A stretch of DNA of 46,032 nucleotides, from positions 1-46,032 of the forward strand of contig JAAYKP010000044.1 in NCBI GenBank assembly GCA_012522335.1, in the 5' to 3' direction. The stretch's first letter is position 1. Every line of letters begins with the position of its first letter. Below, piece after piece: positions 1-46,032 of this stretch. The notes beneath the pieces are model-generated. The model was not told where the DNA came from. It saw only the letters and a list, made by a program, of their open reading frames with translations, and ran no database searches. Origin of the DNA: Bacillota bacterium (GTDB lineage: Bacteria > Bacillota > Dethiobacteria > Dethiobacterales > Dethiobacteraceae). Position numbers and translations under genes: made by a program.

Positions 1-771
1 CACAGAAAAAACTGCAGAAAAAACCGGTTCACTGGTTAGAATAATTGCTGTATGACTGGGTGAAGTAAAGCGCTGCATATAGTTTTGCACAAAGAAAGCA
101 AAGCTGGTGGCAAAAAGGGCGGTGATGATCAGTGCCGGCCAGACAGCCGGCTGAAAAGTATTACTGTCTGACTCCAGGAACAAGGAAAAAAAGCCGCTGC
201 ATACAGCCACCACACCAATTTGCAGTGCAACAAGCCAGACGGTTGAATAGAGGGCTGTAAATTTACCAACATAGATAATGTGCAGGGCGAAAGAAAAAGC
301 ACAGCATAAGACTAAAAGATCGCCCACATTAAATTCAGTCACACCGAAGCCGGAGATTAAAGCCAGACCGGCCGCTGCGCACAAGGCGCCGCTGATCACC
401 CCACCGCCTGGTTTTTCTTTATTGATCAGGGTGCTGAACAGCGGCACAAAGATAACAGACAGTCCGGTGATGAAACCTGCATTGGAAGCCGTAGTATACA
501 GCAGACCAAAAGTCTGGAAAGAGTAACCTAAAAAAAGAAAGATACCGAGCAGGACCCCTGCTTTAACTGCAGCCTTTGTCAGCTCTCTCCGCCGCGGCAG
601 GGCAAAGGCCCCCATAACTACAGCGGCTAAAGCAAAGCGATAAAAGTTAAAAGTAAAAGGTGGTAATAAATTAATGGCATTTTTAACAGTCACAAATGTT
701 AAACCCCAAACTGCAGCCACCAGCAGTAAAGCAGCATCAGCCAGTAGTAAAAGATGTCTTTTTTGCTTCAA
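1..771 (-). CDS. EamA/DMT-family transporter, 3' end outside the window
   Basis: Reading the reverse strand from a TTG at 769-771 gives an uninterrupted 257-codon frame that runs off the left edge. A good ribosome site (AAAGGAG) lies 7 bases upstream. The product is very hydrophobic, with repeated membrane helices. It has the DMT/EamA pattern: an early AVWGLTFVTVKNAI segment, then YRFALAAVVMG, then GYSFQTFGLLYTTASNAGFI, then the second-half repeat ending with TSEPVFSAVFS. The family exports amino acids or other metabolites; the substrate cannot be told from sequence. It is divergent from carB and shares the 772-1121 gap with it, but nothing links the two functionally. Confidence 0.85.
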   Translation of the reverse strand, partial: MKQKRHLLLLADAALLLVAAVWGLTFVTVKNAINLLPPFTFNFYRFALAAVVMGAFALPRRRELTKAAVKAGVLLGIFLFLGYSFQTFGLLYTTASNAGFITGLSVIFVPLFSTLINKEKPGGGVISGALCAAAGLALISGFGVTEFNVGDLLVLCCAFSFALHIIYVGKFTALYSTVWLVALQIGVVAVCSGFFSLFLESDSNTFQPAVWPALIITALFATSFAFFVQNYMQRFTSPSHTAIILTSEPVFSAVFSV

Positions 772-872
772 CTCTCTGTCTCCTTTAACGCACTATTAAA
801 TATATTTTATTATTGTATCATGAAACGGCGGAAATGGCGACCGGCTGAGCATAATGGCGGCGCAGGCAGTCC

Positions 873-902
873 TTGACAGTTAGCCTGGACTTCTGGTAGA
901 AT
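873..902 (+). promoter_or_regulatory. Sigma-A promoter of carB
   Basis: A perfect -35 TTGACA (873-878) is followed, after 18 bases, by -10 TAGAAT (897-902). Transcription would start near 909, just before the PyrR-type hairpin. This is the only good promoter in the gap upstream of carB. Confidence 0.7.
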
Positions 903-920
903 GAATGAAACTTACAGGCA

Positions 921-951
921 CCTTTAAATTAGTCCAGAGAGACTAAAAAGG
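921..951 (+). promoter_or_regulatory. PyrR-binding RNA hairpin (pyrimidine-responsive leader)
   Basis: The RNA contains AGTCCAGAGAGACT at 931-944. It matches the PyrR consensus ARUCCNGNGAGGYU at every position but one, and that change keeps the base pair. It folds as TTAGTC (929-934) with GACTAA (941-946), extended by CCTTT (921-925) with AAAGG (947-951). The extension would cover the first part of the AAAAGGAGG ribosome site (946-954) of the leader ORF. PyrR is the UMP-sensing attenuation protein of Firmicutes pyr genes. A competing hairpin, CTAAAAAG/CTTTTTAG (943-950 with 955-962), would place GAGG in its loop. Confidence 0.8.
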
Positions 952-962
952 AGGCTTTTTAG

Positions 963-992
963 ATGTATCTTCCGCAACATCAATTTGGCTAA
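963..992 (+). CDS. Nine-residue leader peptide upstream of carB
   Basis: An ATG at 963 follows AAAAGGAGG by 8 bases and reads MYLPQHQFG before a TAA at 990-992. The ribosome site overlaps the 3' foot of the PyrR hairpin, and the stop codon lies inside the 5' arm of the terminator that follows. A ribosome at the stop would mask that arm. Function is inferred from position; there is no homology at this length. Confidence 0.5.
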   Translation: MYLPQHQFG

Positions 993-1030
993 CCGGGACG
1001 GCTGCCGCTGCCGTCCGGTTAGCCTTTTTA
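987..1030 (+). terminator. Intrinsic terminator (attenuator) in the carB leader
   Basis: GGCTAACC (987-994) pairs with GGTTAGCC (1017-1024), and GGACGGC (996-1002) pairs with GCCGTCC (1010-1016). A single G is bulged and the loop has seven bases, followed by TTTTTA. This is a strong terminator about 90 bases before the carB start, as expected for transcription attenuation. Bases 987-992 can also pair weakly with 929-934, a possible but short antiterminator. Confidence 0.8.
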
Positions 1031-1121
1031 TCATGGACAGATTTCCGGATAAAGGCAGTGGCGCTTGTACCGTCGACAACTGCCGGCTAAGATTACTATT
1101 CAGCAAAAGGAGTTGTTTATC

Positions 1122-4100
1122 TTGCCTCAAGAGCCACGGATAAAAAAAATAATGGTGATCGGTTCCGGTCCTATTGTTATTGGCCAAGCAGCTGAATTTG
1201 ACTATGCCGGCACACAGGCCTGCCGGGCGCTGAAAGAGGAAGGCTGCGAAATAATACTGGTAAACAGCAATCCGGCCACCATCATGACTGATCTGAATAT
1301 GGCTGACCACGTCTATATCGAACCGCTGCAGTTTGAAACCCTGAAAGAAATCATAGCGCAGGAAAGGCCTGACGGTCTGCTGGCCACGCTGGGCGGGCAG
1401 GTCGGTTTAAACGCAGCGAAAGAATTGGCGGAAAAAGGCGTTTTAGCGCAGTACCGGGTTAAACTTTTGGGCACACCGCTTTCTGCCATTATCAAAGCTG
1501 AAGATCGCCAGCATTTTAAAAAGACAATGCAGGAACTAGGGGAACCGATTCCGGCCTCAAGTATCGTCTCCTCTGTGCAGGACGCCCTGGCCTTTGCCGC
1601 GCAAAACGGCTATCCTGTAGTCGTTCGCCCCGCTTATACTTTAGGCGGTACAGGCGGCGGCTTTGCTGCTGATGCCGCCGAATTACGGCATATTGCTCAG
1701 CAGGGTTTAACAGCCAGTCCCATTCAGCAGATTTTAGTCGAACAGAGTGTAGCCGGCTGGAAAGAGATTGAATTTGAAGTGCTGCGCGACAAAAATGATA
1801 ACTGCATCATTGTCTGCAGTATGGAAAATGTTGATCCTGTCGGTGTGCATACCGGCGACTCCATTGTCGTTGCCCCGGCCCAAACTCTGTCTGCAGAAGA
1901 GTATACAATGCTGCGCACCGCAGCGCTGAAAATCATTCGTGCCCTCGGGATTGAGGGCGGCTGCAATGTACAGTTTGCCTTAAAGCCGGACAGTTTAGAG
2001 TATGTGGTAATTGAAGTTAATCCCCGGGTTTCCCGCTCTTCCGCTTTAGCTTCTAAAGCTACCGGCTACCCCATTGCTAAAGCAGCCACTAAAATAGCCA
2101 TCGGCTTAACTTTACACGAAATTCAGCAGGCAGTGCCTGAACATGCCCCTGTCCTGGAACCCAGTCTGGATTATGTTGTTGTCAAAATACCCAGATGGCC
2201 GTTTGACAAATTTGCCTTTGCCCGGCGTTCTTTAGGGACACAGATGAAGGCAACCGGTGAGGTAATGGCCATTGAATGCACCTTTGAAGCTGCGCTGCTG
2301 AAAGCAATCCGCTCTTTAGAAATTGGTGTGCATAGTCTGCGTTTAACCGCAGCAGAGCAGCTCTCCCTCCCTGAACTGCAGAAAAAAATAGCACAGCCTC
2401 ATGATGAACGAATTTTTATGGTGGCAGAAGCGCTGCGCCGCGGCATTTCCGCCGCGGAAATCTCTCAGCTTTCCCGCATTGATCCCTTTTTTACGGAAAA
2501 AATTAATAACATCATTACACTGGAGACAGAAATTAAAACTTATTGCGGATGTAATCTACAAGATATCCCGCCGGCACTATGGCTGAAAGCGAAAAAAATG
2601 GGCTTTGCTGATGCCTACCTGGCTGACCTGCTGCAAACAGAAGAAGCTAGAGTTCGGACAGCACGTCTGGCCGTCGGCATCAGGCCGGCTTACAAAAGAA
2701 TTGATGCCGGCGCTGTCGGCTTCACCGCTGCCAGTCCCTACTTTTACTCAACATATGCTGAGGAGGATGAAGTGCCGTCAGGCAAAGGGCGCAAAATAGT
2801 CGTGCTGGGTTCAGGTCCGATTCGTATCGGCCAGGGTATCGAATTTGACTATTGTTCGGTGCATGCCGTCTGGGCACTGCAGCAGGCAGGTTATGAAACG
2901 ATCATTATTAACAACAATCCCGAAACAGTCTCAACCGATTTTGATACGGCAGACAAACTTTACTTTGAACCGCTGCAGGTGGAGGATGTACTGAACATTA
3001 TTGACAAGGAACAGCCGGAGGGTGTTATTGTGCAGTTTGGGGGACAAACAGCCATTAATCTGGCACAACCCTTAACTGCTGCCGGAGTACCAATTATCGG
3101 CACCGGCGTCGAAGATATTGACCGGGCTGAAGATCGTGATCGTTTTGATGCACTCCTGCAGGAGCTTGAGCTCTCTCGCCCGCCGGGACAAACTGTTACT
3201 TCAGCGGCAGAAGCCATTCCGGTGGCCCAGTCCATTGGTTATCCCGTCATCGTTCGCCCCTCTTATGTGCTGGGCGGCAGAGCAATGGAGATTGTTTATA
3301 ACGATCAGGAGCTGGCGGAATATATGAACAGCGCCGTACAGGTATCGCCCCGCCACCCCGTTCTGGTTGATAAGTACCTGCTGGGAAAAGAACTGGAGGT
3401 AGATGCCATTTCTGACGGCAAGCATGTCTTAATTCCCGGCATTATGGAACATATTGAACGGGCCGGAGTGCATTCCGGTGACAGCATTGCCGTTTATCCC
3501 GCCCAGTCGATCTCGGCACAGCACCGGCAGCAAATTGTTGACTACACAACCCGCCTGGCCCGGGCACTAAATGTTAAAGGGCTCATTAACATCCAGTATG
3601 TACTGTTCGAAGATCAGCTGCATATTTTAGAAGTTAATCCGCGCTCTTCACGCACAGTGCCCTTTTTATCTAAAGTTACCAACATACCCATGGTGCGGTA
3701 TGCAGCATACTGTGCTTTAGGGCAAACACTTCCTTCCCTTGGTTATACAGGCGGTTTGCTGCCCGCCAAACCTTTTGTCGCCGTAAAAGTACCTGTCTTT
3801 TCCTTTGCCAAACTGGATGATTTGGAAACATCCCTGGGCCCGGAGATGAAGTCAACCGGTGAAGTCATGGGTATAGACAAAGATTTACCGCGTGCTCTGT
3901 TTAAAGCGCTGCAGGCTGCCAATCTGGCTCTGCCGCAGGCCGGCAGACTGTTGGTCACCGTAGCAGACAAAGATAAAACTGAGGCTCTACCCTTATTAAA
4001 ACGCTTTGCGCAGCTTGGTTTCAGCATGACAGCCACTGACGGTACAGCCAGGCTGCTTGCCGAAGCCGACTGCCCGGTAAGGCGGGTTAATAAAATTGCC

Positions 4101-4340
4101 GAAGGTTCACCCCATGTCGTAGATCTGATCCGCGGCGGTCAAATCGATATGGTCCTGAATACATTAACAAAAGGCAAAATGCCGGAACGAGACGGATTCC
4201 GCATCCGCCGTGCTGCCGTTGAACTGAATATTCCTTGTCTGACTTCTTTAGATACGGCTAAAGCTGTTTTACATGTCATAGAGAACTTAAAAACCGGCGG
4301 CACAGTAAATTATCTGCCGCTGCAGGTATACCACCAGTAA
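1122..4340 (+). CDS. carB: Carbamoyl-phosphate synthase large subunit
   Basis: CarB makes carbamoyl phosphate from bicarbonate, ammonia and two ATP, feeding pyrimidine and arginine synthesis; the ammonia normally comes from CarA. I start at the TTG at 1122, which follows AAAAGGAG (1105-1112) by 9 bases and gives 1072 residues, the usual length. The two homologous halves each begin with the fold motif [17 protein letters not shown] (residue ~14) and [16 protein letters not shown] (~558), and both carry ATP-grasp signatures. The MGS-like allosteric domain runs from ~940 to the end. No carA or other pyr gene is next to it, so the subunit partner must be encoded elsewhere. The leader indicates PyrR control. 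A terminator follows directly. Confidence 0.97.
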
Positions 4341-4369
4341 TATTTCACTGCTGCTATATAGCAAACAAG

Positions 4370-4400
4370 AAAACTCCGGCTGACAGCACCGGAGTTTTTA
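4370..4400 (+). terminator. Intrinsic terminator after carB
   Basis: AAACTCCGG (4371-4379) pairs perfectly with CCGGAGTTT (4389-4397), followed by a T run. A second small hairpin, TGTCGG/CCGACA (4403-4408 with 4413-4418), lies directly behind it. Confidence 0.85.
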
Positions 4401-4459
4401 TTTGTCGGGGCACCGACAGCAGTGCCTGCTTTTTTTGTGCAGGAGGCTGCCTTATTCAA

Positions 4460-4487
4460 ACAAACACTGACCTTTTTGCATATAGTA
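4460..4487 (+). promoter_or_regulatory. Possible sigma-K (mother-cell) promoter of the LysM gene
   Basis: CATATAGTA (4479-4487) fits the sigma-K -10 pattern CATANNNTA, with AC at 4460-4461 giving a 17-base spacer. The motif is short and could arise by chance, but its position about 35-40 bases before the ribosome site is right. Confidence 0.4.
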
Positions 4488-4520
4488 TAGCAGCAGTTTT
4501 ATTGCAAGGAGGTGAAAGAA

Positions 4521-5117
4521 GTGAGTACCAGGCATACAGCAACGGCGATGCATGCCGCCAATGCCGCCCAAATCCCCCCTCCACCCCAAAAATGTGACGG
4601 TCAGTTATATACCGTAAAAGCAGGTGACTCTCTCTTTCTCATCGGCCGCCGCTTCGGTGTAACAGTACAGCAGCTGCAGGCAGCTAACCCACAAATTACT
4701 AACCCCAATATTATTTTTATTGGTCAGGTAATCTGTGTCCCCACCGGTGGTACTGTGCCTCCTCCGCCTGAATTCCGCGTGTTATCCTTAAGGATTCTCA
4801 CAGAAAACGGTCAGCCAATTCCCAGAACAAATAATGCTCTGCAGCTGCCTGCCCGTGTCATCGTGCGTGCCACCTTTACTGATCCGGTACAAAGAGCTTT
4901 CTTCTTTTTGGAACCTACGGGTACCGGTTCTTGTGAAAATGCTCGTCTGATCGGTATAGATTGCCCCAGCGCCACTACCGGTGTTGCAGAAATCATCTGG
5001 AATGTACCGCCCGGAACTTTAGGCCGTGTCTTTGTTGTCGCCTGCCGTAACAGTATTTGTGCCAAATCCGAGGAAATTCTAGTTGTCCGCAATGACAGCA
5101 GCATGAACAATATGTAA
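4521..5117 (+). CDS. Single-LysM protein, possibly spore-associated
   Basis: The GTG at 4521 follows AAGGAGGTG by about 7 bases; an upstream in-frame GTG at 4512 lies inside that ribosome site and is less likely. The 198-residue product has no signal peptide. After a Pro-rich stretch it carries one LysM repeat (residues ~29-73, YTVKAGDSLFLIGRRFGVTV to GQVICVP), a module that binds N-acetylglucosamine polymers. The rest is a beta-rich domain of unknown type with two Cys pairs. Lack of a signal peptide, a LysM and a sigma-K-like promoter suggest a mother-cell protein that binds spore cortex or coat (inference). It converges with the next gene. Confidence 0.75.
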   Translation: MSTRHTATAMHAANAAQIPPPPQKCDGQLYTVKAGDSLFLIGRRFGVTVQQLQAANPQITNPNIIFIGQVICVPTGGTVPPPPEFRVLSLRILTENGQPIPRTNNALQLPARVIVRATFTDPVQRAFFFLEPTGTGSCENARLIGIDCPSATTGVAEIIWNVPPGTLGRVFVVACRNSICAKSEEILVVRNDSSMNNM

Positions 5118-5120
5118 ATA

Positions 5121-5139
5121 ACACGGGCTGTGCCCGTGT
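5121..5139. terminator. Hairpin between convergent genes
   Basis: ACACGGGC (5121-5128) pairs with GCCCGTGT (5132-5139) around a three-base loop in the 39-base gap between the LysM gene and the minus-strand DUF3298-like gene. T-runs are poor on both sides, so termination is only likely, not certain. Confidence 0.5.
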
Positions 5140-5156
5140 ACATAACAGTGAAATAA

Positions 5157-5765
5157 TTACATCAGCCGCTGCAGTGGTCCCAGAGGATTAATAAGCTCTC
5201 GCAGCAGCTGAAAAGAAAGCTTGATTTCCGGGGGACCAAGGACGTGCGGGGTAAAAATCAATTCAGGAAAAATTATGACCATTGAGCTGCGCATCAGGTA
5301 AAAATCCTGGTCATCAGCAACACCCGGCACAGGTCCTGTGGTTGGCAGAGATTTTTGCCTGATCTGTTCCTGGATTAAACTATTCAGCAGATCATGATAG
5401 GGTAGGTGGGGATTAAATAAATCTTTAAAGCTGTAGAGCACACCGGTGGCTAAATCAAAAGTTAAGGCTTTAAGCAAGGTTCTCCCGCTGCCCTGAGTAA
5501 CTTTACGCGCATAATTCTCAAAACGAATACTTAACAAACCTTTCTCATTTATTTCTACAGTATAGCTTCCTTCCATCTGTACCAGTTCCGCAGCTTCACT
5601 TCCCTGTGCCACCATCATCTTCCTTACCGCAGCTTTAATCTGCGCATTGACACCGGCCTGCACCCCTAAAATATTTAAGCCCACAATTTCCGGATAGGCA
5701 ACGGAAATGCCTGTCTTTTCTATACGCTGATCTATAATTCCGGCCACCTGAACCTTTTGCAGCAT
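5157..5765 (-). CDS. DUF3298/DUF4163-type (RsiV-like extracellular fold) protein
   Basis: This is a 202-residue protein starting at an ATG preceded by GGAGGAG. Its layout is that of the DUF4163-DUF3298 pair: an N-terminal strand pattern with PEIVGLNILGVQAGVNAQI, then SYTVEINEKGLLSIRFENY, then the hallmark LTFDLATGVLYSFKDLF, and finally FYLMRSSMVIIFPELIFTPHVLGPPEIKL. In B. subtilis RsiV the fold is an extracellular sensor that binds lysozyme, but many family members are stand-alone with unknown roles. No signal peptide is visible at this start, which is odd for an envelope fold. It is the last gene of the surface operon behind the amidase. Confidence 0.75.
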   Translation of the reverse strand: MLQKVQVAGIIDQRIEKTGISVAYPEIVGLNILGVQAGVNAQIKAAVRKMMVAQGSEAAELVQMEGSYTVEINEKGLLSIRFENYARKVTQGSGRTLLKALTFDLATGVLYSFKDLFNPHLPYHDLLNSLIQEQIRQKSLPTTGPVPGVADDQDFYLMRSSMVIIFPELIFTPHVLGPPEIKLSFQLLRELINPLGPLQRLM

Positions 5766-5872
5766 GAGACACTCCTCCTGATAGCTTTGTTTCTATCTTA
5801 TGCAGGAGCAGTGCAGAATGTCGCCGATGGCTGACGGCAGCCCAGCACATATCTGCCGGTTTAGGTATTTCA

Positions 5873-6565
5873 TTAAAAACCGGCAGGCAGTAATTTTTGT
5901 GTTTCTTCCCTTAATTCTTGCATTCTAAAGTTTTTGCCGGGACATGACGTGCTTAATATATCTCCATGGCCAATAATGTCGTCAACAGAGAGATTATCTT
6001 CTACAATCAAAATAGCATTTAACCAAGCACCGCTTCTTAACTGGGCATCAGTCATTTCCTGCTGATTAAAATGCCCTTGATAGCCAATCCCCAGACTCCT
6101 GCCATTCCATTCAGCCCCGGCATGGGCACCCCGTTTCCGGCCTCTGCCTTCATAAATGGTACCATCAAAGCCAATCCAATAATTATAGCCTATACCAGCC
6201 CAATAATCTTTCGTGCCATCTTCCCTGATCACATATTTTGAGCGATGATAATTATGTACATCGTAAACTGTCCATGTGGGATGGGCCATATGATGCTGCA
6301 CCAGCTTGATAATAGGTTCCTCTATATAGGGTAATGCTTCCCGCCAGTTATAATTGGGAACCACGATCTTGACAGGAGAAGTTATCCCAAACTCTGATGA
6401 TGTTAAGTCCAGGTACTCATTGCTCGTATTTATTGCCCAGATCCGAATACTGTAGCTGCCGGCCTGGGTAGGTATATAGTCTAAATAGCTTTTGTCTGTA
6501 TACCATTGAGATGCAATATGTTCGCCATCTTTGTAAATGTAATAGGCAAAACGCAGATCTTCCGG
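5873..6565 (-). CDS. N-acetylmuramoyl-L-alanine amidase (PGRP/Amidase_2) with Y_Y_Y-like domain; C-terminal part of a TAG-split gene
   Basis: This 230-codon frame is the direct in-frame continuation of the gene at 6566-7369, separated from it by a single TAG (6566-6568). Its first ~80 residues (FAYYIYKDG to GSYSIRIWAIN) look like a Y_Y_Y/beta-sandwich module. The rest is an Amidase_2 domain that cuts the bond between muramic acid and L-alanine in peptidoglycan. A zinc-ligand His is in VQHHMAH, and the second His and the Cys are in GHGDILSTSCPG, spaced as in T7 lysozyme; GIGYNYWIG holds the usual Tyr. The enzyme looks intact. If the TAG stops translation, the only internal start is around 6364, leaving the amidase without signal peptide. 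Confidence 0.85.
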   Translation of the reverse strand, partial: PEDLRFAYYIYKDGEHIASQWYTDKSYLDYIPTQAGSYSIRIWAINTSNEYLDLTSSEFGITSPVKIVVPNYNWREALPYIEEPIIKLVQHHMAHPTWTVYDVHNYHRSKYVIREDGTKDYWAGIGYNYWIGFDGTIYEGRGRKRGAHAGAEWNGRSLGIGYQGHFNQQEMTDAQLRSGAWLNAILIVEDNLSVDDIIGHGDILSTSCPGKNFRMQELREETQKLLPAGF

Positions 6566-7369
6566 CTAGCTTACATCAGCTGTCCAACGAATTCTCGTTA
6601 GAATTTGCTGGGGCGCTGCATGGTCAGGCTTCAGTGAGACAAGCGCGGGCAATACTTCTCCCGGCTCGTCCTCCCTATCTGCAGGCAGCATTACATCCTC
6701 TGCTTCCGCAGCCTCCGGTTCCTCCAAACTATCTACCGGGGCTGCAGTACCCTCACTATTTACGTCTCTTGCTGCCGGGGGAAGTTCCTGTACTCTTTCC
6801 GCATCGCCAAGCAGCTCCCCTGTTTTTGCTGCTGACAGATCCTCATCTCTAGAATCTGCAGATTCCACTGTCAAAGGTGTGAGCAGTATTTCTTCCTTTT
6901 TTACCAGTTTAGTTCCATCAAAACCCATTTGATAGATACTTGGCGGCATTTCTGCCTTTTTTGCCTGTGGACCTGCCGTATAACTGTTCAGATCGAATGG
7001 CTTGTCCATCATAAGGCTGATGGCATAGGCCTCAAGCACATCGTGATAATCTACATAGCCGTTTTTATTATCTTTATAGGCAACAGCCTTTTTACTTGCA
7101 TAATCTTCATACAGTACAGCCGGCTGACCAAAAATCTTAATTGCGTACGACTCTAAAAGCTGCTCGTAATCATACTCATAATACACACCTTTTCTGTTTT
7201 CACTCACAAAGGCTGTAACGGCCGCCATAGCTTTGGACGGTAGGCTGAGAAAAAACAAATTGATAAAAACTAACACCAGTAGTACTTGAGCCGTCACCTG
7301 TTTACTGCTTCCCCCAGACCAAATTGCGCCCGGCTTAATAAACATTAACCTGACCTCGTCTCGCCGCAT
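6566..7369 (-). CDS. Secreted surface protein, N-terminal part of the TAG-split amidase gene
   Basis: The likely start is the ATG at 7345, which overlaps the previous stop by 11 bases; an upstream ATG at 7369 is also open. A hydrophobic signal segment (VLLVLVFINLFFLSLPSKAMA) is followed by two similar short repeats, GVYYEYDYEQLLESYAIKIF and GYVDYHDVLEAYAISLMM. A long acidic, Ala/Pro/Glu-rich linker (about 120 residues) follows, then the start of a beta-sandwich module (ILTRIRWTADVS) that breaks at TAG in mid-domain. The next 230 codons in the same frame complete the module and add the amidase domain. The full protein would be about 490 residues from 7345. I see no other lesion in it. Confidence 0.75.
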   Translation of the reverse strand: MRRDEVRLMFIKPGAIWSGGSSKQVTAQVLLVLVFINLFFLSLPSKAMAAVTAFVSENRKGVYYEYDYEQLLESYAIKIFGQPAVLYEDYASKKAVAYKDNKNGYVDYHDVLEAYAISLMMDKPFDLNSYTAGPQAKKAEMPPSIYQMGFDGTKLVKKEEILLTPLTVESADSRDEDLSAAKTGELLGDAERVQELPPAARDVNSEGTAAPVDSLEEPEAAEAEDVMLPADREDEPGEVLPALVSLKPDHAAPQQILTRIRWTADVS

Positions 7370-8685
7370 TCTCTTCTACGCTGCCGAAAAAAAACTTATA
7401 CTGCGCGTTATATTTTAATTTGACCCCACCAACTTCCACAGTGTAACCACTGGGGTCAGCGGCATACAGCTCCACCGTCACAGTTAATTCACCCGGCACC
7501 AGTACCTTATCGCCTATCACATATCTTTTGACATCGGTCGGCTTATGTGTCGGTTTAGGCTCCGGCTGGGGTTTCGGTTTAGGTTTAGAAGTTGAAGGTT
7601 TGGAGGGTGTTTTCGGCCGCTCGGCGGCAGTCTTCACCGGTTCCTCTTTCTTCGGCAGTTCAGTACCGCAGACTAAAGCTGTTACTCCCTTGCTGAGCAC
7701 TGCTTTGCCAGGACTTTTCTCAGTTGCTATCACTACACCGGCACAATTAATGTTGGCCTGGGCAATAATTCCGCTGCCTGTTACTTTTGTCTTACCGTTT
7801 AACTCCAGCTGCCCAACCTGACAATTTTTTTGCAAATTAAGGCTGACATCGGCGGCGTCTTGTGCCACCACCAGTTTCGCCACACTTCCGCTGCTCAGGG
7901 TAACCTCCGTATCCTGAGCCAAAATGCTAATTTTTTCGAAAATTCCGGCTAACTGATGCGGCCCTGCTGCCGCCAGTACTACCTCCTGCCACCCGCCTTG
8001 CCCCACCAACGTTAAAGGAGCTGTAGTCTCCAGAGCTGTCACTGCCGCATCTGCGGCGGCGTTAACCTGGCAGCCCGAGGCAGCAACTAAAATTTTGTCA
8101 ATAATTCCTGCTGCTAAATGTAATCGTGCTTGCGCTTCCGACAAGTGCACAGTTGTAAAACTACCGCTGAGCATGACTTCAGCCGGGGTTTCCACTGCTA
8201 CGACAGCAAATCCGGCAGCCTCTTCCGCCAGCTCATCTTCTACTAAGACTGCAGGCCCCTGCAGCAGAGCAGCAGACACTTCGGTTTCCCCCTGACAAAT
8301 AACACGCACCGGGCTGTCCTGCCGGGTAATTGTCAACTGCTGCAGCAGGCTGTCCTGCATTAACACACTGTTAACGCCAGCACCGCTGATTACTGCTTCC
8401 CCGGCAACTTCAACATTGATTAAGCTGACCGCACCTTCAGTAACAGCATCTGTTATGTAAAGATTCCCGGTGATGAGGGAATTTTGCAGCACCACGTCAG
8501 CCGCAGCAATGGTAACGTCACCTTCAATTACTTCCCGAGCCGGGGGACCATAGGTGCCGGCCGTGGCAATTTCTGTCGGCGCTGCTGAAACTGCGTTACT
8601 GCCGGTAAAATGGTAAATAAAAAAAACCTCCGAGAACCAGATTAACCACCAGGGAAAAGAGCAGCACTATTTGGATTTTTCTCAT
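7335..8685 (-). CDS. Repeat-rich surface protein with Pro/Lys linker, frameshifted near its N-terminus
   Basis: An ATG at 8685 with AAGGAGGC 7 bases upstream opens MRKIQIVLLFSLVVNLVLGG, a clear signal/anchor helix. That frame ends after 29 residues. The other frame continues without a stop from the A8 run (8619-8626, T8 in the coding sense) to 7335. Removing one T would give LGGFFIYHFTGSNAVSAAP and a single product of about 449 residues. The body is made of irregular beta repeats (V.I.G.. turns), resembling bactofilin or beta-helix surface proteins. A Pro/Lys-rich wall-spanning linker (KPSTSKPKPKPQPEPKPTHK) and a small C-terminal beta domain follow. If the frameshift is real, translation might resume near the GTG at 8495 without the signal. 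Confidence 0.7.
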
Positions 8686-8710
8686 CTCTGATGCCTCCTT
8701 GCTGTATTCA

Positions 8711-9865
8711 TTAGTACTTCGACCTTTGCGACGTCTTACCTTCAAAAAGATGGCAGATTTGTCGTGGCTGAGGGCTATGGGTAACAGGCAAATGTAAATG
8801 AACAGATGAGCCTTCGCCGCAAGTGCTGTCCACAACAATATAGCCGTTATGATGCTGCAGAATACGATTAGAAAGGGTCAGACCCAAACCGGAACCATCT
8901 TTCTTGGTTGTAAAGAAGGGCCTAAATATTCTTGACAAATCTTCTTGCCTGATACCGATACCTGTGTCACAGACAGAAATTGTCACAGTATTGCTTTCAC
9001 GCTGATAAACAGTCTTGACAGTCAGACAGCCGCCATCCGGCATCGCTTCCATGGCATTACGCAGTATATTTAAGAGAGCATATTTAATCAGTTTTGCGTC
9101 CGCCAAGCATAAGGGCGCATCTTTATCCAGGATTGTACGAATAACAATATTGGCAAGCGTACCGGCATGCTGTACCAGCTGCAGTAATTCCAAGAGCAGA
9201 GCGTTGATGGATATAAGCTGTAAGCCTTCAGCTTTAGGATGGAAAAGGGTCAACAAATCTGAAATAATATTTTCCACTTCTTTTATTCCCTCCAGTGCCA
9301 TCTGCAAATATGCTGAGACATCCTGCTCTGCTTTTTGGTTGGCCAGCTGGATATATCCTTTGATCGTCGTCAGTGGATTACGTATTTCGTGCGCTGTACC
9401 GGCGGCAATTTGGCTGACGATTGCCTGCACTTCAGCAGAATTAATTTCGTTCTGCAGGCGGCGGCTCTTGGTGTGATCCCTGCGCATCCAGATGGCGCCA
9501 CTGATTTCACCGGCCGGGCTCCGTACCAGGGCAACACTGTGCACAAAAACACCTTCCCGCCCTGTATACGGACAGTAGTTGTTTTCTACTTCCGTCATGC
9601 CCCGCCCACACTGCAGCGCTGACAAAAGGTAGTGTTCATGGCCGCCCAGCTGGGGGAAAACACTCTTCAGTGTTTTACCAACCACCTCTTCACTTTTTTT
9701 CTTAAAAACAAGCTCCGCCTGCCGATTAAAAAGTGTAATCCTGCCGTTCATATCGACAGCTACAATGACAGCCATAGTGTTATCTACAACGAAACTGGCG
9801 TATGCCCGCCAAAAATAATCAGGTAAACAATTTCTCGTCTTTAGTACAGTTTGTTTCGTCATCAT
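8711..9865 (-). CDS. PAS-domain sensor histidine kinase (sporulation-kinase type)
   Basis: The start is the ATG at 9865 behind GGGAGGC, giving 384 residues. There is no membrane helix, so it is probably cytoplasmic. An N-terminal PAS domain (~24-130) is followed by HisKA with the phospho-acceptor His159 in AHEIRNPLTTIKGY. A complete HATPase follows: N box NILRNAMEAMPDGG, DTGIGI, FRPFFTTK and GSGLGL. No response regulator gene is adjacent, as for the orphan kinases that feed Spo0F/Spo0A. Twenty-five bases separate it from the surface-protein gene downstream, so it may be co-transcribed with the envelope genes. The signal and target are unknown. Confidence 0.9.
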   Translation of the reverse strand: MMTKQTVLKTRNCLPDYFWRAYASFVVDNTMAVIVAVDMNGRITLFNRQAELVFKKKSEEVVGKTLKSVFPQLGGHEHYLLSALQCGRGMTEVENNYCPYTGREGVFVHSVALVRSPAGEISGAIWMRRDHTKSRRLQNEINSAEVQAIVSQIAAGTAHEIRNPLTTIKGYIQLANQKAEQDVSAYLQMALEGIKEVENIISDLLTLFHPKAEGLQLISINALLLELLQLVQHAGTLANIVIRTILDKDAPLCLADAKLIKYALLNILRNAMEAMPDGGCLTVKTVYQRESNTVTISVCDTGIGIRQEDLSRIFRPFFTTKKDGSGLGLTLSNRILQHHNGYIVVDSTCGEGSSVHLHLPVTHSPQPRQICHLFEGKTSQRSKY

Positions 9866-9972
9866 TTGCCACAGCCTCCCTGACAAAAAATCACAAACAA
9901 CTTTTATCATAGCAGATCATCTCTGAAAAATTTAGCAATTCCTGTCGGAAAACAAATAATTATTTTATCGGC

Positions 9973-10008
9973 CAAAAAATAACCACGAATGGCAAAACCA
10001 TTCGTGGC
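9973..10008 (-). terminator. Intrinsic terminator after the tRNA pair
   Basis: CCACGAATGG (9983-9992) and CCATTCGTGG (9998-10007) form a perfect 10-bp stem with a five-base loop. On the minus strand it is followed by TTATTTTTT. Confidence 0.85.
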
Positions 10009-10018
10009 AACAGGCTGA

Positions 10019-10093
10019 TGGTGGGGCTAACTGGGATCGAACCAGTGGCCTCTTGAATGTGAGTCAAGCGCTCTCCCCCTGAGCTATAGCCCC
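10019..10093 (-). tRNA. tRNA-Val (anticodon CAC)
   Basis: The reverse strand folds as a full cloverleaf: acceptor GGGGCTA/TAGCCCC, D arm GCTC/GAGC, anticodon stem CTTGA/TCAAG with loop CTCACAT (anticodon CAC), T arm ACTGG/CCAGT with TTCGATC. Discriminator A and an encoded CCA follow (10019-10021). It reads GTG codons. Confidence 0.95.
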
Positions 10094-10100
10094 TCTAAGC

Positions 10101-10176
10101 TGGTGGACGTGAGGGGATTCGAACCCCTGGCCTCTTGAATGCGAGCCAAGCGCTCTCCCAACTGAGCTACACGCCC
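10101..10176 (-). tRNA. tRNA-Ala (anticodon CGC)
   Basis: The cloverleaf has acceptor GGGCGTG/CACGTCC, which contains the G3:U70 wobble pair that identifies tRNA-Ala. The D arm is GCTC/GAGC, the anticodon loop CTCGCAT (anticodon CGC) and the T arm AGGGG/CCCCT. CCA is encoded at 10101-10103. Only 7 bases separate it from tRNA-Val, so the two are processed from one transcript, possibly begun upstream of the AcuA-like gene. Confidence 0.95.
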
Positions 10177-10223
10177 TTACCGTTAATTAATTTTATAAAA
10201 TTAAACATAAAAAATCAAGTAAT

Positions 10224-10868
10224 TTACTGCTTTTTCCCTTGATAACAGATAGCTTCAAAACGGGGAAAGACTTCTTTCGGGACCTGGGAGCCGAAGCGAA
10301 CTTGTAATAAGTTGGCAGGATGATCACAGATATCAGGATCATCTGTTAACATGGTTTGAAAGCCGGCTTTTTCTAATAACTTCTGCATCAGACGGCGATA
10401 CTGCCAGGTATTAATACGCTTGCCATGTAAATCCCAAAACCAATAACATTCCAGTGAAATAATAATTTTATCTTCCAGAAAATCGGTGGCAAAAGGAATC
10501 TGCACCAAAGCTCCCGCAATACCCATATCACGCCAATAGCGGGATACTTCAATAGCCCCTAATTCCATAATATCTAAGCCTGTATTTGTCCAGCGCTCAA
10601 ACTGTGGTCTGTGGAAGGTAATGTAACCGACAATGGTATTATGAATGTGAGCCAGATAGACCAATCCTTCCGGCAGAGCGGCAATTTCCACCAGCGCTTC
10701 CTGCTGCTGCAGGGGCTGCCTGAATTGATTTAAACCGCTGCAAATAGCCAACCTGCGGATATCTTCCCCGGTAACAGGTCCTTCTACCGTAATAAAGCCA
10801 CGAACTGTAAACAGATGACGTTTTGAAAACGTCCACAGGTTGCGCTCACCGGCATCGGGGGTTCTCAT
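10224..10868 (-). CDS. acuA: AcuA-like GNAT protein acetyltransferase
   Basis: The 214-residue product follows the AcuA family closely: FITVEGPVTGEDIRRL near the start, then QQQEALVEIAALPEG, IVGYITFHRP.FERW, LGAIEVSRYWRDMGIAGALV (the GNAT acetyl-CoA loop region), a YWFWDLHG segment, and TDDPDICDHPANLLQVRFG near the end. In B. subtilis AcuA acetylates and switches off acetyl-CoA synthetase. The acuBC genes are not next to it here, so the target is inferred by homology only. The canonical Q/RxxGxG/A loop is weak (RDMGIAG). The tRNA pair lies directly downstream on the same strand. Confidence 0.8.
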   Translation of the reverse strand: MRTPDAGERNLWTFSKRHLFTVRGFITVEGPVTGEDIRRLAICSGLNQFRQPLQQQEALVEIAALPEGLVYLAHIHNTIVGYITFHRPQFERWTNTGLDIMELGAIEVSRYWRDMGIAGALVQIPFATDFLEDKIIISLECYWFWDLHGKRINTWQYRRLMQKLLEKAGFQTMLTDDPDICDHPANLLQVRFGSQVPKEVFPRFEAICYQGKKQ

Positions 10869-10936
10869 AACGTCACCTCACCACTGTTTCTCAGTCATAT
10901 TATACTTTATCCACAGGTTTAATTCTATTAAAAGTA

Positions 10937-12613
10937 TTACAAAGAATCGTCGCTGCTGTTAGTATTACTACTCTCTTGAACAGTTAATGCTTTGAGCAGG
11001 GCCAGCGGCGGTTCAACTTTCCAAACCCCGTTTTCCATGCTTACCGTAAATTTTTCACCGCTTAACTTCTGCACTGCCACCGCTGATTTTAATGTTAAGT
11101 CTACAGTAAAGGTTGTCCCCTGCTCTGCGGTCACTGCATATGACGCCAGGGAGCTTGTCCAACCGTCAGCCCAGGCTTGGTAGTCAGCTTCACTCTGTGC
11201 AAAATCTCTGCTCTGCCAGAGAAAGGCATCGTACCATTTCTTCTTTTGCAGAGCTGTCAGATAGTCGCTAAGCGCAGTTTGTTTTGTACGGCCTAAGGCA
11301 TCATGACCCAGCGCTAAACGTGCGGCTGCCTGCGCCGCCTCCTGTATCTGTGCTTCATCTGCCGTCAGATACGAATCACGGCTGTATCTGCTGCCGGCAT
11401 TCCAGATTAAAAATTCATCTATGCCCAAAGCAAGCGCTGCTTCAATTTGTGCCCGCACTTGAACAGGGCCATACACGATGTGACCCTTCACCCACGTGGC
11501 GGTAAAGCTCTGCAGCCAGGGACGAATAATTGCCGGCCGCTGCAGCGGTGCGTTACGCTTCAGCGAATCTGTCAGGGCATACTTGACAGTGCCGGCAGGA
11601 TTCGCATCGGGGACGGCGATGCCAAAATAGCCAGGTCCGTAGTGACTGGGATAAATCATGGGACAGATATAGTCTACCAGGGATGATATTTTCTCCCAGC
11701 TTTGCCCGATCCCCTCGGCATCCCCCTTTGATGTGGCGACTACCCCGAACACATCAGCAGCGATATGCACATTATAGTCCGCCAGCTGCTCCCTGGCATA
11801 AGCCAGAAAGCCGGCAATGGCTTCAGCTTTACTGCGGCCATTGCTGCCGGGGAACTCCGCCTCCCGGTCAACACGCCGCGCATTTTCCGGAAATCTTACA
11901 TAGTCAAATTGAATTTCACGGAAACCTTTTAACGCCGCCTCTTTAGCGATGGCAATATTATAATCCCAGACATTTTTATCATAGGGATTTACCCAGGCAA
12001 AATTTTTCGGGTCACGCCATTGGCCGCCGCCATCACGTTTTTGAATCGCCCACGCCGGTTTAACCTCCGGCAGATGAGGATCCCGAAAAACTACCACACG
12101 GGCAATAGGGTAAATGTCACGCGCTTTCAGTTCGCTAAGCACTGCATCTATATCTTCAATTACCACACCTTTATTACCATTAACCTCTTTAACAATTTCA
12201 ATCTCACTGCGGTAGGTCATTAAGCCGCTGTCATTTTTAACATCTATCACCATGGCATTAAGTTCAGTCTCGTCAACCAGCTGCATTAACTCAGCAAAAC
12301 GCCTGCTGTTCGCCACCGTATGACCTGTCACATAAATTCCTTTTGCTTTAACCGCAGGATTATCTGCTCTGTCCACAGGCGGCAGAGGCACAAAAAAAGC
12401 CCCCAGCTCTTCTCGTAATTCTGCCTCGCGCCGGCGCCGCTCTTCTACCGCGTTTTGATATTCCTGCTCCGGATTTAAATGCTGCTCTTGTTCTGTCCCC
12501 TGCTTTTCTGAACGGGAAAAAGTATCCTGCAGGCAGCCGGCAAGACTTATGAGCAGCAGGGAAATAAGGACAATTACTGCGACCCTGCTCAACCAGATTA
12601 GCTTTTTCAACAT
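10937..12613 (-). CDS. Lipoprotein with DUF4015 putative glycoside-hydrolase domain
   Basis: A lipobox (LISLAGC, Cys27) after a hydrophobic signal marks a membrane-anchored lipoprotein of 558 residues. After a short charged coil, residues ~85-400 match the DUF4015 family, a TIM-barrel glycosidase-like fold: VKAKGIYVTGHT, AMVIDVKNDSG, ARVVVFRDPHLP, GFREIQFDYVRFPE, IAADVFGVVAT, SLVDYICPMIYPSHYGPGYFG and FLIWNAGSRYS. The Asp-rich strand ends fit a glycoside-hydrolase site, but no activity is proven for the family. The last ~100 residues form a small NTF2-like or IMS-like domain. It stands alone between AcuA and the Cys-rich gene. Confidence 0.85.
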   Translation of the reverse strand: MLKKLIWLSRVAVIVLISLLLISLAGCLQDTFSRSEKQGTEQEQHLNPEQEYQNAVEERRRREAELREELGAFFVPLPPVDRADNPAVKAKGIYVTGHTVANSRRFAELMQLVDETELNAMVIDVKNDSGLMTYRSEIEIVKEVNGNKGVVIEDIDAVLSELKARDIYPIARVVVFRDPHLPEVKPAWAIQKRDGGGQWRDPKNFAWVNPYDKNVWDYNIAIAKEAALKGFREIQFDYVRFPENARRVDREAEFPGSNGRSKAEAIAGFLAYAREQLADYNVHIAADVFGVVATSKGDAEGIGQSWEKISSLVDYICPMIYPSHYGPGYFGIAVPDANPAGTVKYALTDSLKRNAPLQRPAIIRPWLQSFTATWVKGHIVYGPVQVRAQIEAALALGIDEFLIWNAGSRYSRDSYLTADEAQIQEAAQAAARLALGHDALGRTKQTALSDYLTALQKKKWYDAFLWQSRDFAQSEADYQAWADGWTSSLASYAVTAEQGTTFTVDLTLKSAVAVQKLSGEKFTVSMENGVWKVEPPLALLKALTVQESSNTNSSDDSL

Positions 12614-12851
12614 ATCCCCCCGCTATTCGCTTTTACTCTACTTATACTTTAGCGGGAGTGGACAAGCCTGTCGAATGCGGATAAGTCCGTTTAGCGGGCA
12701 TTTTCATCAGCTAGCCTGCAGAAAGCAGGTATTTGCTAAGAATTCGGCACTTTGCCCCCATCATCCTAAATTAAACAGTTATGCCAAGCAGACTGAATAT
12801 TTATAATCAGACAGGCCATTTCCTCCTGACTAACCATAATTTGCGGCAGAG
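12614..12851. other. Gap with no gene
   Basis: This stretch holds the upstream region of the DUF4015 lipoprotein gene. I see no convincing promoter. One TGTCGAA (12669-12675), which is the Spo0A-box core, lies 56 bases before that gene's start; a seven-base match of this kind is expected several times by chance in this window. Confidence 0.5.
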
Positions 12852-12885
12852 GAAAAAGTGCCGGTTTTGCGTAAACCGGCACTTG
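12852..12885 (-). terminator. Intrinsic terminator after the Cys-rich gene
   Basis: AAGTGCCGGTTT (12856-12867) pairs perfectly with AAACCGGCACTT (12873-12884) around a five-base loop. On the minus strand the stem ends in TTTTT. It lies 14 bases past the TAG of the small Cys-rich ORF, which supports that ORF as a real gene. Confidence 0.85.
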
Positions 12886-12898
12886 TGTTAATAAAAAC

Positions 12899-13072
12899 CT
12901 ACAGCTGTACGCTCTCTGCAGTTTGTGTTTTGTGACCAAGCGGACCGCCTGAGCAGCAGGGGCGAGAAGGATTAGCATAAACGGGATCACAGCAATCACA
13001 TATTACTTTCCCGTTCAGGATATAGATGTCATCAGGCTCCACTTCTGAACCGCAAATGATGCAGGTACTCAT
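12899..13072 (-). CDS. Small cysteine-rich (zinc-ribbon-like) protein, 57 residues
   Basis: The ORF runs from an ATG at 13072 with AAGGAGG about 8 bases upstream to a TAG at 12899, with its own terminator 14 bases later. It begins MSTCIICGSEVEPDDIYI and holds CxxC (CIIC), CDCC and CC motifs, so seven cysteines in the first 40 residues. That is enough to bind zinc or an iron-sulphur centre. The C-terminal part is Gly/Thr-rich and probably flexible. I do not recognise a family. A strong ribosome site, tight terminator and patterned cysteines argue for a real protein. Confidence 0.75.
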   Translation of the reverse strand: MSTCIICGSEVEPDDIYILNGKVICDCCDPVYANPSRPCCSGGPLGHKTQTAESVQL

Positions 13073-13250
13073 GGGACAGCCTCCTTGTGATTTTTTTAAC
13101 TTGCTGCTTTTATTATAAACGAGACTGAACTAAAAGGCAAGGACTTTTCTGATAATTTTAAAAATTAACAATTGTGTTGGCACATGAGTGGGCTGCCGCT
13201 GACACGGCAGCCCGTTTTGCTTATATCAATGCAGCGGGTGAGAAACTATT

Positions 13251-14654
13251 TTAGTTGCGTACAATTTGAATCCATGTCTGCCCAAAAACTCGCTCTATTT
13301 CCTGACCATCCCCATAGTAGTAGCGCGTTGGTGAGCTGACACTGCTTTTCTTCCAGCTCCCGCGAAAATACTGACCTTGTGAGTAAAAATCGATAGCTCC
13401 TTCTCCGATTAAATTGGCTGTGGGCCTGCCGGCAAAATCATTATAATGCGGTGTATACTGTACAATAATATTTTTTGCCTGGATAGCTGCTCCATTACCG
13501 TCCCGATGCTGTTGACCATTGATGTAGCGGTAGTAGCAGCCCTTATCTGCAGCATACTTATAACTAACTTTGTAATTCCCACTATAATTAATAGTAAGCG
13601 CATTACCTGCTTTGCCCTGCCGACTTAAAAAGGCCGGCCGTACTACTATTGTCTGCGAACGTGCTTCCTCTTTTAACTGCTGCAGGTTAACATAGAGATT
13701 GTGCGGTGCCCGCCGCGACTTGTCACGATAAAAACTGGCATTAGATGATGTTAAAGCATCTGTATGCCTCAGATTTAAATCCTTAATCAGCTGCAGGTTA
13801 TCGTAGCTCCCCCCGGCATGGATAAAGCGTACACCGTTTTCCAAAGCCAAGGTAATATTATGCTGCCGGGCACTGCGCAGCGGTCCGACTTTGCCGGGGA
13901 AAGAAGCAAATAATGCCAAATAGCGCGTTATGCGCCCTTCCACTTCGTATTCATAGACAACATTGGCCTGAGACAATCCGTGCTGCGGTCTGGCAGCAGC
14001 GTGGTTGTCGATAACTACCCCGTAAACCGGTTTTACTTCTGCCTGCGGAATAGATGCTGCCATTTCATCAGCCAGCCTGCCCTGTGCTGCCGCTAAAAGT
14101 TTTTGCATTTCTTTTTCCTGCGCCACCAGGTTTTTATGTTCTGCTTCAACTTGATAGCGCAGATCAGTTAATCTTTCCTGTTCAGTTTCCATGGCCAGTT
14201 TGCGTTCTTGTAAAACTGCATATTCTTCACGCAGCGACGACACTATTTCGGCATCCCTGTTTAGAATACGGGTCATATAAACAAAACGTAAAATCAAATC
14301 ACCAAAATTTTCAGCATCAAACAAAACGTCCAGATAAGACAAACTGCCGGCCATATAAGCAGTGCGTACCCGCTCGCCAAAAATTGCGTTTTTTTCTGCC
14401 AAATTAGCCTCTGATTCTGCCAGCGCCAGTTTAGTTTGTTCCAGACGGGCTTCAGACTCTTTGAGTGCGGCGTTCAATTCGACAATTCTTTTTTCCCTGT
14501 CACTGATATCTTTTTTGAGTTCCGCAATTACTTTCTCCAGTTCCGCAATTTCTTTCCTGGTTTCCTCAGGATTGCTGAAAGCTGTACCGGTAAAAAGACT
14601 CACTATCAGTCCCAACAGCAGCAAAATGCTGAGCAGCCTCCGCCGGTGCTGCAT
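13251..14654 (-). CDS. Secreted PcsB/CwlO-like coiled coil fused to DUF3048 (YerB-like) domain; probable FtsEX partner
   Basis: This 467-residue protein has a signal peptide (residues 1-27, SILLLLGLIVSLFTGTAFS). A long coiled coil (~28-205) follows, interrupted by FGERVRTAYMAGSLSYLDVLFDAENFGDLI. That hinge is the hallmark of the CwlO/PcsB/EnvC partners of FtsX. Where those proteins carry a NlpC/P60, CHAP or M23 peptidase, this one has a DUF3048 domain (~210-467: VYGVVIDNHAAARPQHGL, VVYEYEVEGRITRYLALF, VGPLRSARQHN, FIHAGGS, RRAPHNLYVNL). It starts 12 bases after the ftsX stop with ribosome site TAGGAGGGG, so ftsE-ftsX-this gene form one unit. DUF3048 activity is not known to me; a cell-wall role is inferred. 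Confidence 0.85.
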   Translation of the reverse strand: MQHRRRLLSILLLLGLIVSLFTGTAFSNPEETRKEIAELEKVIAELKKDISDREKRIVELNAALKESEARLEQTKLALAESEANLAEKNAIFGERVRTAYMAGSLSYLDVLFDAENFGDLILRFVYMTRILNRDAEIVSSLREEYAVLQERKLAMETEQERLTDLRYQVEAEHKNLVAQEKEMQKLLAAAQGRLADEMAASIPQAEVKPVYGVVIDNHAAARPQHGLSQANVVYEYEVEGRITRYLALFASFPGKVGPLRSARQHNITLALENGVRFIHAGGSYDNLQLIKDLNLRHTDALTSSNASFYRDKSRRAPHNLYVNLQQLKEEARSQTIVVRPAFLSRQGKAGNALTINYSGNYKVSYKYAADKGCYYRYINGQQHRDGNGAAIQAKNIIVQYTPHYNDFAGRPTANLIGEGAIDFYSQGQYFRGSWKKSSVSSPTRYYYGDGQEIERVFGQTWIQIVRN

Positions 14655-14666
14655 AATTATCCCCTC

Positions 14667-15551
14667 CTAAACGCGCAGGTACTTGCGTACAGAAATTACG
14701 CTGCCCAAACCACCCATTAATGTTCCTAAACATAACAAACCAAGAAAGATGGGCACTAACTGCTCCACCGCAGTTACCGGCCGGATAAAGAAAGCAAAGG
14801 CATCCTGCTGCAGGGATGCTGCCAGTCGACTATAGGCTAGTCCTAAGGCAGCTGTCGAAGCCAGAGTACCTATCCAGCCCATGGCCATCCCTTCCAGCAG
14901 AAAGGGAAAGCGGATATACCAGTCACTGGCACCCAAATACTTCATAATGCCAATCTCCTCCTGCCGTGCCAGCACAGACAGGCGAATAGTAGTAATGATC
15001 AGAAAAACTGCGCCCAATGCCAGTAAAATACTTACGCCCACAAATAATTTGTTTAACCAGCCGGTAAGTTTGAGCAGACGTGCTACCAGCTCTTCACCAT
15101 AATCAGCCATCTCTACACCTGGCAGACTGCGAATTTTTTCTGTTAATTCCGAGACCAGGGAAGCATCCGTAGTTTTGACAAGAAAAGCATCAGGCAAAGG
15201 ATTGTCTGCACCCTTTAATCCTGCTAATAAGGACGGGTCCCCAAGAGAAGCGCTAAAATCAGCTAAACCATCTTCTTTAGAAATAAAGGTAATGCTCTCT
15301 ATGCCGGAGAGCTGCTGCAGCTGCTGCTCAACTAACTGCACATCAGCCTCGGCCTGTAAAAAGACAGCAATTTCCACATTTGCTTCTACGTCACGGATGA
15401 ATTGTCCCGCATTCACCGTCAGCAGTAAAAATCCACCCAGAATTGCTAACGAAACGGCAATTATACTGGCCGTCACTACTGCCAGCCAGAAGTTGCGTCT
15501 TAACGAAACAAAACTATCACGTAAACAGTATTTAAATGAATTAATGTTCAT
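14667..15551 (-). CDS. ftsX: Cell-division/wall-hydrolase regulator FtsX (membrane subunit)
   Basis: FtsX is the permease-like partner of the ATPase FtsE. It passes ATP-driven movement to a wall hydrolase or activator outside the cell. I start at the ATG at 15551, which overlaps the ftsE stop by 11 bases and follows GGGGGAG; this gives 294 residues, the normal size. The first helix is at ~19-42 (LAVVTASIIAVSLAILGGF). An extracellular loop with VEIAVFLQAEADVQ and GIESITFISKEDGL follows, then three helices near the end, with LARQEEIGIMKYLGASDWYIRFPFLLEG as the FtsX motif. The stop is TAG, embedded in the next gene's ribosome site. Confidence 0.95.
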   Translation of the reverse strand: MNINSFKYCLRDSFVSLRRNFWLAVVTASIIAVSLAILGGFLLLTVNAGQFIRDVEANVEIAVFLQAEADVQLVEQQLQQLSGIESITFISKEDGLADFSASLGDPSLLAGLKGADNPLPDAFLVKTTDASLVSELTEKIRSLPGVEMADYGEELVARLLKLTGWLNKLFVGVSILLALGAVFLIITTIRLSVLARQEEIGIMKYLGASDWYIRFPFLLEGMAMGWIGTLASTAALGLAYSRLAASLQQDAFAFFIRPVTAVEQLVPIFLGLLCLGTLMGGLGSVISVRKYLRV

Positions 15552-16230
15552 CGTGATAACTCCCCCGTTTCTCATCTCGTCTCAGTCGACCCTGCTCCAG
15601 GGAAATCACTCTTTTTTGCATACGGTCTACGATATCCCAGGCATGGGTGGCAATAATCACTGTCGTCCCACCCTGATTAATCTTGTCAAACAGCTCCATT
15701 AACTGCCGGGAAGTTTCCCGGTCCAAATTACCGGTAGGTTCATCTGCCAATAAAATCAGCGGTTTTTTGACTAAGGCCCGGGCCACCCCGACGCGCTGCT
15801 GCTCCCCGCCGGACAGTTCTTCAGGGAAATATTTCTCCTTTCCGGCCAAGCCGACTCTTTCCAGAGCCAGCGGCACTTCCGCCTGAATCTCTCTGCCCGA
15901 CTTACCTAAGACTTCCAAAGCAAAGGCTACATTTTCAAAGACTGTTTTTTGCTTAAGGAGTCGAAAATCCTGAAAGACCATGCCAATTTGGCGGCGATGC
16001 TGCAGCAGTGCCGCCTTTCCCAAGTGGGCTATATTCTTCCCATTAAAGAGGATTTCCCCACCGGTAGGTAATTGCTCTCGGAAGAACAGCTTTATTAGTG
16101 TGCTTTTGCCCGCACCACTGGGGCCAACCAAAAACACAAACTCACCAGGATCTATACGCAGTGAGATATCGGCCAACGCAGGTCGATCACCACCCGGATA
16201 TATCTTTGTTACCGCTTTACATTCGATCAA
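15541..16230 (-). CDS. ftsE: Cell-division ATP-binding protein FtsE
   Basis: This is the ABC ATPase that powers FtsX. The best start is the TTG at 16230, 7 bases after AAAGGGGTG, giving 229 residues as usual for FtsE; an upstream TTG at 16254 is less likely. The Walker A is GPSGAGKST (~36-44), with Q-loop VFQDF, signature LSGGEQQR, Walker [14 protein letters not shown] and switch His in [11 protein letters not shown]. All catalytic elements are present. The gene overlaps ftsX. A 210-base gap without clear ORF separates it from the pseudogene upstream. Confidence 0.95.
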
Positions 16231-16405
16231 GTTACCGCACCCCTTTTTGCGCAAACCTTTACTACAGGTTTCGACTTATCACCCAATAATCCTGTTAACA
16301 ACAGCTTATTGTCCGAAAAACCAGTACTTATTTCCTGTATCAAGCATGTTACAGTCTGCCTGTAGTTTACTTCCTGTCAGGCAAAACTGAGGTGTAAAAA
16401 CATAG

Positions 16406-16434
16406 GCGGCTCCCTGCTTCCCGCCGGGAGCCGC
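16406..16434 (-). terminator. Hairpin, probable terminator of the decayed gene upstream of ftsE
   Basis: GCGGCTCCC (16406-16414) pairs with GGGAGCCGC (16426-16434). On the minus strand it is followed by CTATGTTTTT, a modest T-run, 12 bases past the end of the pseudogene. Confidence 0.6.
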
Positions 16435-16445
16435 TGTTTGTTTAG

Positions 16446-16801
16446 CTAATCTAACTGTGCCAGATAGTGTTGATATTCCTGCTGCTGTTTTTGCATTCAG
16501 CCTGGGTACTTGCTAATTGCTGCCGCAGTATTTGCATTACATGGTGAATTGAGTTTAAGTTCACTACAATCTGATTCAGTGAATCCTTAATACGTGATTG
16601 CACAACCCAATCAGCAATTAAGCCATCAAAGAAAAAATCAGCAAATGTGGCAAAAGAGCCGATATCGATGCTTTTGCAGTTTTTTCTCGTGAGCCTGCTC
16701 CCGCTCTAAATCCATTTCCAGAGCCTGTAAACGAGCAGCTAATTTTTCTTTACGTTTACCTGCTGGGCAGCTATGAGCAGCCTTTCATTAAGTTGTCGCA
16801 T
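16446..16801 (-). pseudogene. Remnant of a small helical (coiled-coil) protein with three frameshifts
   Basis: A start with ribosome site (TTGGAGG, ATG at 16801) opens MRQLNERLLIAAQQ but runs into TAG. Three one-base shifts restore a 118-residue protein. After GCCCAGCAG one base is missing, giving KRKEKLAARLQALEMDLERE. In CTGCAAAAGC one A is extra, giving SIDIGSFATFADFFFDGLIAD. Before ATGCAAAAACAG one base is missing, giving MQKQQQEYQHYLAQLD. The rebuilt product is Glu/Gln-rich helix, a Phe-rich middle and a second helix. I recognise no family. Coding quality remains good between the lesions, so decay is recent or the lesions are sequence errors. Confidence 0.7.
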
Positions 16802-16852
16802 AGTTTGCCTCCAAGGTTATTAAAATCAATTGCCAGCACCTAAGAAAACGGT

Positions 16853-16877
16853 GTGTCAAGGAACCGTCCCCTGTCAC
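16853..16877 (+). repeat. Short repeat-like scar at the end of the AlkD gene
   Basis: GTGTCAAGGAACCGTCCCC followed by TGTCAC sits exactly at the end of the AlkD gene and supplies its TGA. From memory, the core GGGGACGGTTCCTTGACA recurs in many bacterial genomes beside REP-type tyrosine transposase elements. Only one copy is in this window, so the repeat nature is not shown here. Confidence 0.45.
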
Positions 16878-17503
16878 GCTACCTGGTAATCACGTTTGCC
16901 CACTTCCCTTAGCATCCAGCCTACAGCCTTATGTATTAAATCATGGGGATGCTGCAGCAGGATTTCAGCTATCTGCAGGGTGTCGCTAAAAAAACCTTGT
17001 TTGATAAAATAAAAAGTTGCCATGATGGCCATCCTCTGCTCCCACAAATTGTTGGAGCGTGCCAGCCGATATAAAGTCTCTTTGCTCCTGGTAAAAAAAT
17101 ATGCCCCTAAGATTTTATCCGCACTGCAGTCTACCAAATCCCAATTATTGATATAGGCGGTATTCTCTAAATACAGCCTGACAATCTTCTCTGCGGCTGC
17201 CTCGTCTTCTGCCCGCTTATATTTTTCAGTGAGCATAAATAGCGCTGTTTGACGATACTCGTGGATCGGTTCCTGCAGCAGCTCCTTCACTTCTGTTAAA
17301 GATAACTGCTGATAATACTTTTTGGCCACTTGACGCTGGTCCGGCACCTTCACACCGATAAAGCGGTCGCCTTCACCGTAGCCGCCGGGATAGGCCTTAA
17401 AAAATTGTGGTAAAAACTTTGCTTTTTCCGGGTCTGCCAGCTGCTGCAGTTCTTTTTTTAGCGATGCAAGCTTGGTCATCCTTTTCACTCCCAGAGACGC
17501 CAT
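16874..17503 (-). CDS. AlkD-family DNA alkylation repair protein, C-terminus truncated
   Basis: HEAT-repeat DNA glycosylases of this family remove alkylated bases. The helical repeats are visible: GVKVPDQRQVAKKYY, EPIHEYRQTALFMLTEKY, NWDLVDCSADKILGAYF, NLWEQRMAIMATFYFIKQG and HDLIHKAVGWMLREVGKRD. The conserved Trp/Asp of the WDLVD motif is present. The protein stops at GKRDYQVA, where homologues usually go on for about 25-30 residues (a HY..MPRTMLRYAIE-type helix). The stop codon belongs to the repeat-like scar, so the tail was probably replaced. A better start may be the ATG at 17479 (MTKLASL). Activity after truncation is uncertain. Confidence 0.8.
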   Translation of the reverse strand: MASLGVKRMTKLASLKKELQQLADPEKAKFLPQFFKAYPGGYGEGDRFIGVKVPDQRQVAKKYYQQLSLTEVKELLQEPIHEYRQTALFMLTEKYKRAEDEAAAEKIVRLYLENTAYINNWDLVDCSADKILGAYFFTRSKETLYRLARSNNLWEQRMAIMATFYFIKQGFFSDTLQIAEILLQHPHDLIHKAVGWMLREVGKRDYQVA

Positions 17504-17517
17504 GAATTCTTCCCTTT

Positions 17518-17976
17518 TTATCTTCTGCAGCGGCAGGTAATATCCTTTTTCTCCATTAGCCTTTGCAGCGCTGCCCGAAAACGCTCATCATCAGCTGCAG
17601 TTCTTTTTTTAGGGCCCTTTGTACGCCCGCCGGCCCGCCGTATTTTTGCTAAAGCTTCCCTTGTTTCCAGTAAAAAATCTATCGTCTCCTGCCGGTATTC
17701 TTTACCCATAGGACTCAGACAATATACACCCTTGGCCAACAGGATGGCGGCCAACCCCCAGTCCTGAGTAATGACCACATCTCCTTTGTGCGCTAGGTTA
17801 AGCACTTTTATGTCTGTTTCCTGGGCAGCGTTACCGACAACAAAATGCCGGTCGGAAATGATACGATGATTAAAGCTGGCTACTGTCCAGACTTGTACCT
17901 GCTGTTGACGCCCCACTGCCTGACAAATTTGCAGCACACTTTTCGGGCAGGCATCTGCATCAATAATAATTTTCAC
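17518..17976 (-). CDS. DUF188/YaiI-YqxD family protein (PIN-like fold)
   Basis: The 152-residue product shows the family features from the first residues: [18 protein letters not shown], then [45 protein letters not shown] and a basic tail ([18 protein letters not shown]). The Asp cluster (DADACP, TD, TQDWGLA) is arranged as in PIN-type nucleases, but the cellular role is not established. It lies 14 bases upstream of the AlkD gene on the same strand and is divergent from the aminopeptidase. Confidence 0.9.
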
Positions 17977-18097
17977 CGCAGCCTCCTAAAATTGTCGTCG
18001 CTCTACGGAAATAAATTAGCTCAATTAACAGTGACTGGCACGAATGCTCAAGTTGGTTTACAATAGGAATTGTATCAGAGAAAGGAGTGTCAGTTAA

Positions 18098-19321
18098 ATG
18101 TTAGAACCAATGTTAATTAAGTATGCAGAACTGGTAATAAAACTTGGTGTTAATCTGCAGCAGGGGCAAACCCTTGTCATCTCCACACCCCTCGAATGTG
18201 CCCCTTTTGTCCGCACTTTGACCGAGACGGCTTATGCAGCCGGCGCCAGAGAAGTTGCTTTCTTCTGGCAGGATGAACAGCTGGATAAAATTAAATACTT
18301 ACATGCACCGGCTGACATCTTTAGCGAGTTTCCTAACTGGCAGAAAGAGTTCTACCTCTCCTACGCCGAACAGGGAGCGGCCTTTCTCCGCATTGCGGCC
18401 GCAGACCCGGATTTGCTGCGTGATGTAGACCCGACACGCATTGCGGCAGCACAAAAAACATCCGGTATCCATCTGCGTGAGTTCAGGGACAGAACTATGA
18501 ATAACCTGAATGCCTGGTGTGTTATCTCCGCGCCTACAGAGGGCTGGGCTCGTAAAGTCTTCCCTGATGCCGCCGATCCGGTTAACAAATTGTGGCGGGC
18601 TATTTTGCAGACCGTGCGGGCTGATCAGCCGGATCCGCTGACAGCCTGGCAGGAACATAAGGCAGCACTGCAAAAACGACTGCAGCTGCTTAATGAATAT
18701 CGCCTGCAAAAACTGCACTTTGCCAACAGTCTGGGCACCGATTTAACGGTGGAATTACCGGTCAATCATTTGTGGCAGGGTGCTGCTGATATAACGCAGG
18801 CTGGCATCCCTTTTATTCCCAACATGCCCACCGAAGAAATCTTCACGCTGCCGAAAAAAACCGGTGTCAATGGCAGAGTCTATAGTGCCATGCCCCTTGT
18901 TTATCATGGTAATTTAATTGATGAATTTTCCCTGACTTTTAAAGACGGGCGTGTCTGCGAAGCCACCGCTAAAACAGGCGTCCAGCATCTGCATAATCTG
19001 CTGGAAGTAGATGAGGGGGCACGCTATCTGGGAGAAGTAGCGCTTGTACCCTTTGATTCACCCATTGCCAATACCAAGATCCTTTTCTACAATACTTTGT
19101 TTGATGAAAACGCTTCCTGCCATTTAGCTTTTGGTCGTGCTTATCCCGGCAGTCTGGCCGATGGTAATCAGCTCAGCCAAGAAGAGCTGCTGGCACGCGG
19201 TGTTAATGACTCATTGATTCATGTTGACTTTATGATTGGCACTGCTGACTTAGAGATTACGGGCACAACCGAAAGCGGTGAAAAAGTCACTATCTTTAAG
19301 CAGGGAAATTTCGTCTTTTAA
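18098..19321 (+). CDS. M29-family aminopeptidase (AmpS/PepS type)
   Basis: This cytoplasmic metallo-aminopeptidase of 407 residues removes N-terminal amino acids from peptides. The start is fixed by AAAGGAG 12 bases before the ATG. Family landmarks in order: LGVNLQQGQTLVIS (~20), AYAAGAREV, RIAAADPDLLRDVDP, the Glu ligand in NMPTEEIFTLP, the Glu in YLGEVALVP, the His in NASCHLAFGRAY, and His/Asp in IHVDFMIGTADLEITG near the end. The metal site is complete. It is a single-gene unit with a terminator right behind it. Confidence 0.93.
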   Translation: MLEPMLIKYAELVIKLGVNLQQGQTLVISTPLECAPFVRTLTETAYAAGAREVAFFWQDEQLDKIKYLHAPADIFSEFPNWQKEFYLSYAEQGAAFLRIAAADPDLLRDVDPTRIAAAQKTSGIHLREFRDRTMNNLNAWCVISAPTEGWARKVFPDAADPVNKLWRAILQTVRADQPDPLTAWQEHKAALQKRLQLLNEYRLQKLHFANSLGTDLTVELPVNHLWQGAADITQAGIPFIPNMPTEEIFTLPKKTGVNGRVYSAMPLVYHGNLIDEFSLTFKDGRVCEATAKTGVQHLHNLLEVDEGARYLGEVALVPFDSPIANTKILFYNTLFDENASCHLAFGRAYPGSLADGNQLSQEELLARGVNDSLIHVDFMIGTADLEITGTTESGEKVTIFKQGNFVF

Positions 19322-19324
19322 AAT

Positions 19325-19360
19325 TTAAGCGGGCGAGTGAATTCGCCCGCTTAATCTTTC
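19325..19360 (+). terminator. Intrinsic terminator after the aminopeptidase gene
   Basis: TTAAGCGGGCGA (19325-19336) and TCGCCCGCTTAA (19343-19354) form a 12-bp stem, followed by TCTTTCC. It may also serve the minus-strand gene that ends at 19392. Confidence 0.75.
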
Positions 19361-19391
19361 CCTGACTATTGCTTCAGCATAGCTGTACCGG

Positions 19392-20297
19392 TTAAACTTT
19401 GCTGTAAAGCTCCTGCAGTACATCAAGCCGCATCCCCTCAAAAATACCGCTGGTAGTACCAAGAATAAATTTCTTACCTGCAGCCAAGGCACGGGTACTA
19501 TCCACTAAGTCCGCCAACATCCCCTCATCCTTGGCTGCAGCCTCCAGATCATCTGTGTCTAAATGGCCCCACAGGCAGACCTCCTGCCCTACGGCCGCCT
19601 GCAGCTCTTCTATCTGCATACCGGCTGTTTTTTCCAAACATTCCAGACCGGACACACCGATATTGATAATGTCAGACAAAACATCACGATAGTTACCGTC
19701 AGAATGGAAAAATACAGGCAGGTCCTGCTTCAAAATCTGTTCTGTCTGCCGGGCTAAACTGGGAATAAATAAATCCTGCAGAACTTGCGGTCTGGCAAAT
19801 AAACCATGCTGATGCGCAATATCATCTGCCAGGATAATACCGTTGACTCCTTCCGCAGCCAGCTTTTCGATCATGTAAAAGTTTAATTTTTCCACCTGTT
19901 CAATGAGAGCGGACATTACTGCAGAGGAGCGCAGGTTGCTGCAGAATTCGGCAAAACCAAGTAAACGCATCCCCCATTCAAAGGCACCGTCCAGCACGGC
20001 GAAAATAAAATAGGGTGTCTCTGCTGTCCAGTTTTCCAGTTCCGGCCAGAGGTAATCCTTTCTTGCCGGCAGTTCTTTCCCTTGCCGGGGGTAGTCCGGC
20101 GAGAGGGAATAAATATCCAGTCCCATGGTCTCAACGAAAGCTTCTTTTTCCGCAAACCCTACCTCTGCTGTGCCCATTACCTTTTTTACGGCACCGTCAG
20201 TTATACATAATTCACCTTTAGGGATGTTTACTGTGACACCATTTTCCAAAACATGCCGCACTAATTCACGACCCTTTAGTTTGCTGGTATTCTGCAT
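19392..20297 (-). CDS. UroD-family corrinoid methyltransferase (substrate unknown)
   Basis: The ATG at 20297 follows AAGGAGGCGAAGTTG, giving 301 residues. The fold is that of uroporphyrinogen decarboxylase, the family that includes MtaA/MtbA and the O-demethylase MtvB/OdmB enzymes. Segments seen are GVNGIILADDIAHQHGLF, LPVFFHSDGNYRDVLSDIINIGVSGLECLEKTAGM and QEVCLWGHLDTDDL. MtaA-type zinc methyltransferases carry His-x-Cys at the loop that here reads HSD, so metal binding differs or is absent. The neighbours suggest it moves a methyl group from a methylated substrate to the corrinoid protein. It lies 153 bases behind the activator gene with a stem-loop between. True heme synthesis is unlikely. 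Confidence 0.8.
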   Translation of the reverse strand: MQNTSKLKGRELVRHVLENGVTVNIPKGELCITDGAVKKVMGTAEVGFAEKEAFVETMGLDIYSLSPDYPRQGKELPARKDYLWPELENWTAETPYFIFAVLDGAFEWGMRLLGFAEFCSNLRSSAVMSALIEQVEKLNFYMIEKLAAEGVNGIILADDIAHQHGLFARPQVLQDLFIPSLARQTEQILKQDLPVFFHSDGNYRDVLSDIINIGVSGLECLEKTAGMQIEELQAAVGQEVCLWGHLDTDDLEAAAKDEGMLADLVDSTRALAAGKKFILGTTSGIFEGMRLDVLQELYSKV

Positions 20298-20370
20298 CAA
20301 CTTCGCCTCCTTATCTTCTAAGCGCATAGAAAATGGTCCTGCTTGAAATCTGAAAACAGCCATTTTAAAT

Positions 20371-20412
20371 CAGCGCAAAGAAAGCTACCCTCAGGCAGCT
20401 CCCTTTGCGCTG
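20371..20412 (-). other. Extended stem-loop between activator and UroD-like gene
   Basis: CAGCGCAAAG (20371-20380) pairs with CTTTGCGCTG (20403-20412), and an inner AGCTACCC/GGCAGCT region can pair as well. No T-run follows on the minus strand, so it may be an RNA processing or stability element that sets the UroD-like gene's expression apart, rather than a terminator. Confidence 0.45.
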
Positions 20413-20450
20413 AAATCAGGTGCCGCAACACCAAATAATTTACTATTTTG

Positions 20451-22292
20451 TTAACGGGTAAAGCGCATCGCCTTGGCAAAGGTGGAAGAGAAGGCCGGAT
20501 CTGAACCTAACTCGATAAATTCAACACTTCTGGCCCTAGCTGCTGCGCGTTGATACTCACTTTGGGAAAGCAAAGCCAGTTTTGCCCCGGCGCCGGCAGC
20601 ATTACCCACCATTGTGATCCGATCCTCCAGTTCAGCAGGAATCAGGCCGATCACACAGGCACTATGGGGATTTAAATAGTTACCAAAGGCTCCCGCCAGC
20701 TGTACTTCCCGTATCTGATCCGTTTCGATGCCGTAATTATTCATCAAAGTCCGTATGCCGGCAGCAATCGCTCCTTTTGCCATCTGCAGCTCCCGAATAT
20801 CTCTTTGTGTTACCATAATTTTTTTGCCGCCGGTCTCATCGGCGTCAGCCAGGAGAAAGGCAGGGGTACCATCATGTTCAAGCAGACGGTGCTTAAACTT
20901 CTGGCCTCTGGGATCAGTAACCTGTTCCGGGCGCAGAAGCCTGCCGCGCTCATCCAACAAACCTACTTCAATCAGTCCGGCTACTATATCCAATAAAGCT
21001 GATCCGCAAATACCTATTGGCTTAACATCGTCAATCACAGTATATTCTAACTCTTCAGCAAAGGTAACGTGGTCAATGGCACCCGTGGCGCCGCGCATGC
21101 CGGAGCTGATTTGAGCTCCTTCAAAGGCAGGACCGGCGGCAGTGGAACAGGCAAGGATGCGATCTTTATTACCCAGAGCCATTTCTCCGTTAGTGCCGAT
21201 ATCTACCACCAGTTTTATCTCGTCACTTTCATCCAGCTCTGTCGCCAACAGCACGCCCACAGTATCTGCGCCAACAAAACCGGCAATATTTGGCAGCACA
21301 AATACCATGCCTGCAGGGTTAATTTCCAGGTTTAAATCGCGCGGGTCAACTTCTACGCTTTCGCTTATCACCGGAACATAGGGCGCCAAAGCTACCTCGC
21401 GGGGGTTAATACCAAGGAAAAAATGGTGCATGCAGGTGTTGCCGACAATGGAAACGGCATAAATATCTTCCCGGGCCACGCCGGCTTTTTTCGCTGCTTC
21501 ACCAATTAAAGCATTAATTGTTTGCGTTACCGCGCGATGCAAAACATCTACGCCGTCAGCATGATGATTAGCATAAGTAATACGGGAAATAACATCGGCG
21601 CCATATTGAGTTTGGGGATTTAAAGCTGAAGCGACACTTAACTCTTCACCGGTATAGAGATTCATTAAGAATCCGGCGATGGTAGTGGTACCAATATCGA
21701 AGGCCATGCCATACAATTTTTCTGTCGTATTACCGGCTTCTAAACCGCGTATTTCATTACCGTAGACCACTGCTGTAACTTTATGTTTGTTATCACGTAA
21801 TAAATCGGGGACTGTACGCAGCAAAGGAACCGGCTTGCTGGGGCTCTCTTCAGCATTACTTTGTGCTGCCAGCCCATCTTTGATCCGCTGCCAATCTGTT
21901 CTTTGATCGGTAAGTGTGGGCTGATCTACTTCGATATAGCGTTTAGTGATGTGTGGTTCGACTTTAGCGGTTCTATTGAGGGATGAGATTAAAATACGGT
22001 GCTGGATATTTTTCTCAGATAAAAACTCTACCGTCATCTCGCCGTGTACCTGGGTCATGCAGGCAAAGCGAATACCTTCTGCAAGTTCCTCGGCTGTTAA
22101 TTTTTCCTTTTCTTCGGCCAGAGGCTCTCTGATACCGGCCGTTATACGCACCAGACATTTTCCACAGCGGCCTCTGCCGCCGCAGGGAAAATCAAAGTTA
22201 ATACCTGCGTCATTCATGACTTCTTTCAGCGTAGTGCCGGCTTCTACCTCCAGCTGAATGCCGCCGGGAAAGGAAACAGCATGTTTTGTCAT
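20451..22292 (-). CDS. RACE protein: ferredoxin-type reductive activator of corrinoid proteins (DUF4445, RamA-like role)
   Basis: This protein reactivates Co(II) corrinoid proteins to Co(I), using ATP. The N-terminal [2Fe-2S] domain has FPCGGRGRCGKC plus FACMTQV (residues ~35-85). A linker region is followed by the ASKHA-type DUF4445 domain with MAFDIGTTTIAGFL, VVDIGTNGEMALGN, AAGPAFEGAQISSGMRGATGAI and LAGAFGNYLNP. I start at the ATG at 22292 (MTKHAVSF), preceded by GAGAGGTGA; in-frame starts 3 and 9 bases earlier are less well spaced. The length of 613 residues is normal. It lies about 50 bases after the GntR gene. Confidence 0.93.
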   Translation of the reverse strand: MTKHAVSFPGGIQLEVEAGTTLKEVMNDAGINFDFPCGGRGRCGKCLVRITAGIREPLAEEKEKLTAEELAEGIRFACMTQVHGEMTVEFLSEKNIQHRILISSLNRTAKVEPHITKRYIEVDQPTLTDQRTDWQRIKDGLAAQSNAEESPSKPVPLLRTVPDLLRDNKHKVTAVVYGNEIRGLEAGNTTEKLYGMAFDIGTTTIAGFLMNLYTGEELSVASALNPQTQYGADVISRITYANHHADGVDVLHRAVTQTINALIGEAAKKAGVAREDIYAVSIVGNTCMHHFFLGINPREVALAPYVPVISESVEVDPRDLNLEINPAGMVFVLPNIAGFVGADTVGVLLATELDESDEIKLVVDIGTNGEMALGNKDRILACSTAAGPAFEGAQISSGMRGATGAIDHVTFAEELEYTVIDDVKPIGICGSALLDIVAGLIEVGLLDERGRLLRPEQVTDPRGQKFKHRLLEHDGTPAFLLADADETGGKKIMVTQRDIRELQMAKGAIAAGIRTLMNNYGIETDQIREVQLAGAFGNYLNPHSACVIGLIPAELEDRITMVGNAAGAGAKLALLSQSEYQRAAARARSVEFIELGSDPAFSSTFAKAMRFTR

Positions 22293-22341
22293 ACACATCA
22301 CCTCTCGCTTTTTTTATCTCATAGGTTCTACCTACTGCTGC

Positions 22342-23040
22342 TTACTGGTTTGTGCCGTGTATTTTTATATAGTCGCCGCGATAATATGTGAAACCCATCC
22401 CCATGGGCTTATTATCCCTATTAAATAGTTTTTGCTCTACCACCAGTACTGGCAGTTCTTTATAAATATTCAAATAATGTTTAACTTTTTCATCCGGAAT
22501 TTCCGCTGAGATCAGCAGCTCTTTCTTCAAAGCAAAGGCAGGTGTAGTTTTAGAAAGCATTTCAGAAAAAGTGGCATACTGCAGTTCTTTTTCTACTATG
22601 GGCATTCCGCGATGATACAATAAATACTTGATATCATAGGCTACAGGATTGCCTTCGGTAAAGAAAAGTCTTTTAATGGATATTACATTCTTGCGTTTTG
22701 AGATTTGCAGATTATCAGCCAGTGTATCATCAGGCATAATAATATTAACTTCTAACAGCCGTGTTCTGTCTACACTGTTAATTGTGTTGCTCATTTCATC
22801 GTAATAAATAGTATACTTTGTTAAATCGGGCTTTTTAACAAAGTTACCTTTGCCGGGGATTGAATAAATATAGCCCTCCTGAGCCAAAATACCCAGTCCC
22901 TTACGTATTGTCATGCGGCTGGCGCCGAATTCTTTACATAAAGTATTTTCGGAGTCTATGGCATCGCCGGGCTTCAGTTCCCCACTATCAATTTTAGCTT
23001 TAATTGCTTCGACTATTTGTGTATATACCGGAACTACCAT
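22342..23040 (-). CDS. GntR-family (HutC/UTRA) transcription regulator
   Basis: Residues 1-70 are a GntR winged helix: PVYTQIVEAIKAKIDSGELKPGDAI, then SRMTIRKGLGILAQEGYIYSIPGKGNFV. Residues ~95-225 are a UTRA ligand domain (ISIKRLFFTEGNPVAYDIKYL, LPVLVVEQKLFNRDNKPMGMGFTYYRGDYIKI). Length is 232. It starts 3 bases after the corrinoid-protein stop, so it is inside the operon it most likely controls. The perfect palindrome overlapping the -10 upstream of the corrinoid gene is the obvious operator candidate. The effector is probably the methylated substrate or a derivative (inference). Confidence 0.92.
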   Translation of the reverse strand: MVVPVYTQIVEAIKAKIDSGELKPGDAIDSENTLCKEFGASRMTIRKGLGILAQEGYIYSIPGKGNFVKKPDLTKYTIYYDEMSNTINSVDRTRLLEVNIIMPDDTLADNLQISKRKNVISIKRLFFTEGNPVAYDIKYLLYHRGMPIVEKELQYATFSEMLSKTTPAFALKKELLISAEIPDEKVKHYLNIYKELPVLVVEQKLFNRDNKPMGMGFTYYRGDYIKIHGTNQ

Positions 23041-23042
23041 GA

Positions 23043-23711
23043 TTATTTCTCTCCCTGTACTGACTTTTCAAGCCAACGCAAACAATGTTTAACGCCAACT
23101 AAGGCGTCATTGGCGAAGGCATCTGCGCCGATATAGTCACAGCTTGCCGCTGTAAGATGTCCACCACCCACAATCACCTTTACCTGTTCACGCAAACCGG
23201 CCTCTGCTAAAGCTTCAACAACCTCTTTCATCGCTTCAACGGTATAAGTCAAGACACCGCTGAGCCCTAAAATCTCCGGCCGGTGTTCAGCAACCTTTTT
23301 CACAAAGGTTTCCTTAGGAACATCAACCCCCACATCTATAACTTCAAAGTTGTTGGCTTCCATCAGGCCACGAAAAATATCTTTACCGATATCGTGCAGA
23401 TCTCCATGGACCGTACCTAAAACTAATTTACCAATCCGTTTTAGCCTTTGCGTCTGGAACAGTTTTGTCATCTCTTCCAGGCCTAATACTTCTTTAAAAA
23501 TTAGCCCAGCCATGATTAAATCAGCAATAAAATATGTTTTGTCTTCATACAACTGACCGACTGCCAGCATTCCCTCATTAACTGCTTCCAGCAGGACTAA
23601 AGGCTCAACTCCCAGGCGTAATGCTTCCTCTGCCAGCTGCAGTACCTTGCCGTCATCTAGTTCCCGAACTGCGTTAACAAGTTCTTGTTTCCTCTGCAAG
23701 AAATCTGCCAT
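23043..23711 (-). CDS. Corrinoid (methyl-carrier) protein, MtaC/MtvC family
   Basis: This is the cobalamin-carrying methyl shuttle of the operon. The start is one of two adjacent ATGs (23714, 23711) after GGAGGGTT; the second is spaced better and gives 222 residues. An N-terminal helical cap (DFLQRKQELVNAVRELDDGKV to FKEVLGLEEMTKLF) precedes the B12-binding domain with the base-off motif GDLHDIGKDIF, whose His replaces the lower cobalt ligand. LSGVLTYTVEAMKEVV and VIVGGGHL follow. The cap is short, as in MtaC and methylamine corrinoid proteins. Confidence 0.94.
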   Translation of the reverse strand: MADFLQRKQELVNAVRELDDGKVLQLAEEALRLGVEPLVLLEAVNEGMLAVGQLYEDKTYFIADLIMAGLIFKEVLGLEEMTKLFQTQRLKRIGKLVLGTVHGDLHDIGKDIFRGLMEANNFEVIDVGVDVPKETFVKKVAEHRPEILGLSGVLTYTVEAMKEVVEALAEAGLREQVKVIVGGGHLTAASCDYIGADAFANDALVGVKHCLRWLEKSVQGEK

Positions 23712-23731
23712 CATAACCCTCCGTACGTCCA

Positions 23732-23753
23732 TTATACCACAGCTGTGGTATAA
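23732..23753. promoter_or_regulatory. Perfect 22-bp palindrome, probable GntR operator overlapping the -10
   Basis: TTATACCACAG (23732-23742) is followed directly by its exact inverted copy (23743-23753). On the minus strand the end of the palindrome forms a perfect -10 TATAAT (23736-23731), 17-20 bases before the corrinoid gene's ribosome site. The -35 (TATTTC region) is poor. A repressor bound here would block RNA polymerase. The half-site resembles HutC/UTRA-type operators only in being a symmetric A/T-flanked site. Confidence 0.7.
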
Positions 23754-23946
23754 GAAATAAAGGGGCCACACTTACCTGCTGCAGCCCCTGCTAGTTTTCT
23801 CCAACCCCATTTGTTCCTCTAAGTAAATTATATGTTAATCCTGTCTTATTTGCTGCAATCCCACGTTTTGACGTTGTTCACTGCTTTGATTAATGTTTCC
23901 TCACTGCAAAAATCGCTGCTCTGAAAAAGACCATGAAAAATGCTGT

Positions 23947-24753
23947 TTATTTCTTTTTGGGGCCAATTTTATTTTTACGGTAGGCAGTAGAGAATTTTCG
24001 GCAGAAACGGTCACGTCCCATTAATGCTTCAGTTGCCAGCAGCGCGGCCATGAGATCTCTGTCGAGTGGATCCATAATTGCCGAATCCATACCTGCATAG
24101 ATGGCAAGCGTTAGGAAAGTAGCATTAATAGTTTTTCTCAGCGGCATGCTGAAAGAAATGTTGCTTAAACCGGAAGTAATCTTAATTGTGGGGTATAATT
24201 CTTTGATTTTAGTCATGCTTTCAATAAAAGTCAGCATGGAACTGTTGTCAGCAGAAAGTGCCATGACCAGCGGATCGACATGAATTCTGTCCGGAGTAAT
24301 GTTATATTTTGCTGCCTTTTCAACCAGTGATTTTGTTATATCAACACGAGTTTGTACATCGGTAGGAATACCTCTGTTATCACAGGTTAAGGCAATAACC
24401 TGCCAGTCTGTGCCTTCAATCAAGGGATAAATGACTTCCGGTTTATCACCTTCTTCGGAAACCGAATTAATGATACCGGGGCGCTTGGCATGCTTAAATA
24501 CTGCTTCAATCATTCTGGGGTTAGGGCTATCAATACAAAGTGGAGTATCTACTGCGTCCTGTACAATACCCATTAACCAGGTTAAGGTTTCTACTTCAAT
24601 ATCCTCGGCAGTACCGGCACAAACATCAATATAATTTGCACCGGCTTCAGTTTGTTTAATTGCCAGTTCACGAATGTAGGCTTCATCTTTTTCCGCAATG
24701 GCACGCCCGACTTTGGGGATAGTTCCGTTAATTTTTTCGCCAATAATAATCAT
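23947..24753 (-). CDS. Methyltetrahydrofolate:corrinoid methyltransferase (AcsE/MtvA type)
   Basis: This TIM-barrel pterin-binding enzyme moves methyl groups between a corrinoid protein and tetrahydrofolate. The 268-residue product has MIIIGEKINGTIPKVGRAIAEKD at the start, GANYIDVCAGT, LCIDSPNPRMIEAVF, INSVSEEGDK, VIALTCDNRGIPT, IHVDPLVMALSAD and ITSGLSNISFSMPLRKTINATFL near the end, the usual DHPS-like order. The start follows AAGGAGGAGG. It is about 230 bases upstream of the corrinoid-protein gene, outside the palindrome-controlled part, and may have its own promoter. In an O-demethylase it would be methyltransferase II, delivering methyl-THF to the Wood-Ljungdahl pathway. Confidence 0.92.
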   Translation of the reverse strand: MIIIGEKINGTIPKVGRAIAEKDEAYIRELAIKQTEAGANYIDVCAGTAEDIEVETLTWLMGIVQDAVDTPLCIDSPNPRMIEAVFKHAKRPGIINSVSEEGDKPEVIYPLIEGTDWQVIALTCDNRGIPTDVQTRVDITKSLVEKAAKYNITPDRIHVDPLVMALSADNSSMLTFIESMTKIKELYPTIKITSGLSNISFSMPLRKTINATFLTLAIYAGMDSAIMDPLDRDLMAALLATEALMGRDRFCRKFSTAYRKNKIGPKKK

Positions 24754-25176
24754 GTGAGTTCCTCCTCCTTTTTCTTAGAGCATTTACAATTACCGGCCAC
24801 CTCATACTTCCGGCAGCCAATATAGCACGCGCACTGCAGATACCCACCACCGCAGTACCCGCGTTTGAAAGCCAAGTCGTGATGTGCTGTGCCTGTCTAA
24901 AAAGGTCTGCTCAAAACACAACGGCATTAAGAAAGAACTCATACTGCAAATACCCTTTTAGTCATGACAAAACAAACCCATCCTGGCTATACATGTATTT
25001 ATTCCTATCCACAATATAACATCACAGGTGCAGGCTGTCAATAAAGATTGCATATTATTACTGCAATGCTTTACTGCCAGACGGCGATTCTTACTGCTGC
25101 AATTGCTCCACAGGCCAAGATACCTCAGACCGGCTTTCCACATTATATATTCTTCTTTCATCACCATTATCCTGCG
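24754..25176. other. 423-base gap without a supported gene
   Basis: This region lies between larE and the methyltransferase gene. A 69-codon minus-strand frame exists (24958-25167), but it has no good ribosome site and no patterned protein sequence. I could not find a cobalamin riboswitch (no B12-box-like segment) or a clear sigma-A promoter. Pieces such as a Cys-rich reading frame may be remnants of a lost gene. Confidence 0.5.
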
Positions 25177-26007
25177 TTAAACAGGATCGTTTTGCTGAGA
25201 ATTAGCCGGCAAAACTTCATTCATGCTGCCCATTCTGTAACCTTCCAAATCCAGGGTAACGTAATTGTAGCCAAGTCTTTTTAAATGTACAGTAATCCGG
25301 TCGGCTAACGGCAGAATTTTTGGCAGTTCCACGGGCAGCACTTCAATACGTGCCGTCAGTCCATGCTGGCGTACCCGCACCTGCGAGAAAGACAGTGAAC
25401 GCAAAAAGGCTTCGGCCTCTTCTACCATGGACAGTTTCTTTTTAGTCAGGGGTTCACCATAGGGTATGCGGCTCGCTAAACATGCCAGTGCCGGCTTATT
25501 CCATGTCTCCAGGGAGTGTGCCCGTGACAGCTGACGTATTTCCGCTTTGGTCAGAGCTGCTTCCTGCAGCGGACTCCTGATTCCCAGTTCACGCAGCGCC
25601 CGTGCACCGGGACGGTAATCCTGCAGATCATCGTAATTACTGCCATCAAAGACATAGGTGAAGTTTTTGGCTTTTGCTACCTGCTGCAGCCGGGCAAAAA
25701 GAGCCTTCTTGCAGTGATAGCAGCGCTGTGGAGAATTGGCACGAATGGCATCATGGGCCAGCACATCGCAAGTAATAACCTGAAATGAAAAACCTAAGGC
25801 GGCAGCCAGGGCAGCCGCTGCCCGTTGTTCAGCAAGAGGAGTAAGGACTGAACTGATCATTACCATGTGTGCCCTATCATGCAAAACATTATGCGCAATT
25901 TTGGCTAAAAAAGTACTGTCTACCCCTCCTGAAAAAGCAATTACTGCACTGCCGGCATCCCTGATAATCTGCTGCAGGTGATTCAGCTTGCTTGTCGTTT
26001 CAGTCAT
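25177..26007 (-). CDS. larE: LarE, ATP-dependent sacrificial sulfur transferase
   Basis: LarE puts sulfur on the pyridinium precursor of the nickel-pincer cofactor, in many species taking the sulfur from its own cysteine. The 276-residue product has the PP-loop FSGGVDST (25-32), RCYHCKKALF (~96) and DGSNYDDLQDYRPGARA. PALACLASRIPYG places a Cys at position 176, the residue sacrificed in L. plantarum LarE. All expected motifs are present. No larA, larB or larC lies in the window, so partners are elsewhere, or it serves another pathway. Confidence 0.9.
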   Translation of the reverse strand: MTETTSKLNHLQQIIRDAGSAVIAFSGGVDSTFLAKIAHNVLHDRAHMVMISSVLTPLAEQRAAAALAAALGFSFQVITCDVLAHDAIRANSPQRCYHCKKALFARLQQVAKAKNFTYVFDGSNYDDLQDYRPGARALRELGIRSPLQEAALTKAEIRQLSRAHSLETWNKPALACLASRIPYGEPLTKKKLSMVEEAEAFLRSLSFSQVRVRQHGLTARIEVLPVELPKILPLADRITVHLKRLGYNYVTLDLEGYRMGSMNEVLPANSQQNDPV

Positions 26008-26121
26008 GTTAAACTCCTTTCCTGGGAATACTGCTGCCTGCTGCAGGCAATATTCTAGGAAATTAGTCAGAGTTCCTTTTTTCTCTTCCGGAAGAAAGAA
26101 ATCATTAATAATTGCCTGTAA

Positions 26122-26162
26122 GTAAAAAGCAGGCTGACCATAAACATGGTCAGCCTGCTTTT
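26122..26162 (-). terminator. Intrinsic terminator of the yqfC-cdd operon
   Basis: AAAAGCAGGCTGACCA (26125-26140) and TGGTCAGCCTGCTTTT (26147-26162) form a 16-bp stem with a six-base loop. On the minus strand it ends in TTTTTAC. It overlaps the cdd stop codon and separates cdd from larE. Confidence 0.92.
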
Positions 26163-26553
26163 AGCTGCTAAACTCGGCAAATGCTTCCGGCAGCAGTTCA
26201 GTCAGTCTGAAGATACGCTGTTTCCCCTCCAGATTGGCACATAAAATCCACATCTTCGGGGCAAATTCGGCCAGCACCTGGCGGCAGGCACCACAGGGTG
26301 TAGGCGGCTCAGGCAGATCCGCCACCAAGGCTAAACCGCTTATTTTTTTTCTGCCGGCGGCCACGGCTGTAAATGCGGCTACGCGTTCGGCACATATCGT
26401 CAAGCCGTAAGAAACATTCTCTACGTTACAGCCTGTAATGATCTCCCCATCTTCTGTCAACAGTGCAGCTCCCACAGCAAAACGCGAGTAAGGGGCATAA
26501 GCCTTCTCCCTGGCCAAGCGGGCCTGCTCAAGCAGACGGGTGTAAACGTCCAT
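26161..26553 (-). CDS. cdd: Cytidine deaminase
   Basis: This enzyme converts cytidine and deoxycytidine to uridine and deoxyuridine in pyrimidine salvage. It has 130 residues, the size of the small tetrameric zinc type. The zinc/catalytic motif is CAE (Cys54, Glu56) with PCGAC (Cys87, Cys90); substrate-binding residues are in GCNVENVSYG. The start follows AAAGGAGGG. In related genomes it is followed by era; here a strong terminator follows instead. Confidence 0.96.
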   Translation of the reverse strand: MDVYTRLLEQARLAREKAYAPYSRFAVGAALLTEDGEIITGCNVENVSYGLTICAERVAAFTAVAAGRKKISGLALVADLPEPPTPCGACRQVLAEFAPKMWILCANLEGKQRIFRLTELLPEAFAEFSS

Positions 26554-26566
26554 TTAGAGCCCTCCT

Positions 26567-27616
26567 TTAACGTGTGTAGGCGGGTAAAGTTAAGTTGTCC
26601 GTTTTCTCAATTTCAAACCTTAATTCACGGGACACCTGCAAAGTGATGCGAATAATATCTAAACCACTTGCCAAAACGTCTGGATCACCAATGGCCTGTA
26701 TGACAACCGGGTTCACAGCAATCCTTTCGTCATTGACAAGAATTGATGGACCCACACAACGGATAGCCGAATTGACCGTTAAACGCTGATTACCGACGGC
26801 TACACCACGGGCACCGGCAGCAAATAATTCATTAACGGTATCTCGGACATCAGTTTCATGAATAATAGCATCACTGGTATAGCCATTTGTATCGTCATAG
26901 ATCTTGACAATCACGCCGGCACCGCTCATCTCTGCATAACCTGCCCGTGAACGCAGATCATGTATGGTGACGCGCAGTGAATCAATTTCTTTCTGCAGAG
27001 AACGAATCTGATCTGCCGCAGTTAATGGTACCATTAACTGCCCACGGCCATTTTCTATTTCCATTTCGACAATTAAATCCTGTGCCTGTTCACCAAGGGT
27101 TACCGTCTCAGCTATTTCCTGCAGAGTCTCCGGAGTTAAAAGATGCGACGGTTCTGCTTCTACATCCTGGCCGCGCACCAATTTTACCGTCAGCTGCTGT
27201 TTGTCCCTGATCTGCTGTACCTGTGGATCCTGATTTATCAGCAGCAGAACTGTTTCCCGCTGCTTCGCGTCATATTCCTGCAAAATTCTTTCCTGCGTCC
27301 GGGAAGCATAAGTAAGAATCGCTTTGTTCAGCTCTTCCTCGTTAGCCGCTATTTCAATTTCATAATTGAAGCGAGAGAGATATTCCCGCACTTGTGTGCG
27401 TGACTCTACGCCCAGGTTTTTCGCCAGCCGCCTGTTATAGTCGACCAAGTCCTTGGCAGCCTGCTGCTTAGCGGCAAAACCCTCCTGCACCGGGTCCAAG
27501 CGATAATATAAAAAATAAAATCCCGCCGCTAAGAGCGCTGTATTAATTAATAAAATTACTAAAATAACGATAAGTCCTTTTTTGCCTGGTGAGAGAGCAG
27601 TATCAGAATTACTCAC
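26567..27616 (-). CDS. DUF881-family membrane-anchored protein
   Basis: This 349-residue protein starts at GTG 27616, with AAAGGAGGT rather far (about 12 bases) upstream. One N-terminal membrane helix (VILVILLINTALLAAGFYFLYY, ~18-40) is followed by an extracellular helical region. A coiled coil (IRSLQKEIDSLRVTIHDLRSR) leads into the DUF881 domain, ~230-335: GAGVIVKIYDD, IHETDVRDTVNELFAAGARGVAVGNQRL and GPSILVNDERIAVNPVVIQAIGDPDVLASGL. DUF881 (YlxW-like) proteins usually sit near division genes; the role is unknown. Sitting between dgkA and cdd is unusual. Confidence 0.85.
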   Translation of the reverse strand: MSNSDTALSPGKKGLIVILVILLINTALLAAGFYFLYYRLDPVQEGFAAKQQAAKDLVDYNRRLAKNLGVESRTQVREYLSRFNYEIEIAANEEELNKAILTYASRTQERILQEYDAKQRETVLLLINQDPQVQQIRDKQQLTVKLVRGQDVEAEPSHLLTPETLQEIAETVTLGEQAQDLIVEMEIENGRGQLMVPLTAADQIRSLQKEIDSLRVTIHDLRSRAGYAEMSGAGVIVKIYDDTNGYTSDAIIHETDVRDTVNELFAAGARGVAVGNQRLTVNSAIRCVGPSILVNDERIAVNPVVIQAIGDPDVLASGLDIIRITLQVSRELRFEIEKTDNLTLPAYTR

Positions 27617-27700
27617 TTACTGTCTTTGACCTCCTTTCAGTAAAAATCTTACATTGGTTCTAAGGTATCAGAAAGTAATTAAAAAGTCTTTATGAAACTA

Positions 27701-28078
27701 TTAAAAAACATTAAAGCTCTCCAGTACCTGAGGGCCAAAGATAAAAAGACCGACGATGATGGCATAAACAGCTGCCAACAGCGCAGCGCCGGCGGCTGCA
27801 TTTTTGGCCAACCTCGCCAGGGGATGATACTCCCGCGTAAATAAATCGACCACCCGTTCCAGCGCAGTATTTAACATTTCCATGGTCATGACTAAAAAAA
27901 TAGCAGAAAATAAAAAAAGCCACTCGCTGCCGGTCAGGCGAAAATAGACCCCGGCCGCAACTGCAGCTGCCGCAGCAGCAGTGTGAAAGCGCATATTCCG
28001 TTCACTGCGCCAGGCATCTGCCAAACCACAAAGGGCACTGTAGATACTATCTTTAAATCGTTTGTGTTTAAATTTCAT
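27701..28078 (-). CDS. dgkA: Diacylglycerol/undecaprenol kinase
   Basis: This small integral membrane kinase, in Gram-positive bacteria usually phosphorylating undecaprenol, has 125 residues from the ATG at 28078, which overlaps the ybeY end by 11 bases. Features: an amphipathic N-terminus (FKDSIYSALCGLADAWRSERNMRFH), three membrane helices and the catalytic motif MTMEMLNTALERVVD. The pattern E..NTA.E..VD is complete. It recycles lipid carrier for cell-wall synthesis. Confidence 0.94.
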   Translation of the reverse strand: MKFKHKRFKDSIYSALCGLADAWRSERNMRFHTAAAAAAVAAGVYFRLTGSEWLFLFSAIFLVMTMEMLNTALERVVDLFTREYHPLARLAKNAAAGAALLAAVYAIIVGLFIFGPQVLESFNVF

Positions 28079-28532
28079 CACGGGTTGCTCCTACTGCCTG
28101 CAGCAATTTCTCTTCCGCCAGACGCATTGCCTGCTGCGCTGTCTCTTCTTCATGATCATAGCCCAATAAATGCAGCAGGCCATGGGTAAAAAGATATAAT
28201 ACCTCTCGCTCCAGGCTGTGATTATAATCGGCCGCCTGCTCCTTAGCCCGTTCCAGCGAAATGATAATATCACCCAGCAGAAAATCCTCAGCTGCCGTTA
28301 AATCCTCGTCAGGCGTGATCAGGGGGAAGGAAAGCACATCAGTCGCTGCATCTACACCACGCCATTCCTTATTCAGTGCCTGTATCCTCAGATTATCACA
28401 GATTGTCAGGCTGATTTCCGCTGTCTGCGGCCAGCCATGTTCAGCCAGGGCCCGGCTGCAGATTGTTTCCATGGCTGAGAAGACGCCTGCCGGCAGCCCT
28501 TCCTTTAACTCATTATTTAGCAGAAGCACCAT
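28068..28532 (-). CDS. ybeY: Endoribonuclease YbeY
   Basis: YbeY takes part in 16S rRNA 3'-end maturation and ribosome quality control. The zinc motif HGLLHLLGYDH is present near residue 118, with the substrate-side pattern WRGVDAATDVLSFPL at ~60. I start at the ATG at 28532 (MVLLLNNEL), preceded by AGGGGGCG; that gives 154 residues. It overlaps the pgpH end by 20 bases and dgkA by 11, typical of tight translational coupling. Confidence 0.95.
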   Translation of the reverse strand: MVLLLNNELKEGLPAGVFSAMETICSRALAEHGWPQTAEISLTICDNLRIQALNKEWRGVDAATDVLSFPLITPDEDLTAAEDFLLGDIIISLERAKEQAADYNHSLEREVLYLFTHGLLHLLGYDHEEETAQQAMRLAEEKLLQAVGATRDEI

Positions 28533-30639
28533 TTTTTCGCCCCCTTTCAATTTCAGCCCTTAATTCCTTTTCAGGATACTCTATTCTTGTATGGTAAATT
28601 CCCGACAGTATTTTAACCAGTGCCACGGCAATAGTATCCAAGTCTTTTAAGGTAAGATCACATTGATCAAACTGGCCGTCATTTAACTTGTCTTTAATTA
28701 TTTTGCGTACAATAGCTTCCACACGTCCCACCGCCGGCCGGGACAGGGAGCGGACTGCCGCTTCCACTGCATCGGCAATCATAATAATTGCTGCTTCTTT
28801 TGTTTGTGGGATCGGCGCTTCGTAACGAAAATTTTCTTCGCGCACAACTTCTTTGCTATCCCGATTTTTTTCCGCCTGCTGATAGAAGAAGGAAACAAGA
28901 CTGTTGCCATGATGCTGGTAGATAATGTCCTGAATTACCTGAGGTAGATTTGCTTTTTGTGCCATTTCCAAACCATCTTTAATATGAGAGGTGATAATTA
29001 GTGTGCTTAAATTAGGGGAGATTTTATCGTGTGGGTTTGCTCCCCCCATTTGGTTTTCAATAAAAAAATAGGGGCGCTTCAGCTTGCCAATATCATGATA
29101 AAAAGCACCTACCCGGGCCAACAGCGGATCTCCGCCGACCGTTTCCGCCGCCGCTTCAGCCAAATTAGCCACCAGTAAACTATGGTGATAAGTGCCCGGC
29201 GCTTCCAGCAGCAGCTGCTTTAACAGCGGATGAGCGGGATCAGCTAATTCCAGTAAGGTGACCGCAGTAGTAAGGCCAAAACCGCTTTCCAAATAGGGCA
29301 AAAGGCCAATGGCCATGACAGCTGAAACAAGACCGTTGGCCACAGCAGCAAAGATGCTAACGCCAAATTCACGCAAAATATCGTAACCAAAGCGCAGATT
29401 GCCGGTATACAGGAAAAGACCAAACACAGCCAAAACATTAACAGCAGCCACATAAAAACCGGCCTTAGTGATATCTGAACGGCGGCTTAAATCGGTGACA
29501 CTAAAGGAGGCTACCAGACCGCCAAATAATGCTGCCAACATATAACGAAAATCATTGCCGGCGATGAGAACGACAAAAACGGAAAAGGCCAGCGTCATCA
29601 GCACCGCTAACTCTGCATTCAGCAGCACGGCAATTAAAAACGCGCCCATGGCCACCGGAACCAAATAACCGGAAAAATAGTTAGCAGCAATGGCAAAAGT
29701 TAAAGTAAGCAAAACAATTAACCCTAACAACAGCAGTAGGGTAGTATTTTCGTAAATCGCCTGCTGATAGATGTACAAATAGACACTGATCACGATAAAT
29801 AAAATCAATAAAATAGCCGCCAGACCAAAAAACATGGGAATACCGCCGAAACTATCCCGCAGCAGTCCCAAAGCCTCCAGCTGCTCCAAATGCCGCTGGG
29901 TCACTATTTCCCGTTCCTGAATAATTTCCGTACCTTCCAAAATACGCACAGGAGCCACGGCTTCACGTGCCGCCTGCCGTGCCTGGTTAGTTGTCTCGGC
30001 ATTATAAATCATGTTTGGTTCAATCACCGCTTCGGTAATGCGTACCATGACACGCTTCTGATCCTGATCGAAAATCAGAAAATTAATTTCCTGTGCGGCT
30101 TGGCGCTGTGCCGTTTCCACCCCGGCCGGCTTCACTCCCTGCTGCAGAATAACCTGTAAGACTTCTGCTAACTCTGCCTGCATGTCCGCTAAATCCTGCG
30201 GCCGCGCCTGCAGCAATGCCAGGGCCAGCACATCTGTCAGCTCTACCTCCACTGTCTCCTGCAGCAGAGCTGCCTTTTCTTCCTCCTCCAGCTGCAGGGC
30301 ACGCACTTCCTGCACCTGTTTAAAAAAATTGTTGACACGCTCTTCTGCACGGTTTAACACTGTAGGGTCATAATCAAATGACTCGGCAACCGCTTCTGCC
30401 GCCTGCTCCCGTAAGCGCTCCGTTTCATAGATATCCAGCGCTTCCCACTCTGCCACGATACGCCGCGGACTGGGTTTACCCAACTCCAAATCAAGCCGGT
30501 TTGACTTTAGAGTAAAAAACAGAATCAAAAGCAGGGCAAAATAAAGCAGGATTGCCAACAGAATCCGTTGGCGGCGTGGCTGCTGTGGAAAAAAATTATT
30601 TTGTTTAAACAGCTCTCCGAGGCGAGCGGTAAAGCCCAT
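28513..30639 (-). CDS. pgpH: Seven-TM HD phosphohydrolase PgpH/YqfF (c-di-AMP phosphodiesterase family)
   Basis: Family members in Listeria hydrolyse cyclic di-AMP. The 708-residue product has an N-terminal helix, then an extracellular 7TMR-HDED domain (~60-270), then seven membrane helices (~275-470). The cytoplasmic HD domain (~480-690) has APGTYHHSLLVANLAEAAAE and the catalytic pair in GAFYHDIGKLKRPYFF, then DKISPNLSTLIITSHIKDG and ILSGIYHTRIEYPEKEL. It starts by one-base overlap with the phoH stop (TAATG). Confidence 0.95.
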   Translation of the reverse strand: MGFTARLGELFKQNNFFPQQPRRQRILLAILLYFALLLILFFTLKSNRLDLELGKPSPRRIVAEWEALDIYETERLREQAAEAVAESFDYDPTVLNRAEERVNNFFKQVQEVRALQLEEEEKAALLQETVEVELTDVLALALLQARPQDLADMQAELAEVLQVILQQGVKPAGVETAQRQAAQEINFLIFDQDQKRVMVRITEAVIEPNMIYNAETTNQARQAAREAVAPVRILEGTEIIQEREIVTQRHLEQLEALGLLRDSFGGIPMFFGLAAILLILFIVISVYLYIYQQAIYENTTLLLLLGLIVLLTLTFAIAANYFSGYLVPVAMGAFLIAVLLNAELAVLMTLAFSVFVVLIAGNDFRYMLAALFGGLVASFSVTDLSRRSDITKAGFYVAAVNVLAVFGLFLYTGNLRFGYDILREFGVSIFAAVANGLVSAVMAIGLLPYLESGFGLTTAVTLLELADPAHPLLKQLLLEAPGTYHHSLLVANLAEAAAETVGGDPLLARVGAFYHDIGKLKRPYFFIENQMGGANPHDKISPNLSTLIITSHIKDGLEMAQKANLPQVIQDIIYQHHGNSLVSFFYQQAEKNRDSKEVVREENFRYEAPIPQTKEAAIIMIADAVEAAVRSLSRPAVGRVEAIVRKIIKDKLNDGQFDQCDLTLKDLDTIAVALVKILSGIYHTRIEYPEKELRAEIERGRKNGASAK

Positions 30640-31622
30640 TATTTATCACTCCGCTTCTGCTCCTGGTCATGCAGTTCATAGGCACGAATAATTTTTTGCA
30701 CCAAAGGATGGCGCACTACGTCACGCTCTGTCAAATAAATAAAATCAATTCCAGGAATCTTTTGTAAGATAGACTGCACTTGTTTTAGGCCGGAATAAGA
30801 CCCGCGGGGCAGATCTACCTGCGTAATATCACCGGTAATTACAGCCCGGGAACCATAACCCAGACGGGTTAAAAACATTTTCATCTGTTCATGTGTGGTG
30901 TTTTGTGCCTCGTCCAGAATAATAAAGGCATCGTCCAGTGTACGACCGCGCATATAGGCCAAGGGGGCAATCTCTATCATTCCCTTTTCCAGATAGGTAT
31001 GATAGACATCTATCCCCAGCAGATCATAAAGAGCATCATACAGGGGGCGCAGATAAGGAGCCACCTTGTCCTGCAAATCACCCGGTAAAAAACCAAGATT
31101 CTCCCCTGCTTCCACCGCAGGACGGGTTAAAACCAAGCGCTGCACAGTGCGCTCTTTTAAGGCCTTTACGGCCATGGTCATGGCCAGGTATGTTTTACCA
31201 GTACCTGCCGGGCCGATAGCAAAAACAATATCATTTTTCCTAATGGCATCCAAATAGCCTTTTTGCCCTATGGTCTTTGGCTTGATTTTTTTGCCGCGGG
31301 GCGTAATATAAATGATATCACTCAGCAAGCCCCGTAAACGTTCAGCTTGTCCGGTACGTATTAATTCAATGGCATACTCTACGTCAGGAACAGTAGGGAC
31401 TTGTCCCTGCTGCAGCAGCCACAGCAGCTCCCTGAACAGGAAAGCGACCTTTTCCGTATCTTCCTGTTTTCCTTCAACAATAACGGCATTGCCCTGTGGA
31501 ATGATATTGACTTTAAAATAACGTTCCAGCAGGGTAACATGCTGGTCAAAACGACCTAAAAGCTGCCTGATTTCTTCGTTGTTGGCTACCGGTATGGTGA
31601 TGCTGTTCTCTGCAAATGTCAA
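30639..31622 (-). CDS. phoH: PhoH-like ATPase
   Basis: This P-loop ATPase of 327 residues is thought to act in RNA metabolism together with YbeY. Walker A is GPAGTGKTYLAM (~136), Walker B FIILDEAQN, followed by QMKMFLTRLGYGSRAVITGDITQVDLP and the sensor YLTERDVVRHPLVQKII. An N-terminal KH-like part (LLERYFKVNIIPQGNAVIVEG) precedes the motor. The start is a TTG that overlaps the yqfD stop by 4 bases, with GGAGGCGAAG upstream at a somewhat long distance. Confidence 0.95.
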   Translation of the reverse strand: MTFAENSITIPVANNEEIRQLLGRFDQHVTLLERYFKVNIIPQGNAVIVEGKQEDTEKVAFLFRELLWLLQQGQVPTVPDVEYAIELIRTGQAERLRGLLSDIIYITPRGKKIKPKTIGQKGYLDAIRKNDIVFAIGPAGTGKTYLAMTMAVKALKERTVQRLVLTRPAVEAGENLGFLPGDLQDKVAPYLRPLYDALYDLLGIDVYHTYLEKGMIEIAPLAYMRGRTLDDAFIILDEAQNTTHEQMKMFLTRLGYGSRAVITGDITQVDLPRGSYSGLKQVQSILQKIPGIDFIYLTERDVVRHPLVQKIIRAYELHDQEQKRSDK

Positions 31623-32833
31623 AACGTTTCTTCGCCTCCGTTAACTATCTCTTCCACGGCAATATTTTCCCTTGTCTCTAAGATATATTGTACCCCTACA
31701 AAACCTTCTTTGTTCAGCTCAACCTCTCTCACTGTCACCTGCTCTGCAGTTTCACCCGGCGGCAGCTGCAGCTCAGCCAGTTTTTTCGCCCGCTCAGCGG
31801 CAACTTTGACAGCTTCTGCCCGAGTTAATTGTTTTTCCGCCAGAACTACTTCATAATACGTCTCTGTTACAATTTCGACAGGAATGCTGAGAATCCTTTC
31901 TAAAAGACGCCTGCTGCTCGTCTCCGTATCGTAATGACGGTAAGGGATATCACGCCCTACACGCAGAATAGACTGTCCGTCCACAAAAAAGTTCCAACAG
32001 CTGATTTGGCTGCCTGTACGCCTCCGAGTGGTCTCTGTCAGTTCTGCTTCAGCATAACCTTCGTACCAGACCCGCGCCGTAACTTCACCACGTGCCCGCA
32101 CAGGCAAACGGACAATTTCCTGTTCCGCTTCCGGAGCATACTGCGGTTCAGGCGACAAATAACCTTCAATCAACAGCTGCCCGCGTTTCACAGTCTCTCC
32201 CACTTCAACTTTAGCTTCCCCGACAATCACCAGTACATCTGTGACCAAGCCGTCCTTGGCGGCTACTAAGTGGGCATGAGCAGCACTTAGCGGCGGCGAT
32301 TTTATTTCTTCAACTATTTCAATCACCAGTTTTGTTCCTTGCAGATGCAGCCCAACCCATTCTAACCTCGGTTCCGCCAGCAGCATTTGAGAAATGACAG
32401 CATTTTTATCCAAACTTTCTTTAAACAGACCGGGTGCTGCGCCGGCCTGCGCAGCTAAGTGGCGAATATAGTCAGCTTCTAAATTTTCATTCCCCTGCAC
32501 TTCAACAAACCAGATAAAAGAAGAAAGAAGATACAAAGCCACAATGAACAGACTGCAGCCAAGCAAAAGGCCTCGCCGTCTGGTAAAACGGTGGCAGAAA
32601 AAGGGCAGCCCTACTTTGCGCACTATCTGCAGGCGGCAGTGCGTCCGCTTAGCTAAGTGGCGCAGCGCAAAGAAATGATCAAGCTCTACCTTAAAGTAAG
32701 CACCCTCAGCAGCGCGCTGCACATCCCACAAGGGGATGTGCTGACTGTTGGCCAAATTAATAAATTTCTCCGTGTTCCGTCCCTGTACGGCTACGATTAA
32801 ATAACCGGTAATCAAACTGCGCAGTCTTAGCAT
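31619..32833 (-). CDS. yqfD: Sporulation protein YqfD
   Basis: YqfD is a sigma-E-class membrane protein of endospore formers, needed for efficient sporulation. The product has a short cytoplasmic N-terminus (LITGYLIVAVQGRNTEKFINLA), one membrane helix at ~85-107 and a large extracytoplasmic part. That part contains VEVQGNENLEADYIRHLAAQAG, the core PxARGEVTARVWYE and YYEVVLAEKQLTRAEAVKVA, typical of the family. Starts in frame are ATG 32833, GTG 32839 and TTG 32845; I use the ATG, giving 404 residues. It follows yqfC. Confidence 0.9.
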   Translation of the reverse strand: MLRLRSLITGYLIVAVQGRNTEKFINLANSQHIPLWDVQRAAEGAYFKVELDHFFALRHLAKRTHCRLQIVRKVGLPFFCHRFTRRRGLLLGCSLFIVALYLLSSFIWFVEVQGNENLEADYIRHLAAQAGAAPGLFKESLDKNAVISQMLLAEPRLEWVGLHLQGTKLVIEIVEEIKSPPLSAAHAHLVAAKDGLVTDVLVIVGEAKVEVGETVKRGQLLIEGYLSPEPQYAPEAEQEIVRLPVRARGEVTARVWYEGYAEAELTETTRRRTGSQISCWNFFVDGQSILRVGRDIPYRHYDTETSSRRLLERILSIPVEIVTETYYEVVLAEKQLTRAEAVKVAAERAKKLAELQLPPGETAEQVTVREVELNKEGFVGVQYILETRENIAVEEIVNGGEETF

Positions 32834-32856
32834 CAACACCCGCAACCCCCTCGGCC

Positions 32857-33138
32857 CTACAGCTCATAGTACACAGCATTAATGCTGCCATCTACAGCAA
32901 TTTCTTCACTGGACAGATATTTGATTACAAGATCCTGACCGCTGACAATTAACTCACCACTATTAATGGCTACGCGGACACGTTCACCGCTGTACTCGAT
33001 CACGCCACGATGATTTTCGATGCAGCATTGAACATTGCCGATAATAGTAACTTTAGGTAAATTAAGCATAATCTCCTTCGGCAGTTCCATGGCATCCAGC
33101 AGAAGACTGCCCCACTGAGTAAGCTTCTTGCTGCCCAC
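32857..33138 (-). CDS. yqfC: Sporulation protein YqfC
   Basis: A GTG at 33138 directly behind GGAGGGAGGCGC gives 93 residues, the usual YqfC length; longer upstream frames are unnecessary. The protein is a small beta-rich YabP/YqfC-type protein with LPKEIMLNLPKVTIIGNVQCCIENHRGVIEYS near the start and VSGQDLVIKYLSSEEIAVDGSI at the end. Homologues are made in the mother cell. It heads the operon yqfC-yqfD-phoH-pgpH-ybeY-dgkA-DUF881-cdd. The stop is TAG. Confidence 0.93.
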   Translation of the reverse strand: MGSKKLTQWGSLLLDAMELPKEIMLNLPKVTIIGNVQCCIENHRGVIEYSGERVRVAINSGELIVSGQDLVIKYLSSEEIAVDGSINAVYYEL

Positions 33139-33198
33139 GCGCCTCCCTCCAATCCTTCTTTCATAACTATGCACGCGCTGTGACTGTTATGCACAGCA

Positions 33199-33223
33199 AA
33201 CGGCTGCCTGTACGGCAGCCGTT
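33199..33223 (-). terminator. Hairpin between the M23 peptidase gene and yqfC
   Basis: AACGGCTGCC (33199-33208) pairs with GGCAGCCGTT (33214-33223) around TGTAC. Only TTTGC follows on the minus strand, so termination may be partial. It marks the boundary between the peptidase gene and the yqfC operon. Confidence 0.6.
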
Positions 33224-33237
33224 AACAATGGGAAAAC

Positions 33238-34605
33238 TTAAAAAAACTGAAGGGGGTTAATTGGTGTCCCGTGCTTTCGTATTTCGAAATGGACATGGTT
33301 TCCGGTGCTGTTGCCCGTGCTTCCCATTAAAGCTATTGTCTGTCCTTTAGCTACGCGTTCTCCCACCTTCACTAACAGACGGGAATTGTGCGCATAATAG
33401 GTGCTGTAGCCATTACCATGATCAATTACTACCAAGTTGCCATAACTACCCCGGTAACTGCTTGTTGTTACCACACCACCGTCGGCAGCACGGATAGGTG
33501 TACCGCCGGCAGCGGCAATATCAACCGCATAATGCATCTTACCCCAACGCGGTCCAAAGGTCGATGTAATGGTGCCGCCGCTGGCCAGGGGCCAAATAAA
33601 GCGGCCTGTACCGGACTTTGGCGCAGCAGCAGTGCCTTTGGCCACCACCTTATCTACCGGCTCACTGAGGACCGTCTCCTTTACCACCCTGCGCGCTGTT
33701 TCCTGACCATTTTCCACAGTGATCAGATATGTTACTTCTTTTTCCCCCATCTTACCGTTTGTCAGCACTTTAGTTTGCGAAGTATAAAGTTTGTTGTCCT
33801 TAACATATTTGGTGGTGAAGGGGATTTTTTCCGTCACTGTCACTTCTTCCACTGTCAGCACATTAACTAAAGGCTCCACCGTCACCAGATTCAGCTCATC
33901 GTTGGGTTTGAGCTGCCGGTTTATGATTTGCGGGTTGGCTGCTTCCAGAGCGGCCATACTAATATTATGTGCCCGGGAAATTGACCATAAAGAATCGCCC
34001 CGCGCCACAAGATGCGTTTTGCGCTGCGGTAGGCCGGTCAGCAGGATATTAGCAGCTTCCTCCACGCTCACAATTTCATCAGGCTGAACCGGGCGTTTAA
34101 TGAAGTCTATCTCTTCCTGGATGACAAAGTCCTTTAAAACAGCATTCTCCCTCTCAGCTGCATATGATTTTTTCATCATGCGCAGCACCCTGTCATAATC
34201 ATCGACGCTTTTTAAGGCCACCGTCTCCCGACCGTCAACAGTTAAAATGTAGCCATAGGTGCTGAAGGAAAGTCGCTGCCGCAGTTCATCTTTGACAGCA
34301 GCAATACTTTGATGTTCCCCCGGCCGCCTGTCTTCCACAAAATCTAAAGTCTCATTGCGCATGACCTGCATCTGAAAAGCAATCTCAGCATCATCCGTCA
34401 GCTGATCAATAAAAGCTGTCAGCTCCTTTAAATCGCTTTTCGCCAGGAAGGCGACTTCAGCTCCGTCAATGGTCACAACATAACCAAAACCGGCATGATA
34501 ACTATAAACTGCAGCCACCAGGAGCAGGGCTGCACATAAAGTAAGCATACCTGTTAAAACACCTTTTCTCCTGCACTGCTGTAGTACTTTTTTCCCCTGA
34601 AACAT
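33238..34605 (-). CDS. LysM-G5-M23 cell-wall metallopeptidase
   Basis: The start is the ATG at 34605 behind GGGAGGCTGC, giving 455 residues. A basic N-terminus and one helix (GMLTLCAALLLVAAVYSY, ~18-36) anchor it in the membrane with the rest outside. In order: a YabE/DUF348-like N-terminal region, a LysM (~198-242, THLVARGDSLWSISRAHNIS), a G5 domain (~255-325, TKYVKDNKLYTSQTKVLTNG) and a C-terminal M23 domain with HYAVDI and HVHFEIR as zinc sites. M23 enzymes cut peptide cross-links. The catalytic set is complete. Confidence 0.93.
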   Translation of the reverse strand: MFQGKKVLQQCRRKGVLTGMLTLCAALLLVAAVYSYHAGFGYVVTIDGAEVAFLAKSDLKELTAFIDQLTDDAEIAFQMQVMRNETLDFVEDRRPGEHQSIAAVKDELRQRLSFSTYGYILTVDGRETVALKSVDDYDRVLRMMKKSYAAERENAVLKDFVIQEEIDFIKRPVQPDEIVSVEEAANILLTGLPQRKTHLVARGDSLWSISRAHNISMAALEAANPQIINRQLKPNDELNLVTVEPLVNVLTVEEVTVTEKIPFTTKYVKDNKLYTSQTKVLTNGKMGEKEVTYLITVENGQETARRVVKETVLSEPVDKVVAKGTAAAPKSGTGRFIWPLASGGTITSTFGPRWGKMHYAVDIAAAGGTPIRAADGGVVTTSSYRGSYGNLVVIDHGNGYSTYYAHNSRLLVKVGERVAKGQTIALMGSTGNSTGNHVHFEIRKHGTPINPLQFF

Positions 34606-34645
34606 CTTTGCAGCCTCCCTGCTGTATTCAGCCAATATTCCTATT

Positions 34646-34663
34646 TATTAACAATTGTTAATA
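34646..34663. promoter_or_regulatory. 18-bp palindrome at the M23 gene's transcription start
   Basis: TATTAACAATTGTTAATA is a perfect palindrome about 40 bases before the M23 gene start. On the minus strand a plausible promoter lies just upstream of it (TTGAGC, 16 bases, TAAAAT with -10 at 34678-34673), so a bound protein would sit on the start site. The regulator is unknown. Confidence 0.5.
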
Positions 34664-34810
34664 GGTCTTAACATTTTACCTCTATATATTCGGGGCTCAA
34701 GGATGTTTTCCTGCTATTTATTAAAAAATTATTAACAAAGCTTAACATTTGCATCGCGAGCAGGGAGCGAAAAAGAAGCAAGATAAGGCTGAGATAATTT
34801 CCTTTCCAAT

Positions 34811-34838
34811 AAAAAGAGCGAGGAAGAACTCCTCGCTC
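34811..34838 (-). terminator. Intrinsic terminator of the nfeD-floA operon
   Basis: GAGCGAGGA (34816-34824) pairs perfectly with TCCTCGCTC (34830-34838), and on the minus strand TTTTT follows. It is 46 bases behind the last gene of the operon. Confidence 0.9.
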
Positions 34839-34884
34839 AGCCGAAAATCTAACTATATTATTGGTGGCTGCGGCTGCAGACAGG

Positions 34885-35358
34885 CTACTGGCGGCGAAAA
34901 TGCCGCAGTGCTTTGGGCGGGCCGAGAATTTCAGCGTAAACCAAACCGCGCAGTACTTCTTCTTTATCCTGCAGAAAGCTCCTCTGCAGCCTGACAGCTG
35001 CAGGTTTTGCCGGTGCCGGCACTGTTGTCTGCAGCGGAGGCGCTGCAGCCTGACTAACTGTTTCCCGAGCGGCTGGCACAGGGTGTTCTAAAGAAACACC
35101 CTCTCCGGCAAACTTATCCTTTCTGTTGTCACCTAAGGATTGTGTTTGCTGTGGACGTTCCACCTGCACAGATAAAGCAGATCTTGCTTCCTGCAGTGCC
35201 TGCTCCAGTTTACGCAGCGGCTGCTCAAAGGACCTGTCCAAACGTCTGCGGGCAGCAGGGGTGGTTTTCTTCTGTGGAGGCTTTTTGGCGTGGTTTTCAG
35301 CCCTTGTGCGCAGTACAGATAAAACTGCGAAAATGATAAATACTATTAGCCTTTCCAT
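34885..35358 (-). CDS. Small membrane-anchored protein, third gene of nfeD-floA operon
   Basis: This 157-residue protein has one N-terminal helix (LIVFIIFAVLSVL), a basic linker, a short coil (EQPLRKLEQALQEARSAL), a Pro/Ala-rich disordered stretch and a conserved-looking C-terminus (EEVLRGLVYAEILGPPKALR). I do not recognise a named family, though similar ILGPPKA endings occur in small proteins behind floA in other Firmicutes (from memory). It lies 18 bases behind floA, so a role with the flotillin scaffold is possible. The stop is TAG. Confidence 0.75.
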   Translation of the reverse strand: MERLIVFIIFAVLSVLRTRAENHAKKPPQKKTTPAARRRLDRSFEQPLRKLEQALQEARSALSVQVERPQQTQSLGDNRKDKFAGEGVSLEHPVPAARETVSQAAAPPLQTTVPAPAKPAAVRLQRSFLQDKEEVLRGLVYAEILGPPKALRHFRRQ

Positions 35359-35376
35359 ACCATTACCTCCCCCAGC

Positions 35377-36363
35377 TTATTTCTTGTTATTATCACCCTT
35401 GCCACTTCCATCACCCAGTTTAGCAATAGCATCACGCATCTGTGTATCGGCTTGGATGTTTTGCAGGTTGTAGTAATCTACAATGCCCAGCTTGCCCTCA
35501 CGTAAAGCCTGGGCAAAAGCACGGGGCACCTCCGCCTCGGCTTCTACCACTTTGGCCCGCATTTCTTCCACCATGGCTCTCATTTCCTGCTCCTTGGCCA
35601 CCGCCATTGCCCTTCTTTCCTCAGCTTTGGCTTGGGCAATCCGTTTATCGGCTTCAGCCTGATCAGTCTGCAGTTGAGCGCCAATGTTTTTGCCGACATC
35701 AACATCGGCAATATCAATGGAAAGAATCTCAAAGGCTGTACCGGCATCTAAGCCTTTATTCAGCACAGTTTGTGAAATGGAGTCAGGGTTCTCTAAAACA
35801 GCTTTATGTGTTTCAGAAGAACCGATGGTAGTAACAATTCCCTCGCCTACCCGGGCGATAATCGTCTCTTCACCGGCTCCACCGACTAAACGTTCAATAT
35901 TAGCACGTACTGTAACCCGGGCTTTAGCCTTAACTTCAATACCGTCCTTAGCTACGGCAGCAACGATAGGTGTTTCAATTACCCGAGGGTTAACACTGAC
36001 CTGTACTGCCTCCAGAACATCCCGACCCGCCAAATCAATGGCTGCGGCACGCTCAAAGCCAAGCTCAATACCTGCCCGTTGGGCTGCAATTAAGGCATTG
36101 GTAACGCGATCCACATTACCTCCGGCCAGGAAATGGCTCTCCAGCTGATCACCCTTAAGTTCCAGACCGGCTTTAGTGGCGCGGATCAGTGGGTTGATAA
36201 TCTTTGCCGGCGGCACACGCCGTAAACGCATGGCAACAAGGGTAAAAATACCGATTCTTACCCCGGCCGCCAGTGCCGAAATCCATAAACCGAGGGGTAC
36301 AAAGCTTAACAATAAAGCTAACCCAAGTACAAGCAATGCTAGTGTAATGATAAGTTGTGGCAT
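35377..36363 (-). CDS. floA: Flotillin-like protein FloA
   Basis: FloA forms membrane scaffolds that organise functional membrane microdomains. The start is the ATG at 36363 after TTAGGAGG, giving 328 residues. An N-terminal hydrophobic hairpin (~4-45) is followed by the SPFH-like region ([82 protein letters not shown]). A Glu/Ala-rich coiled coil ([20 protein letters not shown]) and a charged tail follow. It lies just behind the NfeD gene (ATG 20 bases past its last codons), its usual partner. Confidence 0.96.
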
Positions 36364-36382
36364 TTTCCTACCTCCTAAAAAA

Positions 36383-37690
36383 TTATTGGGGGCGAACAAT
36401 CACCCGGGAACCCTCAACTTTGACAACCTGCACAGTCTGAGCTTTCTCTATGAAGCTGCCTTCGCTCACCACATCAATCCGTAAACCATCTATCTCCGCC
36501 GCGCCAATCGGACGCAGCGGGGTTAAAGTTTGTCCCGTTTTGCCAAGCAAATGGCTGTAATCAGCGGGAGCTACATAACCGCGATCTTTTGTTTCTGCAT
36601 ACTGCAAAATAATCTGTGACCAGACCCTGGAGCGTTTTAGGTAGCGAAAAGCTACCGCAACCACTGCTGTGGTAAAAAACAAGGAAGACAGAATAATGCG
36701 AATACCTGCTTCCGCAGTAGAAGCGGATAAAATGATGGCGGCGATAATGGACACAATCCCGGAAACGCCAACTACACCAAAATTAGGGATAAAAGCTTCA
36801 ATCAGCAGCAGAATAATGCCCAGAATAAAAAGAATGACTTCTTCCTTTCCGGCAAAGCCGGCAATCATGCTGCCGCCGAAATAAAGAGCAAATGCTAAAA
36901 TACTGATCACTCCTGCTGCGCCAAAACCAGTGATAAAAATCTCGATCACCATGGCTGTTAAGCCAATGGTCAGCAACAGGGTTGCACCTACCGGTTTTGC
37001 CACAAAGCGGGCCAATCGTTCCGCCGGACTAACCTCTACAGTCTGCACCGCTGCACCGGCCAGGTCCAAAGCAGACAGCAGCTCTGCCCTGGTAGCAAAA
37101 ACACCGTCCACAAAGCCTATTTCTTCTGCTTCTGCCGTAGTTAAAGTTAATAACTGCTTGTCATCATCCAGACCCTCTATGGTAATTTCTTTGCGCACCA
37201 TGGCGGCCGCAACCTCCGGATCTTTCCCCTGGTTTTCTGCTGCTGTACGCATCTCTGCTTCCCAGGCGGAAATGATTTTTTCATCTACGGCTTCGCCGCT
37301 GAGGTCTTGTATCTCAGCTGCACCTATAGTGCTGCCGGGCGCCATATAGAGCTTGCGGCAGGAAAGAGCCAAAAATGCACCTGCCGAAAGGGCATTATGG
37401 CGCACATAGGCATAGACGGGCACTTGACTGTCATATATTAAGTCACGGATATCTTTGGCCGGGCTCACTAATCCCCCCGGCGTATTTAACTCCATGATAA
37501 TGGCTGATGCACCATTTTCAGCAGCCTCTGTAAAGGCACGCTGCAAAAAATAATAAAGCCCTGCCTCCACTTCTCCCTCTAACTTGATTACATAAACCTT
37601 TCTATTATCCCCGGCAGCCTGTAAATTCTGCAGAGGCAAAAACAGAAACACTAACAATAAAAGGAGTGCCAAAACTTTATTTTTTACCAT
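36383..37690 (-). CDS. NfeD membrane-bound ClpP-class serine protease (YqeZ type)
   Basis: This long-form NfeD has 435 residues. It carries a signal peptide (~1-25), a ClpP-like domain (~30-225) with [10 protein letters not shown], the nucleophile region [13 protein letters not shown] and [12 protein letters not shown], four or more membrane helices (~235-345) and a C-terminal OB-fold ([31 protein letters not shown]). It is thought to cleave membrane proteins with flotillin. The start follows AAGGAGG. A -10 TATAAT is on the minus strand at 37727-37722 with a weak -35, suggesting a promoter in the rpsU gap. Confidence 0.94.
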
Positions 37691-37743
37691 GGCTCTACCT
37701 CCTTGAGCAGTTTACACTTTCATTATATAACATCTCTTTCTAA

Positions 37744-37777
37744 ATTAAAACAGCAGGTTTCCAGTTAAACCTGCTGT
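37744..37777 (-). terminator. Intrinsic terminator after rpsU
   Basis: ACAGCAGGTTT (37750-37760) pairs perfectly with AAACCTGCTGT (37767-37777). On the minus strand it ends in TTTTAATTT. It separates rpsU from nfeD. Confidence 0.88.
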
Positions 37778-37784
37778 GGTGTCC

Positions 37785-37970
37785 TTAACCAAACCGCCTT
37801 TTGTTATGTTTACGAGCGGCTTCAGATTTCTTTTTTCGCTTTACACTAGGCTTCACATAGTGCTCGCGCTTACGTACCTCCGCGAGAATACCTGTTCTTG
37901 CACATTGTTTTTTAAAGCGACGGATTGCGCTGTCAAGAGTCTCATTTTTTCCAACCTTGATCTGTGTCAA
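37785..37970 (-). CDS. rpsU: 30S ribosomal protein S21
   Basis: The 61-residue product is unmistakable: [20 protein letters not shown] at the start, then [19 protein letters not shown] and a basic tail ending RRFG. The start is a TTG at 37970, with GGGAGGG upstream; a weak start is common for S21. Gene order hit-rpsU-(nfeD) is usual in Firmicutes, although the gatB/yqeY-like gene often found behind rpsU is missing here. Confidence 0.97.
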
Positions 37971-38108
37971 CTACTTTCCCTCCCCTCACTACCAGCCTGC
38001 ATGGGAAATAAACGGGACGAAAGAGGGTATGTCTACCCGCATACTTTTTTGATTATATCCTTTTCAGCGAAGTCTGTCAACGATCTTGCGGCTAAGCAGT
38101 CTCCCGTT

Positions 38109-38447
38109 TTAAGGCAGAAATTTTTTCCCGGCCAGAAGATGAAAGTGAAGATGCGGCACTACCTGTCCAGCCGCTTCACCACAGTTTGTAAGCACTTTAT
38201 AGCCGCCGGCCACCCCTAGCTTCTGAGCAACTTCTTTAATGCTGAGCAGTATTCTCCCTGCCAGCTGCAGATCATGGGCGGGAAGTTCATCAAGGTGTTG
38301 AAAATGTTTCTTGGTTACTACGAGAACATGGGTTGGTGCTTGCGGATTAATGTCGCGAAATGCCAGCAGATCTTCATTTTCGTAAACGATATCCGCCGGT
38401 GCCTCAGCACGAACTATTTTACAAAAAATACAGTTGTCCACTTTCAT
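38109..38447 (-). CDS. HIT-family nucleotide hydrolase/transferase
   Basis: The ATG at 38447 follows CTGGAGGG and gives 112 residues, normal for Hint-type proteins; the longer frame upstream has no support. CIFCKIVRAEAPADIVYENEDLLAFRDI starts the fold, PTHVLVVTKKHFQHLDEL is the middle, and the histidine triad HLHFHLL is near the end. These proteins hydrolyse AMP-amide or related nucleotides. It is upstream of rpsU as in many Firmicutes. Confidence 0.95.
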   Translation of the reverse strand: MKVDNCIFCKIVRAEAPADIVYENEDLLAFRDINPQAPTHVLVVTKKHFQHLDELPAHDLQLAGRILLSIKEVAQKLGVAGGYKVLTNCGEAAGQVVPHLHFHLLAGKKFLP

Positions 38448-38584
38448 CCCTCCAGAAGATATTATACCACCTTTACCCGCAGCTAGCAAACATTTCCGTA
38501 TTTTTGCGGCATAAGGCCAGAGCGAAAAAAACAAACAACAAGTGAGCTGTGAGAAATAATCATTCCCTACTTCCGCGGACAGAC

Positions 38585-38611
38585 ACGGGCAAGGCAGCCT
38601 GTCATACAATA
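38585..38611 (+). promoter_or_regulatory. Sigma-K-like promoter of the two-P-loop ATPase
   Basis: AC (38585-38586), a 16-base spacer and CATACAATA (38603-38611) match the sigma-K consensus AC-N16-CATANNNTA. The -10 also fits sigma-E (CATACANT). The site is about 24 bases before the ribosome site AAAGGAGG, at the right distance. No sigma-A promoter is visible here. Confidence 0.5.
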
Positions 38612-38645
38612 AAGTAATGAAAAGACACAGAAAGGAGGCTCTTAA

Positions 38646-39746
38646 GTGTCAACGGGAAAAGTGACAAAATTTTTTGCCGGCACTAACAGTTATCAGGGTT
38701 TCAAGTCCCTCTTTCATTACATAGCGGATGAACGCACTAAACGCATAATTATCCTGAAAGGGGGACCGGGTACAGGCAAGTCTACCATCATGAAGAAGAT
38801 AGCAGAAAAAGCACTGGCGGCAGGCTATGATACAGAACACTTCTACTGTGCTTCTGACCACTCCTCCCTTGATGCCATTTCCATCCCTCATTTAGGTTAT
38901 GTTATTGTCGACGGAACAGCACCGCATATTATTGAACCAACTATCCCGGGAGCATATGATGAAATTGTGAACTTAGGAGAATGCTGGAATGCGGCGGTCC
39001 TGGAACCTTATCAGCAGGAAATAAAAAACTTACTGCAGGAAAACAGCAGCTGCTATCAGCAGGCTTATCAATATCTGCAGGAAGCGGCAGTAGTGATGGA
39101 GAAGCTGCGCTGGTTTATGGCACAGGCTATGGATTACAGGGCAGTTTCCGCCATGACTCATCAACTGTTAGCAGAACTGACTGCCGCACTGCCGGCCGGC
39201 ACCAAAGCCCCAAAAGAACGTCATCTTTTCGGCAGCGCCATTACACCTGCCGGTTTAGTCAACTTTTTTCCCTCCATTTTGCAAAATATTGAACGCTTTT
39301 ACCTATTGAGCGGAGATCCAGGCTGCGGCAAATCGTATTTATTGGAGCAAATCCGCCAAACTGTCAACCGGGCAGGTCATGACACGGAAGTTTACCGCTG
39401 CGGTTTTGACCCTGACAGAATAGATGCCGTTGTTGTACCAATCTTAAAAACAGCCTTTGTCAAAATGACCTATCCCCACACCTTTTCCATCAATCCACTG
39501 CAGGTAGTAAAAGAGCAGGCAACAATTGCTTTAAGTCGTTATGCCAACACCTCAATTCTTAAGAAATATGCCGAAGAAAGAGCAGAAACTACCGAACGGC
39601 TGTGGTTTTTACTGGGCAAAGCGGTAGAAATGATACGCGGTTCTAAACGCAACCATGACCAACTGGAGAGTTATTACATAAAGGCCATGGATTACAGCCG
39701 CCTGGAGGCGCTGCAGCATAAGCTAACAGAAAAAGTTTTTAGCTGA
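38646..39746 (+). CDS. Duplicated P-loop ATPase (PRK06851-like), function unknown
   Basis: A GTG start lies 8 bases after AAAGGAGG, giving 366 residues. There are two related halves, each with a Walker A: GGPGTGKST (39-47) and GDPGCGKSY (~223). Each is followed by a similar block: AGYDTEHFYCASDHSSLDAISIP in the first, AGHDTEVYRCGFDPDRIDAVVVP in the second. This internal duplication is typical of the PRK06851 group, widespread in spore formers and of unknown role. A sigma-K-like promoter and single-gene organisation suggest late mother-cell expression (inference). A palindrome, CTGACAGCCGGCTGTCAG, covers the stop region. Confidence 0.85.
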   Translation: MSTGKVTKFFAGTNSYQGFKSLFHYIADERTKRIIILKGGPGTGKSTIMKKIAEKALAAGYDTEHFYCASDHSSLDAISIPHLGYVIVDGTAPHIIEPTIPGAYDEIVNLGECWNAAVLEPYQQEIKNLLQENSSCYQQAYQYLQEAAVVMEKLRWFMAQAMDYRAVSAMTHQLLAELTAALPAGTKAPKERHLFGSAITPAGLVNFFPSILQNIERFYLLSGDPGCGKSYLLEQIRQTVNRAGHDTEVYRCGFDPDRIDAVVVPILKTAFVKMTYPHTFSINPLQVVKEQATIALSRYANTSILKKYAEERAETTERLWFLLGKAVEMIRGSKRNHDQLESYYIKAMDYSRLEALQHKLTEKVFS

Positions 39747-39825
39747 CAGCCGGCTGTCAGTTAAAAAGTATATCCTGTCCGCACCCTGCCCTATACTCCT
39801 CAAACTGTAGGCAGCATGAAAAAAA

Positions 39826-39862
39826 GGCAAGAGAAGAGGCATGCAGCGATGCATGCCTCTTC
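39826..39862 (-). terminator. Intrinsic terminator, shared end of convergent genes
   Basis: GAAGAGGCATGC (39833-39844) pairs with GCATGCCTCTTC (39851-39862). The minus strand then reads CTCTTGCCTTTTTTT, giving a T-run after a short gap. It ends the 39865-40407 gene and may also stop read-through from the ATPase gene. Confidence 0.75.
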
Positions 39863-39864
39863 CT

Positions 39865-40407
39865 TTATTTCTGCGGAGTTTCTTCCGCCATTGTGGGCTG
39901 CGTATTTTCTATGACCAGTTGATCTATTTCGCTGCCTTTCTTATTGACAAACTTCCAAGTCACCTTGCCCGCTTCCAATGTTACATCTGCAGCCGGTAAA
40001 GTTATAACTTGGTAATAATCGCGCTTCGGATTAACACGGACTTCAACAATTAACTCATTTTCCCCCACATTGCTTGTTTGTACATTTTGCACCTCGGCGT
40101 GTAGGGCAAATAAAGCTACCTCATGCTGGGGTTGGAAGGGGTATTCCGGTAATGTAACGGCCCATTCTTCTGCCACTTCTGCCCAACCTTCCTCATCTAC
40201 CGCCAGGCGGAAGGTTGGATTATCCTCCCGTTCTCCTTTATCTGCGGTAATAAATTTAACTTCACTGCCCTTAGCAACCCCTTCCGGTGCTACAGTTGGG
40301 CTGGCCCGAAAGGAATCATAAACTGACAGCGATACCAGGAGCACCAGAAGAAACAGCAGCGGCAGCATCCGCCGTGCTTCCACCACAAACATTTTATTTC
40401 TGGCCAT
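39865..40407 (-). CDS. Membrane-anchored extracytoplasmic protein, possibly PrcB-like
   Basis: This 180-residue protein has a basic start and one helix (MLPLLFLLVLLVSLSVY, ~14-30). A short linker and a compact beta-rich domain (~45-170) follow: EVKFITADKGEREDNPTFRLAVDEEGW, QHEVALFALHAEVQNVQTSNVGENELIVEVRVNPKRDYYQVITLP. That strand order resembles small protease-inhibitor-like domains such as PrcB_C, but the likeness is weak. Ribosome site GAGAGGTGG precedes the ATG. The gene is divergent from the histidine kinase at 40576. Function unknown. Confidence 0.75.
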   Translation of the reverse strand: MARNKMFVVEARRMLPLLFLLVLLVSLSVYDSFRASPTVAPEGVAKGSEVKFITADKGEREDNPTFRLAVDEEGWAEVAEEWAVTLPEYPFQPQHEVALFALHAEVQNVQTSNVGENELIVEVRVNPKRDYYQVITLPAADVTLEAGKVTWKFVNKKGSEIDQLVIENTQPTMAEETPQK

Positions 40408-40522
40408 TCTTTTCCACCTCTCTTCCGCCTGTCTTTTTCCCTATCAATCCTATTCGCCTGACAAGCAGAATATGTCTTTTGCTTCAAAATAATGGACACG
40501 CTAAAGAGGATAATTTTTATAA

Positions 40523-40554
40523 TTGTCGAATAACATACACAAGTGTGGTAAAAT
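40523..40554 (+). promoter_or_regulatory. Spo0A-box-like site overlapping the kinase promoter
   Basis: TTGTCGAAT (40523-40531) contains the full Spo0A core TGTCGAA and sits where the -35 should be: an extended -10 TGGTAAAAT (hexamer 40549-40554) starts 17 bases further on. Spo0A-activated sigma-A promoters often have a box at this place. The kinase ATG is at 40576. Confidence 0.5.
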
Positions 40555-40575
40555 GTCATAATTTGGAGACCTGCT

Positions 40576-41694
40576 ATGAAGAACAATTTTTTAATGCTCT
40601 TGAATCGTTTTTTTTCAGAGCGCAGCTTTGCTCTGCGCACAAAAGTGCTTGTCTATTCTCTTGCCCTCATCATAACCCTGGCTATAGCGCTGCTGATACG
40701 GCAGGGGCCTTTTAATGATAGTGAAACCAGACTAATTCTCTACCTTTTCCATGTTTTAATTTTTGCCAGTACCTTTGTTTGCGGTTTAGCCCCCGGCATT
40801 ATCATCGCCACCATCAGTACGATAACAGCAATCAGCTCTCTGGGTAAAAACTGGTTCCAATTAAGCCAGATGACCTTTCACGAAGCAGAAGTTTTTCCTT
40901 TTATTGCCCTCTATTATTTAGTAGCCATTACTGTTGACTGGTTCCGTGAACATATCGAAAAGCTGGAAAGGCAGCTGGCAGAAATTGAAGAACTGCACGA
41001 GAGGACCAGGCAGATGGAAAAACTTGCTTTAGCCGGGCAAATTGCCCTGGGGATTGCGCATGAAATCCGCAACCCCATTACAGTTGTGCATGGCTATCTT
41101 CAGGTGCTGGCGCAAAAACAGCCGGAACTTGAGGAAAGCTACGGCTTGATGTTAGATGAGTTAATGCGGGCCAATCAGATCATTTCTGACTTTCTCTCTT
41201 TCAGCCGACCCAGGCAGCTGCAAAAAGTGCCGCTGCAGCTTAACCAGGTGCTTGAGTCGTCCGTTTCTTTAATTGCCGGTAAAGCAGTGCGCAGCAATAT
41301 CGCAATAAAAACTGACTTGGCCTACGATTTACCCATTCTTTTACTCGACCACAGTCAGATGATGCAGGTCTTTTTAAACTTGTTTAATAACGCTATTCAG
41401 GCCATGCCCGCGGGGGGCACCCTTGCTGTCAGCACAGAATTTGCTCCGGAGCAGAATGTGGTGCGGATAAAGATCAAAGATGACGGCAGTGGTATAACGC
41501 CGGAAGTGCTGCAGCAAATCTTTGATCCTTTCTTTACCACCAAAGATCAGGGTACGGGCTTAGGTTTATCAATTACACAAACAATAGTAGCCGCCCATGG
41601 CGGTCAGATTGAAGCGGAAAGCAAAGTAAATGAGGGTACACAATTTACCATTACCCTCCCCCTCCCTGCAGCAGAGGCGGAACTTCAAGTTTAA
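40576..41694 (+). CDS. Membrane sensor histidine kinase (KinB-like), first gene of the agr locus
   Basis: The 372-residue product has four probable helices (~24-41, 53-70, 71-90, 107-123), similar to the four-helix DUF4118 region of KdpD-like kinases. A coiled-coil linker (REHIEKLERQLAEIEELHERT) is followed by HisKA with His162 in AHEIRNPITVVHGY. HATPase follows: NLFNNAIQAMPAGG, DDGSGI, FDPFFTTKDQGTGLGLS. All catalytic boxes are present. No response regulator is adjacent, as for Spo0A-pathway kinases. It starts after TTTGGAG behind the Spo0A-box-like site and is followed on the same strand by the three agr genes. Confidence 0.92.
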   Translation: MKNNFLMLLNRFFSERSFALRTKVLVYSLALIITLAIALLIRQGPFNDSETRLILYLFHVLIFASTFVCGLAPGIIIATISTITAISSLGKNWFQLSQMTFHEAEVFPFIALYYLVAITVDWFREHIEKLERQLAEIEELHERTRQMEKLALAGQIALGIAHEIRNPITVVHGYLQVLAQKQPELEESYGLMLDELMRANQIISDFLSFSRPRQLQKVPLQLNQVLESSVSLIAGKAVRSNIAIKTDLAYDLPILLLDHSQMMQVFLNLFNNAIQAMPAGGTLAVSTEFAPEQNVVRIKIKDDGSGITPEVLQQIFDPFFTTKDQGTGLGLSITQTIVAAHGGQIEAESKVNEGTQFTITLPLPAAEAELQV

Positions 41695-41804
41695 AATTAG
41701 CTTTCATGCAGCAGGCAGTGCAGTTCTGTTAACAGATTTGGCAGCAAAACTATAGTAAAAAGATTGGCAATATTTTATAATATTCATTAGAGGGGATGAT
41801 GCTG

Positions 41805-42284
41805 ATGGAATTAATGCCGCTCATTACATTATTTTTTCTGGCTTTTCCCGAAGGGATGCTGACTTCAGCCGTTGGTTTAACACTGATTAATTTCCGACCC
41901 CATTGGCAGGGAGCGGTACGCGTCGGCATAACCCATATGCTGGCAGCCTTTTTTCTGCGCAGGTTGCTGCCTCCAGGTATACATACGCTTGTAATTACCA
42001 TTGTGCTGGTAGGCGTGATCATGTACAGCTACCGACTAAGCTTTAAAAAATCATTTGCAGCGACAATTTTAGGTCTTGTGTTTCTGGTGTTAGGAGAATC
42101 CATTACTATGCCGCTGTTTACCCATGCTTTTTCCGTAACCATGCAGGACATCCTGGCAGACCCTTGGCTGCGCGTTGCTGCTTCCCTGCCAACGCAGTTG
42201 TTTTTGCTGCTGGTCCTGCTGTTAGCCTATCGCCTGCGGAAATTCCACCGGCAGCCTGCTTCTCATTGGCCTGACAGAAATTAA
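41805..42284 (+). CDS. Kinase-less membrane protein, candidate split peptide receptor
   Basis: The frame is open from an ATG at 41796, but AGAGGGG abuts it; the ATG at 41805 is better spaced and gives 159 residues. Five hydrophobic segments fill the protein. MELMPLITLFFLAFPEGMLT and LPPGIHTLVITIVLVGVIM resemble the membrane sensor region found in front of GHKL-type kinase domains in clostridial AgrC-like proteins (from memory). It ends soon after the last helix with a basic tail (RLRKFHRQ), so no kinase domain is attached. Position directly before agrB supports a receptor or accessory role; no function is proven. Confidence 0.75.
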   Translation: MELMPLITLFFLAFPEGMLTSAVGLTLINFRPHWQGAVRVGITHMLAAFFLRRLLPPGIHTLVITIVLVGVIMYSYRLSFKKSFAATILGLVFLVLGESITMPLFTHAFSVTMQDILADPWLRVAASLPTQLFLLLVLLLAYRLRKFHRQPASHWPDRN

Positions 42285-42305
42285 ATATTTTTTTCGGAGT
42301 ATAGC

Positions 42306-42908
42306 ATGAAGTGGTTAGTTGACTATCTGGACCGTGAATTAAATTTACAGCATGACCAACGCGAAACAATTGAATATGGCCTGGCTTCATTACTTTATAC
42401 AGCCCTCAGTGTCGTCAGCGCACTGCTGCTGGCCAAGCTTTTGGGGCTCTACCGGGAAACAGCGGTAATTATTTCTGTAATCATGCTCTATCGCAAAGTC
42501 AGCGGTGGAGCGCATATTTCCACACCTCACGGCTGTCTGATTACCGGTACGGCCGCCAGCCTGCTTTTCGCATACCTGACAAAGTTATGGGCCCCCCTTT
42601 TTGCTGCATCGGCTGCAGCCAGGATCCTGCCGGCCTTTCTGGCCCTTTATCCTGCATACCTGTATGTCCCGGCAGCTGTGCCGCAGAAACCTATCACCTC
42701 ACTGCGGCAAAGAAGGCTGCTGCGCCGGCTATCCTTTGCCCTGCTCCTCTGCTGGGGTCTGCTGGGCATAATCGTTAAGCGGCTGCCTGCAGTTTGGTCA
42801 TACTATTATTTTGCCGGCAGTCTGGGACTGCTCTGGCAGTCATTTCTTTTAACACCGGCCGGTTATCGCTTGCTGGCATTTCTCTCCCCACTTTTCAACA
42901 AAAAATAA
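42306..42908 (+). CDS. agrB: AgrB, peptide-processing membrane protease
   Basis: AgrB cuts the AgrD precursor and forms its thiolactone ring. The 200-residue product has four to six helices and the catalytic pair in YRKVSGGAHISTPHGC: His70 and Cys77, with the same spacing as His77 and Cys84 in S. aureus. A YxxAxLLxxxxGLYRE-like segment precedes it, as in the family. Start after CGGAG, 22 bases behind the membrane-protein gene, so the two are probably co-transcribed. The substrate is encoded 112 bases downstream. Confidence 0.93.
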   Translation: MKWLVDYLDRELNLQHDQRETIEYGLASLLYTALSVVSALLLAKLLGLYRETAVIISVIMLYRKVSGGAHISTPHGCLITGTAASLLFAYLTKLWAPLFAASAAARILPAFLALYPAYLYVPAAVPQKPITSLRQRRLLRRLSFALLLCWGLLGIIVKRLPAVWSYYYFAGSLGLLWQSFLLTPAGYRLLAFLSPLFNKK

Positions 42909-42944
42909 GCCTTCCTATTAATAAATATGTTATGTTTTGTAATG

Positions 42945-42953
42945 TTTCGACAA
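42945..42953. promoter_or_regulatory. Spo0A-box-like site upstream of agrD
   Basis: TTTCGACAA is the reverse complement of TTGTCGAAA and contains the full Spo0A core TGTCGAA. It is 67 bases before the agrD start, inside the agrB-agrD gap, next to TTGGCA (42954-42959), a possible -35. The -10 is unclear. Confidence 0.4.
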
Positions 42954-43019
42954 TTGGCAGGATATTTAGAAAATTTGCAGTATTCCTTCTATTAAATCAT
43001 TAGAAGGAGGCTTAGACTA

Positions 43020-43145
43020 ATGAAGAAAAGAATTCTCTCTCTGCTCGCCGGCCTGCTGACCCTGATTGCCCTCGGCAGCGCAGCTTCAGCCTGCTGGGCA
43101 ATTCTTTATCAACCTAAACTTCCTGAAGCACTGAAAAGAAGGTGA
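43020..43145 (+). CDS. agrD: AgrD-like cyclic-lactone autoinducer precursor, 41 residues
   Basis: The ORF begins with an ATG at 43020, preceded by AGAAGGAGG about 9 bases away, and ends with TGA at 43143-43145. MKKRILSLLAGLLTLIALGS is the amphipathic leader. It is followed by ACWAILYQPKLPEALKRR, with Cys25 as the ring residue and the conserved charged tail (QPK.PE) of the clostridial cyclic-lactone autoinducers. The mature signal probably contains CWAIL or CWAILY closed through the Cys; the exact ends cannot be read from sequence. Its place behind agrB and its own strong ribosome site confirm it. It is too short for most ORF callers. Confidence 0.92.
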   Translation: MKKRILSLLAGLLTLIALGSAASACWAILYQPKLPEALKRR

Positions 43146-43180
43146 TTTTTAGCCTTTGTACGTACTTAAATAAAGTTATG

Positions 43181-43223
43181 GCAGCAAAAAAAGCTGGGCG
43201 CTCTGACCAGCTTTTTTTGCTGC
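43181..43223. terminator. Strong bidirectional terminator between agrD and mtaB
   Basis: GCAGCAAAAAAAGCTGG (43181-43197) and CCAGCTTTTTTTGCTGC (43207-43223) form a perfect 17-bp stem with a nine-base loop. A/T-tracts on both arms make it work in both directions. Confidence 0.9.
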
Positions 43224-43242
43224 TGCTGTTTGTTAGGGCGTA

Positions 43243-44541
43243 TTAACTTCTGCGCACTACACCAAATAATCCGTCCTCTGTAAGGCCGGTAATCTCCACA
43301 GCGGCAATTGATCCCAGCAGCTGCTCACTGCCTGCCGCTGTAACCCGCACATAATGCTCTGTCAGTCCGGCTGCCTGTTGGCTGCCCACCACTTCCTCAA
43401 ACAAAACATTAACCTCCTGCCCCAGAAAACTCCGGTGGTAATTAGCGGCCAACTCCTGGCCCAGCTCTGTTAAGAGCCGACTGCGTTGGTTTTTTACCGG
43501 CGGAGGTACCTGCCCGGGATATTTAGCTGCCGGTGTGCCGCGCCGGGGGGAGTATTTAAAAACATGCAGGCGGCTGAAAGCAGCTGTACGCACTACTTGC
43601 CTCGTATTGTTAAAGTGCTCTGCCGTTTCCCCGGGAAAGCCCACCATTACATCTGTGGTCAAAGCAAGATCGGGGATTTGCCCCCGCAGCCGCTCAACTA
43701 AACGTAAATACTCCGCCGCGGTATATTTACGATTCATGCGCTGTAAAATGTAATCATCACCACTCTGCAGGGGAATGTGTAAATGGTGACAAACATTGGG
43801 GTTGTCAAGCATAACTTCAATTAAGTCTGCTGTCACTTCCGTTGGTTCAAGGGAAGAAATACGAATACGTTCCAGTCCGGGTACGGCTGCCAGCTCGCGC
43901 AGCAGATCGCTTAGTCGGAAGTCATCAGGAAGATCAACACCATAGCTGCCCAGGTGTACACCCGTTAAGACCAGTTCCCGAAAACCTTGGGCCACCAGCT
44001 TTTCTGCTTCCCTGACGGTCTCAGCCAGAGGGCGGCTGTACAGCGGGCCCCGGGCATAGGGCACAATACAATAAGAACAAAACTGCCGGCAGCCTTCCTG
44101 CACTTTTAAAAAGGCCCGGGTACGCTCATGGGTATAACCAACACCCAGATTATCAAAAGCAGTCTTCTCCTCCAGCGGGGCAACACAGTTCAAACGACCT
44201 GTTTTAGCCTGTTCAATCAATTCAGGCAGTCTGTTCCGAGCATGGGTGCCGATAACCAAATCTACTTCCGGCAGAGTCATCACATCTTCTGCTGCCACCT
44301 GAGCATAACAGCCGGTCACCACAATTACTGCTTCTGCATTTTTTCGCCGCGCCCGACGGATCATCTGCCGGGATTTTCGATCACTCAAATGCGTAACGGT
44401 GCAGGTGTTTATGACATAAACATCAGCCTCTTCTTCAAAGGGGACAGTCTGGTAGCCGGATTCCTCCATTAAGTGCTGCAGGGCAGCCGTGTCAGTCTGA
44501 TTCACTTTACAACCTAAAGTATAGTAGGCTGCTGTTGGCAT
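43243..44541 (-). CDS. mtaB: tRNA t6A37 methylthiotransferase MtaB
   Basis: This radical-SAM enzyme converts t6A37 to ms2t6A in tRNAs reading ANN codons. The 432-residue product has the N-terminal UPF0004 domain with three Cys (TLGCKVNQ, VINTCTVTH, VVTGCYAQVA). The radical-SAM motif is CRQFCSYCIVPYARG at ~144; SLEPTEVTADL and LHIPLQSGDDYILQRMNRKY follow, and a TRAM domain closes the protein. CRQFCSYC is the CxxxCxxC cluster site. It starts 2 bases behind the rsmE stop. Gene order prmA-rsmE-mtaB is conserved in Firmicutes. Confidence 0.96.
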   Translation of the reverse strand: MPTAAYYTLGCKVNQTDTAALQHLMEESGYQTVPFEEEADVYVINTCTVTHLSDRKSRQMIRRARRKNAEAVIVVTGCYAQVAAEDVMTLPEVDLVIGTHARNRLPELIEQAKTGRLNCVAPLEEKTAFDNLGVGYTHERTRAFLKVQEGCRQFCSYCIVPYARGPLYSRPLAETVREAEKLVAQGFRELVLTGVHLGSYGVDLPDDFRLSDLLRELAAVPGLERIRISSLEPTEVTADLIEVMLDNPNVCHHLHIPLQSGDDYILQRMNRKYTAAEYLRLVERLRGQIPDLALTTDVMVGFPGETAEHFNNTRQVVRTAAFSRLHVFKYSPRRGTPAAKYPGQVPPPVKNQRSRLLTELGQELAANYHRSFLGQEVNVLFEEVVGSQQAAGLTEHYVRVTAAGSEQLLGSIAAVEITGLTEDGLFGVVRRS

Positions 44542-44543
44542 CT

Positions 44544-45281
44544 TTATCTCCTCATTTCTCCAGCTTCATACAAAGTTAAGGCAACAGCTGTGATGGCTGC
44601 GGTTTCTGCACGTAAAATACGTGGTCCCAGGGTGACAATTTCTGCTCCTGCCGCCGCCGCTCCCTGCACTTCCGCCTCACTGAAACCGCCTTCAGGACCG
44701 GTCAGCAGTAAAATTCGTGCACCAGGCACACATTTTCGTAAAGCTTGTGCCAAAGATTGCTCTGCCTCTGCCTCCCAGAAAAGAACAACCTGATCATAGT
44801 CAGTAAAACTTGACAATAAATCCGGCCACTGTAAGGGCTGCACTACTTCCGGTACCCGGTTACGCCGGGCCTGTGCCGCGGCTGCCCTGACAATTTTCTG
44901 CCACCGCTGCTGCCGGGCAGATTGCGTCTGTTTAGGGCGCACCACTGTGCGCTCACTGTAAAAGGGTCTGAGACTGTTAACTCCTAATTCGACAGCTTTT
45001 TGCAGAACAAACTCTGTCTTTTCCCCTTTGAGCAGCCCAAAAGCAAGGTCTACTTTCGTCCGGGGTTCACTGCTGGAGAGAGGTGATTCTAAGACACAGC
45101 GGACTTCGTCCTGTCTGATCTCGGTAATGCGGGCGGTATGGCAGCACTCCCGCTCATCACATAGTTCAATTTGGCTGCCGACAGCTGCACGCAGAACGCG
45201 TGTTAAATGCTGAACATCATCGCCCTGCAGACGAACAATATCAGCTTCTCGCTGTGCTGTATGATAAAAAAAACGGTTCAT
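44544..45281 (-). CDS. rsmE: 16S rRNA m3U1498 methyltransferase RsmE
   Basis: The SPOUT-class enzyme methylates U1498 of 16S rRNA. I start at ATG 45281, which overlaps the prmA stop by four bases (ATGA), preceded by AAGGAG; that gives 245 residues. MNRFFYH, the PUA-like N-terminus and the core FGLLKGEKTEFVLQKAVELGVNSLRPFYSERTVV are seen. The knot motif ILLLTGPEGGFSEAEV and LGPRILRAETAAITAVALTLYE complete the site. Confidence 0.95.
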   Translation of the reverse strand: MNRFFYHTAQREADIVRLQGDDVQHLTRVLRAAVGSQIELCDERECCHTARITEIRQDEVRCVLESPLSSSEPRTKVDLAFGLLKGEKTEFVLQKAVELGVNSLRPFYSERTVVRPKQTQSARQQRWQKIVRAAAAQARRNRVPEVVQPLQWPDLLSSFTDYDQVVLFWEAEAEQSLAQALRKCVPGARILLLTGPEGGFSEAEVQGAAAAGAEIVTLGPRILRAETAAITAVALTLYEAGEMRR

Positions 45282-46032
45282 CTCCTTCGCTCCCCCAGCA
45301 GTGCCGTCCATTCACCGGCATCATATTGTGCCAGCAGTTGAAAATTATCGGCAAACACTTCTTTGCTTACTTCTTCCGCCCGCTCCCTGATGATACCTGA
45401 GCAAATCAGCTTGCTGCCCGGCCGTGCGACAGAGGGCAGGTAATCCTTAATACCCAGCAAAATATCTGCCGTTAAGTTGGCAGCAATGATCTCGGCAGTA
45501 GGCAGCAGCTTCCAGACTGCTTCTGCGAACAAATTGCCCTGGTAGAATTTTATATCCTCCAGGCCGTTAAGAGCGGCATTTTCCCGGCTGCTGCGGACTG
45601 CCACCTCATCATAATCTACCCCCACCACGCTGCCTGCACCTAAAATGCGGGCCGCTACAGATAAGATACCGGAGCCGCAGCCTAAGTCCAGCACCGTTTC
45701 GCCGCCCACAACCAGCTTTTCCAACAAGTCCAGGCACAGCCGGGTAGTTTCGTGACTGCCGGTACCAAAAGCAGCACCAGGGTCAAGCACAATCTGCAGC
45801 CGCCCCTCTGTATCTTCAACCTGCCGCCAGCTGGGCACGATGAGCAGTTTCTGCCCAACCGGGGTAGGATGCCAGTAATCTTTCCATTTATTTTCCCACT
45901 CCACATCATCTACATACCGCCACTGCAGACTGGCCGCCGGCAAACCAAAAGCAGGCAGAGAAGTTAAAAACTCCTCCAGCTCGGCCAGCGCCGTTCGTAA
46001 AAAAGAAACGGGGAAATAACCCCGTAAAACAG
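45278..46032 (-). CDS. prmA: Ribosomal protein L11 methyltransferase PrmA, 5' end outside the window
   Basis: The frame stays open to the right edge (251 codons), so the N-terminus is missing; the internal ATG near 45943 is not the true start. The visible part begins VLRGYFPVSFLRTALAELEEFL, then VDDVEWENKWKDYWHPTPVGQKLLIVPSW. The SAM-binding core LVVGGETVLDLGCGSGILSVAARILGAG follows, then the catalytic-site strand AEIIAANLTADILLGI. It trimethylates L11. It is coupled to rsmE by a four-base overlap. Confidence 0.96.
   Translation of the reverse strand, partial: VLRGYFPVSFLRTALAELEEFLTSLPAFGLPAASLQWRYVDDVEWENKWKDYWHPTPVGQKLLIVPSWRQVEDTEGRLQIVLDPGAAFGTGSHETTRLCLDLLEKLVVGGETVLDLGCGSGILSVAARILGAGSVVGVDYDEVAVRSSRENAALNGLEDIKFYQGNLFAEAVWKLLPTAEIIAANLTADILLGIKDYLPSVARPGSKLICSGIIRERAEEVSKEVFADNFQLLAQYDAGEWTALLGERRR

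Follow-up and report, generated by a model that had tools for sequence, protein, structure and literature searches.

Four adjacent genes in the window (the whole 46,032-nucleotide stretch of contig JAAYKP010000044.1 analysed here) probably constitute, as far as sequence comparison can tell, an agr-type quorum-sensing locus with a split receptor, in which a small membrane protein (MP) would be the sensor and a histidine kinase encoded by a separate gene (KIN) its partner. The reading rests on what can be read from the sequences: the identity of the genes, the conservation of the cassette, the fusion and fission of MP with AgrC-like kinases, the presence of phosphorelay genes and the absence of AgrA-type regulators. 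Peptide binding by MP, the contact between MP and KIN, the direction of the effect and the output to Spo0F are inferred. The preliminary description of this DNA had already suggested a split receptor, and the proposal now finds support in copies of MP fused to kinases and in a split that falls at a domain boundary.

The four genes

ORF analysis placed the four genes on the + strand in the order KIN-MP-AgrB-AgrD. The first one (40576-41694) codes for a KinB-like orphan membrane histidine kinase of 372 aa with Pfam matches to HisKA (5e-13) and HATPase_c (2e-28). Its transmembrane (TM) region spans approximately residues 18-128, where the only Pfam match was DUF4118-like at E 0.03, and profile searches indicated that this N-terminal TM domain is essentially confined to the family of the window. 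With multiple TM helices, HisKA-HATPase and no adjacent response regulator gene, KIN meets the KinB-type layout, in agreement with the complete membrane kinase of this type that the preliminary description had placed upstream.

The MP gene (41805-42284, +) codes for a five-helix membrane protein, the proposed receptor subunit. The reading frame is open from an ATG at 41796, but the ATG at 41805 (giving 159 aa) is the most likely start, since the GAGGGG at 41790-41795 is normally spaced from it and the homologues begin there. The AlphaFold (AF2) model has five long helices and one short (pLDDT 94, pTM 0.87), and neither a family match nor a kinase domain was detected in Pfam and NCBIfam, so that the five-helix protein without kinase domain recognised earlier is confirmed on both counts. 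The conserved residues are P15, E16, R52, G58, H60, E98 and P129. There was no match among PDB folds, and the comparison with the TM domain of S. aureus AgrC (agr-II, L235) gave a hhalign probability of only 0.6%, a weak test with a single target sequence. Ligand binding by MP can therefore not be deduced from a solved receptor. Searches of phage and plasmid records with tblastn gave nothing. The possibility that MP is a second AgrB was discarded (hhalign probability 1%).

AgrB (42306-42908, +; Pfam AgrB 1.1e-31), the peptidase/transporter of the peptide precursor, is the only one of the genome, and its catalytic pair H70 and C77 is invariant in 16 relatives. Used alone as query in a contig search it retrieved no relatives; an alignment of eight AgrB sequences led to six named ones, metagenome-assembled genomes labelled Dethiobacter sp., Clostridiales or Bacillota. 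The AgrD precursor (43020-43145, +) matches TIGR04223 at 6.9e-14, with a score of 51.6 that exceeds the cut-off of 19. Its sequence, MKKRILSLLAGLLTLIALGSAASA-C25WAIL29-Y30QPKLP35EALKRR, meets the criterion of a Cys/Ser ring start followed by a conserved C-terminal tail. The agrB and the clear AgrD with Cys25 that had been noted from the letters alone are thus borne out. The mature lactone pentapeptide of C. thermocellum AgrD has been verified by mass spectrometry, and this AgrD has its ring residue at position 25, followed by F29, Y30 and P35 (PMC5322536). The spacing of ring and tail is identical here, which makes a five-residue thiolactone (Cys25-Trp-Ala-Ile-Leu29, codons 43092-43106, +) the natural prediction. 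Among the eight cassettes of the family described below, the ring is the hypervariable part of AgrD (in L029 it reads CYVIW) and its flanks are nearly invariant. Downstream, an inverted repeat (AAAAAAAGCTGG...CCAGCTTTTTTT, 43186-43218), read from the sequence as a likely bidirectional terminator, separates agrD from a convergent MtaB-like gene. No RNA families were found at the locus in Rfam.

Distribution of the cassette and of MP

The window belongs to a 2.0 Mb draft genome (169 contigs, 99.3% complete). Within its family, MP was found in 8 of 20 genomes and AgrB in exactly the same eight, all of which carry KIN-MP-AgrB-AgrD with order and strand kept (8/8), far above chance; the preliminary description had singled out this four-gene order as a point to be checked, and it holds. 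The eight cassettes are also syntenic, with a P-loop protein and a conserved hypothetical on one side and MtaB-RsmE-PrmA on the other (in L023 the MtaB side is missing at a contig edge). Four further genomes of the family have a KIN orthologue at the same place without MP or AgrB (in two of them the contig ends right after KIN), and the remaining 8/20 have neither KIN nor MP-AgrB. From this presence/absence pattern in the 20 genomes, MP-AgrB-AgrD can be taken as one module that stands beside KIN whenever it is present. The persistence of KIN without the module in four genomes indicates that not every function of KIN depends on MP.

The earlier statement that no AgrC or AgrA is present, made for the locus, can be extended to the genome. 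Searches for AgrB, LytTR and SPOB_a proteins revealed no AgrC/AgrA pair elsewhere. LytTR proteins were absent (5 of 14 control genomes gave matches), and the only SPOB_a protein is Spo0B, as judged by its position rpmA-x-obg. Likewise, the genome lacks a single-chain AgrC with an SPOB_a/GHKL kinase, KIN being of the HisKA type. Both findings that would have refuted the split receptor, an intact pair elsewhere or an MP that is AgrB-like or unrelated in relatives, have thus failed to appear, the second in view of the discarded AgrB relationship and of the MP domains found in fused kinases.

The MP family is widespread and undescribed, which the preliminary description had not noticed, nor the pairing of other copies with GHKL/LytTR systems or GGDEF/HD-GYP enzymes. 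A profile that includes the MP of the window (which scores 7.7e-54) detected it in 29 of the 98 genomes of the class and, across the phylum, in 154 of the 399 that were sampled. Among approximately 300 genomes, AgrB occurs in 119, MP in 115 and both in 104 (uncorrected for phylogeny). We read 97 MP loci, annotated with profiles. In them MP usually adjoins agrB, often with a short overlap of a few bases, and several arrangements could be distinguished. In the fused class, ten proteins of 441-473 aa consist of MP, two TM helices, SPOB_a and GHKL, mostly accompanied by a LytTR regulator and/or AgrBD. In about 22 loci with a split AgrC, the gene after MP, at -65 to +50 bp, codes for a kinase of 278-319 aa that has two TM helices, SPOB_a and GHKL; AgrB and AgrD come next and, often, LytTR. 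The HisKA class combines MP-AgrBD with kinases of 6TM-PAS, extracellular-domain-PAS, hybrid or KIN type. Finally, in the GGDEF/HD-GYP class (L031, for example) a membrane protein that carries both of these domains, mostly of 551-588 aa, lies 10-130 bp after the agrD of MP-AgrBD. In a few complete loci no effector adjoins MP-AgrBD.

The fused proteins provide the clearest indication of what MP may be. Their residues 7-161 are covered by MP (hhalign 1e-35) and the remainder by the 22 stand-alone GHKL kinases (hhalign 3e-83), which places the split at the boundary between MP and TM6. The AF2 model of a fused protein has five helices (6-27, 34-53, 58-77, 81-110 and 121-144) that match those of MP in number and length, followed by a low-confidence linker, TM6 and a long TM7-signalling helix. 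The NCBIfam AgrC model aligns collinearly with residues 62-417 of a fused protein, mostly along the kinase (E 3e-16, below cut-off). By these comparisons the fused proteins can be called AgrC-like, their sensor half being either distinct or highly diverged. Since MP corresponds to the N-terminal half of such kinases and the break coincides with a domain boundary, its best reading, on present alignments, is a sensor module that can be detached from an agr receptor.

The association of MP with its effectors does not seem casual. Kinases adjoin MP far above the background (2/213 other genes), and the type of partner tracks the MP tree, with 33 changes compared with a mean of 72 after shuffling (0/200 shuffles were as low); the match also holds within genomes that have two types (G022, G474, G181, G143 and G245). 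The chemistry of the predicted ring follows the receptor class, starting with Ser in 20 of 23 GHKL/fused loci and with Cys in 40 of 46 HK/GGDEF/KIN loci. These counts are uncorrected for phylogeny; the same relation is found between loci within G474, G143 and G181. The HisKA 6TM kinases and the GGDEF/HD-GYP enzymes have a TM domain in common (hhalign 9e-32), which suggests a single MP docking domain, putatively shared by both classes. We lean, with some reserve, towards MP being a general portable receptor of cyclic (thio)lactones in the phylum, with outputs that comprise GHKL/LytTR, sporulation-type HisKA and hybrid kinases and membrane GGDEF/HD-GYP enzymes. The TM domain of KIN showed no significant similarity in hhalign to those of the other MP partners, so that homology gives no basis for the contact between MP and KIN. 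A relationship of this domain with the 6TM domain of the HK and GGDEF/HD-GYP effectors is not claimed (probability 15% over 18 columns, not significant).

Proposed circuit, its output and alternatives

In the mechanism that we propose, AgrB would cut and export AgrD as a five-residue thiolactone with the predicted CWAIL ring, which would be sensed by MP, the counterpart of the N-terminal sensor half of AgrC-like kinases. MP would then switch the activity of KIN through helix-helix contact in the membrane, and KIN, which has a small TM domain of its own, would most likely pass phosphate to Spo0F and via Spo0B to Spo0A. In this way cell density may tune the entry into sporulation.

The genes for Spo0F, Spo0B and Spo0A are all in the genome. 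The spo0A gene (TIGR02875 2.5e-119) is located after a SpoIVB-like gene, and a 123-aa single-domain regulator at position pyrG-x-fba, the classical place of spo0F, has 43% identity to a Spo0F sequence used only as a probe. The gene kin is preceded by a sigma-H-like promoter match (AGAGGATAA-N11-GTCGAATAA, 40505-40533, +) that is conserved in the window, L023, L025, L026 and L027; it is a consensus match only and its function is inferred. A 0A-box-like TTGTCGAA (40523-40530, +) overlaps its -10, and another TTGTCGAA lies on the - strand between agrB and agrD (42946-42953), again as consensus matches without binding data. The core of the latter, reverse TGTCGAA, is found at the same place in seven of the eight cassettes (5 observed against 0.08 expected from shuffles in the six that were scored). 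A sigma-H-like -35 (GCAGGATAT) region before agrD (42957-42980, +) is likewise a consensus match; the pattern AGGAWWW...GAAT follows TGTCGAA before agrD in 5/8 loci (expected 0.08), its -10 being poor in the window and consensus-matching in five relatives. In the wider set, TGTCGAA is present upstream of MP in 11 of 44 HK/GGDEF cassettes versus 1 of 33 GHKL/fused ones. These putative sites fit an early-sporulation timing and prove nothing about binding. Together, the orphan KinB-like kinase, the Spo0F/Spo0B/Spo0A genes and the sigma-H/0A-like motifs make the output to the sporulation phosphorelay plausible but unproven, phosphotransfer to Spo0F being an inference.

One could argue that the peptide is bound by the TM domain of KIN and that MP merely tunes or blocks KIN, be it as a modulator, a decoy or a self-immunity factor. 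Such an arrangement would agree with KIN having its own TM domain and occurring alone in four genomes, and with the two to five MP copies per effector at some loci (L025, L131 and L144). We nevertheless consider it unlikely, because MP is the sensor half of the fused kinases and because the lone KINs have no AgrD, so that their TM domain needs another signal or none. Moreover, this domain is less conserved where MP is absent: lone and cassette KINs share 36% identity over the TM domain, compared with 44% among cassette KINs (the pairs are not independent), and the HATPase gives 49% in both comparisons. The lower value fits a constraint that MP may impose on the TM domain of KIN, an argument that is only supportive. 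In Mantel tests over the eight loci the distances of MP and KIN were correlated, as was everything else, and shared descent explains it (partial r 0.32, p 0.05).

The split receptor must also be set against the view that MP acts with AgrB in maturation, export or proteolysis of the peptide and is no receptor, a role that its usual position next to or overlapping agrB and the joint presence or absence of MP, AgrB and AgrD in the family could suggest. It appears very improbable to us, as the fusions of the MP domain are with kinases and not with AgrB, 15 of the 119 AgrB genomes lack the domain, and the order is B-D-MP-HK in L101 and L175. In addition, MP is paired with effectors without AgrBD in the same unit (the second copy of L094, L120, L133, L148, L154, L166, L168 and L169), which argues against a role in peptide production. 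That KIN is a mere neighbour of a real MP-AgrB-AgrD signalling unit whose true effector is elsewhere in the genome might be concluded from the KIN-only loci at the same place and from the 110 bp that separate kin from mp in the window, with a promoter-like match at 41729. We give this little credence. Order and strand are kept in 8/8 cassettes, KIN overlaps or abuts MP in several (-1 bp in L025, 5 bp in L029), MP-AgrBD is never found without KIN in the family, the genome offers no GHKL/LytTR partner and MP normally adjoins its effector at other loci.

Relation to known systems

The window resembles staphylococcal agrBDCA in its true AgrB and AgrD, and in the fused relatives of MP the kinase is AgrC-like and has LytTR regulators next to it. 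However, the window has no AgrC/AgrA, sensor and kinase are separate genes, the kinase is HisKA/KinB-like rather than GHKL and MP has no detectable similarity to the TM domain of S. aureus AgrC. The proposed circuit is also like Rap-Phr of Bacillus, where the Spo0 phosphorelay is tuned by a secreted peptide whose gene has a sigma-H-type promoter of its own; unlike the window, those peptides are linear and imported, act with cytoplasmic Rap phosphatases and involve neither AgrB nor a membrane receptor. KIN shares with B. subtilis KinB the layout of several TM helices, HisKA and HATPase, without PAS or regulator gene (PMC11210211), in a genome with Spo0F, Spo0B and Spo0A genes. The activation of KinB has been described as little known (PMC11210211), whereas the window encodes a peptide module and a receptor-like subunit with the kinase; the TM domain of KIN has not been shown to be homologous to that of KinB.

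AgrBD with no complete AgrC/AgrA pair next to it is also the situation of C. perfringens, C. autoethanogenum and the agr1 locus of C. difficile. AgrD1 promotes sporulation in C. difficile, by a route that is not known (PMC11210211). The agrBD operon of C. perfringens includes two “hypothetical” genes upstream (PMC2706048), and a receptor role has been put forward for VirS (PMC7492741). An MP-type subunit is undescribed in these loci, with which no sequence comparison was made. Nor did we find in the open-access PMC literature (bioRxiv excluded) a description of a split AgrC, of the MP family or of AgrBD beside HD-GYP enzymes. This is consistent with the preliminary description, which knew of no system of such form, and is not proof of novelty. 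Thus, agr signalling is known; what we did not find described is the detached receptor module, its unannotated family and the swap between kinases and cyclic-di-GMP enzymes.

Many AgrB/AgrD pairs of anaerobic spore-formers have no recognised receptor. For a large part of these pairs the MP family offers a candidate receptor and a suggestion as to the enzyme that each peptide acts on, and it may explain many “receptor-less” agr systems. In the lineage of the window, it points to a specific candidate for the signal of a KinB-like sporulation kinase. If the split receptor is true, agr would be a signal and receptor module with interchangeable outputs, including enzymes of cyclic-di-GMP turnover in relatives, and not a fixed four-gene circuit, and if MP is indeed a portable receptor, many bacteria would have cyclic-di-GMP under the direct control of agr peptides.

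Cassettes with a GGDEF and HD-GYP membrane protein

A membrane protein with GGDEF and HD-GYP domains was found encoded 10–130 bp 3' of agrD in MP-AgrB-AgrD cassettes (MP being the five-helix membrane protein proposed as the peptide-sensing subunit) at locus L031 (1306–3009) and at some 25 other loci in relatives. These include L032, L037, L038, L039, L098, L107, L111, L130, L131, L141, L149, L150, L153, L160, L162, L163, L165, L171 and L177, plus others. The 6TM domain of these proteins is homologous to that of the HisKA kinases adjoining other MP cassettes. These cassettes are likely to represent a direct link from agr to cyclic-di-GMP. At L166, L168 and L169, MP is directly adjoined by a longer GGDEF-HD-GYP protein (758–766 aa), with an additional C-terminal MEDS sensory domain in both of the two scanned, and AgrBD is divergent or absent.

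Repeated and interrupted loci

At L144, L131 and L025, MP is repeated in tandem, with as many as four or five copies, some of them broken into short frames, and each array is accompanied by a single AgrBD and a single effector. Between MP and AgrB at L096 and L173 (genus g61), other genes, possibly insertions, break up the kinase half of the split receptor.

Phage records

Two uncharacterised phage proteins of 158–165 aa in BFVD, A0A8S5PKY4 (Siphoviridae sp. ctOSJ35) and A0A8S5S981 (Phage sp. ctGns7), have predicted folds resembling that of MP (TM-score ~0.6, prob 0.97–1.0, E >0.05). Judging from these models, they may be receptor modules carried by phage. Record OR849984.1, listed as a Staphylococcus phage, contains agrB, an agrD of agr-II type and the start of agrC, a portion of the agr locus of staphylococci, and is probably bacterial DNA mislabelled as phage.

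KIN orthologues without the cassette

Orthologues of KIN, the KinB-like orphan kinase, are present without MP-AgrBD in four genomes of the window's family (G003, G004, G013 and G017; L201–L204), at the same locus as in the genomes with the cassette. These lone kinases are natural controls for the signal that KIN senses by itself.
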